A stretch of 64,000 bases of DNA, taken from Saccharopolyspora spinosa NRRL 18395 (lineage in GTDB: Bacteria; Actinomycetota; Actinomycetes; Mycobacteriales; Pseudonocardiaceae). Under the pieces are notes generated by a model that made no database searches, was not told the origin of the DNA, and saw only the letters and a list, made by a program, of their open reading frames with translations. The translations under genes were made by a program, and so were the position numbers. The stretch's first letter is position 1. Each line of letters starts with the position of its first letter. The stretch lies in the NCBI RefSeq assembly GCF_000194155.1, contig NZ_GL877880.1, positions 410,202-474,201 of the forward strand. The letters are read 5' to 3'. Of this stretch, positions 1-64,000 are shown piece after piece.

Positions 1-430
1 TTCCGAGGGCGGCACGCGCCGGTCGGGCGGGTGGACAAGACAGTGACGGGGCTTCTTGGCCAAGCTCCTATGAGGTCACAAACGCCCGTCCGGCCGCGTG
101 CGTAGCAACGCCCGGTAAGGCCGACGGATCCGTTCAAGGACAGGCAAGCCGTCAGTCCGTTCGAGGGTCAGACCCACCAGCGGCGTCACTACACACATCA
201 TCACTGTCCGTTCACGCCAGGCAGCACATTCCAAAACGGCCTCTATAGGGCCAACCCACTCACGGGTTCTGGCCAGAAGAACGGTGCCGTGGTTCGGTAG
301 TCGATCAACGACGGAGGCGTGTTCTCTTTCCGAACCCGCAGTAGGGCATACGTAAGTTGGGGATCACGCAGTCCAGGTGTCGTCTGAGGTTCCGCTGCGC
401 GCACCGCTACGCAAGCGCACCACGCTCCGC
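1..430. other. No confident gene at left edge
   Basis: I see no supportable intact gene in this stretch. On the minus strand a frame without ATG or GTG start runs from about 345 down to a TGA at 76-78 and reads like protein in places (REWVGPIEAVLECAAW), so it may be the decayed 3' end of a gene, but the composition argument is weak. The last 80 bases belong to a dispersed repeat listed separately. Confidence 0.4.
345..425 (+). repeat. Dispersed 75-150 bp intergenic repeat, copy A
   Basis: This segment aligns with copies at 41641-41790 (reverse orientation) and 55320-55490. Shared blocks are CATACG, GGGG, AGTCCAGG, TCTGAGGTT followed by a GCACCGCTACGCAAG-like tail. It lies downstream of the minus-strand terminator at 431-486. 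The copies diverge by roughly a quarter of positions by eye. Nothing in it looks like a transposase; function unknown. Confidence 0.55.
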
Positions 431-486
431 AAAAAATATGGAAAGGCCCTGGGCTCGGTCGGGGAATCGAGCTCCAGGGCCTTTCC
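431..486 (-). terminator. Rho-independent terminator of the 1461-768 operon
   Basis: A 13-bp perfect stem (GGAAAGGCCCTGG at 440-452 with its complement at 474-486) is followed on the minus strand by a run of six T (431-436 as A on the plus strand). It ends transcription arriving from the two small minus-strand genes, about 280 bases beyond the last stop codon. Confidence 0.7.
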
Positions 487-767
487 AGACTCCGGCTCCG
501 TCCGGGGAAACGGGTTGCCGGAGTGGTTGGAGTCCGCGGACCGGCACCGGTCGGGGGGAGGGGAGTGCGTCAGCACCGGCCCGCGGAACTTGTGGCGACC
601 GCGCTGGTGTCCAGCCGGTCCGATGTGGAGTTTTTCGCGGCGGCGGCCGGTGAACGTCGGCCGAGGTCGGGGATTCACGACCGCGCCGTTCATCGGCCGC
701 CGCCTGGCGGTTTCTCGGTGATCCGGGTCGGGGAGGGGGTAGTGCTATCCGGGCCGAGTCCGCCTGC

Positions 768-1145
768 TTACGGCACCGGCGTCACCGGGCGCAGTGCGTG
801 CGCCGGACGCAGGTGCCGTGCGGGACGGGGTGCTAAGGCTCCTGCTACCAGGTGCTCGTACGCCGTGCGCCACACCGAGCATGGTGCTTTCTGCGGGCGC
901 CAGCGGCTTGAGCACTCCGGGCAGTTGCCCTTCTCGTCGGCGTCGTGCGCGGTGAGCAGCGTTCGCCACCCCTCGGTCAGCCGGGGAAGTTCGGAACGCG
1001 CCACGGAGAGCAGGGAAGGGGCGTCCGCGCGGTTCGCGAGCTCGGTCAGCACATCGAGCCGCTCCCGCACCGCACTGCGCAGCACCTGTCCCAGGATCTC
1101 GTCCACCGAAACGTCACCGTCACTTTCTCGCCTGCACAGCGGCAT
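768..1145 (-). CDS. Small hypothetical protein with CPECSSRW motif
   Basis: A 125-residue protein I cannot assign a function. Residues 15-60 are predicted helical (DEILGQVLRSAVRERL), and the second half holds a cysteine-containing stretch CPECSSRWRPQKAPCSVW that resembles short regulator-associated proteins common in Pseudonocardiales. The start overlaps the 3' end of the upstream gene by 26 bases, so the two are probably translated together. The C-terminal 20 residues are Arg/Pro/His-rich and low complexity. The pair stands divergently from the HTH-TPR regulator at 1588, a frequent arrangement in this order, which suggests but does not prove a regulatory link. Confidence 0.6.
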   Translation of the reverse strand: MPLCRRESDGDVSVDEILGQVLRSAVRERLDVLTELANRADAPSLLSVARSELPRLTEGWRTLLTAHDADEKGNCPECSSRWRPQKAPCSVWRTAYEHLVAGALAPRPARHLRPAHALRPVTPVP

Positions 1146-1461
1146 CCCGCAGCGCGTCCGACAACTGGCCGAGGCCGTTGACCGACAACGCGGCGGAATG
1201 GCCGGGCGGTCCGACGAGTACCACCCTGTCCCGGTTTACCAGCACGTCCAAGAACCGGTGCGAGTTCGCCACGTCTCGGCAGTCCACTCGCCACCAACGG
1301 CGCCGATCCGCGGGCGTGTTGGGGAACTCGGCCGACTGGCCGTTTCCGCCCTGTGCTTCCCGCATCTCGTCACCGTTCCCGTCCGTGCTCGGTTTGCCTG
1401 TGCTGACTAGATTGGAACGGAACGGGTCCTCGCGCCTAGGGGTGCGGCGATAACCGGGCAA
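1120..1461 (-). CDS. Small hypothetical protein, first gene of the operon
   Basis: A 113-residue protein without a recognised domain. The first 45 residues are polar and disordered (Arg, Gly, Asn, Ser); the conserved-looking core is RWWRVDCRDVANSHRFLD and DRVVLVGPPGHSAALS, reading like a small alpha/beta fold of the type encoded next to HTH regulators in actinomycetes. A later start near residue 33 (MREAQGGN) is possible. It precedes and overlaps the 768-1145 gene, and its promoter region is shared with the divergent regulator at 1588. No enzyme motif is visible. Confidence 0.6.
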   Translation of the reverse strand: MPGYRRTPRREDPFRSNLVSTGKPSTDGNGDEMREAQGGNGQSAEFPNTPADRRRWWRVDCRDVANSHRFLDVLVNRDRVVLVGPPGHSAALSVNGLGQLSDALRDAAVQARK

Positions 1462-1587
1462 ACGGCAACGACGAGCGGTCGGTGGACTTCACCGCCGCCG
1501 ATCACCTCTACCGATATGCGCTTCACCGGGATGCAGCAGTGCCCTTACTCTGCGACCAACGCCCGAGCAGAGCGTCAGGGGGTCTAA

Positions 1588-2958
1588 ATGAACATCATCG
1601 GTTCTGGCGGCTCTCCCGTTACACCCGACGTCTGGAACGAGCGGGAGATGCGGGATGCGCTGGCTCGACGGGACGTCAGCGAGATCTACCGGCAACTGCG
1701 CCGGCATGGCGTTTCGCAGCGGCAGATCGCAGCCACGACGGGGCAGTCGCAGTCCGAGGTGTCCGAGATCCTCAAGGGGCGGCAGGTCATGGCCTATGAC
1801 GTGCTTGTCCGGATCGCTGACGGGCTGAGAATCCCGCGGGGCTACATGGGCCTCGCCTACGACGGGGCGACCGCTATACGGGTCGCGCAGGCGGCCAACG
1901 CCCCTGACGCTGAGGAGGAGGAGTCGGTGAAGCGCAGGAAGTTCCTGTCCCACGCCGCAGCGGTGACCATGGGGGCGGCCGTATTCGGCGCCGAGACCAG
2001 TACCTGGTTGCCCGCCAGCGCGCAGACGCCGGCACCGGCACGCATCGGCATGACCGACGTGCAGCAGATCCACGCCGCGACCAAGGCATTGCGCGATCTC
2101 GACTACCGCTACGGCGGTGGGACCTGCCGGGACGCCGTCGTCGCCCAGCTGTCCTGGGCGCAGCAGCTGCTCGAGTCCAGCGCCACCGATCCCGTTCGAA
2201 AGCAGCTCTTCGTGGCCCTGGCGGACATGCACAGCCTGGCCGGTTGGACCTCGTTCGACGTGGGCCTGCTCGACCCCGCTCGCGGGCACTTCGGCAAGGC
2301 GCTGGAATTCGCGAAGCAGGCCGACGACGACGGCCTGGTGGCCAGCGTGCTGTACCGGATGGGCCGCGTCTACCTGCATCACGAGGAGCCGAACGAGGCG
2401 CTGAAGCTGTTCCAGCTGGGCCAGATCGCCGCGCAAGACTCCGGTTCCTCGCTGACCGTGGCCGTGCTGTGCGCCAACGAGGCCTGGGCCTACGGCATGT
2501 TGAACAAGCCGGAGCAGGTGCAGAAGATGGTGGGCCGCACGAAGGACGAATTCGCCCGCGCCCGCGCCGACGAGGCGCCGGACTGGGTGCGCTTCTTCAC
2601 CGAGAACGACCTGCACGGCATGATCGGCTCCGCGCACGACGCGCTGGCCGTCTTCGAGCCGAGAAAGCACGCCTCGATCGCCGTCGCCGAGACCATCAAG
2701 TGCAACGAGGCCTACGGCGCGGACATGGCGCGTACCCACGTCTTCGGCCTGAGCCTGCAGGCCACCAACCACATCCGGGCCGGCGACCTGCAGGAGGGCG
2801 TAAAGGTCGGGCGGCGGGCGCTGGAGTTCGGCGAGCGGGTCAAATCCGCGCGCGTCGCCGACCGGCTCAAGCCGTTGGAGCTGGAGGCCGGCAAGCACCG
2901 GATGAATTCGGATGTCCGCGACCTGTTCGAGGCGGTCCGGCGGTTCCGCCGGGTGTGA
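1588..2958 (+). CDS. XRE-type HTH regulator with Tat-like segment and TPR domain
   Basis: A 456-residue protein. Residues about 30-85 form a helix-turn-helix of the XRE class (SQRQIAATTGQSQSEVSEIL). Residues about 112-140 contain a twin-arginine-like stretch, KRRKFLSHAAAVTMGAAVFG, in the middle of the chain, a known oddity of this actinobacterial family; whether it exports anything is unclear. The remaining 300 residues are helical TPR-like repeats (LADMHSLAGWTSFDVG, ALEFAKQADDDGLVASVLYR). Family members are thought to be transcription regulators that sense ligands or partner proteins through the TPR region. It faces the small minus-strand operon at 768-1461 and may control it. Start ATG chosen because it precedes the HTH; no strong ribosome site is visible. 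Confidence 0.85.
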   Translation: MNIIGSGGSPVTPDVWNEREMRDALARRDVSEIYRQLRRHGVSQRQIAATTGQSQSEVSEILKGRQVMAYDVLVRIADGLRIPRGYMGLAYDGATAIRVAQAANAPDAEEEESVKRRKFLSHAAAVTMGAAVFGAETSTWLPASAQTPAPARIGMTDVQQIHAATKALRDLDYRYGGGTCRDAVVAQLSWAQQLLESSATDPVRKQLFVALADMHSLAGWTSFDVGLLDPARGHFGKALEFAKQADDDGLVASVLYRMGRVYLHHEEPNEALKLFQLGQIAAQDSGSSLTVAVLCANEAWAYGMLNKPEQVQKMVGRTKDEFARARADEAPDWVRFFTENDLHGMIGSAHDALAVFEPRKHASIAVAETIKCNEAYGADMARTHVFGLSLQATNHIRAGDLQEGVKVGRRALEFGERVKSARVADRLKPLELEAGKHRMNSDVRDLFEAVRRFRRV

Positions 2959-3003
2959 TCGGGCCGCGTCAGGCAGCCGTGCCGGTGCCGTCGGCTTGAA
3001 ACG

Positions 3004-3915
3004 ATGAGCATGAAGACACAACCAGTGGAAGAGAGTCGGTGCGTTCCGCCTGAGCTGGATCTGGCACTGACCGAAATCTGCGCGGCCGTCGGCCTCGATT
3101 CGACCGGCGCGCGTTTGATCCGAATCGTCAACAACGGGGTTTTCCTGCTCCGCGACCAGCAAGTCGTCGTCCGCTTGGTGCTTTCCCCGTCCTTCACCTA
3201 TCGAGCTTTCAACGCCGTGGAAGCCGCGCGTTGGCTGGCGGTGCACGGGGTTCCCGCCGTGCGCTTGCTGCCGGGTGTCGAGCAGCCGGTCCAGGTGGGC
3301 GAACACCTGGCGACCCTCTGGCAGTACGTGCCGGAGGCCGGCCCGATGCCCAGCGGCGCGGACCTCGGCGAACTGCTGCGCCAGATGCATTCGAAGCCGG
3401 CCTCACCGACTTTCCTGGACTGGCAGCCGATGGCGGACATCCGGCGCCGGTTGACCGATGCGGTCGACACCGATCCGGCCGATCACCGGTTTCTGGAACA
3501 GCGCTGCGACGCGTTGGAAGAACGGCTGGAAACGCTGCACTTCCCGTTATCGCGCAGCGTGATCCACGCGGATGCACACCTGGGCAACGTGATCGGCGGG
3601 GCGGATGGTCCGTTGCTGTGCGACCTGGATTCGCTGTGCATCGGGCCGCCGGAGTGGGACCTGATCCCGATCGCGGTGGGTCGGCTGCGGATGGGGCACC
3701 CGCCGTGCTGGCACGACGACCTAATCCGGGCCTACGGTTTCGACATCACGTGCTGGGAAGGCTTTCCCGTGCTGCGCGAACTGCGCGAACTGAAGATCAC
3801 CACCGGGGTGCTCCCGATCCTGCGCAGCAATCCCGGGGTTCGCGAGCAACTGCACCAGCGGTTGCGCACGATCAGGGACGGAGATCTCGCCACGCAATGG
3901 GTGCCGTACAGCTGA
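3004..3915 (+). CDS. Phosphotransferase family protein (APH/choline-kinase fold)
   Basis: A 303-residue protein with the APH-type kinase fold. The Brenner motif HADAHLGN (catalytic Asp within) is followed by LLCDLDSLCIGPPEWDL, which holds the metal-binding Asp. Length fits the family. Members phosphorylate small molecules such as aminoglycosides, homoserine, choline or sugars; the substrate cannot be read from sequence. It starts 45 bases after the regulator at 1588, on the same strand, and could be co-transcribed with it. Resistance to an antibiotic is only one possibility and is not supported by a specific subfamily match. Confidence 0.85.
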   Translation: MSMKTQPVEESRCVPPELDLALTEICAAVGLDSTGARLIRIVNNGVFLLRDQQVVVRLVLSPSFTYRAFNAVEAARWLAVHGVPAVRLLPGVEQPVQVGEHLATLWQYVPEAGPMPSGADLGELLRQMHSKPASPTFLDWQPMADIRRRLTDAVDTDPADHRFLEQRCDALEERLETLHFPLSRSVIHADAHLGNVIGGADGPLLCDLDSLCIGPPEWDLIPIAVGRLRMGHPPCWHDDLIRAYGFDITCWEGFPVLRELRELKITTGVLPILRSNPGVREQLHQRLRTIRDGDLATQWVPYS

Positions 3916-4059
3916 TCCGGTCTACTGCTAGGCCGAACGGGCGATCTTGGGTCGATTGCCGGGGCGGTTTTACAGTTTCTGGTGACGTACCTTCGGGCGA
4001 AGGGGTAAACTATACGGGCGAACTGGTGCATCGGTGCGTTGCTACGGGACGGGCTGTCG

Positions 4060-4362
4060 ATGAGGAACGCGAAGTTCTTGCCGCGGATGCCGCGCTGGCG
4101 CCGGAAGCGCGCGTTGCGGGCCGCTCAGGTGCTCGACGACGTGGTGGACAGCCAGGTCGCATCGTTGCCCAGGTTGCCCGAGGAACTCAGGATCCGCCAC
4201 GCCGACCACTTGGCGGAGCTGGTGCTGCTCGCCCAGGCGTATCGGCATTACGCCGCGGGTTGGATCACTTGGCGCCAATTGGAGTGCCGTGGCCGGTTCG
4301 CGTTGCAGCGCTTGGACGGGGACTGCTGCGCCCCGCTCGTGCAGCTCGCCGACGGCGAGTGA
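4060..4362 (+). CDS. Small basic hypothetical protein
   Basis: A 100-residue protein from ATG 4060; a TTG at 4039 would add seven residues. The N-terminus is Arg-rich (MPRWRRKRALRAAQ) and is followed by a helix-rich segment (ELRIRHADHLAELVLLAQAYRHY). No signal peptide, membrane segment or catalytic motif is seen. It sits alone between the phosphotransferase and the large fusion protein. Codon use has the expected high GC at third positions, which supports it being real. Confidence 0.5.
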   Translation: MRNAKFLPRMPRWRRKRALRAAQVLDDVVDSQVASLPRLPEELRIRHADHLAELVLLAQAYRHYAAGWITWRQLECRGRFALQRLDGDCCAPLVQLADGE

Positions 4363-4716
4363 CCACTCGGCGACCGGCGCGTCAGCGTTGCGCCGCAGCC
4401 GTGTCTGCCTGCCGGTGCGCCTGTTGAGCTCGGGTTTCGACGATCGGTGGGGGGCCGTTCGGTCGGGGTGAATTCGGCATTTGCGCCGGTGGTGGCCGCT
4501 GCGCGGAGAAGTGGCGCCGCTTGGACCTCCGGTATTGCGGAATTTGCCGCCATATTCCCAGTTTTCGCTCGCGAGGTCGTTCGGTAGAACCGCGCGAGCC
4601 TTCGGGTACGCAGTTTCTGGAATTTCGAAAACTCGTCGGCCGGATGAGCGGGCGGGTTCTGCTTTGGTGCCTTCTCGGCGGATTCGTGCAGCAAGCGGCG
4701 GACAGATCGATTGGAG
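4363..4716 (+). other. 350-base leader without a gene
   Basis: No convincing gene. The stretch is less GC-rich than its surroundings between 4530 and 4640 (GGAATTTGCCGCCATATTCC and similar) and probably holds the promoter of the fusion gene that follows. I cannot point to a definite -35/-10 pair. Confidence 0.4.
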
Positions 4717-7380
4717 ATGGTTTTGCGCGGTCCGGATGGCCGGTCAGAGCGGCCTGGATTGCTGGACGACGACCCGCTGCTGCGCTTGTACTGCGTGGTG
4801 GCGTCCGCGGCCAGTGCGCATCGAGAACTGGGAACGCTACCGGTGGCGCGGAATGCGGTCGGCCTGGGTGATTTGGCGAGCAGCGGTTTCCCCGGTGATG
4901 TGCTGTCGTTGAAACGGCTGGTGGAGGGCAGGCCGACGGACTGGGGAGCGCCGGACCACCTCGCCGAGTTCGTGGTCCGGCCGTTGCTGATCACCTTCCG
5001 CGGGCTGCTGGCGCGGGGGTGTCTGCCGGTCGGCGATATCGGTGTCGAACTCGACTCGGAGTCGGCGGCCACCGGGCGGATCGTGCTCGCCGGGATCTGC
5101 AGCGCGCGGTCGGCGGTTCCGGGGGTGGCGGACGTGATCGTCGCGTTGGACGCGCAGTTGGACGAGTTGGCGGCGGCCTGCACGCTCGTCACTGGCGACG
5201 AGCGGGTTCGGGCTGCCTTCGACGCCGTCATCGCCCAGGAACTGCGCAACCTCTCCGAGGGGACTGCGGCCGCTTTCGCCGGCGAGCACCCGTGGCGCCG
5301 CTTCGTGCATGCCGTCGCCGCGGAGCAGCACGAGATCCTCAGCCGGGTCGTCCGGCTGGTGAGGGAACGAAGCGTGCGGTGCCGCCGCGAGCCCGGCCTG
5401 CCGCGTCCGTTGGTCGCCGTGGACCTCGACTTCTGCGCGCTGCACCCGAAGCACCGGGTCCGCGATGCGTTGCGCCGTCTTGGCGAGGCGCACGGCATCC
5501 AGGAGTTGGCCGCGCAGCTCGACGTGCTGCCCGGGCTGTACCAACCAGGCTGGCGGCCGTTCTTGGTGCGCAGCGGTTTGCTGGAGCGCTATCCCGAACT
5601 CGATTGGGACGCGCTGTACCCCGAGTACCGCCGGAACGTCGCGTGGGACTGGGAGGCGCTGCGGACCGATGGTCCGGCGCCGGGATTGATCGGGTTCGTC
5701 CGGGACCTGGAGCAAGCCGGTGGCCGGGTCGTCTGGTTGACCGGTCGCCGGCACCGGATGCGGGCCGCCACCGGAGAAGTCCTGGCCCGCCATGGGCTCG
5801 GCCACCTCGAGCTGCGCACCACCGACGACGGGCCGGTCGCGGACCAGAAGGTCGCGGCGCTGCACGAGATGCCGGGGTACGAGCTCGTCGCGGCCTTCGA
5901 CGACTCGGCCGCCAATCGCCGTGCGCTGCAAGCGGCTTTCCCCGCTGCCGTCGTGGTCGCTGTGCGCCCACCGGAGTTCACAGTGGACGGTGCGGGGCGC
6001 ACCGTCGATGGCATCGCAACCTTCGAGTCGCTGCCGCATCCGATCCCGCTGGGGCGCGGGCACAGGCAAAACGCGCAGTTGTCGCATGTGACGTCGCTCG
6101 GCGGGCTGCGGATCGGGGACCTCAGCACGCGCCCCACGATCTGGTCGCGCGGCGTGGAACTGGCCGAGGAGGAGCAGGCGCGGATCGTCGCGTCGCTGGC
6201 GGACGCCGCGCTGGCGAGCGGGCAGCGGCTCGGCGGTCAGGTCGGCGCCGGGATGGATCCGGGCCCGGTGGGGATCGCCCGCGCCGTGTGGCAGGTGATC
6301 ACGGCGAAACCGTTCGGTGCGGCGCGGTCGGCTTATCCCCTCGCGGCAGCCGAACGGGACGTGCTCGCCTCGGTCGAGGCCGGTGACCGCATCCGGTTCA
6401 TCATGGTGGGGCCGTCGCTGAAGCAGGACGGTTCGCGGCTCAAGGCGCTCGGCGGGCTGCCGGACCTCTCCGAGCTGGCGATGCTGGTCCGGCTGCGGGA
6501 ACTCGACGCGGCCGTCCGGCAGGTGCACCCACCGGGGATCGAGGTGCTGGCGCTCACCGATGCCAGCCACTTCAGGTTCCGCGAACCGCACCGGTATGCC
6601 GGGTACCACGAGCAGTTCGTGCAGCAGGTGGAACTCGCCGGAGCACAGGGCGTGGTGACGGTCGAGGACTTCGACAGCGCCGCCGACGCGCACCCGCTCT
6701 GCGGCGACCGGGCGCAGCGACCGGGACTGCTGGCGAAGCACCGCGACAGGTACACCGCGGCGTTCGCGGGTCTCGACATCCGCCGAAACCCGCGGTCGGT
6801 GCTGGCGGCGGCCGACGACAGAGATCCGGCCGGCCCCGGCCAACCGCGGTTCGTCGAGCTGTTCCACTCCGTGCTGCAGGCCGTGGACGTGCCCTTCCCC
6901 GGCGGAGATCCGTTCGCCTGGTCGCAGCGGATCTACGCGGACCCGTTCGACCTGACCGATCCGACGTCCCCGCCCGGGATCCGCCGAGCCCGCGGCGACC
7001 TGCTCGCGCTGACCTGGCGCGAGACGATCACCTACCTCGCGAACAAGCATGTCGACGAGGAACTCGACTATTCGGTGCTTTGGCGGGAGAACTGCGTGCG
7101 GCTGAGCCTGTCGATCCGCCCGGCCCCGGGGAGACTGCGCTTCGTCCCCCTCGGCGGTTCGGGCGTGATTCCGTGGCATGGCACGGCTACCCTCAACGCC
7201 CAGCACGAGGTCTCGGTCGATTACGCGATCTCCCTGGCAGACCAGGGATTCCGACCGGTCCACGCCCCGGGAACCGGCGACCGCCGCCAACCGTGGTTCA
7301 TGGCCCCACCCCAAGCCCTGACCCGCACCGGAGTGCTGGATCCGGAGATCTTCGAACGCATCCGGTTGCGCAGCAAGTAA
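4717..7380 (+). CDS. Three-part fusion: helical domain, HAD phosphatase-like, DIT1/PvcA isocyanide synthase-like
   Basis: An 887-residue protein from ATG 4717 (TTG 4711 is in frame). Residues 1-230 are a helical domain I do not recognise. Residues 231-430 have all four HAD motifs: DLD at 236-238, T342 in WLTGRR, K378 in DQKVAAL, and D395/D396 in AFDDSAANRRAL. Residues about 480-880 resemble the DIT1/PvcA family, which turns the amino group of an amino acid such as tyrosine or tryptophan into an isonitrile using ribulose-5-phosphate: RIRFIMVGPSLKQDG (K569), LGGLPDLSELAML, LTDASHF, and a C-terminal RLSLSIRPAP...PWHGTATLN (P819-G822). Ordinary family members are 300-350 residues and stand alone or fuse to a dioxygenase. 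No PvcB-like dioxygenase, NRPS or other isonitrile gene is in the window. Activity is inferred from motifs only. Confidence 0.75.
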   Translation: MVLRGPDGRSERPGLLDDDPLLRLYCVVASAASAHRELGTLPVARNAVGLGDLASSGFPGDVLSLKRLVEGRPTDWGAPDHLAEFVVRPLLITFRGLLARGCLPVGDIGVELDSESAATGRIVLAGICSARSAVPGVADVIVALDAQLDELAAACTLVTGDERVRAAFDAVIAQELRNLSEGTAAAFAGEHPWRRFVHAVAAEQHEILSRVVRLVRERSVRCRREPGLPRPLVAVDLDFCALHPKHRVRDALRRLGEAHGIQELAAQLDVLPGLYQPGWRPFLVRSGLLERYPELDWDALYPEYRRNVAWDWEALRTDGPAPGLIGFVRDLEQAGGRVVWLTGRRHRMRAATGEVLARHGLGHLELRTTDDGPVADQKVAALHEMPGYELVAAFDDSAANRRALQAAFPAAVVVAVRPPEFTVDGAGRTVDGIATFESLPHPIPLGRGHRQNAQLSHVTSLGGLRIGDLSTRPTIWSRGVELAEEEQARIVASLADAALASGQRLGGQVGAGMDPGPVGIARAVWQVITAKPFGAARSAYPLAAAERDVLASVEAGDRIRFIMVGPSLKQDGSRLKALGGLPDLSELAMLVRLRELDAAVRQVHPPGIEVLALTDASHFRFREPHRYAGYHEQFVQQVELAGAQGVVTVEDFDSAADAHPLCGDRAQRPGLLAKHRDRYTAAFAGLDIRRNPRSVLAAADDRDPAGPGQPRFVELFHSVLQAVDVPFPGGDPFAWSQRIYADPFDLTDPTSPPGIRRARGDLLALTWRETITYLANKHVDEELDYSVLWRENCVRLSLSIRPAPGRLRFVPLGGSGVIPWHGTATLNAQHEVSVDYAISLADQGFRPVHAPGTGDRRQPWFMAPPQALTRTGVLDPEIFERIRLRSK

Positions 7381-7487
7381 CCGAGGTGCGGGCAGAGCAG
7401 CGTCCGCAGCCGGGGGCGAACCGCGGAGCGTGGCAGCGGGCGGGCATTGGGGAGGGAACTACCTGCCCGCGAGTTCGGCTCCTCTGC

Positions 7488-7571
7488 GGAAGGAGACGGC
7501 GCAGTGCTCGGTCGAGTGGAGCGGGGTCGGCCTTCGTCGCCGCCATCAAGACCGGCAAGTTCGACGCCTGA
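7488..7571 (+). pseudogene. Decayed 3' end of a DUF397 gene
   Basis: The last codons read SAFVAAIKTGKFDA then TGA, matching the C-terminus of the intact DUF397 protein at 37745-37936 (SAFVAAIKGGKFDA). Upstream the frame breaks: VEWSG in the +1 frame precedes the FVAAIK frame, indicating a small insertion. No start codon and no partner XRE gene remain. A remnant, not an expressed protein. Confidence 0.6.
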
Positions 7572-7578
7572 ACGAAGT

Positions 7579-7623
7579 GAAGGGCGCACCTCCTGCCGGC
7601 CAATCTGGCAAGAGGTGCCCTTC
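7579..7623 (-). terminator. Hairpin between the fusion gene and the copper operon
   Basis: GAAGGGC-GCACCTC with one bulge pairs with GAGGTGCCCTTC around a short loop. It lies 10 bases beyond the stop of the minus-strand copC gene and follows the plus-strand genes, so it probably serves both directions. No long T run is present. Confidence 0.6.
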
Positions 7624-7633
7624 TATCGGGTTG

Positions 7634-8164
7634 TCAGGCCTTGGGCTTGCCGAGGCGGAGGGCGAGGACCAGGCCGAGGACGACCAGGAGCACCGCTCCC
7701 GCGATCCACGGCCATATCGGCATGCCGCCCGACTCCCCGGACTGCGCCTGCTGGCCCGGCTGATCCGCGTTCTGCGGGGCCGGGGCCGGGGTGCCCCCAC
7801 CCGGGGTGGTCAGCGTGAAGGTGACCTTGCCAGACACCGGGTGGCCGTCGTTGGACAGCACCCGGTAGCCGACGGTGTAGGCACCCGCCGGGCCCAGCTC
7901 GCGGACCGGCGCGATGACCGAGGTGCCCTCGACCCGCACCTCACCGTCGGCCCAGTACGTCCCGTCCGAGCCGACCACGTTGACCGTGTTGTAGCCCGCG
8001 CGCACCGGCTGGTCGAAGGTCAACCGGACCTCCCGGGGCCCGGTGGCGACCTGCGCGCCGTCCGGCGGATCGCTGCTGACCAGCACGTTGTGCGCCAGCG
8101 CCGTACCGGCGCCGCCGAACAGGGCGGCCAGCGCCAGCACCGCGACAGCCAGCAACCGCTTCAC
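7634..8164 (-). CDS. copC: CopC-domain copper-binding membrane-anchored protein
   Basis: A 176-residue exported protein. Residues 1-24 are a signal peptide ending GTALA; the mature chain starts with His (HNVLVSSDPPDGA), the N-terminal copper ligand typical of CopC. The domain continues to SNDGHPVSGKVTF, whose Asp and His complete the Cu(II) site. A Pro/Gln linker and one C-terminal membrane helix (PWIAGAVLLVVLGLVLALRL) anchor it outside the cell. CopC proteins bind and buffer copper. No CopD-like permease follows. The gene overlaps the upstream ycnI-like gene by 4 bases, so the two are translationally coupled. Confidence 0.88.
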   Translation of the reverse strand: MKRLLAVAVLALAALFGGAGTALAHNVLVSSDPPDGAQVATGPREVRLTFDQPVRAGYNTVNVVGSDGTYWADGEVRVEGTSVIAPVRELGPAGAYTVGYRVLSNDGHPVSGKVTFTLTTPGGGTPAPAPQNADQPGQQAQSGESGGMPIWPWIAGAVLLVVLGLVLALRLGKPKA

Positions 8165-8919
8165 GAGTCGTCCTTCCCGGAATCCTGCTTCGCCGCAGCC
8201 TGCCCGGCATTGCGGCTGCGCGCCAGGGCACCGGCCCCGACACCCAGGCCGAGCGCGCCCACCACGAGCCCGGCGCCGCCCAGCCAGCGGGCCGTGTTGT
8301 CACCGGAACCGGCCTTCGCTTCGTCGGCGGGCGCCTGGTGCGAGGCGCCGCCGTGGGAGTGCTCGCCCTCGGCCTCCTCGACCAGCTTCAGCGCCGGAGC
8401 GGGGTGCTCGGGCTCCTCCGCGCCCTCGGCCGGCGGCGGAGCGTCCCAGTTCACGACCTCGCCGTTGTCGTAGGTCTGCGTGGTGGGCATCACGAGTTCA
8501 TCGGTGTTGGTCGGCAGGGCGCCGAGGGACACCTCGAACTCGTTGAACTCGTTCGGCCCGATCCGGTTGCCCGGCTGCGCCGTCCAGGTGATGGTGCGCA
8601 CAGCTTCGGCAACCTGCGCGCCGGCCACCTCGACCGGCGCGATCTGGACCCGCTCGACCTGGACGTTCCAGCCCGGCATCGGCTTGGTGCGCACCGAGCT
8701 CAGCGGGTACTGCTCTGGAAGGGTCACCTTGACCTGCACGGTCCCGGCGTTCGGCCGCTCGTTCGGCACCCGGAAGGCGACCTTGGCGTAACCGCCCTTG
8801 GCGGCCTCGCCTGGCTGTGCGGTGACGTGCGCGGACGCCGTTCCCGCTCCCATTAGCGCGACAATCCCGCAAGCAGCGGCCAGTGCCGCGGATCGAACCG
8901 CGAATCGCTTTGTCGACAT
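8161..8919 (-). CDS. ycnI: YcnI-like copper-binding protein (DUF1775)
   Basis: A 252-residue protein. Residues 1-30 are a signal peptide ending ASA; the mature protein begins with His (HVTAQPGEAAKGG), the conserved Cu(II) ligand of the YcnI/DUF1775 family. The beta-sandwich runs to about residue 175 (EFNEFEVSLGALPTN). A His-containing linker (EGEHSHGGASHQ) precedes a single C-terminal membrane helix (LGGAGLVVGALGLGVGAGALA). It probably loads or stores copper at the outer face of the membrane together with the downstream CopC. It follows the membrane gene at 8992 by 72 bases, forming a three-gene minus-strand operon. Confidence 0.88.
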   Translation of the reverse strand: MSTKRFAVRSAALAAACGIVALMGAGTASAHVTAQPGEAAKGGYAKVAFRVPNERPNAGTVQVKVTLPEQYPLSSVRTKPMPGWNVQVERVQIAPVEVAGAQVAEAVRTITWTAQPGNRIGPNEFNEFEVSLGALPTNTDELVMPTTQTYDNGEVVNWDAPPPAEGAEEPEHPAPALKLVEEAEGEHSHGGASHQAPADEAKAGSGDNTARWLGGAGLVVGALGLGVGAGALARSRNAGQAAAKQDSGKDDS

Positions 8920-8991
8920 GTTTGCTTGAAATCTCCTGTGCGTATGAGTTATTCGCGCGCGAAAGCGGCGAAATGACGAATGCGCAAACGA

Positions 8992-9576
8992 TCAGATGGC
9001 ATATTCCACTTGATCGACAAGAGATTCCGGAGGCCCGCGACGGGCATGTATTCGCTGGTAGATCAGCAGCGCCAGGGCACGCACCGTGACGACGGCGACG
9101 CACACCGTGCGCGGCTCCGTGACGATCGGTGACGGAGTCGACCTACGGGGCAGGATTGACTCGAGCAGGCGGGCGACTACGAAGAGTGCCCGCTCCGCGT
9201 GCGCCATCACGAGTCCGGTCAGCAGCACCACCGCGATGTGCCCGAGGGCCATTGCCAGCGGTGAGAATGGCATCCCTGGGTACCCGGCACCGTCCTGATG
9301 ACTCGCCACGACCTGCAGAAATATGTGAAGAGTCAGCTGGGTGACGCTCAAGGCCCCTAGAATGCCCCACGACCCGCGCTTGCGATCAGCGAGCGCCACA
9401 CCGGCACCGGCCAGCAGGGCGGTGATCACCACGGTTGTTCCCGGATCGGGTAACGACCCGCCAGCGGCCGCGTGCGCGGCCACGGACAGTGACGCCGACG
9501 TGGTGGCCAAACCGGCACCGCGCAGGACGCGTAGTGCGCCCTGCGTAGGTGTGAGTCTGGCTGCCACAGCAGGCAA
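8992..9576 (-). CDS. Integral membrane protein heading the copper operon
   Basis: A 194-residue protein with about four membrane helices (TTVVITALLAGAGVALADRK, WGILGALSVTQLTLHIFLQV, PLAMALGHIAVVLLTGLVMA, VCVAVVTVRALALLIY). His residues near the outer ends of helices (HIFLQVVASHQDG, GHIAVV) could bind metal. I do not recognise a named family; membrane proteins of this size often accompany YcnI/CopC in actinomycetes. It is the promoter-proximal gene, divergent from the BCCT transporter, so the 170-base gap holds both promoters. Confidence 0.7.
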   Translation of the reverse strand: MPAVAARLTPTQGALRVLRGAGLATTSASLSVAAHAAAGGSLPDPGTTVVITALLAGAGVALADRKRGSWGILGALSVTQLTLHIFLQVVASHQDGAGYPGMPFSPLAMALGHIAVVLLTGLVMAHAERALFVVARLLESILPRRSTPSPIVTEPRTVCVAVVTVRALALLIYQRIHARRGPPESLVDQVEYAI

Positions 9577-9747
9577 GTCTAGGTGTCGGTTCGGCCACGC
9601 TGACCGCAGGTGAGCTTGCCTTGTTCACCCGATTAGGTCACGGTTTACGGGTTGCAGACGGTCCGGAGCTACCACCTGCATACATGCCGGCTCGATTAGT
9701 TCCAGATCGTCGTAACTGACGACGGAGAGGAGGGGGCGTCGCCGAAA

Positions 9748-11508
9748 GTGGCGCCGAAACCTGTGTCGACCGAAACAAAACGAAGTGGTGACCCCGCTGA
9801 GGGCCACCATACAACTGCATTGACCGGAATCCCTGAGTTCCTTGGGAAGCCGAGAACAGACTGGGTCGTTTTCGGCATCACCGCGGCCATCATGTTCGCC
9901 GTGGTCTTCTGGGGAGCATTGGGGACTGACACGCTGAGCGCTGCCTCGTCGGCAGCGCTGAACTGGTTGCTCGCCAACACGGGCTGGGGCTTCGTGCTGG
10001 CGGCCACCGGGTTCGTCATCTTCGCCCTGTTCCTGGCCTTCAGTAAGTACGGTCGGATCCCGCTCGGGAAGGACGGCGAGCAGCCGGAGTTCCGGACGGT
10101 GTCCTGGATCGCCATGATGTTCAGCGCCGGTATGGGCATCGGTTTGATGTTCTTCGGCGTTAGCGAACCGCTCGGCCACTTCGTCTCGCCACCGCCGGGG
10201 ACGGTGCCCGGCGAGAGCGAAGAGGCCATCAAGACGGCCATGGCGACCTCGCTGTTCCACTGGACGCTGCACCCGTGGGCGATCTACGCGGTCGCGGGTC
10301 TGGCGATCGCCTACAGCGCCTTCCGCCGCGGCCGCCGCCAGACGATCAGCGGCGTGTTCGTCCCGCTGATCGGCAAGAAGAACGCGGAGGGGTGGGTCGG
10401 CAAGCTGATCGACATCCTCGCGCTGTTCGCGACGCTGTTCGGTTCCGCCGCCTCGCTGGGCGTCGGCACCCTGCAGATCCGCAGCGGCTTGGAGAGCGCC
10501 GAATGGCTCCCCAAGGACTCGGCCAGCAGCGCCGTGCTGGTTGGGATCATCGCGATCCTGACGATCTGCTTCATCCTGTCTGCGGTGTCGGGTGTCGAGA
10601 AGGGCATCCAGTGGCTGTCCAACATCAACATGGTGCTGGCGGCCCTGCTCGCGCTCTTCGTATTCGTCCTGGGCCCGACGGTGTTCATCCTCGACCTGCT
10701 GCCCACCTCGGTGGGGTCCTACATCAGCGAGTTCGGCGAGATGGCCTCGCGCGCCGGGGCCACCGGCGGCGACGAGATGCAGAACTGGCTGGCGAGCTGG
10801 ACCGTCTTCTACTGGGCGTGGTGGATCTCGTGGACGCCGTTCGTCGGCATGTTCATCGCGCGGATCAGCCGCGGCCGCACCATCCGGCAGTTCGTCGCCG
10901 GCGTGCTGCTGGTGCCCAGCGGGGTCAGCCTGATCTGGTTCGCGATCTTCGGCGGTGCCTCGATCGACGCCCAGAAGGCGGGCGCCAACGTCTACGGCGA
11001 CGGCTCCGCGGAGGCGCAGACCTTCGACGTGTTGGGGACCATGCCGTGGGCCACCGTCACCTCGGTGCTGGTGATGATCCTGGTGGCGATCTTCTTCGTC
11101 TCCGGGGCCGACGCCGCGTCGATCGTGATGGGCACCCTGTCCCAGCGGGGCGCCATCGAACCCAGTAAGTGGGTGGTCATCTTCTGGGGTGCCGCGACCG
11201 GCGCCGTGGCCGCGATCATGCTGGTCATCGGCACCGCCGGCGGTGATGAGGAGAAGGCGCTGGACGGCATCCAGAACCTGACCTTCATCGGGGCGCTCCC
11301 GTTCGCCATCGTCATGGTGCTCATGTGCCTGGCACTGCTCAAGGACCTGCGCAGCGATGACATGACGTTGCGCGACGCAAAGGGCGCCGAAGTGCTGGAG
11401 CAGGCCGTCATCTTGGGCACCGAGGAGCACGACGGCGAGTTCCAGCTGGTGACCACGCCGGCCGAGGCCGAGGAGGCCACCGCGGCGACTGCGGGTGGAA
11501 AAGAGTAA
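9748..11508 (+). CDS. BCCT-family betaine/carnitine/choline transporter
   Basis: A 586-residue protein with 12 membrane segments. Diagnostic stretches are the glycine-rich GMGIGLMFFGVSEPL of TM3, LFHWTLHPWAIYA of TM4, and the Trp-rich box TVFYWAWWISWTPFVGMF of TM8. Such carriers import compatible solutes (glycine betaine, choline) coupled to Na+ or H+ and respond to osmotic stress. The C-terminal 60 residues are acidic and cytoplasmic (EEHDGEFQL, AEAEEAT), a region that senses osmolality in some relatives. GTG start; a GAGGAGG ribosome site sits 12 bases upstream. The next reading frame begins 7 bases after the stop and is the broken permease described below. Confidence 0.92.
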   Translation: MAPKPVSTETKRSGDPAEGHHTTALTGIPEFLGKPRTDWVVFGITAAIMFAVVFWGALGTDTLSAASSAALNWLLANTGWGFVLAATGFVIFALFLAFSKYGRIPLGKDGEQPEFRTVSWIAMMFSAGMGIGLMFFGVSEPLGHFVSPPPGTVPGESEEAIKTAMATSLFHWTLHPWAIYAVAGLAIAYSAFRRGRRQTISGVFVPLIGKKNAEGWVGKLIDILALFATLFGSAASLGVGTLQIRSGLESAEWLPKDSASSAVLVGIIAILTICFILSAVSGVEKGIQWLSNINMVLAALLALFVFVLGPTVFILDLLPTSVGSYISEFGEMASRAGATGGDEMQNWLASWTVFYWAWWISWTPFVGMFIARISRGRTIRQFVAGVLLVPSGVSLIWFAIFGGASIDAQKAGANVYGDGSAEAQTFDVLGTMPWATVTSVLVMILVAIFFVSGADAASIVMGTLSQRGAIEPSKWVVIFWGAATGAVAAIMLVIGTAGGDEEKALDGIQNLTFIGALPFAIVMVLMCLALLKDLRSDDMTLRDAKGAEVLEQAVILGTEEHDGEFQLVTTPAEAEEATAATAGGKE

Positions 11509-11514
11509 GCAAGC

Positions 11515-11810
11515 GTGAACTTCCTGGAGTACGTCGCATCCAGGTGGCAATCGCTGCTGGTGGACTCCTACCAGCACGCCAGCATGATGGTGCAGTGCAT
11601 CGTGCTGGCGACGATCATCGGCGTCCTGGTCGGGGTTGTGGTCTATCGCAGCCCCGCCGGGGCGGCGATCGCGACCGCTGCATCCAGCGATCCTGACCAT
11701 CCCGTCGTTCGCCCTGTTTGCCCTGGATGGTCCAGCAGGGCCTGGTGAAGCTCCCGGACGGCCAAGCCGGCAGTTAGCGGCACCGGAAGGAAGAGGCGAA
11801 GGGCGCCTTC
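11515..11810 (+). pseudogene. Truncated, frameshifted OpuBB/ProW-type ABC permease
   Basis: The first 60 residues match the N-terminus of osmoprotectant ABC permeases (YVASRWQSLLVDSYQHASMM, then VLATIIGVLVGVVVYRS). After GAAIATA the frame is lost; the next frame continues AILTIPSFALFAL, as expected for the family, and then stops making sense. About 75 of the usual 210 or more residues are left, followed by a short tail (MVQQGLVKLPDG) that may come from a later gene of the same operon through an internal deletion. The ATPase and binding protein are absent. It lies 7 bases after the BCCT gene. Confidence 0.7.
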
Positions 11811-11928
11811 TGACGGCTTGCGGCGTGCTCGACGACGGGTGGCGTGCTCGGCTGAAGGTGTCCTTCACCCACATCCAATGCCTCCGACACACCGTTGCGT
11901 GTCGGGAAACCCGCCGTGCGGTGGGGTC

Positions 11929-12582
11929 CTAGTGCCTGACCCGGGCGACGCCGAAGCGGGTGAGCAGGTCGTCCTCGATCCGCCCCAGCTCCGCGTCGAC
12001 GGCGCGGTGCGCCGACCTCCGCCGCTGCGCGGGCATCCGCTCCGCGGCCCGCACCGCGCTGGTCAGCTGCACCAGCCGCTTCGCGGTCCGCTCCGCGTAC
12101 TGCTCCGCGACGACCGCCTCCTCGGTACTCGCCGACTGCTCGCGCAGCTCGCCCAGCGCACCGGCGTCGCCGGCGATCCGCGCGTGCAGCGCCGCGCCCC
12201 GGCCGGTGAAGCTACCCAGCTCGTCCACCGGTACCCCGAGCTGTCGCGCACGCATCCGCTCGTAGCGCTCGCGCGCCACCGACACCGCGTGGAGCGCGAA
12301 CGGTGCGACCACCGGGCCGACCACCTTGGCCACTCCGATGATCTTCTTGGCGTTGCCCGGGGTGATGCGCCCGTGCTCGCCCTTCTTGATCGCTTTGGCG
12401 GCCTTCTTGTCCGCCTTCTTCGCCTGCTTGATCGCCTTGCGGGAGCCAGTCGTGTCCTTCGTCCGGATCTTTCGTCCGGGAGTGCGTTTCCTCACCGCGG
12501 CCAACACCTTCCCGTCCAGCAGTTCCACTGCGATCACCTTAAGTCCGGCCGCCGTGCGGTACGACATCTGCCGGTGCTCCAA
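11929..12582 (-). CDS. DUF6474-like conserved actinobacterial protein
   Basis: A 217-residue soluble protein with no known function. The first third is strongly basic (RKRTPGRKIRTKD, KQAKKADKKAAKAIKKG), followed by a hydrophobic segment (IIGVAKVVGPVVAPFALHAV) that may be membrane-associated, and a helical C-terminal half (GALGELREQSASTEEAVVAE). It resembles the DUF6474 family of actinomycetes; I cannot confirm by search. ATG 12582 is the furthest start; ATG a few codons later (MSYRTAAG) is equally possible. Divergent from the nuclease gene at 12655. Confidence 0.65.
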   Translation of the reverse strand: MEHRQMSYRTAAGLKVIAVELLDGKVLAAVRKRTPGRKIRTKDTTGSRKAIKQAKKADKKAAKAIKKGEHGRITPGNAKKIIGVAKVVGPVVAPFALHAVSVARERYERMRARQLGVPVDELGSFTGRGAALHARIAGDAGALGELREQSASTEEAVVAEQYAERTAKRLVQLTSAVRAAERMPAQRRRSAHRAVDAELGRIEDDLLTRFGVARVRH

Positions 12583-12654
12583 CGGGTACGGTGCGTAGTC
12601 GTTATCACCGGGGTGATGGGCGCGCCTGTCAGAGCGACGGCATACCCTTCACAC

Positions 12655-14283
12655 GTGAAGGACAAGGTGCTGCTCGATGCGGGCGTCGTAACACGGTGCC
12701 GTCGACGCGTGCACCTGGAGAACGATCCCGCGCAGGACGAACCGCCAGCGCAGCTGGATCTGGGTATCGAACAGCGCATCGCCGACGCCGCGGAACACCG
12801 CCGGTACGTCGCGAAACTGCTGTACAACACGCTCGGCGAGGACTGGGCGGAGATCCCGCGTGGCGTTGCGGCCGGCCGCGAGGAGCTGACGCTCGCCGCG
12901 ATGCGCGCGGGCACGCCCTACATCTCCGCTGCGCAGCTGCCCGCCGACGTGCCTGGCGGTCGCCGCGGTTCGGTCGACCTGCTGGTGCGCTGCGGCGACG
13001 GTTACGTACCGGTGCTGGTGGTGCGGCACAAGATCACCGATCCGGGGAATGGCGCCCGGGTGTCGCCGATCGATCGGCCGGTGCCGGAGGCCGCCCGGAA
13101 CGACCAGGCCCGCAAGGTTCGTGCGCAGCCGCGCGACCAGCTGCGCCTGGCGCACGCCGTGCGGTTGCTGCAGGCGTGCGGGATGGGCGCGGCGACGCAC
13201 GTCGGTGGCGTGATCGGCGTCGAGGCCGACGTGGTGCTGTGGCACGACCTGGACGTGCCGAACTGGCCCGGCGGCCGGACCGCGCTCGCCGAGTACGAGG
13301 TGCGGTTCGCCGATCGGTTGGCGGTGGCCACGGCGGCCGCAGAAGGGGCCGAGCCGCTCGCGCTGCCGTCCCGGATCACCGAGTGCAAGGGCTGCCCGTG
13401 GTGGCCGACCTGCGAATCGCAGCTGCGCGAGAAACGCGACGTCAGCCTGGTGGTGCGCGGCGAGGACGCGGTGGCGCTGCGCGACGTCGGGGTGTCCACA
13501 GTGGATGAATTGGCCGCGACGCCGCTGGCGGAGGCGGAAGCGCTGCCGATGACGGGGGTCCGCAACGCTGACGCGATCCTGCTCGCCAAGGCCTGGCTGC
13601 AGAATCTGCCGCTGGTGCGGCGGGTCCGCGATCTGGTGGTGCCGCGCGCGGACGTGGAAGTCGACGTGGACATGGAGAGCTACGCCGACGCCGGGGCTTA
13701 CCTGTGGGGCTGCTGGCTGTCCGGCGCGGACATCGACGAGGAGCCCGGCTACCGGGCGTTCGTCAGCTGGGAGCCGCTGCCGTCCGACGACGAGGGGCGG
13801 TCCTTCGCGGAGTTCTGGACGTGGTTCGGCTCGGTGCGCCGCCGCGCGTACGAGCGGGGCCTGAGCTTCCGCGCCTACTGCTACAACGAGCTCGCGGAGA
13901 ACCGCTGGATGCTCGCCTCGGCCGAGCGGTTCGCCGGGAAGCCGGGGGTGCCGTCGGTGGCGGAGGTCCGCGAGTTCATCAACTCGGCCGAGTGGGTCGA
14001 CCTGTTCGCCTCGGTGCGGGAGCAGTTCCTGTGCCCGAACGGCAAGGGCCTGAAGGTGATCGCGCCGAGCGCCGGGTTCGGCTGGCGGGACGCCGAGGCC
14101 AGCGGCGAGAACTCGATGCGCTGGTACCGCGACGCAGTGGGCTTGGGCGGCGGCGAGCCGGAGCTGTCCCAACGGGACCGGATCCTCCGCTACAACGAGG
14201 ACGACGTCCGAGCGACCTGGACGATCCGCGGCTGGATGACCTCCGAAGCGGCCGACGAGATCCCCTACGCGGCCGACCTCTGA
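12655..14283 (+). CDS. TM0106-family RecB-like nuclease with RNase H-like C-terminus
   Basis: A 542-residue protein from GTG 12655. The N-terminal half is a PD-(D/E)XK, RecB/Cas4-like nuclease domain (GSVDLLVRCGDGYVPVLVV, ALAEYEVRF) with a cysteine cluster ECKGCPWWPTCESQ that in related nucleases binds an iron-sulfur cluster. A helix-hairpin-helix-like stretch (LRDVGVSTVDELAATPL) follows. The C-terminal third is a DEDD exonuclease-like fold: DVDMESYADAG (first acidic pair), and YNEDDVRATW (last motif). The family is predicted to process DNA in repair; no member function is firmly known to me. The gene stands alone between a divergent hypothetical and the amidase. Confidence 0.8.
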   Translation: MKDKVLLDAGVVTRCRRRVHLENDPAQDEPPAQLDLGIEQRIADAAEHRRYVAKLLYNTLGEDWAEIPRGVAAGREELTLAAMRAGTPYISAAQLPADVPGGRRGSVDLLVRCGDGYVPVLVVRHKITDPGNGARVSPIDRPVPEAARNDQARKVRAQPRDQLRLAHAVRLLQACGMGAATHVGGVIGVEADVVLWHDLDVPNWPGGRTALAEYEVRFADRLAVATAAAEGAEPLALPSRITECKGCPWWPTCESQLREKRDVSLVVRGEDAVALRDVGVSTVDELAATPLAEAEALPMTGVRNADAILLAKAWLQNLPLVRRVRDLVVPRADVEVDVDMESYADAGAYLWGCWLSGADIDEEPGYRAFVSWEPLPSDDEGRSFAEFWTWFGSVRRRAYERGLSFRAYCYNELAENRWMLASAERFAGKPGVPSVAEVREFINSAEWVDLFASVREQFLCPNGKGLKVIAPSAGFGWRDAEASGENSMRWYRDAVGLGGGEPELSQRDRILRYNEDDVRATWTIRGWMTSEAADEIPYAADL

Positions 14284-14446
14284 CACCTGTACCGCATCGG
14301 TTTCCGGGCGGTCGAGCGGTGATCTCCGCCCGCGCCGGGCGCGCACGGTGACCATTGTGGACTATCTTTTTCGCCCGATCTAGTTAATATCTTCGTGGTC
14401 GCTGCTTCCCTCGCGACTTTCCGTGACCGTTCGGTTAGGGAGTAGC

Positions 14447-16195
14447 GTGATTCGTCGATGTCTTGCTGCGCTGATCGTGGTCCTGTCCGCGGGTGTCGCA
14501 GCGCCTTCCGCAACCGCCGAGCCGCCCTCGAAGAAGGCGTCCGTCGAGCGCGTGCCGCTCGCCGACGCCGCGCCTGAAGTCCCCGGCAAGGGAAGGGAAA
14601 TCCGCCGGTCCAAGCCGTTCGCGATGGCCGCCCTGCGGTGGAACGGCAAGAACCCGGACCTCGTCGAAGTGCAGGCGCAGCACCTCGACGGCACCTGGGG
14701 CGAGTGGGTGCGGCTGCCCGCCGTGGACGGCCAGGACCGCGGCCGACCGGGTAAGAACCAGGCGAGCGAAGCGGCCTGGCTCGGCGACTCGACGGCGATC
14801 CGGGTGCGCGCCGAATCCGGCGGCGCCCCGGTCGACGCGAAAACCGCGTCCGTGCTGCTGATCGACCCCGGAACTGCGCAGGCCGCGAGCACCGCCGCGA
14901 AGCCCGGCGTGATCAGCCGCGCCGAATGGGGCGCCGATGAGTCGCTGCGCACCCAGTGCTTCCAGCAGCAGGCCGTCGGAGTCGAGTACGGCGACACGGT
15001 CAAGGCCGCGATCGTCCACCACACCGCGGGCACCAACGACTACACCGCGGCCGACTCCGCGCGCATCGTGCGCGGCATCTACGCCTACCACGCGAGCGAA
15101 CTGCAGTGGTGCGACATCGGCTACAACGTGCTGGTGGACAAGTTCGGGCAGGTCTTCGAAGGCCGCTACGGCGGCCTGGAACTCCCGGTGTGGGGCGCGC
15201 ACGCGCAGGGCTTCAACAAGGACACGGTTGGCGTGTCGATGCTCGGCGAGTTCACCTCGGTGTCGCCCAGCGCGACGCAGCTCGAATCCGTGGCTCAGGT
15301 CCTGGCGTGGAAGCTCGCCGGCAACTACCGCGATCCGCTCGGCAAGGTCACGATGGTGTCCGGGTTCGGGGGAACGTCCGCGAAGTACCCGCTCGGCACC
15401 GAGGTGACCCTGCCGGTTATCCACGGTCACCGCGACGTCGGCTACACCGACTGCCCCGGCAACCTGGCCTACCAGGAACTCCCGGCCCTGCGGCAGCGGG
15501 TGGCCGAGTTGATGGGCGACTGGACCGCAGGCGCGATCTACCAGAAGTGGCAGGCCACCGGCGCCGACGCGGGCCCGCTGGGCGGCGTCTACGAGTTGGA
15601 GCGGGACGCCGCCGGCGGCGGGCGCCAGGCCACCTTCGCGGCCGGTGCCAAGTCCGCGTACTGGTCCCCGGCCACCGAAGCATCGCTGATCGAAGGCATG
15701 ATCCGGGACAAGTGGCGGGAGCTCCGCGCGGAGACCGGGGTGCTGGGTTATCCGCGCACCGACGAACTGTCCACACCGGACGGCTCCGGCCGCTACAACC
15801 ACTTCGCCGGTGCCGACGGTTCGATCTACTGGACGCCGTGGACCGGGGCACACGAGATCCGGGGCCTCATCCGGGCGAAGTGGGCGCAGCTCGGGTGGGA
15901 GAAGGGCCCGCTGGGCTACCCGCGTACCGACGAGCTGGGCACGCCCGACGGGGTGGGGCGCTACAACCACTTCGACCGCGCGAACGGCTCGATCTACTGG
16001 ACGCCGGGCACCGGCGCGCACGAGGTCCGCGGGGCGATCAAGGACCGGTGGGCGCAACTGGGCTGGGAGCGGTCGTACCTGGGCTACCCGACCAGCGACG
16101 AGTACGCGGTCCCGGGCGGCCGCCGAAGCGACTTCCAACGCGGCTACGTCGTCTGGAACGCCGCGACCGGCAGCGTCACCGACCGGCCGTACTGA
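14447..16195 (+). CDS. Secreted N-acetylmuramoyl-L-alanine amidase with LGFP repeats
   Basis: A 582-residue exported cell-wall hydrolase. GTG 14447 is preferred because AGGGAG lies 4 bases upstream; GTG 14423 has no ribosome site. Residues 1-24 are a signal peptide ([17 protein letters not shown]). The peptidoglycan-recognition amidase_2 domain spans about 150-350, with zinc ligands in [13 protein letters not shown] and [13 protein letters not shown]. Four LGFP-type repeats follow ([36 protein letters not shown] and two more), which hold such proteins on the mycolate or arabinogalactan layer of the wall. It cleaves the lactoyl-Ala bond of peptidoglycan. Monocistronic. Confidence 0.93.
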
Positions 16196-16362
16196 CGCGA
16201 AACGCGCACCGGTGCCCCGAACCGCAACCGGTTCGGGGCACGGGGGCATCCTCCGGGGGATCAGCTCCCGGCGAAGCATCGCGCCGCACGCGAACTGCCG
16301 CGAAGCCGGGCACGCGCGGATGGGGCGGCGATTTCGCGCCAAATCGCCGCCGCTGCCCAGCG

Positions 16363-17121
16363 TTACCGCGGTGCCATCCGGAGTGCGCCGTCCATCCGGA
16401 TGACCTCGCCGTTGAGGTAGTCGTGCTCGACGATGTTCACCGCGAGCTGGGCGAAGTCATCGGGCGTCCCCAGCCGCTTCGGGAACGGCACGCTCTCGGC
16501 CAGCCCGGCGCGGAACTCCTCGCTGATGGTGGCCAGCATCGGCGTGTCCACGATGCCCGGCGCGATGGTCATCACCCGGATGCCGGAAGAGGACAGGTCG
16601 CGTGCGGCCGGCAGCGTCAGGCTCGCCACGCCGCCCTTGGATGCGGCGTACGCGGCCTGCCCGATCTGCCCGTCGAAGGCGGCGACCGAGGCGGTGTTGA
16701 TCACCACGCCGCGCTGGCCCTGCTGGTCGGGTTCCGTCTGGCCGATGGCGGCCGCAGCCAGCCGCAGCACGTTGAAGGTGCCGATCAGGTTGATTTCGAT
16801 GACCTTGCGGAACAGGTCGAAATCGTGCGGGCCCTTGCGCCCGACGATCCGCGCCGACGGCGCGATGCCCGCGCAGTTCACCACGATCCGCAGCGGGTTC
16901 CGGGCGCCGGCGGCCTGCTCGACGGCGGTCTGCACTTGGTCCGCGTCGGTGACGTCGGCGACCGTGTAGGTGACGCCGTCAACGACCGGCGCCTTGGCCA
17001 CCGCGTCCGGCAGGTCCACCGCGAACACGTGCGCGCCGCGCGACGCGAGTGCTCGGGCGGCGGCCGCGCCAAGGCCGGAAGCCCCGCCGGTGACGATCGC
17101 CGCGGTGTCGGTGATCAGCAT
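16363..17121 (-). CDS. SDR dehydrogenase, 3-hydroxyacyl-CoA dehydrogenase type-2-like
   Basis: A 252-residue short-chain dehydrogenase/reductase. The NAD-binding motif TGGASGLGAAAARAL is at residues 10-24, NCAGIAP at about 90, and the catalytic Ser-Tyr-Lys is in NTASVAAFDGQIGQ followed by YAASKGG. The C-terminus MDGALRMAPR is typical of the subgroup that oxidises 3-hydroxyacyl-CoA or related alcohols with NAD+. ATG 17121 has AAAGGA 8 bases upstream. It is followed by no other gene on its strand. A role in fatty-acid or branched-chain amino-acid breakdown is likely but inferred. Confidence 0.9.
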   Translation of the reverse strand: MLITDTAAIVTGGASGLGAAAARALASRGAHVFAVDLPDAVAKAPVVDGVTYTVADVTDADQVQTAVEQAAGARNPLRIVVNCAGIAPSARIVGRKGPHDFDLFRKVIEINLIGTFNVLRLAAAAIGQTEPDQQGQRGVVINTASVAAFDGQIGQAAYAASKGGVASLTLPAARDLSSSGIRVMTIAPGIVDTPMLATISEEFRAGLAESVPFPKRLGTPDDFAQLAVNIVEHDYLNGEVIRMDGALRMAPR

Positions 17122-17225
17122 CTGCTTGTTCCTTTGCGTCCGTTGCTGGTGTCCCGGCATGTCTAACACCTCGGAACGGTCGCAACCAGCATCGGATGCG
17201 GAACGGGCAGGCGGCGAAACGGCGG

Positions 17226-17348
17226 TCAGCGATGGCGGTGCACCCGTCGCTGCGAGGTCGCCTCGACGAACGCCAGCAGCGCGACCAGCGGCAGCGCGGC
17301 CAGTAACGCGAGGCCGGCGAACATTGCGGCGATCCCGATCAGTTCCAT
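17226..17348 (-). CDS. Possible 40-residue single-helix membrane protein
   Basis: A short reading frame ATG 17348 to TGA 17226 encodes one long hydrophobic helix (IAAMFAGLALLAALPLVALL) ending in a basic tail RRVHRHR, the positive end expected to stay inside the cell. The frame has high GC at third positions. No clear ribosome site is seen, so it may be spurious. The rest of the gap to 17602 holds no gene I can support. Confidence 0.35.
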   Translation of the reverse strand: MELIGIAAMFAGLALLAALPLVALLAFVEATSQRRVHRHR

Positions 17349-17602
17349 GTGAAGAGCGTGGTCCGCGTGCCCGGCCCGGCGCTTCTGCCACCGGTGGAAT
17401 TCTGCGATCCGTCCGAGCGAAACCCGCGATCACCGACCGTCGCCGCATCGCCCGCAACGCCGTGCTGCGAGCGTGATCCGTCTCGGTGCCGTGTGACGGA
17501 CGATTCTCACGAAATCCACTGCCACCTGCGGGAATGCGGGTGCGGAGGACTCGCCATCGTCATCCGGGATTGGCTCCAACTCCTCGCCGAACCGACCGCA
17601 TG

Positions 17603-18565
17603 CTAACGCTGCGTGGGCGGGCAGATCGCGTCGATGGCGTCCAGATCGGCCTGGGAAGGCCGCCACTCGCCGGCCGCGGCGTTCGCCCGGACCTGGTCCG
17701 GGGTGGTAGCGCCGCCGATCACCGAACCGACCACCTCCTGCGCCGCCAGCCAGCCGACCGCCACCGCCGTCATCGGGAGACCCCGCTGGCCGGCGAAGCC
17801 GCGCAGCTGCTCGATGTGCTCCCACGGCGCGTCCGCCAGCATCTGGTTCCGGTTCGCCAACCGGCTGCCCGCGGGCGGCTCCTGGTCTTGCCGGTACTTG
17901 CCGGTGAGCAGCCCGTTGGCCAGCGGGAAGTACGGGATGATCCCGACGCCGAACCGCTTGCAGGCCGGGATCACCTCGCGCTCGGCCTCCCGCGCCAGCA
18001 GCGAGTAGTGGTTCTGCGCCGACACCGGCGTGGTCAGCCCGGCCGAGGACGCCGTCCACGACGCGTCGGCGAGCTCCCAACCCGCGAGGTTGCAGTGCCC
18101 GAGGTAGCGGATCTTGCCCTCGCGGATCAGGTCGTCGAGCACCGAGAGGGTTTCCTCCATCGGTGTCAACCGGTCCGGCCGGTGCAGCTGATAGAGGTCG
18201 ATCCAGTCGGTGCCCAGCCGCCGCAGCGACGACTCGACGGCGCGCCGCACGTAGCGCCGGGAACCGCGCGCGGTGAAGTCGGGGCCGTTGCCGCCCTGCA
18301 TGTCCATGCCGAACTTGGTGGCGATGATCGCGTGCTCGCGACGGCCGGACAGCGCCTGCCCGAGCAGTTCCTCGCTGCGTCCGCGCGGCGAGCCGTACAC
18401 GTCGGCCACGTCGAAGAAGGTGATCCCGGCGTCGAGCGCGGCGTCCACCACGGCTCGCGCGCCGGACAGGGACTCGGTGGCCGTTCCGGGGCGGCCTAGG
18501 TTGTTGCAACCGAGACCGACCGCGCTTACCACCAGACCGGATTCGCCCAGGCGTCGCTGTTCCAC
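17603..18565 (-). CDS. Aldo/keto reductase
   Basis: A 320-residue NADPH-dependent reductase with the (beta/alpha)8 fold. The catalytic tetrad is visible: Asp and Tyr in FFDVADVYGSPRGRSEE, Lys in IIATKFGMDM, His in LYQLHRPD. The cofactor-binding end includes VVGSVIGGATTPDQVRANA. Length is normal. Members reduce aldehydes and ketones; the substrate is unknown. It stands divergent from the UDP-glucose dehydrogenase gene, with 139 bases between them. Confidence 0.92.
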   Translation of the reverse strand: MEQRRLGESGLVVSAVGLGCNNLGRPGTATESLSGARAVVDAALDAGITFFDVADVYGSPRGRSEELLGQALSGRREHAIIATKFGMDMQGGNGPDFTARGSRRYVRRAVESSLRRLGTDWIDLYQLHRPDRLTPMEETLSVLDDLIREGKIRYLGHCNLAGWELADASWTASSAGLTTPVSAQNHYSLLAREAEREVIPACKRFGVGIIPYFPLANGLLTGKYRQDQEPPAGSRLANRNQMLADAPWEHIEQLRGFAGQRGLPMTAVAVGWLAAQEVVGSVIGGATTPDQVRANAAAGEWRPSQADLDAIDAICPPTQR

Positions 18566-18704
18566 GGCTGGTGAGCCTAAACGCCGTTCACCGCCGCGTC
18601 ATGCAGGACGTACGGCGCGTGAACGTTTGGCGAAGCAGGTTCCGCTGAGCGGGGGATGTGCCACGATTCGTCTTGCGGGGATCGTACGAAGGGGTGTGGG
18701 GCTG

Positions 18705-20015
18705 GTGTTCGCCCGTCGAATCGTCGTTGTTGGCACCGGGTATGTCGGGTTGACGACCGGGGCGTGTCTGGCGTCGCTGGGGCACCGCGTGGTATGCAGC
18801 GACGTCAACGCCACCAAGGTCGAGCAGCTCTCCCGCGGTGAGGTGCGGATCCACGAGCCAGGCCTGACTGAACTGGTGCAGGAGGGCATCGCGGCAGGCC
18901 GGCTGGAGTTCGTGGTCGGTTCGGCCGGTGCCGTCGCCGAGGCCGAAGTCGTCTTCCTGTGCGTGCCGACCCCGATGGGGGCCGGGGGCGAGGCGGACCT
19001 GGCGGTGGTGGAGGCGGTGGCGCACGAGGTGCGCGAGCTGCTGCCCGCAGGATGCGTGCTGGTCACGAAGTCGACGGTGCCGGTGGGCACCTCGGCGCGG
19101 CTGCGCGAGCTGGTCGGCCGCGAGGACGTCCCGGTGGTCAGCAACCCGGAGTTCCTGCGCGAAGGCTCGGCGGTGCACGACTTCCTGAACCCGGACCGGA
19201 TCGTGGTCGGCTCGGACAGCCAGGACGCGGCGGAACGGGTCGCCGCCCTGTACGCGCGGCTCGGTGCGCCGACGGTGCTCACGGACGCGGCGAGCGCGGA
19301 GATGGTGAAGTACGCGGCGAACTGCTTCCTGGCGACCAAGCTCTCCTACGTCAACGCGATCGCGGAGCTCTGCGAGCGGTTGGGCGCCGACATCTCCGAC
19401 GTGACGGAGGGGATGGGCTACGACCGCCGGATCGGCCAGTCGTTCCTGCAGCCGGGTCCGGGCTGGGGTGGCTCCTGCCTGCCCAAGGACACTGCGGCGC
19501 TGCTGCAGGTGGCGGGGGCGGTGGACTTCGACTTCCCGCTGCTGCAGGCGACGATCTCGTCCAACGCGCGGCAGCGCGAGCGGATGGTGGCGAAGGTCGT
19601 CGAGGCATGCGGCGGTTCCCTCGACGGGGTGCGGCTCGGGCTGCTGGGGCTGACCTTCAAGGCAGGCACCGACGACCTGCGCGATTCGCCCGCCTTGGAG
19701 GTGGCACGGCTGCTGGCGGCGCGCGGTGCGGAGCTGGTCGCCTACGACCCGGGGCTGCGCGGCGACGAGGCGGCGCTGCCGCCCGAGGTGGAGCTGGTGG
19801 ACGACCCATACCAGGCGGCGAAGGAAGCCGCGGTGCTGGTGCTGCTGACGGAGTGGCAGGAATTCCGGGCGCTGGACTGGAACCGGGTGGCCGAGGCGCT
19901 GCAGGGCCCGGTGGTGGTCGACACCCGGAACCACCTGGACCCGGACGTCCTGCGCCGAGCGGGCCTGTCCTGGCGAGGCGTCGGCCGAACCCCCGTCGCG
20001 GGCGGCCCTGCCTGA
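18705..20015 (+). CDS. ugd: UDP-glucose 6-dehydrogenase
   Basis: A 436-residue NAD-dependent dehydrogenase making UDP-glucuronic acid, a precursor of cell-surface polysaccharides. The Rossmann motif GTGYVGLTTGACLASLGH is at the N-terminus; the central domain has KYAANCFLATKLSYVNAIAE; the catalytic cysteine lies in PGWGGSCLPKDTAAL; the C-terminal domain holds GLTFKAGTDDLRDSP. GTG 18705 follows AAGGGG at 18689; GTG 18696 is also in frame and cannot be excluded. It could feed the glycosyltransferase at 24913 with sugar, but they are 5 kb apart. Confidence 0.92.
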   Translation: MFARRIVVVGTGYVGLTTGACLASLGHRVVCSDVNATKVEQLSRGEVRIHEPGLTELVQEGIAAGRLEFVVGSAGAVAEAEVVFLCVPTPMGAGGEADLAVVEAVAHEVRELLPAGCVLVTKSTVPVGTSARLRELVGREDVPVVSNPEFLREGSAVHDFLNPDRIVVGSDSQDAAERVAALYARLGAPTVLTDAASAEMVKYAANCFLATKLSYVNAIAELCERLGADISDVTEGMGYDRRIGQSFLQPGPGWGGSCLPKDTAALLQVAGAVDFDFPLLQATISSNARQRERMVAKVVEACGGSLDGVRLGLLGLTFKAGTDDLRDSPALEVARLLAARGAELVAYDPGLRGDEAALPPEVELVDDPYQAAKEAAVLVLLTEWQEFRALDWNRVAEALQGPVVVDTRNHLDPDVLRRAGLSWRGVGRTPVAGGPA

Positions 20016-20019
20016 TCGC

Positions 20020-20075
20020 CTGTTTCCGAACTCGTTCAGCACGGCGGTGCGGGTAACGGCTCCCATGCGGGAGTT
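20020..20075 (-). repeat. Possible divergent copy of the 75-150 bp repeat
   Basis: In reverse orientation this segment carries the block TTACCCGCACCGCCGTGC followed by GAACGAGTTCGGAAAC, resembling the 3' part of the copy at 41641. Similarity is limited to about 45 bases, so membership is tentative. It lies just after the ugd stop codon. Confidence 0.3.
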
Positions 20076-20146
20076 GTCCGGCTTGGGCTGGGCGCGGCAG
20101 ATGCTTTCGCTTCAGGTGTCGATCGAGAGGGTGGCGGCGGCCTAAG

Positions 20147-21964
20147 GTGGTTGACGTGTTTACGACTCGCCCGGAACTCGTCGGCACGCACGGGATGGTC
20201 GCCGCCACGCACTGGCTCGCCTCCGCGGCGGGCATGGCGGTGCTGGAGGACGACGGGAACGCCTTCGACGCCGCCGTCGCCGCCGGGTTCGTCCTGCAGG
20301 TCGTCGAACCACACCTCAACGGCCCGGGCGGCGAGGTCCCCGCGCTGTTCACCACCGCCGACGATCCGCGTCCCCGCGCGCTCTGCGGCCAGGGGCCGGC
20401 CCCCGCCGCCGCGACCATCGGCCACTACCGCGACGAGCTGGGCCTCGATCTGGTGCCCGGCACCGGATTCCTGGCCACCACCGTGCCGGGCGCCTGGGAC
20501 GGCTGGCTGCTGTTGCTGCGCGATCACGGCACGAAGACGCTGCGCGAGGTCCTGAAGTACGCGATCGGATACGCCCGCGGCGGCTTTCCGATCGTGGACC
20601 GGATCAGCACCACCATCGACATGGTCCGCGACATGTTCGCCGAGCACTGGCCCACCTCCGCCCAGCTCTGGCTGACCGGCGGCGCTGCACCGAAGCCGGG
20701 CAGCGTGCTCAAGAACCCGGCGCTGGCCGACACGTGGGAGCGGCTGCTGACCGAGGGCGAGGCGGCAGGCCCCGGCCGCGAGGCGCAGATCGACGCGGCC
20801 CGCCGCGCCTGGTCGCACGGCTTCGTCGCCGAAGCGGTCGAGAAGTTCGTGCGCACGCCGCACCGGGACAACTCCGGGCGGGATCATGCGGGCGTCATCA
20901 CCGCGCAGGACATGGCCGAATTCGAGGCGGGCTACGAGACGCCGCTGACCGTCGACCTGCCCGGCGGCTGGACCCTGGCGAAGTTCGGCATCTGGACCCA
21001 GGGGCCCGCGCTGGCGCAGCAGCTACGCATCCTGGAGGGTCTGGCCGACCGGATCAACTACGTCGACGGCGTCGCCGACGCGGACACCGTGCACGTCGCG
21101 GTCGAGGCGGCCAAGCTCGCCTTCGCCGACCGCGAAGCCTGGTACGGCGACTCCGCCGATCCCGGTGTCCTCGACGACCTGGTGTCCCGCGAGTACGCCG
21201 CCGCCCGCCGCGCGCTGATCGGCGACCGCGCCTCGCTGGAGCTGCACCCCGGCTCGCCGGGTGGTCGCAACCCGATCCTGGCCGCGCACGTCGCCGAAGG
21301 TCGCGGGGTGGACGGCCTGAAGGATCCGAGCGGCGTCGGCATCGGCGAGCCCACGGTGTCGCCGACCGGGGAAAGCCGTGGCGACACGGTGCACGTCGAT
21401 GTGGTCGACCGGTGGGGGAACCTGATCTCGGCGACGCCGTCCGGTGGTTGGCTGCAGTCCTCGCCGACCATCCCCGAGCTGGGCTTCTGCCTCGGCAGCC
21501 GAGCCCAGATGTTCTGGCTGGACCGGGACCTGCCGAACTCGCTGGCCCCGGGCAAGCGGCCCCGGATCACGCTGAGCCCGTCGCTGGCGCTGCGCGGCGG
21601 CGTCCCGACTATGGCGTTCGGCACGCCGGGCGGCGACCAGCAGGACCAGTGGCAGCTGTGCTTCTGGCTGGCGCACGTCCACGGTGGACTGAACCTGCAG
21701 GAGGCGATCGACGCACCCGCCTGGCACACCGGAGCGTTCCCGGGGTCGTTCTACCCGCGGGCCTGGGAGCCTGGCCGGGTCGTCGCGGAGTCCCGGCTCG
21801 GCGCGGAGACCCTCGTCGAGCTGGGCCGCCGGGGCCACGACGTGCTCGACGCGGGCCCCTGGGCCCTCGGCCGCCTGTCGGCGGTCTCCCAGGACCCGGA
21901 CACGGGTCTGTTGCGAGCGGCGGCAAACGCCCGAGGAGCTCAGGGCTATGCCGCCGGCCGCTGA
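20147..21964 (+). CDS. ggt: Gamma-glutamyltransferase
   Basis: A 605-residue N-terminal-nucleophile enzyme that transfers or hydrolyses the gamma-glutamyl group of glutathione-like compounds. Early motif GMAVLEDDGNAFDAAVAAGF is typical. The autoprocessing nucleophile is the Thr in GDTVHVDVVD (T414), which would become the first residue of the small subunit; LISATPSGGWLQSS and the C-terminal AFGTPGGDQQDQWQL follow as expected. No signal peptide is seen, so it is probably cytoplasmic, as in many actinomycetes that use ergothioneine or mycothiol. GTG 20147 or GTG 20156 could be the start. Monocistronic, ending at a perfect hairpin. Confidence 0.92.
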   Translation: MVDVFTTRPELVGTHGMVAATHWLASAAGMAVLEDDGNAFDAAVAAGFVLQVVEPHLNGPGGEVPALFTTADDPRPRALCGQGPAPAAATIGHYRDELGLDLVPGTGFLATTVPGAWDGWLLLLRDHGTKTLREVLKYAIGYARGGFPIVDRISTTIDMVRDMFAEHWPTSAQLWLTGGAAPKPGSVLKNPALADTWERLLTEGEAAGPGREAQIDAARRAWSHGFVAEAVEKFVRTPHRDNSGRDHAGVITAQDMAEFEAGYETPLTVDLPGGWTLAKFGIWTQGPALAQQLRILEGLADRINYVDGVADADTVHVAVEAAKLAFADREAWYGDSADPGVLDDLVSREYAAARRALIGDRASLELHPGSPGGRNPILAAHVAEGRGVDGLKDPSGVGIGEPTVSPTGESRGDTVHVDVVDRWGNLISATPSGGWLQSSPTIPELGFCLGSRAQMFWLDRDLPNSLAPGKRPRITLSPSLALRGGVPTMAFGTPGGDQQDQWQLCFWLAHVHGGLNLQEAIDAPAWHTGAFPGSFYPRAWEPGRVVAESRLGAETLVELGRRGHDVLDAGPWALGRLSAVSQDPDTGLLRAAANARGAQGYAAGR

Positions 21965-21965
21965 T

Positions 21966-22013
21966 CCGCAATTTCCATTGAAACCGAAGGTTCGATTTCA
22001 ATGGAAATTGCGG
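21966..22013. repeat. Palindromic repeat (CAATGGAAAT core), hairpin after ggt
   Basis: Arms at 21966-21983 and 21996-22013 pair perfectly over 18 bp (CCGCAATTTCCATTGAAA), with a further CGAA/TTCG pairing towards the loop. It begins 2 bases after the ggt stop and probably ends its transcript; it is one of a family dispersed in the window. Confidence 0.8.
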
Positions 22014-22022
22014 GGGACGGAG

Positions 22023-22187
22023 TCACGCGACTCGTAACGTCCGGCCGACGAGGAGCATGCGGAGGGTGCGCGCGGTGGCGTCCGCCAGGTCCACCGGGCC
22101 CGTCAGGATTCCCGTGATCGCGTCGATCCCGTGGTCGTAGCTCGTGTCCGCGAGAAGCTTTTCATCTTTGGGGACGCGGTTGTCCAC
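22023..22187 (-). pseudogene. 3' remnant of an unidentified gene (possibly TetR-type)
   Basis: The minus frame reads KLLADTSYDHGIDAITGIL and then VDLADATARTLRMLLVGR before TGA at 22023. It has good coding composition and resembles the helical end of a TetR-type regulator, but the family is a guess. The only start is a GTG inside a DnaA-box-like sequence, and the frame is far too short for a regulator. I read it as the surviving tail of a lost gene. Confidence 0.35.
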
Positions 22188-22289
22188 AGCTTGTGGACAA
22201 CCGTGTCAACAGGGGTTTCAACTGCGAAAACACCTGTTCGTGCGACTAGTTGTGCACAGCTGTGGAGAAAGTTGTCCACAGCTGTGCAG
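22179..22289. promoter_or_regulatory. Cluster of DnaA-box-like sites
   Basis: Three exact TTGTCCACA nonamers (22180-22188, 22192-22200 reversed, 22272-22280) and two one-mismatch versions (TTGTGCACA at 22250, TTCTCCACA reversed at 22261) lie within 110 bases. The first two form an inverted pair three bases apart. The same arrangement recurs at 39298-39336. This is not next to dnaA/dnaN, so it is not the usual chromosomal origin; it could titrate DnaA or bind another protein. Confidence 0.55.
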
Positions 22290-22295
22290 AAGTCC

Positions 22296-23209
22296 TCAGC
22301 GACGGGTGCTGACCAGCACCAGCCCGACGCCGATGAGCCCGACCCCGCACCACGACGCGACGCCTAGCCGTTCCCCGACGACGAGCACGCTCAGCAGCGC
22401 CGCCACCACCGGCTCCAACAGGCTCAGCGTCGTCGCGACGCTGGTCGACGTTTGGCGCAGCCCCGCGCCGAACAGCATGTACGCCAAGCCCATCGGGATC
22501 ACCGCGAGGTAGCCCGCGACCACCAGCCCCGACGCGGAACCGAACAGCGAGCCGCCGGTGAACACGAGAACCGGCAGCAGCACCACAGCGCCGGTGCCGA
22601 ACATCGCGCCCATCACCGCGCGCGACCCTTGCCCGCCGCGCATCATCCGCGCGGCCGCCCACGAGTACACGACGTATGCGGCGCCGCCGACCAAGCCGAG
22701 CAGCGCACCGAGCACGGCATCAGTGCCAACACCAGTCTCGCCGCCGCCCGTGATCAACAGCAGGCCAAGCACCGAAACACCAAACCCGCCGCAGCCAGCG
22801 CCCATCGGCGGTCCAGCCGGACACCGTCGACGACGCGTTCCAGGATCGCGGCGAACACCGGCGCCGAGCCGAGCGTGACAACGGTGCCGATGGCGACCCC
22901 GGCGAGCGCCATCGACGAGTAGAACGCCAGCGGGTAGACCGCCACCGCCAGGGCACCCACGACCAGCAGCCCGGTCCGCCCGGACCGCAGCACGGGCAGC
23001 GCGGACCGCCCGGCTACGGCGAGCAGCAGGATGCCGCCGATGCCCACGGTGGCGGCCCCGATCGACAGCGGACTCGCGCCGGCCGGGGCGAAGCTGGCGG
23101 CCGTTCCGGTGGTGCCCCACAGGACGGCCGCGAGCAGCACCGGCAGCGGGCCGGAGAGGAAGCTCCGGGCAGGAGCAGGAGCGGGTGCGGTGAGCAATTG
23201 ATCGGACAC
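22296..23209 (-). pseudogene. EamA-family exporter interrupted by one frameshift
   Basis: The N-terminal half (ATG 23209) encodes five membrane helices of an EamA/RhtA-type metabolite exporter (VLLAAVLWGTTGTAASFAPA, VAVYPLAFYSSMALAGVAIG). At about 22775 the frame ends as GLVFRCLACC, while the neighbouring frame continues GVSVLGLLLITGGGE and then the second five-helix half to SVLVVGERLGVASWCGVGLI and a stop at 22296. A single inserted base explains both. Whether this is real decay or an error in the sequence cannot be told here. The intact protein would have about 304 residues. Confidence 0.8.
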
Positions 23210-23276
23210 AGTGAACTCTTCCGTTCGCGAAACCAGCAGGACTCGTCGAACGGGCGCGCGTCAGAACGACCCCGGG

Positions 23277-23334
23277 CAGTTTCAATTGAAACTGCGTGGG
23301 AAGAACCGGAACTGACAGTTTCAATTGAAACTGC
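23277..23334. repeat. Two TTTCAATTGAAA palindromes, 40 bases apart
   Basis: Two identical perfect 18-bp palindromes, CAGTTTCAATTGAAACTG, at 23277-23294 and 23317-23334. They sit upstream of both the minus-strand exporter and the plus-strand baeRF gene, so they could be operators as well as hairpins. The 40-base spacing puts them nearly four helical turns apart. Confidence 0.75.
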
Positions 23335-23538
23335 GGTTCCGTCGGGGTGCCGGAGGTTCGCCGCCCGTCAGCGGGACGGAGGCGGCAGAACGCGGTGCCA
23401 GTGCGAGTTCACGCCGCCCACCCTAACCGCAGGTCCGGTCCCGCCGGAACGGACGACCCGGTGAGCTCCGTCGCCCTGCCGGTTCCCCGCGCTCTCGGTA
23501 GCGTCGCTGGTCCGGACGTTTCTCCTGGGAGGACCCCG

Positions 23539-24657
23539 ATGGCGATCCTGCACACCGACATCCCGACGCGGGCGCAGGTCGACACGCTGCTGACCGCCCG
23601 CGAGCGCGTCAGCGTCTCGCTGTATGTGCCGACCGGCCCGGCATCCAGCGGCGATGCCGAGCGCATCGAGCTGAAGAACCTCGCCGGGCAGGCGATCGAG
23701 CAGCTCCGGCAGGCGGGCACCGCCAAGGAGGACATCGCCGGGGTCACCGAACACCTGGCCGACCTGGCCGAGGACGAGGAGTTCTGGCGCTTCCAGGCCC
23801 GCAGCCTGGCGCTGTTCGCCACCCCGAAAGCGCTGACCACCTTCCGGCTGCCGAACCACCTGAACGCGGCGGTTGAGGTGTCCGACCGGTTCCACCTCAA
23901 GCCGCTGCTGCGCTCGATCACCTTCCCGCAGACCGCGCTGGTGCTGGCGCTCGCGCAGCACTCGGTGCGGCTGCTGGAGGTCGTGCCCGAGATGGACCCG
24001 GTGATCGTCGAAGTGCCCGGGATGCCGGTGGACGTGGCCAGCGCGGTGGGCAAGGAGTCGCTCACCGACCGCTTGCCGCGCCGCCGGTTCCAGGGCAGCG
24101 AGGGGCAGAAGCTCCGGATGCGCCAGTTCGCCCGCCAGGTCGATCGCGCGATGCGGCCGGTGCTGCGCGGCGATGTGCCGCTGATCCTGGCCGCGACCGA
24201 GCCGCTGCAGAGCATCTTCCGGTCGGTCAGCACCGCTTCGGAGCTCGCCCCGGTCGGCCTGACCGGGAATCCAGAGGAGAGCAGCGACCGCGAGCTGGCG
24301 TCGGCGGCCCGCGACGTCCTCGACGACCTGCACGTCGAGCGGCTGCGCGAGCTGCATCGGCTGTTCGAGCAGCGCACGGGGCAGGGCCGGACGGTCACCG
24401 ACATCGCCGACGTGGCCCGGCACGCGACAATGGGCGCGGTCGACACGGTCTTCGTCAACATCGACAACGCGGTGCCGGGCTTCATCGACGAAGCTGGCGC
24501 GGTGACGTTCGAGGAAGCCGACGACGCCGTGTCCTACGGTGTGGTGGACGAGATCGCCCGCCGGGTCTGGCTCACCGGCGGCCGGGTCCTCGCGGTGCGC
24601 CGCGACGACATCCCGGGCGGCGGAGAAACGGCCGCGATCCTCCGCTACCGCCCCTGA
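23539..24657 (+). CDS. baeRF-family protein (eRF1/Vms1-like fold)
   Basis: A 372-residue cytoplasmic protein from ATG 23539, with GGGAGGAC 6 bases upstream. It resembles the bacterial archaeo-eukaryotic release factor (baeRF) families: an N-terminal alpha/beta domain (RERVSVSLYVPTGPASSG, DEEFWRFQARSLALFATP), a middle RNase H-like domain (LVLALAQHSVRLLEVVPE), and a C-terminal L7Ae-like domain (DTVFVNIDNAVPG, LTGGRVLAVRRDDIPGGG). Such proteins are proposed to act on stalled ribosomes or damaged RNAs; function in bacteria is largely untested. No GGQ tripeptide is visible, so peptide release activity is not implied. Monocistronic. Confidence 0.7.
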   Translation: MAILHTDIPTRAQVDTLLTARERVSVSLYVPTGPASSGDAERIELKNLAGQAIEQLRQAGTAKEDIAGVTEHLADLAEDEEFWRFQARSLALFATPKALTTFRLPNHLNAAVEVSDRFHLKPLLRSITFPQTALVLALAQHSVRLLEVVPEMDPVIVEVPGMPVDVASAVGKESLTDRLPRRRFQGSEGQKLRMRQFARQVDRAMRPVLRGDVPLILAATEPLQSIFRSVSTASELAPVGLTGNPEESSDRELASAARDVLDDLHVERLRELHRLFEQRTGQGRTVTDIADVARHATMGAVDTVFVNIDNAVPGFIDEAGAVTFEEADDAVSYGVVDEIARRVWLTGGRVLAVRRDDIPGGGETAAILRYRP

Positions 24658-24782
24658 CCAGCACCGTTCAGCGGCCGGGCTGGGGCAGGGCTGCGGCCGG
24701 GCTGGGGCAGGCCTGGGCCAGGGCCGCCCGTGCGCCAAGCCGTGGTGGTCGTGTCGATGATGTCTTCTCGCCTGCGAGAGAT

Positions 24783-24806
24783 CCCCAGTTTCAATTGAAA
24801 CTGGGG
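24783..24806. repeat. 24-bp perfect TTTCAATTGAAA palindrome
   Basis: The core CAGTTTCAATTGAAACTG is extended by CCC/GGG on both sides to a perfect 24-bp palindrome. It lies between the baeRF stop and the glycosyltransferase start and belongs to the same family as the palindromes at 23277 and 51736. Confidence 0.8.
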
Positions 24807-24912
24807 ACGAGCCGTCCACGTCGCGCCGCGCCACAAAAAGGCCGAACCGGCGACGAGTCACCCGATCGGGGCGCTAGCCTGCTGTGGGATTTTCTACGCG
24901 GTGAGGAACCGG

Positions 24913-27900
24913 ATGGACAAGCGGCTGATCGACTGGACCGGCGAGCGCTGTGTGCCGTGGACCGACGACGTTCAGGTCGTCTACGAGCACTACCACCGCT
25001 ACGCCCTCGCAGCCCGCTTCGTGCGCGGCAAGCGGGTGCTCGACCTCGCCTGCGGCGAGGGCTACGGCGCGGCGCTGCTGGCCGCCGAAGGCGCCGAGGT
25101 GGTCGGCGTGGACATCGACCCGACCACGGTCGGACACGCCCAGCACAACTACGGCAGCCGCGACGTCAGTTTCCAGGTCGGCTCCATCACCGACCCCGAA
25201 CTGCTCGCCGACGCCAAGCCCTTCGACGTGATCGTCTGCTTCGAGGCGATCGAGCACGTCGAGGACCACGACGCCGTCCTGAGCCTGGTCAGGTCCCGGC
25301 TCGTCCAAGGTGGACTGTTCCTGAGCAGCACCCCCGACATGGCGGTCTACTCGCACGAGCACGGCAACGACAACCCGTACCACGTCAAGGAACTCACCGC
25401 GAAGCAGTACGAAACGCTGCTGGAGGACGCGTTCCGGCACGTGGCCGTGCTGAAGCAGAACGTCACCGTCGGATCGCTGCTCACCCCCGCCGACCACGGC
25501 GACCCGGACACCGCCATCGAAGGCGTCCGGCTGCAGACCATCGAAGAGCGCGACGGCGAATGGGCCGTCCGGCAAGGCGTCCCGCACACCTACCTGCTGG
25601 GTATCGCCTCCGACAAGCACCTGCCGAAGCTGCCCGCCGCCGCGCTGCTAACCGACGCCGACCTCACGCTCATCCGCCGCGGCGGCGACGTCACGCCGAT
25701 AATCGAACAACGCGACGCGGCGGTCGCGGACGTGGCCAAGCTCCACGAGCTCTACCAGCGCAGCCGCGTCGAATCCGAAGAGCTCAAGAGCGCCATCGGC
25801 AGGCTCGAAGAACTGCGCAAAGCCGAAGAGCAGCGCGCCGACCAGAGCATCCGCGAGCAGGCGAAGCTGCGAGCCGAACTGGACCGCGTTGGCGGCGAGC
25901 TGCACGAAAGCCAGCAGAGCGCGGAGCGCGACGCTGCGCGCATCGAGTGGCTACGCGACACCGTCGCGCGGCTCGAAGGACGCGTAGCGGACACCGAGCG
26001 GCAAGCGGCGGAGCTCGGCGCAGCGAACGCGGAGCTGGCGGCGCAGAACTCCGCGCTGGTGCAGCGCGCGGTGGCGAAGTACCGGAAGGTCGTCGAGCGC
26101 GTAGCGCCGCGCGGCACCGTGCGGCGCGATGCGTACGAGATCGCGCTGGGGCGCAAGCCCGGCGTGCCGCAGGCCGAGGAGGCGGTCGAGACCGGTCCGC
26201 TTCCCGTGCCGCACAGCGACAAACCGCTGGTCAGCGTGATCGTGCCGGTGCACGGCAAGTGGCCCTACACCCGGCAGTGCCTGCGGTTCCTCGGTGGGCA
26301 CGTCGTGTCCGTGCCGTTCGAGGTGATCGTCGTCGACGACGCCTCGCCGGACGACAGCGCCGAGAAGCTCGCTGCTTGCGAAGGTGTCCGGCTGGTGCGC
26401 GCCGAACGCAACCTCGGGTTCATCGGCGCCTGCAACCTCGGTGCCGAGCACGCGCGCGGCGAATACCTGTTCTTCCTGAACAACGACGCCGAGGTCACCG
26501 AGTCCTGGCTGGACATCCTGATGGACACGATCCGCGGCGACGAACGCATCGGGCTCGTCGGCGCCAAGCTGGTCTACCCGGACGGCCGGCTGCAGGAGTG
26601 CGGCGGCATCGTGTGGTCCGACGGCAACGGCTGGAACTACGGCCGTAACACCGAGCCCGGCGGTGCCGAGTTCAACGTGGTGCGCGACGTCGACTACTGC
26701 TCCGGCGCGGCGATCCTGGTGCGCACCGACGTGTTCCGGCAGGTCGGCGGCTTCGACACCCGGTACGCGCCCGCCTACTACGAGGACACCGACCTGGCGT
26801 TCGCGGTGCGCGCGGCCGGCTACCGGACCGTGGTGCAGCCGAAGGCCGTCGTCGTGCACCACGAAGGCGTGTCCAACGGCACCGACCTCAGCACCGGGGT
26901 GAAGAAGCACCAGGAGCTCAACCGCAAGGTGTTCGTGGAGAAGTGGGCCGACACGCTGGCCGCCGAACACCTGCCGGAAGCCTCGCCGCGCAACCTCTGG
27001 CTGGCGCGGCAACGCGGCACCCGCGGCCACCACGGCCCGATCGTGCTGGTGAAGGACCACCAGGTGCCGCGCCCGGACTTCGACTCAGGTTCCGTGCGGA
27101 TCCCGACGCAGCTGCAGCAGCTTGGCGTCACAGTGCTGCCCGAACCCGAACTACAGCAGGCGTTCCTGCACGAGGCGGGCTCGGAAATCTCGCTGGCACT
27201 GCTGTCCCGCCCGCAGGTCGCGTGGAGCCTGGTCGAGGAGCTGCGCACCGGTGCGCCGCAGGCGGTCATCGCCTACGACACCGTCGACGTGCACTTCCTC
27301 CGGCTGGAGCGGCAGGCCGAGGTCGCCGAGCAACAGGACGACCCGGTGCGCGCGGAAGCGCTGCGGCGCAAGGCTTTCGCGTCGCGGCAGATGGAGCTCG
27401 GGCTGACCCGTTCCTGCGACGTCACGCTGGTGGTGTCCGAGGCCGAGCAGGTGCTGCTGCGCGAGCTGGTCCCGGACGCCGACGTGCGGGTGCTGTCCAA
27501 CGTGCACGAGGTCGACTGGAGCCCGGTGAAGCCGGACGGGCGCAAGGATCTGCTGTTCGTCGGCAGCTTCGACCACCCGCCGAACGTCGACGCCGTGCGC
27601 TGGGCGGTGCGCGAGATCATGCCGCTGGTGCGGGAGAAGTGCCCGGACGCGGTGCTGCACGTCGTCGGTAGCAACCCCACCGACGAGGTCCGGGAGCTGG
27701 CCGGGCGGGGCGTGCAGGTGCACGGCTGGGTCGCCGAGCTGGAGCCGCAGTACGCGGCGAGCCGCGTGACCCTCGCGCCGCTGCGGTTCGGCGCCGGCGT
27801 CAAGGGCAAGGTCGGTGAGAGCCTCAGCGTCGGGGTGCCGGTGGTCGGCACGACGGTGGCGATCGAGGGCATGCACCTGGTGAACGGCGAGCACGCGCTG

Positions 27901-28074
27901 GTCGCCGACGATGCGGAGGGGCTGGCGGAGGCGGCGGTCCGGCTGCTCACCGACGACGACGCCTGGCAGCGGCTGGCGGAGGCGGGCAAGGCGGGCATCG
28001 CGGCCCAGTTCGGCCCGGACGTCTCCCGAGCAGCCCTCGGTGACTTGCTCGCCACCACCGACTACGAGGCCTGA
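24913..28074 (+). CDS. Methyltransferase - coiled coil - GT2 - GT4 fusion glycosyltransferase
   Basis: A 1053-residue cytoplasmic protein from ATG 24913 (GAGG 6 bases upstream; GTG 24901 is in frame). Residues 35-190 are a SAM methyltransferase (RVLDLACGEGYGAALLAAEG, VIVCFEAIEHVEDHDA). Residues about 270-385 are a charged coiled coil. Residues 440-690 are a GT2 glycosyltransferase (VSVIVPVHGKWPYTRQCL, DxD-like NNDAEV, YYEDTDLAFAVRAAGY). Residues 800-1050 are a GT4-type glycosyltransferase (LLFVGSFDHPPNVDAVRW, RFGAGVKGKVGESLSVGVP). This architecture is seen in enzymes that build, and cap by methylation, cell-surface polysaccharides. Substrates are unknown. A hairpin follows the stop. Confidence 0.88.
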   Translation: MDKRLIDWTGERCVPWTDDVQVVYEHYHRYALAARFVRGKRVLDLACGEGYGAALLAAEGAEVVGVDIDPTTVGHAQHNYGSRDVSFQVGSITDPELLADAKPFDVIVCFEAIEHVEDHDAVLSLVRSRLVQGGLFLSSTPDMAVYSHEHGNDNPYHVKELTAKQYETLLEDAFRHVAVLKQNVTVGSLLTPADHGDPDTAIEGVRLQTIEERDGEWAVRQGVPHTYLLGIASDKHLPKLPAAALLTDADLTLIRRGGDVTPIIEQRDAAVADVAKLHELYQRSRVESEELKSAIGRLEELRKAEEQRADQSIREQAKLRAELDRVGGELHESQQSAERDAARIEWLRDTVARLEGRVADTERQAAELGAANAELAAQNSALVQRAVAKYRKVVERVAPRGTVRRDAYEIALGRKPGVPQAEEAVETGPLPVPHSDKPLVSVIVPVHGKWPYTRQCLRFLGGHVVSVPFEVIVVDDASPDDSAEKLAACEGVRLVRAERNLGFIGACNLGAEHARGEYLFFLNNDAEVTESWLDILMDTIRGDERIGLVGAKLVYPDGRLQECGGIVWSDGNGWNYGRNTEPGGAEFNVVRDVDYCSGAAILVRTDVFRQVGGFDTRYAPAYYEDTDLAFAVRAAGYRTVVQPKAVVVHHEGVSNGTDLSTGVKKHQELNRKVFVEKWADTLAAEHLPEASPRNLWLARQRGTRGHHGPIVLVKDHQVPRPDFDSGSVRIPTQLQQLGVTVLPEPELQQAFLHEAGSEISLALLSRPQVAWSLVEELRTGAPQAVIAYDTVDVHFLRLERQAEVAEQQDDPVRAEALRRKAFASRQMELGLTRSCDVTLVVSEAEQVLLRELVPDADVRVLSNVHEVDWSPVKPDGRKDLLFVGSFDHPPNVDAVRWAVREIMPLVREKCPDAVLHVVGSNPTDEVRELAGRGVQVHGWVAELEPQYAASRVTLAPLRFGAGVKGKVGESLSVGVPVVGTTVAIEGMHLVNGEHALVADDAEGLAEAAVRLLTDDDAWQRLAEAGKAGIAAQFGPDVSRAALGDLLATTDYEA

Positions 28075-28114
28075 TCCCGACACACCCCGGTGCGTCGGGC
28101 CCCGACACACCGAT

Positions 28115-28168
28115 CCCCCGCAATTTCAATGGAAATCGAAAGTCCGATTTCCATTGAAATTGCGGGGG
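28115..28168. terminator. 24-bp perfect stem between convergent genes (palindrome family)
   Basis: Arms 28115-28138 and 28145-28168 pair perfectly around a six-base loop; the core is CAATTTCAATGGAAATCG. It separates the plus-strand glycosyltransferase from the minus-strand gene ending at 28182 and can terminate both. It is a family member of the repeat at 21966. Confidence 0.8.
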
Positions 28169-28181
28169 ACGTCGGTTCGGG

Positions 28182-29546
28182 TCAGTCGCGGACCGTCGGC
28201 GGCAGGTGGTTGACCTGCTGGTCGAGCACCGACTTGAACGCCTCCTGCGCCGCCGCCTTGTGTTCCGACGAGCCGCTAACGTCGATGATGATCGCCCAGT
28301 TGTGCGCGACGTAGGCGGTGCGGAACGTGCCGCCGGTGTTGACCACCTTCACACCCTGGTAAGACAGTTTGTCCATTTCGGACAGTCCCTGCTGGGCGGC
28401 GAGGTACTTGTCGACCACGCCCTTGGCAGCGTCGGAGTTGGGCATCTGCAGCGCGAGCAGCGTCGTCCTCGCGGTCGTGCCCTCGGTGCCGTTGAACCAG
28501 CCGTCGACCAACCCGCCCTGGATCGCGGAGTTGAGCACCGTCTTCGGCTGCAGCAGGCCGCCCTTTGCACCCTGCAGGCTCGGCAGGTCCAGCGCCCCGC
28601 TCCACGGGTGCGCCGGGCCGGACACCGTGACCAGCGTCTCCTGCGAGCTGGCCGGCGGGTTCGCCTTCGGGGGCGGCGGCGCGGGCAGTTCCTTGGTCTG
28701 CACCGGGGGCGGCGTTGGCGCGGCGGTCGGCTCGGTCGGCGTGTTGCCGCTGCTGGAGGTGAAGTAGAGGATCCCGGCGACGATCACGCCGACCAGCAGC
28801 ACGCCGCCGATGGACAGCCCGGCGATCAGCTTGCCCTTGCCGGATTTGCTCGCGGACTCGAACACCTCGGGGCCTTGGCGCATCCACGACGCGTCGCCGT
28901 GGTCCGGCGTCCCCGGCAGGTCATCGCCCCAGGGCGTGCCGGTGCTTTCGACGGCGCTCCAACCCTCCTGCGGCCCCCACTGCGGCTGCGGCGGCTGCTG
29001 AACCTGGGCCCACTGCGGCTGCTGGCCGAGGTTTACGACCTGGGTGCTCTCGGAGTCACTCGGCGGCTGGGCCTGCGGCTGCTGCTGCAAAAGCGGGTTG
29101 AGCACGACCTGCGTTGCATCTTCGGCCGCACGACCTTGTTGCGGCGGCTGCTGCTGCGGGGTGACCTGAGAGGCAGCGTCTCCCCAGCTGAACGCCGGCG
29201 GGAACGGGTTGGGCTGGTGCGGTGCCTGCTGCTGGGGGAATCCGCCGGACTGCGGGCCTGTTTGCGGTTGCTGCTGCGGGAATCCGCCCGAGGAAGGCCC
29301 CACCTGCGGTTGTTGCTGCGGGAATCCGCCGGCCGGCGGCCCTGCCTGCGGCTGCTGCTGCGGGAACTCGCCGGATGGCGTGCTCGCCTGCGGCTGTTGC
29401 TGCGGGAATCCGCCCGAGGAAGGCCCGTTCTGTCCGTTCTGGGCCCGACCGAGCACGGCGTCTCGCCGCTGGCGGTACTCCTCAGCGGAAATCCGCCCCG
29501 CCGCGAGTTCGGCGTCGAGATTCTGCAGCTCGTCTTGCCAGGTCAC
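28182..29546 (-). CDS. Q/P-rich single-pass membrane protein with SHOCT-like N-terminus
   Basis: A 454-residue protein from GTG 29546. Residues 1-30 (DELQNLDAELAAGRISAEEY) resemble a SHOCT-type short domain. Residues 40-200 are low complexity, with five repeats of GGFPQQQPQ-type units separated by GPSS/GPQS and later Gln-rich linkers. One membrane helix lies near 240-262 (LIAGLSIGGVLLVGVIVAGI). The outside domain (about 300-454) is alpha/beta (WSGALDLPSLQGAKGGLLQ, NWAIIIDVSGSSEHKAA) and recalls extracellular sensor or lipoprotein domains of actinomycetes. Type II topology, N-terminus inside. No enzyme motif; function unknown. Confidence 0.75.
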   Translation of the reverse strand: MTWQDELQNLDAELAAGRISAEEYRQRRDAVLGRAQNGQNGPSSGGFPQQQPQASTPSGEFPQQQPQAGPPAGGFPQQQPQVGPSSGGFPQQQPQTGPQSGGFPQQQAPHQPNPFPPAFSWGDAASQVTPQQQPPQQGRAAEDATQVVLNPLLQQQPQAQPPSDSESTQVVNLGQQPQWAQVQQPPQPQWGPQEGWSAVESTGTPWGDDLPGTPDHGDASWMRQGPEVFESASKSGKGKLIAGLSIGGVLLVGVIVAGILYFTSSSGNTPTEPTAAPTPPPVQTKELPAPPPPKANPPASSQETLVTVSGPAHPWSGALDLPSLQGAKGGLLQPKTVLNSAIQGGLVDGWFNGTEGTTARTTLLALQMPNSDAAKGVVDKYLAAQQGLSEMDKLSYQGVKVVNTGGTFRTAYVAHNWAIIIDVSGSSEHKAAAQEAFKSVLDQQVNHLPPTVRD

Positions 29547-29759
29547 CGATGCGCCCTTCCCGGTTTTGCGAACGCCCCCAATTGTGATCGACCGCCATTC
29601 TGGCACCCGCAAGGGGGAACGGGGGGCACCGGCCGGATAACGATCCGACTCGGAGTCTGGCCGGAGCGGGCTACGAGAAGGTAATGGGTCCACAACCATG
29701 ATGTCCCGGGCTAGGCTACCCAGCGTTGACTTCTCCGGCCGGGGACATGACTTGATGGG

Positions 29760-31610
29760 GTGATCTGGGTGGGTGACGCGCGGGTCGTCCACACTCACCC
29801 AGAGTGGTTCGCCGAGCCTAACCACGGGTTCGCCTGGATCCGCATGATCGGCGCGCTCGCGGTCGTTTACGGGCACAGTTCGCCGCTGGCCGGAACAGGC
29901 GACCTGTTCCCGTCGGACTGGCCGGTGCAGCCCGACGAGGGCGTCCTGATGGGCTTCTTCGCGATGAGCGGCTTCCAGATCACAGAGAGCTGGATCCGAG
30001 ATCCCCACCCGGGCAGGTTCGCCGCGAAGCGCATCCTGCGGCTGTGGCCGCCGATGCTCACGGTTTCGCTGATTATGTCGCTGATCATCGGCCCGATGAT
30101 CACCTCCATGTCCGCCAGCGACTACTTCGCGGCCAACGGCACCTGGGGTTACGTCGTCAACAACGCGGGTCTGCTCACGCTCAAGCACGAGCTGCCGGGC
30201 GTGTTCGTGGACAACCCGTGGCCGAACGCGGTGAACGGGTCGTTGTGGACGCTGCCGATGGAGCTGCTGGCCTACGCCGCCCTTTACGCGTTGCTGCTGC
30301 TCGGCGCCGGGAAGCACAAGTACCGCTGGCTGGCGGTCGTGGCGCTGATCGGGATCATCACGTGGGACCGGTACCTGGAGGAGCTGCCGGGCTCGGAGTC
30401 GGCGGGCTCGTTCCTCAGCGTGCCGGTCGAGTCGCTGGTGGCGTTCCTGGTGGCCTTCGCCTTCGGCGTGGTCCTCAACCTGTACCGGATCCCGCTTTCG
30501 CCGCTGGCGGCCAGCGGCGGCCTGGTGCTGCTGGTGCTGATGCCCAACAGCACCACCGGGTCGTTCTGGATGGCGTTTGCGGTCAGCTACGCGGTGGTCG
30601 TGACCGGGCACTTCTGGCCGTCGCGGCTGACGGTGCCGGGCGTGTGGGTCAACGGCAGCTATGGCGTGTACGTATGGGGTTTCCCGATCCAGCAGTTGCT
30701 GGCGATGGCCGGGATCCGCAACCAGTGGTTGATGCTGATCTGCGCCGCCCCGCTGACCTACTGCGTCGGCACGCTTTCGTGGAAGTTCATCGAAGAACCG
30801 ACGATGAAGCTGCGCCACTACCTCACCCCGGCGCCGAAGAAGAAGGAACCCGAGCGTGCGGAGGACGACCTCGACGAGCTGGAAGACCTCTACGATTCCG
30901 GGGATCCGGACGACTTCGACGACCTGGAACCGGACGACCCGGACGAACGGGATGACGACCGGGCGGCGCGCTTCGACGATCCGGACGAGCCCCGAGCGGC
31001 GCGCGAGGCGACAACCATGCGCCGACCGCCGCCCCGCCCACCGGCACCCAACCGAGACGGCGCCGCCCAGGAACTCCCTACCAAGCTGACCCCGGCCCGC
31101 CCGGGGGCGGACCAGGCCCGCCCGGCACGTCCGCTCCGCCGCCCCACCGCTGCGCCCACCGGCACCCAACGCCCCACCGCCGCACCGAGCGGCGCCCCGC
31201 GCAACGGCGCCCCACCGAACGACATTCCGCGCAACGGTGTCTCGCCGAACGGCACACCGGTCAACCACAACCGCGTTAACGGCGCGCCTCGGCACGGCAG
31301 CGCTGACGGCCCGAACGCGGCCCGGCTCAACGGGCTTCCCATGAACGGCACGGAGCCGCCGCACGGTCGGCCGTCCGCCCACCCCAGCCGCTTGGCCGAG
31401 CAGCGGCCGGTCGGCCCGCCCGCTGTGCCGTCTGAGGACTCGGTGCTGGCGAAGCGGCTGTCCGGGGACTTGGACTTGGATCTGGACCAGACCTCCGTGG
31501 ACCGCCCGGCCGTTCGCCGCACCGGTGGTCGGCACGCCCGCCCGGAACCGCCGCCGACGCCGGAGGAGGAGACCCGGCCGGTCCGTCCCAAGCGGCAGGA
31601 CTGCCCGTAG
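29760..31610 (+). CDS. Acyltransferase 3 family membrane protein with long disordered tail
   Basis: A 616-residue protein. Residues 25-360 hold about ten membrane helices of the OafA/YrhL acyltransferase 3 family, which O-acetylates or O-acylates surface sugars. Visible motifs are MIGALAVVYGHSSPLAGTG (catalytic His region), FFAMSGFQITESW and FAAKRILRLWPPML. Residues 360-616 are a cytoplasmic, acidic-then-Pro/Asn-rich disordered tail (DDLDELEDLYDSGDPDDFD, then NGAPPNDIPRNG-like repeats) that is unusual for the family. GTG 29760 is used; GTG 29769 is also possible. It is near the glycosyltransferase and likely modifies surface glycans. Confidence 0.87.
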   Translation: MIWVGDARVVHTHPEWFAEPNHGFAWIRMIGALAVVYGHSSPLAGTGDLFPSDWPVQPDEGVLMGFFAMSGFQITESWIRDPHPGRFAAKRILRLWPPMLTVSLIMSLIIGPMITSMSASDYFAANGTWGYVVNNAGLLTLKHELPGVFVDNPWPNAVNGSLWTLPMELLAYAALYALLLLGAGKHKYRWLAVVALIGIITWDRYLEELPGSESAGSFLSVPVESLVAFLVAFAFGVVLNLYRIPLSPLAASGGLVLLVLMPNSTTGSFWMAFAVSYAVVVTGHFWPSRLTVPGVWVNGSYGVYVWGFPIQQLLAMAGIRNQWLMLICAAPLTYCVGTLSWKFIEEPTMKLRHYLTPAPKKKEPERAEDDLDELEDLYDSGDPDDFDDLEPDDPDERDDDRAARFDDPDEPRAAREATTMRRPPPRPPAPNRDGAAQELPTKLTPARPGADQARPARPLRRPTAAPTGTQRPTAAPSGAPRNGAPPNDIPRNGVSPNGTPVNHNRVNGAPRHGSADGPNAARLNGLPMNGTEPPHGRPSAHPSRLAEQRPVGPPAVPSEDSVLAKRLSGDLDLDLDQTSVDRPAVRRTGGRHARPEPPPTPEEETRPVRPKRQDCP

Positions 31611-31631
31611 CGCACGCGTACCCTCGGGTGC

Positions 31632-32300
31632 ATGGCGCTTTTCGGTGACAAGACCAGGCTGATCGACCCGGCCGAGGCCTTGCCGGGCCGCTCCACCCCG
31701 CTCCCGGTGGCGGAGTCGCACGCGGTGTTCCCGGACCGGCGCATCATGCCGCCGTTCCCGGAGGGCTACGCCACCGCGGTGGTCGGCATGGGCTGCTTCT
31801 GGGGAGCGGAGCGCACTTTCTGGCGCACCGAGGGCGTGTGGTCGACGGCGGTTGGCTACGCCGGCGGCTTCACCCCGAACCCGACGTACGAAGAGGTGTG
31901 CTCGGGCTTGACCGGCCACACCGAGGCCGTCCTGGTGGTCTTCGACCCGGCCGCGATCAGCTACCAGCAGGTCTTGAAGGTCTTCTGGGAGAACCACGAC
32001 CCGACCCAGGGCATGCGCCAGGGCAACGACATCGGCACCCAGTACCGCTCGGCGATCTACTACGCGGACGACCAGCAGAAAACCGAAGCGGAAGCGAGCG
32101 CGCAAGCCTTCCAGAAGGCCTTGACCGAAGCGGGTCTGGGCCAGATCACGACGGAGATTGCACCGCTGAGGACCTTCTACTACGCGGAGACGTACCACCA
32201 GCAGTACCTGTCGGAGGCCAAGAACCCGAACGGCTACTGCGGCCTCGGTGGCACCGGGGTCTCCTGCCCGATCGGCCTGGGCGTCCCGGGCGAGGGCTGA
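31632..32300 (+). CDS. msrA: Peptide-methionine (S)-S-oxide reductase
   Basis: A 222-residue enzyme that repairs oxidised methionine in proteins. The catalytic cysteine is in [13 protein letters not shown]; downstream [26 protein letters not shown] and the Cys-containing C-terminus [16 protein letters not shown] provide the recycling cysteines. Length matches the longer actinobacterial form. It starts 22 bases after the acyltransferase stop and may be co-transcribed. A strong hairpin follows. Confidence 0.95.
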
Positions 32301-32320
32301 GCACGGTCACGATGGACGAG

Positions 32321-32358
32321 GACGGGGTCCGTGCCGGTTGGTCGGCACGGGCCCCGTC
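32321..32358. terminator. Bidirectional terminator between msrA and a minus-strand gene
   Basis: GACGGGGTCCGTGCC and GGCACGGGCCCCGTC pair with a single mismatch around an 8-base loop. It sits 20 bases after the msrA stop and 37 bases beyond the stop of the convergent gene. Confidence 0.75.
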
Positions 32359-32394
32359 CTGATGGTTTCCCGAATAGCCGCTCCGGCGTGCCGT

Positions 32395-32646
32395 TCAGCC
32401 GTCCTGGCCTTGAGCGTCCTGGCCCTGGGCGTGGGTTTGCGCGGGGCTGTCGTCGTCGGAGTGCGCCACCGAGGATGCCGAGGCGCCCTCCTCGGATGTC
32501 CCGTTCTGCCCGGATGTGGCGTTCTGGCTGGTCATCTGCTGCAGGAGCGAGGCGGGATCGAAGGGCGCTTCCTTGGCCGCGGCGATTCCGGCGGAACCCA
32601 GTCCGCACAACCCCGTGAACAGCACCCCGACGATGAAACGACGCAT
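32395..32646 (-). CDS. Small secreted Ser/Gln/Asp-rich protein
   Basis: An 83-residue protein with a clear signal peptide (FIVGVLFTGLCGLGSAGIAA) and probable cleavage near residue 23. The mature part is a 60-residue acidic, low-complexity chain (SQNATSGQNGTSEEG, DDDSPAQTHAQGQ). GGAGG lies 7 bases before ATG 32646. No domain is recognised; it may be a wall-associated or sensor peptide. Small exported proteins of this type are poorly conserved. Confidence 0.65.
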   Translation of the reverse strand: MRRFIVGVLFTGLCGLGSAGIAAAKEAPFDPASLLQQMTSQNATSGQNGTSEEGASASSVAHSDDDSPAQTHAQGQDAQGQDG

Positions 32647-32906
32647 GGAACTACCTCCGTGGACGAAGTGGACGATGCCGCACAGGAGAAGATCACATTG
32701 GCCGAAAACCCGCTTCCCGTATCACCTCAAAGAAGCCAGCGGTTCCCGACTTCGAGCGAAGCCGGAAGAAGAACCCCACCTGATCAAGTGACCGGGCGCA
32801 AAACCTGACCACAGGCCGGCAAAATCCGATCAAATCCGACCAAACGCCGCCTGATCAGCGGCAACACCAACTTGCAAGGCCCCGGCAAAACAAGAACCAT
32901 CAACGC

Positions 32907-33116
32907 ATGGCGGACCACGTGTACCGAGTAACAGAAGTAGTGGGCACATCAACGAAAGGAGTGGACGACGCAATAAAAAAGGCGATCGGCAGGGCCTCCC
33001 AAACACTGAGGAACATTGACTGGTTCGAGGTCGAAAACGTAAGGGGCCACGTGGAGAACAACGAACTGGCCCACTATCAAGTAACCCTGAAAATAGGCTT
33101 CCGCCTAGAATCCTAA
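32907..33116 (+). CDS. Dodecin family flavin-binding protein
   Basis: A 69-residue protein matching dodecins: MADHVYRVTEVVGTSTKGVD, then DDAIKKAIGRASQTLRNIDW with the conserved Trp that stacks on flavin, and HYQVTLKIGFRLES. Dodecins form hollow dodecamers that bind FMN, riboflavin or CoA and protect against free-flavin damage. Codon use is odd for the window, with many A- and T-ending codons, and the flanking DNA (32680-33130) is also less GC-rich; this may indicate transfer from elsewhere. No ribosome site is obvious. Confidence 0.88.
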   Translation: MADHVYRVTEVVGTSTKGVDDAIKKAIGRASQTLRNIDWFEVENVRGHVENNELAHYQVTLKIGFRLES

Positions 33117-33362
33117 AACCCAAACCAACCAACAGCTAAAGGCTGGAGACCAGCGCCCCACCCACGACGCGTGGGGGGCGGCACCAACGATGTCAAGCGA
33201 CCGGACGGGCTGCTGGTCGCTGAGCAGCCCGGGGAACCCTCCCCAGCAGAGAGCCAACGAAACCGGAACACCGCTCCGTAGGGGGTGCGGGGAGTCGTTC
33301 CTCCCAAGAAAATGGCAAAGGAGCCAAGGTCGAACGAAGTCGACAGAGGCTCCCAGCTCTGA

Positions 33363-33434
33363 GCGGATGACGGGACTCGAACCCGCGACCCTCACCTTGG
33401 CAAGGTGATGCGCTACCAGCTGCGCTACATCCGC
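33363..33434 (-). tRNA. tRNA-Gly (GCC)
   Basis: The minus strand folds as a complete cloverleaf of 72 bases: acceptor GCGGATG/CATCCGC, D arm with AGCTGGTA, anticodon arm TCACC-TTGCCAA-GGTGA with anticodon GCC, T arm GCGGG-TTCGAAT-CCCGT. CCA is not encoded. I see no integration remnants at its 3' end. Confidence 0.97.
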
Positions 33435-33505
33435 GTATTCAGCGCCCTCTCGGGCTGTTGGTAACTACTTTAGCCCATTGTTCCGGGCCCGTTCACCGGG
33501 GGGCC

Positions 33506-33916
33506 CTATCGGGTTGGGGAGGAGACCGCGCGGGTCGGGGTGATGCGCAGCAGGACGCGGTGTTCTTCCTGCATGGCCTGGCGATACGCGGCCCAGTCCT
33601 CGTGTTCGCCGGAGATGCTGCGGTAGTACTCCTCCAGTAGGGGGAACGCGGCGGGGAGCTCGACGATCTCGACGATGCCTTCGACCTGGATCCAGCGGCC
33701 GAAGAACTGGTCTGGCAGGACGCACAGCCACGCGCGGGGGTCACGGCGCAGGTTGCGCACCTTGGCCGCGCCAGCGACAGTGCTGACAGTGACGTGTCCG
33801 GCGCTGTCCGTGGTGGTCAGCACCGGTGTCATCTGGGGTGTGCCGTCGGCGCGGAGCGTGCTGAGCACGGCGCGGTGCTGGTTGCCGATCACTTCGCGGG
33901 CTTCGTCGAGATCCAC
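33506..33916 (-). CDS. PPOX-class (F420- or FMN-dependent) oxidoreductase
   Basis: A 136-residue split-barrel protein of the pyridoxamine 5'-phosphate oxidase-like class (HRAVLSTLRADGTPQMTPVL, KVRNLRRDPRAWLCVLPD, WIQVEGIVEIVE). This size and pattern is typical of actinobacterial F420- or flavin-binding members that reduce or bind unknown substrates; which cofactor is used cannot be told here. Monocistronic, about 70 bases from the tRNA gene and divergent from the sigma-factor gene. Confidence 0.87.
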   Translation of the reverse strand: MDLDEAREVIGNQHRAVLSTLRADGTPQMTPVLTTTDSAGHVTVSTVAGAAKVRNLRRDPRAWLCVLPDQFFGRWIQVEGIVEIVELPAAFPLLEEYYRSISGEHEDWAAYRQAMQEEHRVLLRITPTRAVSSPTR

Positions 33917-34023
33917 TGCGACCTCCGTGCGGTGACTGGTGACAGCCGTGGTCCGGGGGGTCCACGGTAGCGATTGCGCTGGTCGCGCGATATTTCGCCG
34001 CGGCTGGTCGTTGGGGGGAGTTC

Positions 34024-34620
34024 ATGGGGATGGGTGAGGATGCCGTCGGGGGGCCGTTGCCGGACGACCGGGTGCTGCTGGCGCGGTTGCGGGCGGGAGA
34101 TGATCTCGCTTATGGCGATCTGTACCGGCGGCACGCGCCTGCGGTGCGGCGGTTCGCCTTGAGCATGCCGCAGCCCGGGATCGACGTCGACGACGTGGTC
34201 GCCGAGGTGTTCTTGCGCACATTGCGCGCGGTTCGGACCGGGCACGGGCCGCGCGATGCGATTCGCACCTACTTGTCGACGGTGGTGCGCCGGTTGCTGT
34301 GGGAGTGGGCGGCGGCTCGCCGGGACGAGCTGATGAACGCCGATGAGCTGGGCGAGCACGCGCCGCGCCAGCGCGATCACCAGTCCGTGCAGGCTGAGGG
34401 GGAGTTGCTGGCCCGCGCGTTCCACCGGCTGCCCGTGCGTTGGCGGGAGGTGCTGTGGTGGACCGAGGTGGAGGGGCATCGGCCGGCCAGCCTCGCCGGT
34501 CAGCTGGGGCTGACCCCGAACGCGACGGCGGTGTTGGCGCATCGGGCGCGCCGCGGGTTGCGGGAGGCTTACCAGCAGGCGGCGGAGCTGCCGGTCGTAG
34601 GCTGTTTGCGTCACGCTTGA
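34024..34620 (+). CDS. ECF-type RNA polymerase sigma factor
   Basis: A 198-residue sigma-70 family protein. Region 2 spans about 20-90 (DLAYGDLYRRHAPAVRRFAL, DDVVAEVFLRTLRAVRTG); region 4 spans 130-185 with the helix-turn-helix RPASLAGQLGLTPNATAVL. GGGGGAG is 5 bases before ATG 34024. ECF factors usually have an anti-sigma partner; here the next gene at 34805 is a small membrane protein that could play that part but has no recognised anti-sigma motif and starts 184 bases later. Confidence 0.88.
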   Translation: MGMGEDAVGGPLPDDRVLLARLRAGDDLAYGDLYRRHAPAVRRFALSMPQPGIDVDDVVAEVFLRTLRAVRTGHGPRDAIRTYLSTVVRRLLWEWAAARRDELMNADELGEHAPRQRDHQSVQAEGELLARAFHRLPVRWREVLWWTEVEGHRPASLAGQLGLTPNATAVLAHRARRGLREAYQQAAELPVVGCLRHA

Positions 34621-34804
34621 CGAGGCAGGTTCGGGGGTTGGCCGGACGCCGCTCATGATCGACAATGGGACCGTTCGGGCTCGACTATCACCCGTCGGGC
34701 CCATGACGCACGCGGTACCGTTGCTCCACGCTCGGTGACCGACGGGGTTCGAGTGGCGAGACGATGTTCCGAAGCGACCAGCCCGGGTGGGCGGGGAGGC
34801 GACG

Positions 34805-35242
34805 ATGAACCGGGTGGTGCGGGGTTCCGACGGCCGGGAGTGGACGATCAAGGCGAGCCTTGAGTGGTCCAACCCGATCGCGGCGGACGAGTTCGAGCAC
34901 GACGTCAACGGGGGGTCGGCACCCGCGATCCTGATGGGCGCGGTGTTCCTGTTCCTGGTCGTGATGTTCGTGGTTTGGACACCGGAAGAGGTGACCGTGC
35001 CGAATTGGCTGATCTTGCTGCTGATCGCGGGCGTGCTGTTCTTCCCGGTCCGCTGGGTGCTGCGGCGCCCGTGGACGGTCACTGCGGCCACCCCCGGCGA
35101 CCACGACGAGAACCCGCCGGAGACCTGGGTGGGCGTGGTGCGCGGTTTCTTCGACGTGCGCCAGGAGATCTCCTCGGTGGCCCGGCACATTGAGCTGTAT
35201 GCGGAGCCGGACATGAACGGCGGTCTGCAGCCGGTGGAGTAG
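34805..35242 (+). CDS. Two-helix membrane protein of unknown function
   Basis: A 145-residue protein from ATG 34805, with GGGGAGG 6 bases upstream. Residues 1-40 are soluble (VVRGSDGREWTIKASLEW), then two membrane helices (APAILMGAVFLFLVVMFVV and LILLLIAGVLFFPVRWVL) joined by a short loop, and a soluble C-terminus of 60 residues. Similar proteins occur widely in actinomycetes without a defined role. It follows the ECF sigma factor, but the gap makes co-regulation uncertain. Confidence 0.7.
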   Translation: MNRVVRGSDGREWTIKASLEWSNPIAADEFEHDVNGGSAPAILMGAVFLFLVVMFVVWTPEEVTVPNWLILLLIAGVLFFPVRWVLRRPWTVTAATPGDHDENPPETWVGVVRGFFDVRQEISSVARHIELYAEPDMNGGLQPVE

Positions 35243-35414
35243 CGATTTAAATGAGCGTCTTCAACCTCTTCTCGCGTTGCGGTGCGACTAGCGGAACCTC
35301 GGCGGCGGTGCAAGCTGCGAGGGTCGGTTAAAGGCGGTTATGCCGCTTGCGCAGCCCCAGGACCGTGGGGCATCCAGCGTTCGCGGCTGCGGGTCGGCCA
35401 GGATGAAAACGGCT

Positions 35415-35444
35415 CAATGGGAATCGGCACGCCGATTCCCATTG
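35415..35444. repeat. Palindromic repeat, CAATGGGAATCGGC arms
   Basis: Perfect inverted repeat: CAATGGGAATCGGC at 35415-35428 and its complement at 35431-35444, separated by two bases. It is a variant of the palindrome family. An adjacent 18-base string (TCGGCCAGGATGAAAACG, 35394-35411) recurs at 51680-51697, also close to a palindrome of the family. Confidence 0.65.
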
Positions 35445-35461
35445 AAATCGCCGGGGTGGTC

Positions 35462-35481
35462 GGCACACTGGACCGGTGCCG
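35462..35481 (+). repeat. Left 20-bp direct repeat, candidate attL
   Basis: GGCACACTGGACCGGTGCCG is identical to 38432-38451, where it spans the start codon of the Fpg/Nei gene. The left copy ends GTG CCG TAG, so it carries only the first two codons of that gene. Two exact 20-base copies 2970 bases apart around decayed mobile-type genes suggest att sites. Confidence 0.55.
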
Positions 35482-35522
35482 TAGAGCATCTGACCTGCGG
35501 TTTTTCGGATTCAGATGGTTGA

Positions 35523-35646
35523 AGTCGGACGCTTTGGGGTCAGAGGCACTAGGCGCACGTCCTCGTCCTTGGGGTACGGGCGGATGACGTGACGGCGCGA
35601 CACCAGGACGTCGCGCCCCCAGCATCCAGCGGAGTGAGTTGGCGGC
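35523..35646 (-). pseudogene. Integrase-like fragment
   Basis: One minus frame reads GRDVLVSRRHVIRPYPKDED followed by VRLVPLTPKRPTSTI and a stop. The pattern of a basic strand, RPYPK and VPLT resembles the middle of tyrosine recombinases from actinomycete integrative elements. It has no start and no catalytic Arg-His-Arg-Tyr set, and its 5' side runs into the radical-SAM fragment in another frame. A gene remnant if the match is right; the identification is tentative. Confidence 0.35.
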
Positions 35647-35823
35647 GATGTCGCTGTTGATGGGTTCGACACGGCGGTCATCGATCCCGGAGTAGGTGAA
35701 CAGCATCGTCAGCTTGACGTTGCGCAATTTGTTCAGCCGGTCGCAGTCCTCCGGCAGGACGGGATAGCGGGTGATCACCAGCACGTGGTTGGTCAGGCCG
35801 CAGGCATCGAGGTCTTCAAGCAC
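35630..35823 (-). pseudogene. Radical SAM protein fragment
   Basis: The minus frame reads DLDACGLTNHVLVITRYPV, CDRLNKLRNVKLTMLFTYSG and IDDRRVEPINSDIAANSLR, typical of the barrel interior of an actinobacterial radical SAM family. The iron-sulfur CxxxCxxC motif and both ends are missing, and the frame then runs into unrelated sequence. About 65 residues remain of an enzyme that would normally have 250 or more. Confidence 0.55.
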
Positions 35824-35881
35824 AGCAAACTGTCCACAGTGGCCACTTCAGCCCGCAACGTCGTTGGTGCGGGAAGTTGGA

Positions 35882-35921
35882 ACCGGCCGCCCAGCGCGCT
35901 GCGGAACGCGCTGGGCGGCCG
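35882..35921 (-). terminator. 16-bp perfect stem ending the small minus-strand operon
   Basis: CCGGCCGCCCAGCGCG and its exact complement flank an 8-base loop. It lies 50 bases past the stop of the last gene (35972) of the three-gene operon starting at 36732. No T run follows. Confidence 0.7.
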
Positions 35922-35971
35922 GGCGACCCGGTGCCGGTCGGGGGGCAGGAATTTACGGCACCGGGCCGGGT

Positions 35972-36295
35972 CTACAGGCTTTGCCGGGCGGCGAGCAGCC
36001 GTCGCAGCATTCCTGGGTGTCGCGCCATCGCTTCCCGGTCAGACTCGATTAGTGGCAGGTGCCGGGTTTCCTCGATGGCGAGCGCATCGGCCAGATCCCC
36101 GCGTATTACGACCGGCTCGCGGAGCCGATGCCGGCCATGTCCGCGCGCCTCGGCCTCCACTCGCGCGACCAGATAGGCAACCGTCAGCGCACCCTCGCCG
36201 CTACCGGCGTGCTGGGCCGGGGCGTAGTAGAACGTCGCCCACACCGCGAGCCCGCCGAACACGAGCAGGCACGCTGCGACCAAAGCGGCGATCAT
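35972..36295 (-). CDS. Small single-pass membrane protein
   Basis: A 107-residue protein whose N-terminal 30 residues form one membrane helix (MIAALVAACLLVFGGLAVWA); the rest is a soluble basic-acidic domain (AYLVARVEAEARGHGRHRL, DALAIEETRHLPLIESD). Its ATG overlaps the TGA of the upstream gene (ATGA), so it is translationally coupled and is the third gene of the operon. No family recognised. Confidence 0.6.
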   Translation of the reverse strand: MIAALVAACLLVFGGLAVWATFYYAPAQHAGSGEGALTVAYLVARVEAEARGHGRHRLREPVVIRGDLADALAIEETRHLPLIESDREAMARHPGMLRRLLAARQSL

Positions 36296-36501
36296 GGCTT
36301 TGCCTCCGATAGGTCGATCACAAGTGGTTTCGGCGGCGTTCCTGCACTGCGCAGTGCAGCGGCCACCGTCGCGAGCTGGTCGCCGAGTCGCCGGATTTCG
36401 GCGTCACTCCACCGGCCGCGCTCGACGTCGTCGGCGGCGTAGCCCAGCATCACCACCGCTGCGCGGATCATGCGCCCGATGTGGGCGTGCTCGGCGCTCA
36501 T
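36292..36501 (-). CDS. Small helical hypothetical protein
   Basis: A 69-residue protein (HIGRMIRAAVVMLGYAADDV, WSDAEIRRLGDQLATVAAAL) that is all helix by pattern. Its ATG overlaps the stop of the zinc-finger gene and its own stop overlaps the next start, both as ATGA. This places it as the middle gene of a three-gene operon divergent from the DUF5753 regulator. Function unknown. Confidence 0.6.
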   Translation of the reverse strand: MSAEHAHIGRMIRAAVVMLGYAADDVERGRWSDAEIRRLGDQLATVAAALRSAGTPPKPLVIDLSEAKP

Positions 36502-36732
36502 CGCGCACTCACCGCCGGCGGCATCGGGACCTCGGCGAGGCACGTTCGCCCCGCGTTGCAGTCCGGGCACGTATCCCACAACCACGCCAGGTTCCCGGCC
36601 GCGGCCTTCACCCTCTGGTGGCAAGAGGGTTTCGACCTCGGTTTCGGCGGGGTAGATCGACGCCCCGAGCGGACGTTCATCGAGGCTCGCGTGCCGCTGC
36701 CCGGCGGCTGGCAGCCAGTGGAACGGATACAT
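36498..36732 (-). pseudogene. Zinc-finger protein gene with one-base frameshift
   Basis: From ATG 36732 the protein starts YPFHWLPAAGQRHASLDERP, the signature of short zinc-finger proteins encoded beside XRE/DUF397 pairs in Pseudonocardiales. After VETL the frame goes wrong; dropping one T gives CHQRVKAAAGNLAWLWDTCP followed by DCNAG, the expected cysteine-bearing end, and a TGA at 36498 that overlaps the next ATG. The 4-base overlap shows the second frame is the ancestral one. Intact length would be about 77 residues. Recent mutation or base-call error. Confidence 0.7.
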
Positions 36733-36755
36733 GACCTCACCCCCACGGCCTGTGT

Positions 36756-36907
36756 GGTGCACCTCCGCTACGGTGCACCGACTGACACTTAGACCACTTA
36801 CGCACCATCAGGTGCATGGCTAGAATGATGGTGCATGCACAAAATGGCAATGCACCAAACGTGTGGTGATGTTCGTCGAGGGGTTGCGCTGGCTAGGATC
36901 GGTGCAT
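36756..36907. promoter_or_regulatory. Array of six GGTGCA operator-like sites
   Basis: GGTGCACC at 36756 and 36772 (perfect 8-bp palindromes), GGTGCAT at 36811, 36830 and 36901, and TGCACC at 36851. The last one contains the ATG of the XRE gene. TAGAAT at 36821 could be a -10 box. Repeated sites between divergent transcription units, one on the start codon, fit autoregulation by the HTH protein encoded at 36906. Confidence 0.55.
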
Positions 36908-37748
36908 GGCCAGCACCGCAGACACGCCCCGAGCGCGGCAGTTGGGCGCCGAGCTTCGGCAGGCGCGCAAAGCCGCTGGGCTGACAACGCACCAGCTCGG
37001 CGCACAGCTGGGCCGCTCGCACACTCACGTGTCGCGCTGGGAAAACGGCAAGCTGACGCCGAGCGAAGCGGACACCGGCGCAGTGCTCGGGATCCTCGGT
37101 GTCACCGGCCCCGAGCGTGATCGGCTGCTCGAACTCGCACGCGATGCTGGCGATCCGAACTGGGTGGCGCCTGGCGTTGACCGGCAGTTGGCGGCGCTCA
37201 CCGAGTACGAGCGCACTGCGGAGCGGATCACCGATGTCGAGCCGCTGTTGATTCCCGGGCTGCTGCAGACAGCTGACTACGCACGATCGATCATGATCGG
37301 CGCGGGCGCTACGCGTGGCGAAGCAGACCAGCGGGTGACGTTCCGGCTCGGCCGCCGCGATGTGCTCACGCGTCGCAACCCAGTCGATTTCGTCGCGATC
37401 ATCGGAGAAAACGCGCTGCGGCACCCGCCGTGCGACACGTCGGTGATGCTCGAGCAGCTGCGGCAGCTGGTGAAATGGTCCGAGCTGGACAACGTCACGG
37501 TCCAAGTGCTGCCAGCGGATCACACCTACACCCCGGCGCTCGAGGGGCCGTTCGTGCTGTTGGAGTTCGACCGCACCAAACCGGTTGTGCACCTTGAGCA
37601 CTACCGATCGAGCACCACGATCACCGATGCCGGGGATGTGAAGGATTACCAGGCCGCCGCGGATACTCTCCGCCGGCTTGCGATGAGCGCCGCCGCCACA
37701 ACGGCGCTCATCGCGGAAATCGCTGACGATATGGAGCCTACGACATGA
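36906..37748 (+). CDS. XRE-family regulator with DUF5753 domain
   Basis: A 280-residue protein. Residues 8-65 are an XRE helix-turn-helix (LGAELRQARKAAGLTTHQLG, SHTHVSRWENGKLTPS). Residues 95-275 are the DUF5753 ligand- or partner-binding domain (EPLLIPGLLQTADYARSIM, MLEQLRQLVKWSELDNVTV). Such regulators are paired with a DUF397 protein; here the next gene overlaps by 4 bases. The pair acts in development or antibiotic control in Streptomyces (BldB/WhiJ-like systems). Operator-like GGTGCA repeats precede it. Confidence 0.9.
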   Translation: MASTADTPRARQLGAELRQARKAAGLTTHQLGAQLGRSHTHVSRWENGKLTPSEADTGAVLGILGVTGPERDRLLELARDAGDPNWVAPGVDRQLAALTEYERTAERITDVEPLLIPGLLQTADYARSIMIGAGATRGEADQRVTFRLGRRDVLTRRNPVDFVAIIGENALRHPPCDTSVMLEQLRQLVKWSELDNVTVQVLPADHTYTPALEGPFVLLEFDRTKPVVHLEHYRSSTTITDAGDVKDYQAAADTLRRLAMSAAATTALIAEIADDMEPTT

Positions 37749-37936
37749 ACCAGACAAGCCGCTGGCGCAAGAGCAGCTACAGCGGGAACCAGACAAACTG
37801 CGTCGAGGTCGGCCGCGCTGGTGACGGCACCGCCGTGCGCGACACCAAGAACCGCGCCGCCGGGTACTTCACCGCCAGCCGTGAGCAGTGGTCGGCGTTC
37901 GTCGCCGCGATCAAGGGCGGCAAGTTCGACGCCTGA
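37745..37936 (+). CDS. DUF397 partner protein (WhiJ/BldB-associated type)
   Basis: A 63-residue protein with the full DUF397 pattern: WRKSSYSGNQTNCVEVG, VRDTKNRAAGYFTAS, QWSAFVAAIKGGKFDA. Its ATG overlaps the TGA of the XRE gene, so both are made together. DUF397 proteins bind or antagonise their paired HTH partner. A strong terminator follows 11 bases later. Confidence 0.93.
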   Translation: MNQTSRWRKSSYSGNQTNCVEVGRAGDGTAVRDTKNRAAGYFTASREQWSAFVAAIKGGKFDA

Positions 37937-37946
37937 CCCACAACAA

Positions 37947-37995
37947 GAAGCGCCCGCCCGGTAGATCTGGTACCGGGCGGGCGCTTCCGTTTTTT
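37947..37995 (+). terminator. Strong rho-independent terminator
   Basis: A 17-bp perfect stem (GAAGCGCCCGCCCGGTA and complement) with a 7-base loop, followed by TTCCGTTTTTT. It ends the XRE/DUF397 transcript and may also serve the converging gene at 38002. Confidence 0.9.
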
Positions 37996-38001
37996 GCGCG
38001 G

Positions 38002-38355
38002 TCACCATCTCCAGTAGTAGCGACCGTGCGCTCTCCACCGGGTCGGGGCGTACTGGAAGATGTGGAAGGCCATGCCCTTGCCCTTGGCGATGAACTGGTC
38101 GCGCCGCAGCTTCTCGCGCAGCACCCCGTCATAGTGGCCGTTGTCGTCGAGCCACCGCTCGTACTGCTTGATGCACCGCTGATTGGAGTGGTACGGGTTC
38201 GAGAACGGGACGAGCGGAAACCAGAGCTGCGCGTGCCGGACACGGATCACGGTGCCGGTGGACTCTTCCGTGATCGTGCCCTCAGCGATCAGGCACACGA
38301 TCGACGTCGGCACTTGCCCACGACAGGCTCGCGCAGGCGACCAGGCGCCCGTCAT
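38002..38355 (-). CDS. Hypothetical protein rich in Trp, Tyr and His
   Basis: A 117-residue protein from ATG 38355. The core is IVCLIAEGTITEESTGTVIR, VRHAQLWFPLVPFSNPYHSN and YERWLDDNGHYDGVLREKLR. No membrane helix, signal peptide or catalytic motif is seen. It resembles cargo genes of integrative elements rather than housekeeping genes, but I know no family. It lies just inside the right direct repeat and is divergent from the Fpg/Nei gene, so its upstream region shares that gene's promoter zone. Confidence 0.5.
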   Translation of the reverse strand: MTGAWSPARACRGQVPTSIVCLIAEGTITEESTGTVIRVRHAQLWFPLVPFSNPYHSNQRCIKQYERWLDDNGHYDGVLREKLRRDQFIAKGKGMAFHIFQYAPTRWRAHGRYYWRW

Positions 38356-38431
38356 GCGTCGTTGGATGCATTTCTGCCTCAAATCTGCCCCAAAAGCTGG
38401 GGCGTACTGGCAGGTCAGAACGACTTTCGCT

Positions 38432-38451
38432 GGCACACTGGACCGGTGCCG
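38432..38451 (+). repeat. Right 20-bp direct repeat, candidate attR
   Basis: Identical to 35462-35481. The repeat includes GTG (38446-38448), the start codon of the DNA glycosylase gene, so an insertion here would keep that gene intact but replace its promoter. Confidence 0.55.
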
Positions 38452-39297
38452 GAACTTCCCGAGGTGGAGGCGTTGGCCCAGCACCTCCGCGACAACGCCG
38501 TGGGCCGCACCGTGGCGCGCATCGATGTGGCGTCGATGAGCGTGTTGAAGACCGCCAGCCCGCCGTGGACGGAGCTGCACGGTCGTGCCGTCACCGGTGC
38601 GGTGCGGCACGGCAAGTACCTCGACCTCGATTGCGATGGGCTGCACTTGGTGTTCCACCTGGCGCGGGCCGGTTGGTTGCGCTGGTCGGACGACCTGTCG
38701 CCGGTGCCGCCGAAGCCCGGCAAGGGGCCGATCGCGCTGCGGGTCCACCTAGGCGGTGCGGGTTTCGACCTGACCGAGGCGGGCACGCAGAAGAAGCTGG
38801 CGGCCTGGGTCGTCGCTTCGCCCGCGGAGGTGCCGGGGATCGCGAAGCTGGGGCCGGATGCGCTGGGCCTGGACGCGGCCGGGTTGGCCGAGGTCCTGGC
38901 GGGACGCACCGAGCGGATCAAGACACTGCTCACTGACCAGTCCGCGCTGGCCGGGATCGGCAACGCCTACTCCGACGAGATCCTGCACGCCGCGAAGCTG
39001 TCGCCGTTCGCGACGGCGGGCAAGCTCGACGCCGCTACGGTCGAACGGCTGCACAGCAGCGTGCAGGAGATCTTGCGGGATGCCGTGCAGCGTTCGCTGA
39101 AACAGGACGCGGCGCGGCTGAAGGCCGAGAAGCGATCGGGGATGCGGGTGCACGGGCGCGCGGGGATGCCGTGCCCGGTGTGCGGCGACACGGTCCGGGA
39201 GGTGTCCTTCGCGGACCGGTCGATGCAGTACTGCCCGACCTGCCAGACCGGCGGCAGGCCGTTGGCGGACCGCCGGTTGTCGCGATTGCTGAAGTAG
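38446..39297 (+). CDS. Fpg/Nei-family DNA glycosylase
   Basis: A 283-residue base-excision repair enzyme removing oxidised bases and nicking the abasic site. The N-terminus PELPEVEAL holds the catalytic Pro2 and Glu3; the beta-hairpin lysine is in VRHGKYLDLD; the helix-two-turn-helix reads QSALAGIGNAYSDEILH; the C-terminal zinc finger is CPVCGDTVREV and YCPTCQTGG. It is closer in pattern to the actinobacterial Nei/MutM2-like group than to classical MutM. GTG start inside the 20-bp direct repeat. DnaA-box-like sites overlap its stop codon. Confidence 0.93.
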   Translation: MPELPEVEALAQHLRDNAVGRTVARIDVASMSVLKTASPPWTELHGRAVTGAVRHGKYLDLDCDGLHLVFHLARAGWLRWSDDLSPVPPKPGKGPIALRVHLGGAGFDLTEAGTQKKLAAWVVASPAEVPGIAKLGPDALGLDAAGLAEVLAGRTERIKTLLTDQSALAGIGNAYSDEILHAAKLSPFATAGKLDAATVERLHSSVQEILRDAVQRSLKQDAARLKAEKRSGMRVHGRAGMPCPVCGDTVREVSFADRSMQYCPTCQTGGRPLADRRLSRLLK

Positions 39298-39336
39298 TTG
39301 TCCACAGTCTGTGGACAACTGGCCCGGTTGTGCACA
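39298..39336. promoter_or_regulatory. Second cluster of DnaA-box-like sites
   Basis: TTGTCCACA at 39298-39306, its inverse TGTGGACAA at 39310-39318 three bases later, and TTGTGCACA at 39328-39336. Order and variants match the cluster at 22179-22289. It starts one base after the glycosylase stop and lies upstream of the kinase gene. Confidence 0.5.
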
Positions 39337-39464
39337 GGCTGTTGCCGCTGGTCGAGTCATCTTTTTCCGCTGAATGGAATAGTGAGGTACCGCTTACCGA
39401 CGGAAACGGTGCACTGAGCGTAGCCGCCTTGATTCCAAGCGTGTCGGCCGAGAAGATTGATGTT

Positions 39465-40718
39465 GTGCCCGAGATGTTGACTGAGCGGACGGTCCTGACC
39501 ACGCTCGCCGCACTCGCCGTGCTCGGCATGTTCGTGCTGCTGTGCCGGGCGCGCAGGGTGAGCACCTCCGTGGAGGACGCCACGCTGGCGGCGTTGCACC
39601 GGGTGACCAGTGCGGCCCCCCACCTGCGTGCGGGACTGAACCAGGAGTCCGCCGACAAGACAGCGCCGCACCTGCGGGAGCTGCTGGCGTGCGTCGCCGT
39701 CGGCATCGTCGACGCCGACGGCACCCTGCTGAGCTGGGACGGCGAGGCCAACTACCACTACGCGGACCTGCGGACCAAGATCGAGCAGGTGCTGCGCACC
39801 GGCAAGCGCGAGTTCCTCGACCACGGCGACGTGATCTGCGACCACCGGCCCTGCCCGATGCGGCACGCCGTGGTGGTGCCGCTGGAGGTCGAGGGCGAGA
39901 GCCGCGGCGCGTTGACCATCATCGCGGGCGGCGACCGGAAGCGGCTGCTGCGCGCGGCCGCCGAGGTCGCCAACCACGTGTCGACCCAGCTGGAACTGGC
40001 CGAACTGCAGGAGTCCAAGGAGCGGCTGGCCAAGGCCGAGGTGCGCGCCCTGCGGGCGCAGATCTCGCCGCACTTCATCTACAACGCGCTGAACACCATC
40101 GGCTCGCTGATCCGCACCGACCCGGAGCACGCACGGGACCTGCTGCAGGAGTTCGCCGACTTCACCCGCTACTCGTTCCGCACCAGCGGGCTCTACACCA
40201 CGCTGGCCGACGAGATCCGCAACATCGACCGCTACCTCACGCTGGAGAGCGCCCGCTTCGGCCCGGACCGGCTGAACGTGCAGCTCCGGATCGCTCCGGA
40301 GGTGCTGCCGGTGGTAGTGCCGTTCCTGGCGCTGCAACCGCTGGTGGAGAACGCCGTCCGGCACGGCCTGGCGAACAAGCCCGGCGGCGGCACCGTGTCG
40401 GTGATCGCCGAGGACAACGGCACCGAGGCGCTGATCAGCGTGGACGACGACGGCATCGGGATGGACCCGGAGCTGCTCGACGCGGAACTGGCCAACGCGC
40501 ACCTGACCGGCGCGCACGTCGGGCTCGGCAACATCAACAACCGGATGCGGGCGACCTTCGGCAGCGACTACGGCCTGGTCGTAGAGACCGAGAAGGGCGC
40601 GGGCATGAAGGTCATCATGCGGGTGCCGAAGTTCGCGCCGGGCGTCCGGCCCGTCCCGCCGCAGGCGATCGACGAGCCGGACGTCGGGTTGGCGGCCGGG
40701 GCGCAGCTGAGCCGGTAA
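39465..40718 (+). CDS. LytS-type sensor histidine kinase
   Basis: A 417-residue kinase. One N-terminal membrane helix (VLTTLAALAVLGMFVLLCRA) is followed by a GAF-like sensor domain (GIVDADGTLLSWDGEANYHY, DHRPCPMRHAVVVPLE). The phosphoacceptor domain is RALRAQISPHFIYNALNTIG, with His conserved as in LytS/YehU, and the ATP-binding part has LQPLVENAVRHGL and DDGIGMDPELL. It lacks the multi-helix 5TM-LytS domain. Start is uncertain (GTG 39465 or ATG 39474). The kinase partners the LytTR regulator at 42229, with an S49 peptidase gene between; downstream are two solute symporters it may control. Confidence 0.9.
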   Translation: MPEMLTERTVLTTLAALAVLGMFVLLCRARRVSTSVEDATLAALHRVTSAAPHLRAGLNQESADKTAPHLRELLACVAVGIVDADGTLLSWDGEANYHYADLRTKIEQVLRTGKREFLDHGDVICDHRPCPMRHAVVVPLEVEGESRGALTIIAGGDRKRLLRAAAEVANHVSTQLELAELQESKERLAKAEVRALRAQISPHFIYNALNTIGSLIRTDPEHARDLLQEFADFTRYSFRTSGLYTTLADEIRNIDRYLTLESARFGPDRLNVQLRIAPEVLPVVVPFLALQPLVENAVRHGLANKPGGGTVSVIAEDNGTEALISVDDDGIGMDPELLDAELANAHLTGAHVGLGNINNRMRATFGSDYGLVVETEKGAGMKVIMRVPKFAPGVRPVPPQAIDEPDVGLAAGAQLSR

Positions 40719-40727
40719 CGTCGAGGT

Positions 40728-41633
40728 ATGGACGAGAAGGCGCCGCAGAAGTTCACCGACATGTTGACCGGGAAGTTGTCCTCGAAGCTGCCCGGGAAGC
40801 TCGCCGAGCGTGCTGAGCGCGGGCCGGTGGTCGCCGTGGTGAAGCTGCACGGCGTCATCACGCCGACGCCATCGCCGATGAGCCGGTCGACGATTTCGCT
40901 GCAGACCGTGGAATCCGCGCTGACCCGCGCGTTCGGGCACGACCGGCTCAGCGCCGTGGTGCTGTCGATCAACTCGCCGGGCGGGTCGGCGACCCAGTCG
41001 GCGCTGGTGTCCGACCGGATCCGGGGCCTGGCCGAGGAGAAGCAGGTGCCGGTGCTGGCGTTCTGCGAGGACGTCGCGGCCTCCGGCGGCTACTGGCTGG
41101 CCTGCGCGGCCGACGAGATCTACGCGCACCCGACGTCGCTGGTCGGTTCCGTCGGTGTGGTCAGCGCCAGCTTCGGGCTCACCGGGTTGTTGGAGAGGCT
41201 CGGCGTGGAGCGCCGGGTGCACACCGCTGGCACGCACAAGGTGCGGCTCGACCCGTTCCGCCCGGAGAAGGAAGAGGACGTGCAGTGGCTGCGCGGACTG
41301 CAGGACGAGCTGCACGAGCAGTTCCGGGCCTGGGTGCGCAAGCGCCGCGGCGGCAAGCTGAACGGCGCGGACGACGACCTGTTCTCCGGCGAGATCTGGA
41401 CCGGCACGAAGGCCGAGGAGTTCGGTCTGGTCGACGGGTTGGGCACGCTGCGGGACATCGTGAAGCAGAAGTTCCCGGAAGCGCACCTGATGACGGTGGA
41501 GCCGCGCAAGCCGCTGCTGGCCCGGCTGGGCATGACGTCGTCGGTCGGTTTCGGCCGCAGCGGTGCGGATTCCGTGCTGGCCGCCGTGGAAGCGCTGGAG
41601 CACCGCGCCATGTGGAACCGCTTCGGGCTGTGA
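40728..41633 (+). CDS. S49-family serine peptidase (SppA-like)
   Basis: A 301-residue protein with a single SppA/SohB core. VVLSINSPGGSATQSA forms the oxyanion side, and the catalytic Ser-containing motif is EDVAASGGYWLACAADEIYA; the Lys of the dyad is probably in RVHTAGTHKVRL. No signal peptide or clear membrane helix is present, so it would act in the cytoplasm or at the membrane surface, cutting signal peptides or small substrates. It begins 10 bases after the sensor kinase stop and may be co-transcribed; its link to the two-component system is unclear. Confidence 0.9.
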   Translation: MDEKAPQKFTDMLTGKLSSKLPGKLAERAERGPVVAVVKLHGVITPTPSPMSRSTISLQTVESALTRAFGHDRLSAVVLSINSPGGSATQSALVSDRIRGLAEEKQVPVLAFCEDVAASGGYWLACAADEIYAHPTSLVGSVGVVSASFGLTGLLERLGVERRVHTAGTHKVRLDPFRPEKEEDVQWLRGLQDELHEQFRAWVRKRRGGKLNGADDDLFSGEIWTGTKAEEFGLVDGLGTLRDIVKQKFPEAHLMTVEPRKPLLARLGMTSSVGFGRSGADSVLAAVEALEHRAMWNRFGL

Positions 41634-41640
41634 TCCCGTT

Positions 41641-41790
41641 TCCGAACGCGCCTTGCTTGGCGGTGCGGGTGACGGAACCTCAGAGGCCTTCTCGACTCCG
41701 GGATCCCCGGCGCACGTAGTCCATTACGTCGCGTCGGGGCTGTCCTCGGGAAAAGCTCGGGGTGCGGGGTGTCCCCGCAAGGCACTGTTG
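41641..41790 (-). repeat. Dispersed 75-150 bp repeat, copy B
   Basis: In reverse orientation it contains CGAGGACAGCC, CTACGTGCG, GGGGATCCC, GAGTC, CTCTGAGGTTCCGT and CACCCGCACCGCCAAGCAAG in the same order as the copies at 345 and 55320. Residual reading frame (NSALRGHPAPRAFPEDS) resembles translated remnants of the other copies. It follows the S49 stop by 7 bases. Confidence 0.6.
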
Positions 41791-41849
41791 AGGACCTGCG
41801 GCGGTGCCGGTTGCGGGGGTGGGCCAAGCGGCTGCACCGCTTCAAGGAC

Positions 41850-41948
41850 GTATTTCCCGAAATCTGAAGGGGGATCGCCGTATTTCCCGAAATCTGAAGG
41901 GGGATCAGCCACCGCGAGTACTTTGCGCTATAGCATCCAAAAAGTACT
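41850..41948. repeat. Tandem 30-bp repeat plus inverted repeat upstream of the LytTR gene
   Basis: Two copies of a 30-base unit (41850-41879, 41880-41909) differ only at two linker bases; each contains the inverted repeat ATTTCCCGAAAT followed by CTGAAGGGGGATC. Eight bases later AGTACTTT (41917) pairs with AAAGTACT (41941). The placement 280 bases before the LytTR gene suggests a regulatory region. Two copies are too few for CRISPR. Confidence 0.6.
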
Positions 41949-42228
41949 GACGGACAGGGCGGAACCATCACTTGATCTTGACGAATCCCTTGCAAACGCA
42001 GGGTAATCGGCGTGCTCGCACTGCGTAGACCTTGTTGCGGAAGCGCTCACTCGTTCAGCCCTATGCAATAGGCTGATCAGGCTAAAATCGTTGCTGTTGA
42101 GCGGAATTCCGTGCCGTGCACCCCCTGCTGTCCTGTGCTCTCCGTTAGCAACTAGTTTGGTTGGCAGGCGTGACTGACCTCACTCGACGACTGGCGTGGC
42201 TAGGGGCCGCTCCAGCGGGTGGGGGCCG

Positions 42229-43113
42229 ATGCTCGATCAAGGACACCAGTGCGCCGTGGGCGCGGCAGGATATGGCGTTGCATTGAGTACACGAGAGAAT
42301 CAAGCGGGGCTCGTCGTTCTGGCCGTCGATGACGAGATGGCCGGGCTGGACGAGATGAAGTACCTGCTCGGCAGCAACTCGCGGGTCGGGCGGGTGCTGA
42401 CCGCATTCGACGCGGCCGAGGCGCTGCGTCTGCTGCGTAGCGACGACCCCGATCTGATCAGCAGGCGCGACGACGACCAGTCCATTGTGGACGCTGTATT
42501 CGCGGACGTCTCGATGCCCGGGTTGAGCGGGATGGAACTGGCCAGAGTGCTCACCGCCTTCCGCAATCCACCGGCCCTGGTGTTCATCACCGGGCACGAG
42601 GAGAACGCGCTGGAGGCGTTCGAGGTCGGCGCGCTGGACTACATCATGAAACCGGCCAACGCAGAACGCATCGACCGCGCGCTGCGCACGATCGAGAAGA
42701 ACAAGGCCCAGTCCGCCAAGGGCACGCGCGCGCTGGAGGCCCCGGCGGCCGACGACGACGAGGTCATCCCGGTCGAGCTCGCCGGCACCACCCGGATGAT
42801 CCCCCGCAAGGACGTACGCTGGGTCGAGGCCCAGGGCGACTACGCCAGGCTGCACACGGCCGAGGATTCGCACCTGGTGCGAATCCCGTTGGCGCAGCTG
42901 GAAGAGCGCTGGGCGGAAGCCGGTTTCCTGCGCATCCACCGGTCGTTCCTGGTGTCGCTACCGCTGGTCACCGAGCTGCGCATGTCGTCGTCCGGGTATT
43001 CGGTAGTGCTCGGCGGCGGTCCGGCCAAGGAACTGCCGGTCAGCCGCCGGCACACCCGCGAGCTGAAGGACCGGCTGGTCCGGGCGCCACGGCAGGGCTG
43101 GGGCCAGCAGTGA
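42229..43113 (+). CDS. LytTR-family response regulator
   Basis: A 294-residue regulator from ATG 42229; a TTG at about 42283 would start closer to the receiver domain. The receiver domain (VVLAVDDEMAGLDEMKYLL, phosphoacceptor Asp in FADVSMPGLSGMELA, PPALVFITGHEENALE) is followed by a linker and a LytTR DNA-binding domain (RWVEAQGDYARLHTAEDS, FLRIHRSFLVSLPLV, PVSRRHTRELKDRL). It pairs with the LytS kinase at 39465 and likely controls the adjacent symporters. Confidence 0.92.
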   Translation: MLDQGHQCAVGAAGYGVALSTRENQAGLVVLAVDDEMAGLDEMKYLLGSNSRVGRVLTAFDAAEALRLLRSDDPDLISRRDDDQSIVDAVFADVSMPGLSGMELARVLTAFRNPPALVFITGHEENALEAFEVGALDYIMKPANAERIDRALRTIEKNKAQSAKGTRALEAPAADDDEVIPVELAGTTRMIPRKDVRWVEAQGDYARLHTAEDSHLVRIPLAQLEERWAEAGFLRIHRSFLVSLPLVTELRMSSSGYSVVLGGGPAKELPVSRRHTRELKDRLVRAPRQGWGQQ

Positions 43114-43129
43114 ACCGCGGTTCGCCGGG

Positions 43130-43537
43130 ATGAGCCCGGACCACGGCTTCGACATCCGGGCGCGGCTGGGGGACGGCACGCCCCGGCCGCGCCGCAAGCG
43201 CGTGGTGCTCGCCGACCGCCGCACCCGGAAGGTCGCGCGAATCATCATGGAGCTGGAGGAGCAGACCAGTGTCGGCGAGGTGCTGGTCCGGCACCTGGTG
43301 AAGGTGCAGCTGCGCAGCGCGCTGGTGCTGACCGGGGTGGTGGCGGCCGTGTTGCTGGGGCTGCCGTTGCTGTTCTGGGGGGTGCCGGCGATCGGAGACC
43401 TGGAGGTGCTGGGCTTCCGGGTGACCTGGCTGCTGCTCGGCGTGCTGATCTATCCGTTCCTGGTGCTGATCGGGTACCTGTGCACCCGGAACGCGGAACG
43501 GCACGAGCGGGACTTCACCCACATGGTGGAGCAGTGA
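43130..43537 (+). CDS. Small two-helix membrane protein paired with the first symporter
   Basis: A 135-residue protein with a basic N-terminus (PRPRRKRVVLADRRTRKVAR) and two membrane helices (LVLTGVVAAVLLGLPLLFWG and WLLLGVLIYPFLVLIGYL). It has the size and topology of DUF485-type proteins that accompany acetate/pyruvate symporters. It starts 17 bases after the LytTR gene and 50 bases before the transporter, in one transcript. Confidence 0.75.
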   Translation: MSPDHGFDIRARLGDGTPRPRRKRVVLADRRTRKVARIIMELEEQTSVGEVLVRHLVKVQLRSALVLTGVVAAVLLGLPLLFWGVPAIGDLEVLGFRVTWLLLGVLIYPFLVLIGYLCTRNAERHERDFTHMVEQ

Positions 43538-43586
43538 CCCGCATGATCGACGACGGATTTCCACCTTCCTGGGGCGGCGAGGTGCG

Positions 43587-45332
43587 ATGGTTTCGAGTTC
43601 TTGGTCCCTGCTAGGCGTCGTGCTGATCGTCGCGGCGACCCTGGGCATCGGGATCTGGGGTTCCCGGTCGGCGCGCACCACGTCCGACTTCTGCGCCGCG
43701 CGGCAACTGGTGCGCGAAGAGCGCAACGCGGTCGCGATCTCAGGTGAGTACCTGTCGGCGGCGTCGTTCCTGGGCGTCGCGGGACTGGTGCTCAAGGACG
43801 GCGTGGACGCGCTCTGGTACCCGATCGGCTTCGCCGCCGGGTACCTGGCGTTGATGCTGTTCGTCGCCGCGCCGATGCGCCGCTCCGGTGCGTACACGTT
43901 GCCGGATTTCGCCGAGGCCCGGCTGGATTCGCTGCGGCTGCGGTCGCTGTGCACCGCGCTGGTGGTGCTGATCGGCTGGCTCTACCTGGTGCCGCAGCTG
44001 CAGGGAGCCGGGCTGACCCTGGCGGCGATCGTCGGAGTTCCTTACTGGGTAGGGGTTTTCGCGGTCGCGGTGATCGTGCTGCTCATCGTGGCCACCGGCG
44101 CGCTGCGGGCCGTCACGCTGGTGCAGGCCTTCCAATACTGGGTGAAGCTGTTCGCGATCACGGTGCCCGCGTTCGCGCTGTTCGCGGTGTTCCTCAACGG
44201 GGCGCCGCACCGGACGCTCGACGAACCGATGCCGCCGGTCTTCCAGCGCGACACGGCAGTGTGCATCGACACCGACGTGCGGTTGCAGGTAAGCCAGCCG
44301 GTGTGGCTGGCCGACGGCTCGGGCGCGATCTACCTGCAGTCCGGCGAGTACTCGATGGCGGCCGGCACCGAACTGCGGTTCCCTGCGGGCGCGGCGGTCC
44401 CGGTCGTCTCGGCGGCCGAACCGGACAACGCCAGTTGGCTGCGGCCGCACGGCGACGGGCTTTCCAGGCTGCTCGAAACGTATTCGGTGCTCGTCGCGAC
44501 CTTCCTGGGCACGATGGGGCTGCCGCACGTGCTGGCCCGCTTCTACACCAATCCGAGCGGGACCGGCGCACGCCGCACCACCCTCTTCGTGCTGGCCATG
44601 CTCGGCGCGTTCTACCTGTTCCCGACGATCTTCGGGCTGCTGTCCCGGCTGTACGTGCCGCAGTTGCTGGTCACCGGTGAGACCGATGCGGCGGTTCTGC
44701 TGCTGCCGCAGGCGATGCTGGGCAACTGGGTGGGCGGGCTGCTCGCGGCGATCACCGCGGCCGGGGCCTTCGCCGCCTTCCTGTCGACCTCGTCGGGGCT
44801 GGTGGTGAGCGTGGCCGGGGTGCTGTCCTCGCGCGAGGTGGTGCGCGGCAGGACGTTCGACTTCCGGCTGGTCGCCGTGGTGGCATGCCTGGTGCCGACG
44901 CTGCTGGCGCTGCCCGCGGACAACCACGACATCGCGCGCAGCGTGGGGTTGGCGTTCGCGATGGCGGCTTCGACGTTCTGCCCGGTGCTGGTCCTGGGGA
45001 TCTGGTGGCGCGGGCTCACCTCGGCGGGGGCGGCCAGCGGCATGGTGGCGGGCGGGAGCCTGGTGCTGATCGCGGTGGTGTTCACGGACTTCGCCGAAGA
45101 CTCAGACAGCTGGTGGGCGACGCTGGTCGGGCAGCCGGCGCTGATCACCGTGCCGATCGCGTTCGCGGTGACCTGCTTGGTCAGCCGGGCGACCCGGGCG
45201 CGGATCCCGGCCGAGGTGGGGCGGGTGATGTTGCGGTTGCACGCGCCCGACCGGCTCGGTTTCCTCGACCGCCGGCTCACCGCGGGCACCGCGAATCCGG
45301 AGCCGACCAAGGGCCGCCGCCACCAACGCTGA
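43587..45332 (+). CDS. Sodium:solute symporter, ActP/MctC-like (first copy)
   Basis: A 581-residue transporter with about 13 membrane helices. The SSS signature is visible in EYLSAASFLGVAGLVLKDG, LPDFAEARLDSLRLRS and GTMGLPHVLARFYTNP. It resembles cation/acetate symporters (ActP, MctC) that import acetate, propionate or pyruvate. A non-hydrophobic insertion of about 80 residues (DEPMPPVFQRDTAVCID, LPAGAAVPVV-like) between helices is larger than in the second copy and may form an outside domain. Regulation by the adjacent LytS/LytTR pair is inferred. Confidence 0.88.
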   Translation: MVSSSWSLLGVVLIVAATLGIGIWGSRSARTTSDFCAARQLVREERNAVAISGEYLSAASFLGVAGLVLKDGVDALWYPIGFAAGYLALMLFVAAPMRRSGAYTLPDFAEARLDSLRLRSLCTALVVLIGWLYLVPQLQGAGLTLAAIVGVPYWVGVFAVAVIVLLIVATGALRAVTLVQAFQYWVKLFAITVPAFALFAVFLNGAPHRTLDEPMPPVFQRDTAVCIDTDVRLQVSQPVWLADGSGAIYLQSGEYSMAAGTELRFPAGAAVPVVSAAEPDNASWLRPHGDGLSRLLETYSVLVATFLGTMGLPHVLARFYTNPSGTGARRTTLFVLAMLGAFYLFPTIFGLLSRLYVPQLLVTGETDAAVLLLPQAMLGNWVGGLLAAITAAGAFAAFLSTSSGLVVSVAGVLSSREVVRGRTFDFRLVAVVACLVPTLLALPADNHDIARSVGLAFAMAASTFCPVLVLGIWWRGLTSAGAASGMVAGGSLVLIAVVFTDFAEDSDSWWATLVGQPALITVPIAFAVTCLVSRATRARIPAEVGRVMLRLHAPDRLGFLDRRLTAGTANPEPTKGRRHQR

Positions 45333-45639
45333 CCGTGATCACCCAGCGTGTTCTTTGTGTTGTTCGAGTAATTTTTGAATCAAATGTAATTACTATTCGC
45401 GCTTGAATTTCTGGACTAGTTGAAAATCAATAGGCTGAATGGGTGAAAGCCGTGGTGGTCGGGCGTAATTCGATGCGTCCTGATCCCCGAGTCAACTTCA
45501 CTCGATCGTTAGCTTGCATACTCCCAACGGGCCTTCACAGCAGTGGTGGAACTACGTAGCGTTCCCGCGATGAACTGATTCAGCAGGCTCCCGTACCGGC
45601 GGCACCCGAGGCGGAGCCATTTCTTGTGGGAGGAGCGCT
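45333..45639. promoter_or_regulatory. AT-richer promoter region between symporter units
   Basis: No gene. Bases 45350-45440 are notably AT-rich (GAATCAAATGTAATTACTAT) and contain CAATAGGCTGA at 45428, an 11-base string also found at 42066 upstream of the LytTR gene. Likely holds the promoter of the second DUF485/symporter pair, with the shared string as a candidate binding site. Confidence 0.5.
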
Positions 45640-46236
45640 GTGAGCGCCACGGACCAAATCGGGTCCGGGTCCGGTATTGACGCCGAAACCTGGGCCGCTG
45701 CCCAAAGCAGCCCCGAATTCACCAACCTGCGACGCAGACTGCGCAACTTCGTTTTCCCGGTCTCGGCACTGTTCCTGGCCTGGTATCTGGTGTACGTGCT
45801 GCTCGCCGACTACGCGCACGGCTTCATGAGCATCAAGCTGGTCGGCAACATCAACGTCGGTCTCGTGTTGGGCCTGCTGCAGTTCGTGTCGACGTTCGCC
45901 ATCACCACCTGGTACGTGCGGTACGCCAACCGGAACCTCGACCCGGTCGCCGAGGAGATCCGGGACAACCTCGAAGGCGGCGCGGGCGAGAAGGCCCCGG
46001 TCGCCGCGATGGGCCTGGCGGACGCCGCCGACCCGGCAGAGGACGCCGAGAAGTCCGGTGACGTCGAGAAGTCCGGTGACGCCGAGAAGTCCGGCGACGC
46101 CGAGAAGTCCGGCGACGCCGAAGAGATCTCGGCCGACGACGGCAGGGACGAGGACGCTGAGAAGGACGCGGCCGCTGCCGCCGCGGAGAAGGACGACGTC
46201 AAGCAGGACAGCGCCGTCGAAGGAGGCCAGAAGTGA
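45640..46236 (+). CDS. DUF485 protein with acidic repeat tail
   Basis: A 198-residue membrane protein from GTG 45640. Residues 35-110 are the DUF485 domain (VSALFLAWYLVYVLLADYAH, VLGLLQFVSTFAITTWYVRY) with two helices. Residues 115-198 are a cytoplasmic acidic tail with five near-identical EKSGDA/V units from an 18-base tandem repeat (46050-46120). DUF485 proteins accompany acetate/pyruvate symporters; the stop overlaps the symporter start by 4 bases. The repeat tail probably varies between strains. Confidence 0.9.
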   Translation: MSATDQIGSGSGIDAETWAAAQSSPEFTNLRRRLRNFVFPVSALFLAWYLVYVLLADYAHGFMSIKLVGNINVGLVLGLLQFVSTFAITTWYVRYANRNLDPVAEEIRDNLEGGAGEKAPVAAMGLADAADPAEDAEKSGDVEKSGDAEKSGDAEKSGDAEEISADDGRDEDAEKDAAAAAAEKDDVKQDSAVEGGQK

Positions 46237-47819
46237 TCGCCGCACTGTCCCCGCTGCTGAACATCGCCATCTTCGGGCTGTTCGTCGTGGTCACGATGGT
46301 CATCGTGTTCCGGGCCAGCCGGAACACCAAGACTGCCTCCGACTACTACGCGGCAGGCCGCGCGTTCACCGGCCCGCAGAACGGCATCGCGATCGCCGGT
46401 GACTACCTCTCGGCGGCGTCGTTCCTCGGCATCGCCGGGGCGATCGCGGTCTACGGCTACGACGGCTTCCTGTACTCCATCGGCTTCCTGGTCGCCTGGC
46501 TGGTGGCGCTGCTGCTGGTCGCGGAGCTGCTGCGGAACACCGGCAAGTACACGATGGGCGACGTGCTCAGCTTCCGGATGAAGGAACGTCCGGTGCGCAC
46601 CGCCGCGTCGCTGTCCACCCTGGCCGTGACGTTCTTCTACCTGCTCGCGCAGATGGCCGGTGCCGGTGGCCTGGTCGCTCTGCTGCTGGGCATCACCAAC
46701 AAGGCCGGCCAGGCCGCGGTGATCGCCGTCGTCGGCGCGCTGATGATCCTGTACGTGCTGGTCGGCGGCATGAAGGGCACCACTTGGGTGCAGATCATCA
46801 AGGCGGCGCTGTTGATCGCGGGCGCTTTCGTGATGACCGTCTGGGTGCTCGGCATGTACGGCTTCAACCTGTCCGGCCTGCTCGGCGCGGCCGCCGACGT
46901 GGGTGGCGACAAGCTGCTCAACCCCGGCGCCCAGTACGGCAAGACCGAGACCAGCAAGCTGGACTTCGTCTCGCTGGGCATCGCGCTGGTGCTGGGCACC
47001 GCGGGTCTGCCGCACGTGCTGATGCGCTTCTACACCGTGCCCACCGCTAAGGAAGCCCGCCGCTCGGTGGTCTGGGCGATCTGGCTGATCGGCCTGTTCT
47101 ACCTGTTCACGCTGGTGCTGGGCTATGGCGCCGGGGCGCTGGTCGGCTCCGATGTGATCAAGAAGGCGCCGGGCGGGGTGAACTCGGCCGCGCCGCTGCT
47201 GGCGCTGGAGATCGGCGGCCCGCTGCTGCTCGGCTTCATTTCAGCGGTCGCGTTCGCGACGATCCTGGCTGTCGTCGCCGGCCTGACCATCACCGCGTCC
47301 GCCTCGTTCGCGCACGACATCTACGCGAACGTGATCAAGAAGGGCGCGGTCGAGGACAAGGGCCAGGAGGTCAAGGTGGCCCGGATCACCGCCGTGGTCA
47401 TCGGCATCGTGTCGATCCTGGGCGGCATCGCGGCCAACGGCCAGAACGTGGCGTTCCTGGTGGCGCTGGCGTTCGCGGTCGCGGCCTCGGCGAACCTGCC
47501 GACGCTGCTGTACTCGCTGTTCTGGAAGCGGTTCAACACCACCGGGGCGCTGTGGAGCATCTACGGCGGTCTCGCGGTCACAATCGTGCTGATCGTGTTC
47601 TCGCCGGCCGTTTCCGGTGCCGAGGACGCGATGTTCCCGTCGCTGGACTTCGCGCTGTTCCCGCTGAAGAACCCAGGTCTGGTGTCGATCCCGGTGTCGT
47701 TCCTGCTCGGCTACCTCGGGACGGTGCTGAGCAAGGAGCCGTTCAACAGCGAGAAGTACGCCGAAATGGAGGTGCGGTCGCTGACCGGCGCGGGCGCCGA
47801 GAAGGCGATCTCGCACTGA
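46233..47819 (+). CDS. Sodium:solute (acetate/pyruvate-type) symporter, second copy
   Basis: A 528-residue ActP/MctC-type carrier with 13 membrane helices. Signature stretches: DYYAAGRAFTGPQNGIAIAG, GDYLSAASFLGIAGAIAVYG, GTAGLPHVLMRFYTVPTAKE. Length is normal for the family, unlike the first copy. GTG start overlaps the DUF485 stop. It takes up acetate, propionate or pyruvate with Na+ or H+; substrate not determined from sequence. Confidence 0.93.
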   Translation: MIAALSPLLNIAIFGLFVVVTMVIVFRASRNTKTASDYYAAGRAFTGPQNGIAIAGDYLSAASFLGIAGAIAVYGYDGFLYSIGFLVAWLVALLLVAELLRNTGKYTMGDVLSFRMKERPVRTAASLSTLAVTFFYLLAQMAGAGGLVALLLGITNKAGQAAVIAVVGALMILYVLVGGMKGTTWVQIIKAALLIAGAFVMTVWVLGMYGFNLSGLLGAAADVGGDKLLNPGAQYGKTETSKLDFVSLGIALVLGTAGLPHVLMRFYTVPTAKEARRSVVWAIWLIGLFYLFTLVLGYGAGALVGSDVIKKAPGGVNSAAPLLALEIGGPLLLGFISAVAFATILAVVAGLTITASASFAHDIYANVIKKGAVEDKGQEVKVARITAVVIGIVSILGGIAANGQNVAFLVALAFAVAASANLPTLLYSLFWKRFNTTGALWSIYGGLAVTIVLIVFSPAVSGAEDAMFPSLDFALFPLKNPGLVSIPVSFLLGYLGTVLSKEPFNSEKYAEMEVRSLTGAGAEKAISH

Positions 47820-47830
47820 TCCGGTAGCAG

Positions 47831-47875
47831 CGACGAGACGCCCCGTCCGGCCGAGCTGGGCGGGGCGCTTCGTCG
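47831..47875. terminator. Two-part hairpin after the second symporter
   Basis: An outer CGACGA/TCGTCG stem and an inner CGCCCCG/CGGGGCG stem enclose a 14-base loop. It is 11 bases after the symporter stop and 15 bases before the stop of the converging gene. Confidence 0.65.
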
Positions 47876-47889
47876 TTCGACGGGGTCGT

Positions 47890-48120
47890 TCAGGCCGCGA
47901 TCAGCTCGGCGGCCGATTCGGAGTCGTTGGTGGTGAAATGCGCTTCCCACATGTCTCCGCCGGCCGGTCTGGGGGCGATCCGGGCCAGAAGGTCCTGCAC
48001 GCGCGAGTCGCTCATCTGCACGAAGCCGGCGAACTGCGGCAACCCGCCGTCGTCGGGAACGGTCGCCAGATGACCCCAGTCGCTGCCGTTCGGCCAGCGG
48101 AGAATGGCTCGACGAAACAT
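47890..48120 (-). CDS. Small hypothetical protein
   Basis: A 76-residue protein from ATG 48120, preceded by GGAAAGGAAG. The core reads FRRAILRWPNGSDWGHLATV, PQFAGFVQMSDSRVQDLLAR and ends DMWEAHFTTNDSESAAELIA. An upstream ATG would add 18 residues but lacks a ribosome site. No membrane or secretion signal; no family recognised. Confidence 0.6.
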   Translation of the reverse strand: MFRRAILRWPNGSDWGHLATVPDDGGLPQFAGFVQMSDSRVQDLLARIAPRPAGGDMWEAHFTTNDSESAAELIAA

Positions 48121-48408
48121 GTCTTCCTTTCCTGACGGACTGATCCCGAGAAGGGAACTGAATCGAGCCAGCACACTGTTACATGGAAGATCACGAAAAC
48201 ATCGTTCCCATCCGGATCTCCGACTGAAAGTGTGAACAACCTCGAATCCGTCCGGAGTAATTGCAGGTCAAGGCGGAAAACTCGAGGGCTTCTCCAGCTC
48301 GAGTCCACACCTGACCGGACCGGCCGTGCGAACCGGGTGGCGCAGCGGACCCGGAGCCCGCGCGCCCTCTTACGCGGGTACCACGCCTCGCGTGGCAGCA
48401 TCGGGGGT

Positions 48409-48768
48409 GTGACAACCCCAGTTCCCGGTCATCAGGTTCCCTGCGTGCAGCCGGAGGAGTTGCCCGCCCAGCTGCCCGACGGCAGCGTGCTGCTCGACGT
48501 GCGCGAGCCGGACGAGTGGCAGGCCGGGCACGCTCCCGAGGCCGTGCACATCCCGATGAGCGCGCTCGTGCAGCGGCTCGACGAGATCCCGGAGGCCGAC
48601 CAGGTCTACGTGATCTGCCGCTCCGGCGGCCGGTCGGCGAAGGTCACCGCGTACCTCAACGCCATCGGCTGGGACGCGATCAACGTCGAGCGCGGCATGA
48701 ACGGCTGGTCGGCCATCGGTCGTCCGCTGGTCTCCGATGACGCCGACAGCGAGCCGTACGTGCTGTGA
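48409..48768 (+). CDS. Rhodanese-like sulfurtransferase domain protein
   Basis: A 119-residue single-domain rhodanese from GTG 48409. LLDVREPDEWQAGHAPEAVH is the first conserved region; the active-site loop is VYVICRSGGRSAKVTAYLN with catalytic Cys; INVERGMNGWSAIGRPLV closes the fold. It can carry persulfide sulfur between partners or detoxify thiols. Its stop overlaps the next start by 4 bases (GTGA), an operon with the DUF4328 gene. Confidence 0.92.
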   Translation: MTTPVPGHQVPCVQPEELPAQLPDGSVLLDVREPDEWQAGHAPEAVHIPMSALVQRLDEIPEADQVYVICRSGGRSAKVTAYLNAIGWDAINVERGMNGWSAIGRPLVSDDADSEPYVL

Positions 48769-49682
48769 CGGTCCGACCTCCCGGCCCCGGGCCGCGCGTG
48801 CAGTGGGTCGCCACCCCGCCTGGCGGCCCGCGGCGGATCCGTCCCCCGCGCCGACCGCGCCGCTACACCGGCCCGCCGGCCTACCCGGCCGTGCCGCGCT
48901 GGGGATTCCCGCTGCTTGCGTGGCGGTGGCCGCTGGCCCTGCCGCTGCGGCCGCACGCGGATCCGATGGTGCGGTCGGAGTCCGCCGCCGGGACGGCGGT
49001 GGTGGCGTTGTGGATCACCACCGCGATCGCGGCGCTGGCGACATTCGCCGAGGGCTGGCGGTACGTGCTGCTGCTGATCAGCCGCGGCCAGGCGCTGCCG
49101 CGCACGGCGCTGGCGATCTCCGACGCCTTGGTCGGCACGGCCGGCGTGGTCCTCTGGGTGCTGGGCGTGCTCTCCGGCGTTCTCGTCGTCTTGTGGGGAC
49201 TGCGGGCGCGTGCCGCGGCCGCCGAGCGCATCGGCGTGCAGAACGCCCGACCGGACTGGCAGGTGGTCGTCGGAGTCCTGGTCCCGGGGCTGAACCTCAC
49301 CGTGCCGGGCTCGGCGCTGGCCGAGCTGGAGCATTCGGTGCTCGTCGCGGAGGGAGTGCGGGAGCGTGGCGCGCGACCGTCCCCGACGCTGCGCCTCCGG
49401 CTGTGGTGGGCGGCGTGGGCGACGACGCTGCTGTTCGGCTGGCTCGCGTTCGTCTGGGGGTTCTTCGACAGCGTCCAGGCAATGGCCGACGGAGTGCTGC
49501 TGCACGCGCTCAACAACGCCCTGGTCACGCTCCTGGCGATCCTGACCGCGCGCCTGATCAAGTACCTGATGCGGCTGCTCGCCCCGATGGACCCGACGGA
49601 GCTCAAGCACCTCCGCGTCCGGGCCGTCCGCGCGGCTCCGCCCGCACCCCGAGCCACGCGTTCCGCACGCGCCCCGCGCTGA
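48765..49682 (+). CDS. DUF4328-type membrane protein
   Basis: A 305-residue protein. Residues 1-65 are Pro/Arg-rich; three to five membrane helices follow (AVVALWITTAIAALATFAEG, VGTAGVVLWVLGVLSGVLVV, ATTLLFGWLAFVWGFFDSVQ, LLHALNNALVTLLAILTARL). The pattern QNARPDWQVVVGVLVPGLNL is typical of DUF4328. Function unknown. Translationally coupled to the rhodanese gene. Confidence 0.85.
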   Translation: MTVRPPGPGPRVQWVATPPGGPRRIRPPRRPRRYTGPPAYPAVPRWGFPLLAWRWPLALPLRPHADPMVRSESAAGTAVVALWITTAIAALATFAEGWRYVLLLISRGQALPRTALAISDALVGTAGVVLWVLGVLSGVLVVLWGLRARAAAAERIGVQNARPDWQVVVGVLVPGLNLTVPGSALAELEHSVLVAEGVRERGARPSPTLRLRLWWAAWATTLLFGWLAFVWGFFDSVQAMADGVLLHALNNALVTLLAILTARLIKYLMRLLAPMDPTELKHLRVRAVRAAPPAPRATRSARAPR

Positions 49683-49827
49683 TCCTTCTGCTCTGCTGAG
49701 CGTCCGTGAGTGGTTCTGGGGCAATAGCGCTCACGGCAGCTGAGCAGGCGGAACAGCGCCTCATCGCGGGTGCGGCGGCGTTGTGATGTGTCACAGATGC
49801 CGGAAGTGGATCGAGGTCGCCCGCATA

Positions 49828-50679
49828 ATGGGCGCCGTGCGGCAACCGACCCCCGACGTCGTTGCGCACCGAGGGGCCTCTGCGCATCGCGCCGAGCACA
49901 CCCACGGTGCTTACGAACTGGCCCTGGAGCAGGGCGCCGATGCACTCGAATGCGATATCCGGGTCAGCCGGGACGGCCGGCTCGTGTGCGTGCACGACCG
50001 CCGCATCGACCGGACCTCCAGCGGCCGCGGCGTGGTCAGCGAGCTCACCGTCGCCTCGATGTCTGAAGTGGACTTCGGCGGCTGGCACCAGGAACCGCCG
50101 GTGTCCGCGGACGAGCTGGTGCGCCGCCCGGCCGCAACGCCCGAGCACGGCGTGCTGACCCTCGACGAACTCCTCGGCCTGGTCCGGGACCACTCGCGGC
50201 CGGTCCGGCTGTTCATCGAGACCAAGCACCCGGTCCGATACGGCGGGCTGGTGGAGCACAAGCTCGTCGCGCTGCTGGCCCGCCACGGGCTGGCGGCGCC
50301 CACGGACCCGGAGAGCTCGCCGGTACTGATGATGTCGTTCTCCCAGTCGGCGGTGCGCCGGTTCCGCGAGGCCGCGCCCGGGGTGCCGACCGTCCTGCTG
50401 TTCGACCGTTTCCGCAGCTCGTGGCGGTCCGGGGTGCTGCCGCCGTGGGCGGACCTCGCCGGCCCGGACATCCGGCTGCTGCGCGAGGACCCGGGATTGG
50501 TCGCGCGCGTCGCCGCGCTCGGCCGCGACACGTACTGCTGGACGGTCGACGACCCCGCCGACGTCGAGCTGTGCCGCCGCGCCGGAGTGCGCTTCGTGGC
50601 CACCAACTCACCCGCGTCCACCCGCTTCCACCTGGCTGAATCGGAGTCCGCGCAGTTCGGTAGCGTCACGGCGGATTGA
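49828..50679 (+). CDS. Glycerophosphodiester phosphodiesterase
   Basis: A 283-residue cytoplasmic enzyme with the GDPD TIM-barrel. VVAHRGASAHRAEHTHGAYE holds the catalytic His and the metal-binding Glu region; ALECDIRVSRDGRLVCVHDR carries the second Glu/Asp and catalytic His; LFIETKHPVRYGG and CWTVDDPADVELCRRAGVRF follow. It hydrolyses glycerophosphodiesters to glycerol-3-phosphate and an alcohol. ATG 49828 is preferred because 15 extra residues from 49783 (including a CxxC) do not fit the family. Confidence 0.92.
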   Translation: MGAVRQPTPDVVAHRGASAHRAEHTHGAYELALEQGADALECDIRVSRDGRLVCVHDRRIDRTSSGRGVVSELTVASMSEVDFGGWHQEPPVSADELVRRPAATPEHGVLTLDELLGLVRDHSRPVRLFIETKHPVRYGGLVEHKLVALLARHGLAAPTDPESSPVLMMSFSQSAVRRFREAAPGVPTVLLFDRFRSSWRSGVLPPWADLAGPDIRLLREDPGLVARVAALGRDTYCWTVDDPADVELCRRAGVRFVATNSPASTRFHLAESESAQFGSVTAD

Positions 50680-50700
50680 CCGCGAGCGAGGGGATTTGCA

Positions 50701-51651
50701 GTGTCGAAGCGAACCGCACCCAAGCCTCAGGCGGACACCGGGATCAAGCCGCGCCAGCCCTGCCCGTGCGGTTCCGGGAAGCGCTACAAGGCTTGCCACG
50801 GTGCCGCTGGTGGTGCCGCCGACGTGATCGTGACCAGGCCTTTCGAGGGGCTGGCCGCGGAGTGCGAGCTGGTGGCCTTGCGCGAGTTCGTGCCGTCGGC
50901 GACGGCGAAGCTGCCGCTGCGCGGCGAAGGCGAAGTCACCCTCGCGACAGTGCTCCCGATGGCCGCCGCGGCGCTGCGGCGCAACGACGACAAGGCCTTC
51001 ATCGGGCTGCAGGTGCAGACCCATTCCGGTGATATCAGCCGGGATCTCGCGCGCGCCGTCGAGTGGGTTCAGGCCGCCGAACTGGGCGAATCGCTGTCGG
51101 TGGTGGGCCCGGAGACGGCCGAGGCGGGCACCGTCCCCAACCGCCTGCAGGACCTGCTCGACCCGGCCGCGGCGCTGGACGTCGAGCTGCACAAGGACTT
51201 CATCTGGTGGCTGCCCGACGACGTGGAGCCGACCGGCGAGGTCGCGCTGTCCCTGGAGCGGGCGAACGCGGCGATCATGCCCACCGAGCGGCTGACCGCC
51301 GAAGGTGTGGAATCCGCGTACTGGGTGGACGCGGGCGAGAAGGCGCACCTGCGGTGGGTGCGTCCGGAGCCGGAGGAGCAGCTGCTGGCGGCACTCGCGC
51401 GGCTGTCCGCCCGGGGCGAGCTGACGCTGGGCGAGGACAGCAAGTACGCGGGATCCTTCCGCGCGCACGGCCTGCTGGTGCCGGTGTGGGACCTCGACCG
51501 CGAGAAGCACGCGCGCGAGTGGGACGAGCCCGCCGCGGAGCTCGGGCGCCGGCTGGCGGAGGCCCTCGGCTCGCTGGACTCAGAGCCGCTGGACGTGGCG
51601 GAGCGGCGCGCCCGCGACGGCCTCCGCGGCCGCCAAGTCACCATCCGCTGA
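50701..51651 (+). CDS. DUF5926 protein with N-terminal SEC-C zinc motif
   Basis: A 316-residue protein. The SEC-C zinc-binding motif QPCPCGSGKRYKACHG lies at residues 18-34; residues 45-316 match the actinobacterial DUF5926 family (LVALREFVPSATAKLPLRG, LDVELHKDFIWWLPDDVEP, GSFRAHGLLVPVWDLDRE). SEC-C motifs bind zinc and often mediate contact with the translation or secretion machinery. The role of the large domain is unknown. GTG start; 21 bases after the phosphodiesterase, probably one transcript. Confidence 0.88.
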   Translation: MSKRTAPKPQADTGIKPRQPCPCGSGKRYKACHGAAGGAADVIVTRPFEGLAAECELVALREFVPSATAKLPLRGEGEVTLATVLPMAAAALRRNDDKAFIGLQVQTHSGDISRDLARAVEWVQAAELGESLSVVGPETAEAGTVPNRLQDLLDPAAALDVELHKDFIWWLPDDVEPTGEVALSLERANAAIMPTERLTAEGVESAYWVDAGEKAHLRWVRPEPEEQLLAALARLSARGELTLGEDSKYAGSFRAHGLLVPVWDLDREKHAREWDEPAAELGRRLAEALGSLDSEPLDVAERRARDGLRGRQVTIR

Positions 51652-51735
51652 TCCGTGAAGGTGCCGGTTGCGAGGGCGGATCGGCCAGGATGAAAACGCT
51701 CACCGGAACGGGCACCTGACCACTGTGCGCTGGGT

Positions 51736-51804
51736 GTGACCAGTTTCAATTGAAACTGGTCACCAAACCCGGAACACGTTGACCGACAGTTTCAATTGAA
51801 ACCG
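51736..51804. repeat. Two TTTCAATTGAAA palindromes before the sigma factor gene
   Basis: A perfect 28-bp palindrome at 51736-51763 (core CAGTTTCAATTGAAACTG extended by GTGAC/GTCAC) and a second near-perfect one at 51787-51804. The 18-base string shared with 35394 lies 40 bases upstream. They sit between the DUF5926 gene and the sigma factor gene. Confidence 0.8.
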
Positions 51805-52033
51805 CGGTCTGCTCCGCCGGGCACGGCACGGGACACCCCGCGAATTCCCCCGGCTCGTTGCTCCGATCGAGTGATCAATGGCGGCGTCCGGCAACCCATC
51901 GGCGCGTTGCGGCGTGTCCCCCCTCGGCGATACCTGACGTTGAGGGGGTGGAGGGGTGACCGCGCACCTACCCGTCGTGCCGACCGCCGCCGAGGCGTCC
52001 GGTGTCTATCGCGGGCGGGCGCGTCGGGGGGAC

Positions 52034-52534
52034 ATGGCGGCGACAGAAGATGACTTCGCGGAATTCGTCCGGGTGGCACTGCCCGGGCTGATCCGCTACG
52101 GCCATGCCCTGACCGGCAATCCGCACGACGCCGCAGACCTGGTGCAGACCGTGCTGGAGAAGGTCGGTGCCAGGTGGGCGAAGATCAGCCAAAACTGCGC
52201 GGACCCCAGTGCCTACGTGCGCAAGGCGATGGCGAACTCGCACGTCAGCCGCTGGCGGCGGACGCGCCGCGAAACGCTGCTCGCCGACTTCCCGGACGTC
52301 CCCGCCGCCATCCAGCAGGATCGCCTGGAGCACGAGCCGGTGTGGGTCGCGCTGCGATCGCTGCCGCCGAGGCAACGCGCGGTGGTCGTGCTTCGTTACT
52401 ACGAGGGGCTTTCCGAGCTGGAGATCGCCGAGACGCTCGGCGTCAGCTGCGGAACGGTGAAGAGCCAGGCCAGCAAGGCGCTGGCGACGCTGCGCAAGCG
52501 GCTCGGGCCGTTGGTGGAAGGAGGTGACGTGTGA
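52034..52534 (+). CDS. SigE-family ECF sigma factor
   Basis: A 166-residue sigma factor from ATG 52034; GTG 51956 would add 26 residues that do not fit the family. Region 2 reads DDFAEFVRVALPGLIRYGHA and HDAADLVQTVLEKVGARW; region 4 is LPPRQRAVVVLRYYEGLSEL followed by EIAETLGVSCGTVKSQASKA, the helix-turn-helix. It matches the SigE-like group with short length. The next gene overlaps its stop and encodes a membrane protein that is probably its anti-sigma partner. Confidence 0.9.
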   Translation: MAATEDDFAEFVRVALPGLIRYGHALTGNPHDAADLVQTVLEKVGARWAKISQNCADPSAYVRKAMANSHVSRWRRTRRETLLADFPDVPAAIQQDRLEHEPVWVALRSLPPRQRAVVVLRYYEGLSELEIAETLGVSCGTVKSQASKALATLRKRLGPLVEGGDV

Positions 52535-53034
52535 TGGATCTGGAGGACGAGCTGCAACGGGTCTTCCGGGACGACCAGCTGGACATCCCGGTGCGTACCG
52601 GGGCGGAGTGGTCGCTGGTGGCCGCCGCGCGTCGCCGCCGGCAGCGCAACGGCATGCTGGCCGCGACGGGCAGCGCACTCGGCGCGGTACTGCTGGTTGG
52701 AGGCGGGATCGCGCTGGTCAGCCACCAGTCGGACGATCCGCTGCAGCCAGCCGTGCCGCCCGTTGTGCAGCCGGAGCCGAAACCGCGCTCGACCACGCCG
52801 CTGGAGCCGTCGCAGCAGCCACCGGCCCCGCCCCCGGTGCAGCAGCCGCCGGGACAGGTCCCGGCGCAACCGAGCCCGACGGGCACACCGATCCGGAAGC
52901 CGCCGCCACCGGAAATCCTGCTGACGACGACCTCGGAGCCGGACCCGACGACCTCCGAGCCGTCGGTCACCAGCTCCCCGAGCCAAACGTCGTCGCAACA
53001 CCCGGCGACCGAACCCAACACCCCCGGGCAGTAG
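52534..53034 (+). CDS. Putative anti-sigma partner, Pro/Thr-rich single-pass membrane protein
   Basis: A 166-residue protein from ATG 52534 with AAGGAGGTGA 6 bases upstream. Residues 1-45 (LEDELQRVFRDDQLDIPVRT, GAEWSLVAAARRRRQRNG) form the cytoplasmic part; one membrane helix follows (MLAATGSALGAVLLVGGGIA); residues 70-166 are an outside Pro/Thr/Ser/Gln-rich disordered stalk. Position overlapping the sigma gene and topology suggest an anti-sigma factor, but no zinc-binding HxxxCxxC is present. Confidence 0.7.
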   Translation: MDLEDELQRVFRDDQLDIPVRTGAEWSLVAAARRRRQRNGMLAATGSALGAVLLVGGGIALVSHQSDDPLQPAVPPVVQPEPKPRSTTPLEPSQQPPAPPPVQQPPGQVPAQPSPTGTPIRKPPPPEILLTTTSEPDPTTSEPSVTSSPSQTSSQHPATEPNTPGQ

Positions 53035-53094
53035 CCGCCACCCAGCCGGAGGCCCCGCGGCTCATCCGGCGCGGGCTTCCGGCGGTGGGGCGGC

Positions 53095-53655
53095 TCAGAG
53101 GGCGCCGCCAGCCGTCCTGGGAGCCGTTGCGTCGACTCCGTCGTCGCCGACCGTTTCGCGGGCCAGGTAGTTCTCGACGTCGAAGAGGTTGCCCTTGGCC
53201 CGGTCGACCACGTTCAGCAGCGTCGACATCGAGGAGACCTCCTCGACCTGCTCCTTCAGGAACCACTGCATGAACTGCTCGCCGAGGTAGTCGCCCTCCT
53301 CGCGGGCGGTCCTGGCCAGCGTCTCGACCTCGCGGGTGACCTCGCGCTCCTGCTCCAGGGCGAGCGCGACGAGCTCGCGGGTCTCGGTGAAGTCGTTGCG
53401 AACCTGCTCGATGGCCGGGATGGTCGGCTTGATGTTGTTGTCCATCAGGTACTGGACGATCATCATCGCGTGGTTGCGCTCTTCCAGCGCCTGACGGTAG
53501 AAGTGCGCGGCCAGCCGCGGCAGGTCCTCGTTGTCGAACCAGACCGCGACCGCGAGGTACTGCTGCGAGGCGGTGAATTCATTCCGGACCTGCTCCTGCA
53601 GCAGGTGCTCGAACTTGGATTCCTTGTGGTGAATCTTCTTCGCGGTGACAGCCAT
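53095..53655 (-). CDS. Ferritin (BfrB-like)
   Basis: A 186-residue ferritin storing iron as a 24-mer. The four-helix bundle has the ferroxidase residues in LLQEQVRNEFTASQQYLAVA, QALEERNHAMMIVQYLMDNN and FMQWFLKEQVEEVSSMSTL. The C-terminus has a short extra tail. Iron-box-like sites lie upstream at 53691-53781, in the position where IdeR activates bfrB in mycobacteria when iron is plentiful. Monocistronic. Confidence 0.93.
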   Translation of the reverse strand: MAVTAKKIHHKESKFEHLLQEQVRNEFTASQQYLAVAVWFDNEDLPRLAAHFYRQALEERNHAMMIVQYLMDNNIKPTIPAIEQVRNDFTETRELVALALEQEREVTREVETLARTAREEGDYLGEQFMQWFLKEQVEEVSSMSTLLNVVDRAKGNLFDVENYLARETVGDDGVDATAPRTAGGAL

Positions 53656-53690
53656 GCCTTAAATATACTCTGGAATCAGTCCAGATACAT

Positions 53691-53781
53691 TTCAGGTAAA
53701 CCTAATAATGGTATGGTTGGCCTTGGTTCTTCTCTATTTAGCGAAGGCAATCCTCGGACAATTAAGCCAAGGCAAACCTAT
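53691..53781 (-). promoter_or_regulatory. IdeR/DtxR-type iron boxes upstream of ferritin
   Basis: TTCAGGTAAACCTAATAAT at 53691-53709 and AAGGCAAACCTAT at 53769-53781 resemble the consensus TTAGGTTAGGCTAACCTAA; a further weak match (GAAGGCAATCCTC) lies at 53742. Tandem boxes 35 to 130 bases upstream of the ferritin start fit activation by an iron-loaded regulator. The 53656-53860 stretch is AT-rich and holds no gene. Confidence 0.55.
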
Positions 53782-53863
53782 GCTGTTTGTGCTGGTAGTG
53801 CTGCCTCGGCTACCGAAAGTGCCGAAGTTTCGAAACTCGTCACCGATTAGAGTGATTCGTTCC

Positions 53864-53917
53864 GGGTGAAAGGCGTCTTTGGCCGATTTGGTCTGTCAAA
53901 GGCGCCCTTCGCCCGTC
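53864..53917. terminator. Long hairpin after the arginine deiminase gene
   Basis: GGGTGAAAGGCGTCTTT pairs with AAAGGCGCCCTTCGCCC with only G-U wobbles as exceptions, around a 17-base loop. It lies 48 bases beyond the stop of the minus-strand gene at 53965 and probably ends its transcript. Confidence 0.6.
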
Positions 53918-53964
53918 CCCTGGTCAAGTGATCGGGGATGTTTCGTCGTCGGCGAAATCTGTTT

Positions 53965-55167
53965 TCAGGGGTGCAATGGGGCGCGGGTGATGGGGCAGGA
54001 CATGCATCGGGGGCCGCCTCGGCCGGAGCCTAGTTCGGAGCCGCTGATCCGCAGCACCTCGATTCCGGCTTCCTCCAGCCGGGCGTTTGTCTCCGCGTTG
54101 CGCTCGTAGGCCACCACGACGCCCGGTGCCACCGCGAGCGTGTTGTTCCCGTCCTCCCACTGCTCGCGCTCCGCGGTCACTGGGTCCAGGCCGGTGTCGA
54201 TCACCCGAAGGTGGTCGATTTCCATCGCCTCCGCCGCAGCGGTCAGGAAGGGCGTCGGGCCGGACACCTTCAGCTCGCCATCCAGCGGGCGCAGGGTGAA
54301 GGCCTCCAGCGAGTGCTGGATCGCCGGGTACATCACCACCGCGTCGCGGTCGACCATCGTGCACACCGTGTCCAGGTGCATCGAGGCGCGGGCCTGCTCG
54401 ATCGGCACGGCCAGCACGGTGTGCGCCAGATCGTCGGCGAACATCGAGCGGGCCAGCGACTCCGCGCCGGCCGGGGTGGTGCGCTCGCCGACCCCAATGG
54501 CCACCACGCCCGGCGCGAGCAGCAGGACGTCGCCGCCCTCGACGGGCGCGGAGTGCGCGCCGTAGGCCCGGGCGGAGTGCGAGAACCTCGGGTGGTAGGC
54601 GTAGATCAGGTCGGTGAGCGCGGATTCGCGGCGGCGCGCGGGCATCGCGAGGGCCGCGATCGCGACCCGGTCGCGGATCCACACCGAAGAATCGCGGGTG
54701 AACAGCAGGTTCGGCAGCGGGTCGATGGCGAAGTCGTGCGGGTGGTGCATCCGGCGGACCAGGGACTGGCCCTCGGCGGCGGGCAGTTCCTCGAACGTCA
54801 TGCCCGCGATCAGGATTTGGGCCAGCGCGGCGTTGTCCACGCTGGACAGGTGCGAGCGCAGCGTGTCGGCGATGTCCTCGCCCAGCTTGAGCTCGTCCAC
54901 GCTCGCGAGCGCGGCCGCGGCCCGGGCGCGCGTGTCGTGCAGCGCCTCGTTGAGCAGGTCGCGCAGCAGCAGCACCTCGACGCCCCGGTTGCGGAGCACC
55001 TCGGCGAACGCGTCGTGCTCCTCCTGCGCGCGATCGACCCAGGGGATCGCGTCGAACAGGAGTTGGTCGCTGTTGCGCGGCGTGAGCCGCTTCAGTTCCG
55101 TGCCCGGCCGGTGCAGCAGCGCCGCGTGCAGCGGGCCGACCTCGCTCTGGGCGTGTGGTTCGGTCAC
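53965..55167 (-). CDS. arcA: Arginine deiminase
   Basis: A 400-residue enzyme hydrolysing arginine to citrulline and ammonia. Motifs in order: [62 protein letters not shown] with the catalytic His, and the C-terminal [12 protein letters not shown] with the nucleophilic Cys near residue 388. No arcB, arcC or arcD genes are adjacent, so the usual ATP-generating pathway operon is absent here. GTG codons upstream are not in a better context than ATG 55167. Confidence 0.94.
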
Positions 55168-55319
55168 GACTTGTAGCCTAATCGCAACGAATCGAAACGT
55201 CCGTCATCGGCGATGATTTCGATCAGTCATTAAACAAATTGGAGCAGTTCACGGTCGAATCATTGCGCGCGGTGGCAGATTGGTTCAGCTCAGACTGGTT
55301 CGATCTTTGTCTTTGAAGC

Positions 55320-55490
55320 GGCGAAAGCCGCTTGACCCACGCACGCAGCTTGCATCGCCGCGAGTTCTCAGACGTTGTTTGGCGAGGACAGCCGCGAAGC
55401 CTTGTTGGTCATACGCGAATCGGGGCTCCCGAAGTCCAGGCGGCGTCTGAGGTTGCGCTACCCGCACGGCCACGCAAAACGCTTCTGGAA
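55320..55490 (+). repeat. Dispersed 75-150 bp repeat, copy C
   Basis: Contains GAGGACAGCC, CATACG, GGGGCTCCC, AGTCCAGG, TCTGAGGTTGCGCTACCC and GCACGGCCACGCAA in the order found in copies A and B. A local hairpin GAAGCGGCGAAAGCCGCTT precedes it. The translated remnant EDSREALLVIRESGLPKS resembles copy B (FPEDSPDAT). No gene is present in 55168-55498. Confidence 0.6.
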
Positions 55491-55498
55491 ACAGTCTT

Positions 55499-56308
55499 TC
55501 AGGGGAGCCAGCCGACGCGGCCGCGCAGGGCGGCGTAGCCGACGAAGGCCACCACGTCGATCAGCGCGTGGCCGACGATCAACGGCCACAGGCGGTTCGT
55601 GCGCTGCCAGGCGCGCCCATAGACCAGGCCCATCACGACGTTTCCGACGAACCCGCCCAAGCCCTGGTACAGGTGGTAGCTGCCGCGCAGGACCGCCGAC
55701 AGCCACAGCGCCCGGTTCTCCGACCAGCCCAGCTGCCGCAGCCTGGTCAGCAGGTAGGCCACCACCAAGACCTCTTCGGCGAAGGAGTTGCCGAACGCGG
55801 CCAGTGTCAGCACCGGTGCCCGCCACCACGCCGCGTCCAAGGTGGAGGGTTGCACGGTCAGGCTGAGGCCGAGGGCGTGCGCGACGAGGTACAGGCCCAG
55901 GCCGGGGATGCCGATCAGGGCCGCGAGCCCGAGCCCGCCGGCGAGGTCCCGGCCGGGCCGCGACCGGTCCAGGCCGACCCGCCACAGCGCTATCCCGCCA
56001 CGCCACAGCAGGAACGCCCCCAGACCGCCCCAGGCGCACAGCCGCAGCACGTTCGTCAGCTGCGCCAGCATGTCGATCAGTCCGAGCTCGGCCTGCGGGA
56101 CGTTGATGGCGGCGTGCTGGTCGGCCAGCGGCTCCGGGCGCATCAGGGCGTCCAGCAGGGAGAGCAGGCTTTGCAGGCCGGAGAGCCCGAGGGTCACCGC
56201 GAAGACCACGACCAGCTCGATGATGATCGCCTTGCGCTCCGCTCGGTCCGCGATCACCGCGGGCTCGCCGGGCCGGGTCGGGGTCAGCCATACGCGCAAG
56301 GTGCTCAC
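55499..56308 (-). CDS. CPBP-family intramembrane protease
   Basis: A 269-residue membrane protein from GTG 56308 with about eight helices. The CPBP/Abi catalytic motifs are visible: NSFAEEVLVVAYLLTRLRQL (EExxxR-like, here EEVLVVAYL without the usual Arg spacing), LRGSYHLYQGLGGFVGNVV and HALIDVVAFVGYA. Members cut prenylated or other membrane substrates or confer bacteriocin immunity. The second motif has His in SYHLYQG as expected. Start codon choice follows family length. Confidence 0.85.
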   Translation of the reverse strand: MSTLRVWLTPTRPGEPAVIADRAERKAIIIELVVVFAVTLGLSGLQSLLSLLDALMRPEPLADQHAAINVPQAELGLIDMLAQLTNVLRLCAWGGLGAFLLWRGGIALWRVGLDRSRPGRDLAGGLGLAALIGIPGLGLYLVAHALGLSLTVQPSTLDAAWWRAPVLTLAAFGNSFAEEVLVVAYLLTRLRQLGWSENRALWLSAVLRGSYHLYQGLGGFVGNVVMGLVYGRAWQRTNRLWPLIVGHALIDVVAFVGYAALRGRVGWLP

Positions 56309-56439
56309 GCGACGAACCGTACCCGGATCGGTGATGCGCGCGGGCGGTCGTTCGAGGTCTGGCAAAACCGGGAAAGCCCGTTCGGAACGGCGCACCGCTC
56401 CCGCTGCGTCGGATCGACGTCGGTCCGGCGGAGGTGGGC

Positions 56440-56799
56440 ATGGACGTGTTCGTGTGGGGCTCGGCGGACACCGAACACGCGGTGCGAGTGCTGGAGGCGC
56501 TGCGCCGCTTCGAGGTGCTCGACGCGTCGCTCGGCTCGGCCGACGTGTTCGGCGTCCGGGACGGCGTTCTGGTGGAGTTGCGGCAGATCGACCCGAGCGG
56601 GTTGCTGGTGCGGTTCGTCGACGGAACCCGGCCCGGCCGCGCGTCGATCGTGGCGCACTCGTTCCTGTGGATTCTCACCCGCCGCGGCGCGGTGGACGAA
56701 GCGATGCTGGTCGGGCCGGGCGTCGAGCCGCTGCGCTTCCGCGACGGACGCATCCAACGCCTGACACCCCTGAGCTCCGAACACTGCACGGACGACTAA
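56440..56799 (+). CDS. Small hypothetical protein
   Basis: A 119-residue protein from ATG 56440, preceded by GGAGGTGGGC. Alternating strands and helices (DVFVWGSADTEHAVRVLEAL, VLVELRQIDPSGLLVRFVDG, EPLRFRDGRIQRLTPL) suggest a compact alpha/beta fold. No signal, membrane helix or catalytic motif. No family recognised. Confidence 0.6.
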   Translation: MDVFVWGSADTEHAVRVLEALRRFEVLDASLGSADVFGVRDGVLVELRQIDPSGLLVRFVDGTRPGRASIVAHSFLWILTRRGAVDEAMLVGPGVEPLRFRDGRIQRLTPLSSEHCTDD

Positions 56800-56813
56800 A
56801 CCAGCGAGGGGTG

Positions 56814-56868
56814 TGAAGCGAACGGCCTGTTCGCGCCATCTATTGAGGTGAACGGTGCGTTCGCTTCA
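56814..56868. repeat. Hairpin repeat with TCTATTGAGGTG loop, copy 1
   Basis: Arms TGAAGCGAACG (56814-56824) and CGTTCGCTTCA (56858-56868) pair perfectly. The loop carries GCCATCTATTGAGGTGAAC. It follows the 56440 gene stop by 15 bases. Same element at 56906 and 57208. Confidence 0.75.
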
Positions 56869-56905
56869 TTCACGCGGAGCGGCGCAGGTGTTGGTGGGAT
56901 GGGGT

Positions 56906-56948
56906 GAACGGACCGTTTGTGCCGTCTATTGAGGTGAACGGTCCGTTC
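56906..56948. repeat. Hairpin repeat with TCTATTGAGGTG loop, copy 2
   Basis: Arms GAACGGACCGTT and AACGGTCCGTTC pair perfectly; loop GTGCCGTCTATTGAGGTG. Arm sequence differs from copy 3 at positions that still pair, so base changes are compensated. Confidence 0.75.
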
Positions 56949-57010
56949 GCTTCGTACCTGCGACGCGTAGGTAAAGCAACGCCGCACAGCGAGTTCCCAA
57001 CGGGCATCTG

Positions 57011-57200
57011 TCAGGGCTGGCGCTGCGGGAATTCCTCGACGTCTAGCAGCGCCGGGTGCAGGCGGCGGAGGGCCGGAATGTCGGCCTGGTGGCCGCCTTC
57101 CTCGAACCACTCGAACATCCGGTCCCGGCCTTCGATCCGGGCGACTTCGTAGCGGGTCGGGGTGCCCTTGACGCGCTGGAAGTTCTCCGCGTGTCGGGTT
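57011..57200 (-). pseudogene. 3' remnant of an unidentified gene between hairpin repeats
   Basis: The minus frame reads AENFQRVKGTPTRYEVARIE, GRDRMFEWFEEGGHQADIPA and LHPALLDVEEFPQRQP before TGA at 57011. It looks like real protein but has no start codon before the flanking repeat at 57208, and copy 2 of the repeat lies just beyond its end. It seems to be the C-terminal 60 residues of a lost gene. I do not recognise the family. Confidence 0.5.
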
Positions 57201-57207
57201 GGGTGGA

Positions 57208-57254
57208 GCGAACGGCCTGTTCGTGCCGTCTATTGAGGTGAACAGGCCGTTCGC
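57208..57254. repeat. Hairpin repeat with TCTATTGAGGTG loop, copy 3
   Basis: Arms GCGAACGGCCTGTT (57208-57221) and AACAGGCCGTTCGC (57241-57254) pair perfectly; loop CGTGCCGTCTATTGAGGTG. It lies 19 bases after the stop of the DUF2470 gene on the minus strand and may terminate it. Confidence 0.75.
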
Positions 57255-57272
57255 TTCAGCCCACCCGGCGCT

Positions 57273-58052
57273 TCAGCCCTGGCGTTGTTGGGCAAGGAAC
57301 GGGCAGCCGACGAGTCGGCGGAGTTCGGCGCCGAGGTGTTCGGTCGTGCTCACCGGGCGGGAGAACGCCAGCCGCACGTCGTGATCGCCGTCCGCGGACT
57401 CCACCCGCAGTCGCAGGCCGTACTTGTCCAGGCCCAGCGGGCGGATGTGCCCGCCGTGCAGCTGCTCCGGAAGGTGCCGGGCCAGCAGTCCGACGACGTC
57501 GCGGTGCGAGAGCTCGAGGTGCCGCAGCCACGCGTCTTCCTGCAGGCAGAACGGATCAGGCGCGGCTGCCTGGAATTCCGCCGGGTCCACCGAGCTGGTG
57601 CCCTCGGAGTCCGCCAGCACGAGCGACGCGCACTCCAGGCGCAGCACGCTCGCGCCGTGCCCGGCGTCCAGCAGCCGCGGGTCTGGTCGTTCCGCGGCGA
57701 CCGAGAGGACCTCGTCGCGGGCCTCCGCGCCATCGAGCAGGCGCACCAAGCCGGTCAGCCACAGCAGTCCGCGCACCGGCTCGCGCAGCCGGACCGGCGT
57801 CGGGTCGGTGAGTTCGAGGACGGCGGCGAGTTCTGCGCGCGGGGCTTGCCAGGCAGTTGCGATCAGCGGGTGTTCGTCGGCCAGCAGAACGGTTGCGGCT
57901 CCGTCGGAGTGCACGTGGTGCAGCAACGGTGCGATGCGCGCCGAGGCCTCGCTGGCCGGCAGGAGCGCCGCGCGGCCGCCGCGCTTGGCGATGCTCTTGG
58001 CCCGTTCCGCAGCGCTCGGCGTCGCAGGCCGGCGGATGGTCGTTTCGCCCAC
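57273..58052 (-). CDS. DUF2470 protein, HugZ-like, iron-regulated
   Basis: A 259-residue protein. The N-terminal part (ERAKSIAKRGGRAALLPASE, PLLHHVHSDGAATVLLADEH) resembles the split-barrel half of heme-utilisation proteins; the C-terminal 90 residues are the DUF2470 domain (LRHLELSHRDVVGLLARHLP, DVRLAFSRPVSTTEHLGAEL). Relatives bind or degrade heme to release iron. A perfect iron box overlaps its promoter (58065-58084), 13 bases before the start, so it should be repressed when iron is plentiful. The catalytic residues of HugZ cannot be checked by eye. Confidence 0.82.
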   Translation of the reverse strand: MGETTIRRPATPSAAERAKSIAKRGGRAALLPASEASARIAPLLHHVHSDGAATVLLADEHPLIATAWQAPRAELAAVLELTDPTPVRLREPVRGLLWLTGLVRLLDGAEARDEVLSVAAERPDPRLLDAGHGASVLRLECASLVLADSEGTSSVDPAEFQAAAPDPFCLQEDAWLRHLELSHRDVVGLLARHLPEQLHGGHIRPLGLDKYGLRLRVESADGDHDVRLAFSRPVSTTEHLGAELRRLVGCPFLAQQRQG

Positions 58053-58064
58053 TGCTCACCTCCA

Positions 58065-58084
58065 AAATTAGGCAAGCCTAATTT
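58065..58084 (-). promoter_or_regulatory. Perfect IdeR/DtxR-type iron box
   Basis: AAATTAGGC-AA-GCCTAATTT is a 20-bp perfect inverted repeat close to the consensus TTAGGTTAGGCTAACCTAA. It ends 13 bases upstream of the DUF2470 start on the minus strand, a repressor position. The flanking 58085-58360 stretch holds no gene I can support. Confidence 0.8.
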
Positions 58085-58360
58085 AATTCCCTGGTGCGGG
58101 GAAGTCGTCCTCCCGGGTGATGTGCGGTCCGGGACGCCCTGGGCCTGATACGTCGCCCGCGAGTTGATCCGCACACCCCTCTTAGTACCAGCTGGAACGT
58201 CGTCGTGGGGAGCCAACCGCAGCAGTGCGCGAAGGGGCGGTGCGAGCGCTGTTGGCGGCCGGAGGATGATGATGTCCAAACCAGGCGAGGGAGGCCTAAA
58301 TGACCCCGCCAGACGTCCGTTTATCGGGCACCTTTGTTCACTGGCCGGTACGGCATTAGC

Positions 58361-59236
58361 GTGTCAGCCGTGTCAAGCGCTGTTGAGCTTCGCGCGCCCG
58401 GTCCGCGCGGCATCCCGCCCCTGTTCGCCCGACTGGTTGACGACGCCGCGCTGTTCCCGCCGGGAACCGCAGGTGTGCCGCAGGCGGTGGCCGACCACCT
58501 GGACGCGCGCGGCGGCGAGTACACGGGCCTGCTGGGGCCGATGCTGTGCAAGGCGTCCCGGCTGGCCGAGTTGATCACCGAGCTGGCGAAGGCGAAGCCA
58601 GCTTCGCCGGTGCCGCTTTCGCTGGTGTGCGACACCGGGCTGGGCGGCGTGCCCAAGGCCCTGTCCATCATCGAGGGGCGGCAGGAGCTGCTGGCGCTGC
58701 GGATGGTCGAGATGCCCGCGCCGTCGGACGTCGACGACATCTGGCTGGAGCGGGTCTCGGAGTTCGTGCCCGAGGACATCATCCGGGTCGTCGAGCCGCG
58801 TCGCGGCGGTGACGGGTGGCTGGCCGGCATCCGGCGGGTCGCCGAGCACGGTTGCTGGCCCAAGCTGCGCTGCGGCGGGCAGACCGCCGAATCGGTGCCG
58901 TCCATCGACGTGGTCAACGACTTCCTCGCGGTCGCCGGCACCCTCGACGTGCCGTTCAAGACCACCACCGGGCTGCACACCGCGGTGCGCGGCACCGATC
59001 CGGAAACCGGCTTCACCCACCACGGCTTCCTCAACATCCTCGTCGCGACCGCGCGCTCGCTGTCCGGCAAGGACGTGCGGGCGGCACTGGCCAGCACCGA
59101 CGGCCCCGCGCTGGCGGAGGAGGCGCGCGCGCTGTCCGACGACGCTGCCAACGCGGTGCGCGACGTCTTCGCGTCCTACGGCTCGTGCTCGTTGCAGGAC
59201 CCGGTCGCCGAACTCGAAGGATTGGGGCTGCTTTGA
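58361..59236 (+). CDS. Conserved protein of unknown function, coupled to fumarylacetoacetase
   Basis: A 291-residue protein from GTG 58361 (GTG 58370 also possible). RGIPPLFARLVDDAALFPPG opens the chain; LVCDTGLGGVPKALSI, KLRCGGQTAESVPSIDVVND and FKTTTGLHTAVRGTDPETG follow, with a GFLNILVATARSLSG segment. It looks like an alpha/beta barrel. I know no function. Its stop overlaps the TTG start of fahA (TTGA), so the two are made together, which points to a role in the same aromatic amino-acid breakdown step or in handling its product. Confidence 0.75.
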   Translation: MSAVSSAVELRAPGPRGIPPLFARLVDDAALFPPGTAGVPQAVADHLDARGGEYTGLLGPMLCKASRLAELITELAKAKPASPVPLSLVCDTGLGGVPKALSIIEGRQELLALRMVEMPAPSDVDDIWLERVSEFVPEDIIRVVEPRRGGDGWLAGIRRVAEHGCWPKLRCGGQTAESVPSIDVVNDFLAVAGTLDVPFKTTTGLHTAVRGTDPETGFTHHGFLNILVATARSLSGKDVRAALASTDGPALAEEARALSDDAANAVRDVFASYGSCSLQDPVAELEGLGLL

Positions 59237-60438
59237 CCTGGATCGAGGACCCCGAGTTCGCCCCGGACAAGCCGTTCGGCCCGCAGACGCTGCCCTACGG
59301 GGTGCTGGTGACCGGCGGGGGACCGGTCATCGCGGTGCGGGTCGGGCGGCATGCGCTGCCGCTGCGCGGCATTGCCGGGGCACTCGGTCCTCGACTCGCC
59401 GAGCTCGTCTCAGGTGCCTCGCTCGACCCGTTGCTGGCAGCGGGCCGCGACCGATGGCACGAGCTGCGCGAGCGGCTCACCGAACTCGTCGCGGCCGACC
59501 GGGCGCCGACCGGTGCGGGGCTGGTGCGCACCGACTGGCACACCCTGGTGCTGCCGTTCGCGGTCGCCGACTACGTCGACTTCTTCTCGTCGCGGCACCA
59601 CGCCGAGAACGTCGGCCGCATCTTCCGCCGCGCCGCCGCGCCGCTGCCCGAGAACTGGACGCACCTGCCGATCGCCTACCACGGCCGGGCGGGCACCGTT
59701 TACGTCTCCGGCACCGACATCCACCGCCCGCGTGGGCAGCGCAGGGCCGCCGGTGACCTGCAGCCCGCGTTCGGCCCGACCCGGCGGCTGGACTTCGAAG
59801 CGGAGGTTGGGTTCGTCTGCGGCGGCGAACCGGCCGCCCAGGTGCCCACTTCGGACTTCGCGGAGCACGTGTTCGGCGTGGCGCTGGTCAACGACTGGTC
59901 GGCGCGGGACATCCAGGCCTGGGAGTCCAATCCGCTGGGGCCGTTCCTGGCCAAGTCGTTCGCCACGTCCGTCGCCGGGTGGATCACCCCGCTGGAAGCG
60001 TTCGAGCACGCCCGCGTGCCGACTCCGGCACCGGAGCACGTGTTGCAGCCCTACCTCGTCGAGGATGAGCCGTGGGGGCTGGACCTGCGGTTGGAGGTGC
60101 GCTGCAACGAGACGCTGCTGTCCCAGCCGCGATTCGAGCACATGGCCTGGTCGCCCGCGCAGCAACTCGCGCACCTGACCGCTAACGGTGCGCCGGTGCG
60201 GCCCGGTGATCTGTTCGCCTCCGGAACCGTGTCCGGCCCGGAGCACGACCAACGGGGTTGCCTGTTGGAGCTGACCTGGGGCGGGGCGGAACCGATCACA
60301 TTGCAAGACGGTGAGCAGCGGACCTTCCTCCAGGACGGGGACCGGGTGACACTGAGTGGCAGTGCGCCGGGACCAGACGGCTCGGTGATCGGGCTCGGCG
60401 AGGTGACCGGCACGGTGCTGGCTGCGGTTCGGAGGTGA
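59233..60438 (+). CDS. fahA: Fumarylacetoacetase
   Basis: A 401-residue enzyme splitting fumarylacetoacetate into fumarate and acetoacetate, the last step of tyrosine and phenylalanine degradation. VADYVDFFSSRHHAENVGRI (metal Asp and catalytic His region), LPIAYHGRAGTVYVSGTDI, LDFEAEVGFVCGG, VNDWSARDIQAWESNPLGPF (metal-binding Asp) and GTVSGPEHDQRGCLLEL are all present. Start is TTG 59233 inside the upstream stop. An IclR regulator follows 5 bases later. Homogentisate dioxygenase is not in the window. Confidence 0.95.
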   Translation: MTWIEDPEFAPDKPFGPQTLPYGVLVTGGGPVIAVRVGRHALPLRGIAGALGPRLAELVSGASLDPLLAAGRDRWHELRERLTELVAADRAPTGAGLVRTDWHTLVLPFAVADYVDFFSSRHHAENVGRIFRRAAAPLPENWTHLPIAYHGRAGTVYVSGTDIHRPRGQRRAAGDLQPAFGPTRRLDFEAEVGFVCGGEPAAQVPTSDFAEHVFGVALVNDWSARDIQAWESNPLGPFLAKSFATSVAGWITPLEAFEHARVPTPAPEHVLQPYLVEDEPWGLDLRLEVRCNETLLSQPRFEHMAWSPAQQLAHLTANGAPVRPGDLFASGTVSGPEHDQRGCLLELTWGGAEPITLQDGEQRTFLQDGDRVTLSGSAPGPDGSVIGLGEVTGTVLAAVRR

Positions 60439-60442
60439 CGCG

Positions 60443-61135
60443 ATGGCCCAACCCAGCCCCGAGCCGATCCGCGCCCCGGTGGGCCTGCCGCGCGACGTCC
60501 AGCCGGGCACCAAGGAGAGCTCGCTGACCCTGGACCGCGGGCTCAGCCTGCTGCAGGCCGTGGCGGACGCGGAAAGCGAAGCGCCCACCATCAGCGACCT
60601 GGCGGCGACCGTTGGAGTCAGCCGCGCGGCGGTGTACCGGCTGCTCGGGCCGTTGCAGAGCCGCGGCCTGGTGCGCCGCGAGGGCTCTAAGGTGCGGCTC
60701 GGGCTTGGCGTGCTGTGGCTGGCCGGGCGCGTGCTGCCGCAGTTGCGCGCCGCGTCACTGCCCGCCTTGCGGGCGCTGGCGGAGAAGGTCGGCGCGACAG
60801 TGCACCTGACCGTGGCCGACGGCAGCGAGGCGCAGGTCGTCGCGGTCGCCGAGCCGTCGTGGACCAGCTACCACGTGTCGTACCGGGTGGGCAGTCGGCA
60901 TCCGGTGCAGCGCGGGGCGGCCGGTCGCGCCGTGGACCTGCCCCCCGGTGGGCCGCGCTGGATCACCAGCAGCGGCGACCTACAGCCGGGGGCGTTCGGA
61001 GTCGCTTCGCCGGTGCGCGGAGTGCCGGGGTTGCGCGCCAGCGTGGGTGTGGTGGCCCTGCAGCCGTTGGTGCCCGACGAAGTCGGCCCGCTGGTGCTGG
61101 AGGCGGCGGAGGCGGTCGCCGACGCGCTCCACTGA
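60443..61135 (+). CDS. IclR-family transcriptional regulator
   Basis: A 230-residue regulator. Residues 30-95 are the winged helix-turn-helix (LDRGLSLLQAVADAES, ISDLAATVGVSRAAVYRLLG, LVRREGSKVRLGLGVLWL); residues 105-230 are the IclR effector domain (LRALAEKVGATVHLTVADGS, YRVGSRHPVQRGAAGRA, VPGLRASVGVVALQPLV). Five bases after fahA, so it is in the same operon and probably controls tyrosine breakdown, sensing an aromatic acid. No signal of an operator was identified. Confidence 0.92.
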   Translation: MAQPSPEPIRAPVGLPRDVQPGTKESSLTLDRGLSLLQAVADAESEAPTISDLAATVGVSRAAVYRLLGPLQSRGLVRREGSKVRLGLGVLWLAGRVLPQLRAASLPALRALAEKVGATVHLTVADGSEAQVVAVAEPSWTSYHVSYRVGSRHPVQRGAAGRAVDLPPGGPRWITSSGDLQPGAFGVASPVRGVPGLRASVGVVALQPLVPDEVGPLVLEAAEAVADALH

Positions 61136-61329
61136 TACCCGCGCCGCGAAACCCGGTTCTCCGGTTCTGAGCGCATTTCGGCGATGGGTGGCGCGGGGAT
61201 CGGGGCCGGTGGGTGAATTTTTTCGGCGCCCGCTTTTCGGCGGTCGAGCGGGGCTGTTCAGCGGGTTATCCGGAATCAGATCCACCGGTTTTCGGTGATC
61301 ACGTCTAGGTTTCGTTTTCGCGGGTCAGA

Positions 61330-62098
61330 GGCGAATGCGAACACAAATCCCCGCGCCGAATTCCCCGCCGGGGTGCAGGCCACCCGGGGCGATCTCGGTG
61401 CCCCCCAAACACCTTGGTGGTCGCGTTCGAGGGCGCTGACCGGCTGTTTCTGTTCCCGGTGCCGCAAACCGCGCGCGATGTGGTCGACGCGGCGAACCGG
61501 GTGCGAGGCGTCGTGGTGCTGTCCTCCTGGGCCGTGGCCGGCGGCTACGACACCGCTTTTCCACCTGCCCGTCGAGCAGGCCGTGGACGTATCCGGTCTG
61601 GAGTGGACACACGTCCGGCCCGCGAGTTCGTTGAACAAACTGGCGCTGTGCGGCCCGTCGATCCGGGCCGAAGGCAGGTGCGCGACCCGAACCCGGACGT
61701 CGCCTGGTCCCCAACGCACGAATTGGACATCGCAGGTCGCGGCCGCCGCGCTGCTGGAGGACGGGCACGCGGGCGAGGCGTACGACGTGAACGGCCCGGA
61801 CCTGATCACCTACCGCGAGCAGGCCGAGGCCATCGGCCGCGAGATCCGCTTCGAGGTGATCACCCGGGGCGCGGGAGCTCTACTCGCGCGGGGCGGATTC
61901 GCGGCGAAGAACGCGGACTTCCTGCTGGGCTTCGACGATTACTCGAGCACCGAGCAGGATCCCGACGCGGTCGCCGGGTTCGACGCTGCGGCAACCGCGC
62001 CGGTGCCGATGGCCGAGCCGATCACCGGCCGAGTCCGCGGCTTCGCGGAGTGGGCCCCGACCACGCCGCCGACTTCCGCCCGGCCGAGCGACGAGTGA
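61330..62098 (+). pseudogene. NmrA-like NAD(P)-binding protein gene with several frameshifts
   Basis: Pieces in three frames make a recognisable NmrA/TMR-type sequence: AGVQATRGDLGAPQT, VVAFEGADRLFLFPVPQTAR, VVVLSSWAVAGGYDT, then VEQAVDVSGLEWTHVRPAS and a long last piece AALLEDGHAGEAYDVNGPD to FAEWA near 62060. The N-terminal GxTGxxG segment is missing. At least three frameshifts and the lost start make it non-functional. An intact relative has about 280 residues. Confidence 0.8.
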
Positions 62099-62139
62099 GT
62101 CGCGCCCCCAAGCCGAATCGTTCGGCTGAGGGCCCCTAA

Positions 62140-62510
62140 CCTCGAAAGATCGCTCAGCGGGGAGGGCTTGGGTGACGTCGGCCCGGATGTGCCCGGGCTC
62201 CTCGACGCCGACTGACACGCGGATGAGCCCTCGCCGATGCCGACTGCGCGCAGCTGCTCGTCGGTGAGCTAGGGGTGCGAGGTGCTGGCCGGGTGCAGCA
62301 CCAGCGTCTCGATTCCGCCCAGCGACGGGCCGAGCACCGCCAGCTGGACCGCCCGCACGAACGCCAGCCCTGCTGTACAGCTGCCCAGGTCGAAGGTCAG
62401 CACGCCGCTGTTGCCGGCCACCAGCTTCCGCCAGCTCGTGGGTGGGGCCGGGTCGTGCACGGCCCGCACCGCCGGGTGCTCGGCGAGCCCGGACGCGAGT
62501 GCCTTCGCTG
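62140..62510 (-). pseudogene. Cystathionine gamma-lyase/synthase fragment
   Basis: The minus frame reads GVLTFDLGSCTAGLAFVRAV and LGPSLGGIETLVLHPASTSH, the C-terminal end of Cys/Met-metabolism PLP enzymes, then an in-frame stop, LTDEQLRAVGIGEG, and in a shifted frame GLIRVSVGVEEPGHIRADVT. Only about 110 of 380 residues remain. The catalytic lysine is lost. Confidence 0.8.
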
Positions 62511-62514
62511 AGCA

Positions 62515-62710
62515 CCCGGCGGTGCGGTTCGGCGTCGCGGTGCTGTCGGGCCGGTCGCTGGATCCGCACGGCGACTGCGACCGCCGCCCGCGCATCCCGT
62601 CCCACCTCCCGCCGGAGGAAGTCGCCGAGGCGGTGCGCCGGATGGCGGAGGTGCGGCGGTCCTGCGACGGCACGGCCGCAGTCGCCGCCGTCAACGCGCT
62701 GATCGTCTGA
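62515..62710 (+). pseudogene. 3' end of a MocR-type PLP regulator/aminotransferase gene
   Basis: The plus frame reads VRFGVAVLSGRSLDPHGDCD and RIPSHLPPEEVAEAVRRMAE then NALIV and a stop, as in the C-terminus of MocR/PdxR-like proteins (LDPHGDCDR, LPPEELxEAVRRLA). It has no start and abuts the lyase fragment. The stretch 62711-62920 holds no gene. Confidence 0.6.
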
Positions 62711-62925
62711 GCTGCCGTGCCGGTCGGGGCGTGAGCGGTGGGTCGGCTTCGCACTTCGCGGGCAGGTGGGCGCTGCGCCTGATCTCCGGTGGTCATCGGC
62801 CGGGCATCGTGGGAGGAACCGGAGCAGGTACTCCCGATCCGTTTTTTCGCGCTGAAGTCTTCCGCATCACCAGGTCGCTTGATACATGTAAGCGATGCGG
62901 TGAGTGTGATCGCCCAGCGTGACCA

Positions 62926-62937
62926 GGACCAAGGTCC
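62926..62937. promoter_or_regulatory. GGACCAAGGTCC inverted repeat upstream of cydA
   Basis: A perfect 12-bp inverted repeat with AA centre, 82 bases before the cydA start. It resembles the core of DosR/DevR (hypoxia) boxes, GGGACTTTAGTCCC-like, without the flanks. A second weaker element, GGGTTAGGACCC, lies at about 62943. Control of cytochrome bd by oxygen is plausible but inferred. Confidence 0.35.
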
Positions 62938-63018
62938 CGTCTGGGTTAGGACCCTCGACCGGGCGAGATAGGGCCCTTGCCTCTGCGATTTCTCAGCTCG
63001 GGGCGGCAGGGTGGAGTC

Positions 63019-64000
63019 GTGGATCTGCTCGACATCGCCCGCTGGCAGTTCGGGATCACGACGGTCTACCACTTCCTGATGGTCCCGCTGACCATCGGGC
63101 TGGCGATCCTCGTCGCCGGGATGCAGACCGCGTGGTATCGCACCGGCAAGCAGCGCTACCTGAAGATGACCAAGTTCTGGGGCAAGCTGCTGCTGATCAA
63201 CTTCGCTATGGGCGTGGTCACCGGCATCGTGCAGGAGTTCCAGTTCGGCATGGCCTGGAGTTCCTACTCCCGCTTCGTCGGCGACGTCTTCGGCGCGCCG
63301 CTGGCAATGGAGGGGTTGCTCGCGTTCTTCGTCGAGTCGACCTTCCTCGGCCTGTGGATCTTCGGCTGGGACCGGCTCTCCAAGGGCGTGCACCTGGCCT
63401 GCGCCTGGGCGTTCTCGCTGGCAACAGTGCTGTCCGCCTACTTCATCCTGGCCGCCAACTCGTGGATGCAGCACCCGGTCGGCATCGAGCTCGTCGACGG
63501 CCGGCCCCGGCTGACCTCGATCTGGGCGGTGCTGGGCAACAACACCGTGCTCGCGGCGTTCCCGCACACCGTATTCGGTTGCTTCGCGGTCGCTGGCTCG
63601 TTCCTGATCGGCATCGCCGCCTGGCAGATCGCCCGGCACCACCGCAAGTCCGACGTCGACGACGAGGACCGCCGCGCCTGGCACGGTTCTATGCGGCTGG
63701 GCGCGTGGGTCGCGGTGGTCGCGTTCGCCGGGCTCGCGATCTCCGGGGATGTCCAGGGCAAGCTGATGTTCCAGCAGCAGCCGATGAAGATGGCCTCCGC
63801 CGAGGCGCTGTGCCACAGCGAGGCGCCCGCCAGCTTCTCGATCTTCGCGGTCGGCGACGTCACCCGCCCCGACTGCGAGAACGTCAAGAGCATCACCGTG
63901 CCCTACATCCTGTCCTACCTGGCGGAAGGCGACTTCCACAGCGAGGTCAAGGGCGTGCAGGCGCTGATCCCGGAGTACCAGGCCAAGTACGGCACGCACT
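63019..64000 (+). CDS. cydA: Cytochrome bd oxidase subunit I, partial at window edge
   Basis: The first 327 residues of a protein normally about 480-530 long, cut by the window end. GTG 63019 begins DLLDIARWQFGITTVYHFLM; H18 is the heme b595 ligand. Next come GIVQEFQFGMAWSSYSRFVG, AMEGLLAFFVESTFLGLWIF with the conserved Glu, and FPHTVFGCFAVAGSFLIGIA with the heme b558 His. The start of the Q-loop follows (ISGDVQGKLMFQQQPMKMAS). The enzyme reduces oxygen to water with quinol at high affinity. cydB is expected just beyond the window. Confidence 0.95.
   Translation, partial: MDLLDIARWQFGITTVYHFLMVPLTIGLAILVAGMQTAWYRTGKQRYLKMTKFWGKLLLINFAMGVVTGIVQEFQFGMAWSSYSRFVGDVFGAPLAMEGLLAFFVESTFLGLWIFGWDRLSKGVHLACAWAFSLATVLSAYFILAANSWMQHPVGIELVDGRPRLTSIWAVLGNNTVLAAFPHTVFGCFAVAGSFLIGIAAWQIARHHRKSDVDDEDRRAWHGSMRLGAWVAVVAFAGLAISGDVQGKLMFQQQPMKMASAEALCHSEAPASFSIFAVGDVTRPDCENVKSITVPYILSYLAEGDFHSEVKGVQALIPEYQAKYGTH

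Follow-up and report, generated by a model that had tools for sequence, protein, structure and literature searches.

The closest described relatives of the protein analyzed here carry the PF05141 (DIT1/PvcA) domain and include the isocyanide synthases (ICS) PvcA and IsnA and the yeast protein Dit1. The available part of PMC5974471 describes an exhaustive PF05141 search that returned single-domain, ICS-dioxygenase and ICS-NRPS proteins, the first two "commonly" in bacteria and the NRPS-fused form in fungi, and the available text of PMC10153163 gives the same three architectures for fungi. By the same partial account in PMC5974471, that search, run in 2016, started from Aspergillus proteins and applied a length filter, so divergent fusions could have been dropped from it. 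The accessible portion of PMC7345447 reports that PvcA was unable to replace Dit1, whose product is most likely formyl tyrosine. In the literature we searched, with most subscription journals outside its coverage, no title or abstract among the papers listed described an NIS/HAD/DIT1 fusion; the combination looks undescribed, as the initial annotation had said of this domain order.

We analyzed a 64,000-nucleotide stretch of the genome of the soil actinomycete Saccharopolyspora spinosa NRRL 18395 (the window), in which two small divergent genes, an NsdA-family regulator, an APH-family kinase and the small gene s105 precede a fused gene, termed paralog B. The features are as follows, with coordinates in the window.

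768..1106, minus strand: s112, small divergent gene with a CPEC...C stretch
1120..1365, minus strand: s81, small divergent gene adjoining the regulator
1588..2958, plus strand: NsdA-family XRE/TPR regulator (NF053720, 325.7 bits)
3004..3915, plus strand: APH-family kinase (PF01636, 62.9 bits)
4039..4362, plus strand: s105, small conserved protein unmatched in Pfam and present in 157 of 297 family genomes
4717..7380, plus strand: paralog B, NIS-like (C-half)/HAD/DIT1-PvcA-fold fusion of 887 aa (from ORF, orthologues and model)
4726..5301, plus strand: NIS-like remnant, residues 4-195, resembling the C-terminal half of the fold seen in NIS siderophore synthetases (IucA/IucC type)
5395..6030, plus strand: HAD phosphatase domain, residues 227-438, with a helical insertion separating motifs I and II; D236, D238, T342, K378, D395, D396
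6079..7377, plus strand: divergent DIT1/PvcA-fold domain, residues 455-887
6421..6423, plus strand: Lys569, equivalent of the Lys in canonical GFPxKSP, invariant in 60/60 fused members
7171..7182, plus strand: PWHG, residues 819-822; PW[HQ]G across the fused family

The reading frame at 4717-7380 is open over its full length and encodes exactly the 887 residues initially claimed; an in-frame TTG at 4711 would add two residues and could be the true start. Every residue and motif named beforehand (D236, D238, T342, K378, D395, D396, K569, LPDLSE and PWHG) was found at its position, with LPDLSE at residues 581-586. The predicted structure had a mean pLDDT of 84.7 and a pTM of 0.83. Searched alone, paralog B matched Pfam DIT1_PvcA over residues 552-619 (E 2.2e-5, 24.5 bits) and HAD Hydrolase at 18.8 bits, both against a cut-off of 26.4, so that the DIT1 and HAD assignments needed a test at the level of the family. 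The NCBIfam search with B returned zero matches, and its top PDB sequence match was the isonitrile synthase 9dhm (E 0.041). Orthologues in 19 further Saccharopolyspora genomes, intact HAD residues, low dN/dS and a confident model together demonstrate that B is more than a product of chance, and the fusion is confirmed as genuine, conserved and nearly genus-wide.

The initial annotation overlooked a longer paralog, A, which lies just outside the window in the source genome (L021:7335-10814), its 3' end about 1.4 kb ahead of the window start. A search of 61 genomes found two copies per genome in most Saccharopolyspora: among 22 genomes of the genus, including the source, B was present in 20 and A in 21, and one (G009) had neither. 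The label A here denotes any fused protein other than B; paralog A measures about 1,110-1,160 aa in our own gene calls. A-like genes also occur in Halopolyspora, Halosaccharopolyspora, Actinopolyspora, Actinoalloteichus and further genera of Pseudonocardiaceae. Fused relatives of 915-965 aa stand in other gene contexts in a group including Kutzneria and in Streptosporangium carneum, and DIT1-only relatives (gene calls of 342-501 aa) were found in Pseudonocardiales MAGs and Kutzneria. A profile built from both paralogs had hits at E 0.001 in 148 of 390 family genomes, at least about 65 of them at 300 bits or more as counted among the matches listed; the remaining listed matches were short, at 60 bits or below, and fell in the DIT1 or HAD part. 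In 396 genomes spanning the phylum, long matches came from the source genome alone, with 10 others at 50 bits or below. Paralog B is one member of a Pseudonocardiales-centred family with the order NIS-fold module, HAD phosphatase, divergent DIT1-PvcA module, an anatomy that we regard as almost certain. The folds (by structure prediction), the paralogy and the conserved residues are results of computation. Among 19 one-contig genomes with a listed match of at least 300 bits, the match lay no more than about 100 kb from a contig end in 10 and farther away in 9 (hand count; G405 by rounded size). In those 10, a site near the origin would be consistent with this, provided that numbering begins at dnaA.

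Phylogenetic analysis used 69 rows, with the window's B present twice and L075, L092, L101 and L128 left out because the motif filter did not match them. Of 36 A rows, 33 formed one group (88/100). The Kutzneria-type rows L089 and L091 grouped with B (92/93), so the non-B fused proteins are not one clade; Streptosporangium L071 stood apart. The family was set apart from five canonical actinobacterial ICS by a very long branch, with 4.2 and 3.4 changes per column on the two sides of the midpoint root.

At the family level, the C-terminal assignment was recovered clearly. An hhalign comparison of the family alignment (18 rows) with five canonical ICS gave 98.5% and E 3e-15, and PF05141 matched paralog A at 57.4 bits; the DIT1/PvcA profile match proposed from sequence therefore holds for the family alignment, and for B alone it falls below the cut-off. 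The predicted model has the PvcA fold in three dimensions. K569, D583, E586 and D615 are kept in all 60 fused proteins and K576 in 59, and the His of PWH is replaced by Gln in 39. The signatures KSP[NS], SDG.VF.D, IHPQ and TPWH, searched along the whole chain, each occurred in 0/60 fused and 0/7 DIT1-only proteins, as against 5/5 canonical ICS compared, and they are readable also in PvcA and PIsnA. This 60-protein set was filtered for shared sequence and still holds near-copies from sister species, and some loci are one genome listed twice. A further pattern, K[FI]G[IL], occurred in 17/60 fused proteins, apparently outside the DIT1 part, and was set aside. We consider the DIT1 module probably catalytic.

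The HAD call withstood comparison: the HAD fold was recovered, and the four motifs (DxD, T, K, DD) are intact in all 20 distinct B proteins. Among the 40 other fused proteins they are intact in 21 and broken in 19, or broken in 17/36 A once four Kutzneria-type and Streptosporangium proteins are removed. Replacement of A's phosphatase by that of B was rejected as the cause of this loss, the motifs being broken in 8/19 A accompanied by B and in 11/21 for which no B was found (absence of B was judged by genome searches, and for L071, L067 and other named loci by the locus alone). The broken motifs in 19/40 non-B proteins, together with DIT1-only relatives having no HAD in the gene, indicate that the phosphatase is dispensable for DIT1 chemistry generally.

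The N-terminal part, present as first described, had been called a helical domain of unknown type. In predicted models, residues 57-431 of paralog A matched the fold of IucA residues 122-534 with 291 aligned, and the N-terminal part of B matched the C-terminal half of SbnC; this part of B thus resembles a remnant of the NIS-synthetase fold, a likeness missed at first. At the sequence level, hhalign gave the NIS relation no support (E 0.06 and 0.2), and a Foldseek search with B named no NIS protein among the best 50 hits listed. The signatures HPWQ and H.QN were each found in 0/18 A-type N-termini, against 12/12 and 8/12 true NIS proteins. Three other patterns were uninformative: S.RT (6/18 A, 12/12 NIS), GHP.HP..K (0/18, 4/12) and N[TC]..R (1/18, 0/12). 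Paralog A preserves a larger share of the NIS fold, and its HAD is decaying in many species; B retains the HAD. Elsewhere in the source genome, three clustered IucA/IucC (NIS) synthetase matches at G000:C4:344698-349983, outside the window, probably form a siderophore cluster.

Selection was assessed by Nei-Gojobori dN/dS, with approximate domain limits taken from the window's B and the A of L021 and imposed on all pairs. In B (5 pairs) and A (4 pairs), respectively, values were 0.13-0.29 and 0.06-0.21 for the DIT1 part and 0.17-0.35 and 0.15-0.33 for the HAD part. The NIS-like part was looser in B (0.20-0.79) than in A (0.17-0.32), and the B linker reached 1.93 in one pair and 0.06-0.85 in four others.

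For the fused protein we infer a condensation, a dephosphorylation in cis and a scaffold role for the NIS part. Our best guess overall, held tentatively, is a condensation of a divergent PvcA-like kind, paired with a phosphatase in cis. The DIT1 module would be an active enzyme that condenses a small phosphorylated keto-sugar with an amine, either an amino acid or an amino-alcohol, in a pocket formed by the retained Lys/Asp/Glu/PW[HQ] set, as PvcA does with ribulose-5-phosphate. The substrate or the outcome would differ from that of PvcA because the second half of the pocket has been rebuilt. The HAD module of B may strip phosphate in cis from the donor fragment or the product, a step we hold slightly more loosely than the reading as a whole. 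The NIS-fold module would have lost adenylation and may act as a binding or scaffold part, perhaps in A-B pairing.

If A and B were instead true isocyanide synthases, they would join ribulose-5-phosphate to an amino acid and the HAD would dephosphorylate the by-product. The common fold, the part of the pocket shared with PvcA/PIsnA and the near-complete retention of the five residues above are what survives of the isocyanide-synthase reading in the initial annotation; the loss of all four tested signatures in 60/60 proteins and the very long branch speak against it. The source genome also has a separate canonical ICS gene, and the ORFs annotated between A and B in L021, all but two short ones, included no recognisable tailoring enzyme of the Fe/2OG oxygenase or P450 kind. 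We judge this reading improbable. Nor was an isonitrile gene cluster adopted as the default reading, given the nearly genus-wide occurrence of the pair and the lack of a recognised tailoring enzyme between its members. The canonical gene lies outside the window at L037:1441-2352 (G000:C5 ~144,400-145,300; PF05141, 261 bits), flanked by a P450 and a methyltransferase identified by eye, and a P450 stands beside an ICS gene again in L041, L042 and L036; this suggests a xanthocillin/hazimycin-type tyrosine isonitrile locus. Two species (L059 and L073) have a further pair of ORFs, about 500 and 475 aa long, between A and the s112/NsdA block.

The gene surroundings bear on a further possibility, that the family is a bacterial counterpart of Dit1, N-formylating and yielding no isonitrile, whose product would serve spore-forming Pseudonocardiaceae as a building block for development or for the cell surface. 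NsdA is a repressor of sporulation, and the gene pair is nearly genus-wide and adjoins an NsdA-family regulator. In the loci read, s105 usually lies near an APH-family kinase and an NsdA-type regulator, and in the MAG loci L077-L084 the DIT1-only gene sits between APH and s105 in 8/8, one with an extra ORF. Of the 157 genomes bearing s105, however, only about 52 have a family match of at least 300 bits among the matches listed (hand count), and among eight s105 blocks examined, only one had a DIT1-family gene within the stretch. An operon with NsdA, APH and s105 was accordingly rejected: s105 spreads beyond the family genes, which leaves the functional link weak, and the idea of a kinase paired with a phosphatase is only a lead. 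This distribution of s105 also counts against a Dit1 counterpart, as does the lack of any linked spore-wall gene. Dit1 does carry the same Pfam domain and, by the available part of PMC7345447, is reportedly not an ICS; we place this reading on a par with true isocyanide synthesis.

CopC-like and YcnI-like genes, named by eye (7634-8919, minus strand), adjoin the NsdA-APH-s105 block in many loci and lie downstream of B in many Saccharopolyspora loci. A copper link was rejected, as the pair also occurs in the A-only loci L087, L088 and L100 and in L121-L127, which have no family gene within the stretch read; its presence with or without B reflects shared chromosomal order and is not evidence.

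A fused protein that had lost catalysis in its DIT1 part and served for sensing, scaffolding or ligand binding, leaving the HAD as the sole enzyme in B, would suit the NIS module without its two tested signatures, the decaying HAD of many A and the His-to-Gln change in 39/60, and is very improbable given four invariant pocket residues and the low DIT1 dN/dS.

Beyond the favored condensation with phosphatase in cis, the family may, though this is rather unlikely, represent a new enzyme class on the ICS fold: a duplicated core-genome pair of Saccharopolyspora and relatives whose rebuilt PvcA pocket links an amine and a phosphorylated sugar, with the fused phosphatase finishing the reaction. The resulting metabolite would be undescribed, need not be an isonitrile, and would have a role in development or in relation to metals. 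A two-copy, nearly genus-wide family that couples the PvcA fold to a phosphatase and a siderophore-synthetase fold, and whose active site is rebuilt, would be evidence of chemistry on this fold that can escape genome mining for ICS, since B falls below the Pfam cut-off. S. erythraea, a member of the genus, is a genetically tractable erythromycin producer, and the near universality of A and B in the Saccharopolyspora searched leaves their function open to direct genetic testing there.

Compared with known systems, the N-terminal module has the predicted fold of NIS synthetases (IucA, AcsD, SbnC, DesD; PF04183), whereas a Pfam or profile match is absent in the family. B shares the fold and all four motifs of HAD phosphatases such as the T4 Pnkp 3' phosphatase, AphA/class C acid phosphatases and Nir2 LNS2, but its HAD sits mid-chain between two other modules. 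Yeast Dit1, set side by side here by description only, has the Pfam domain in common by name and is single-domain according to the available part of PMC5974471; in that of PMC7345447, it provides evidence that the PF05141 fold serves non-isonitrile chemistry. The ICS domain is likewise fused to enzymatic modules in IsnAB, XanB (ICS-dioxygenase) and CrmA (ICS-NRPS), where, as far as the available text of PMC5974471 goes, the partners are a dioxygenase or an NRPS rather than a HAD phosphatase and an NIS-fold module. With PvcA/IsnA (PDB 3e59, 9dh4, 9dhm), the family shares the fold over about 280 residues, the PDxxE and PG...D motifs, the Lys of GFPxK and the PWH/PWQ turn; it differs in having the four canonical signatures replaced, in a new conserved set of [LI]GG[SA], PW[HQ]G and a C-terminal QP, and in being joined to NIS-like and HAD parts.
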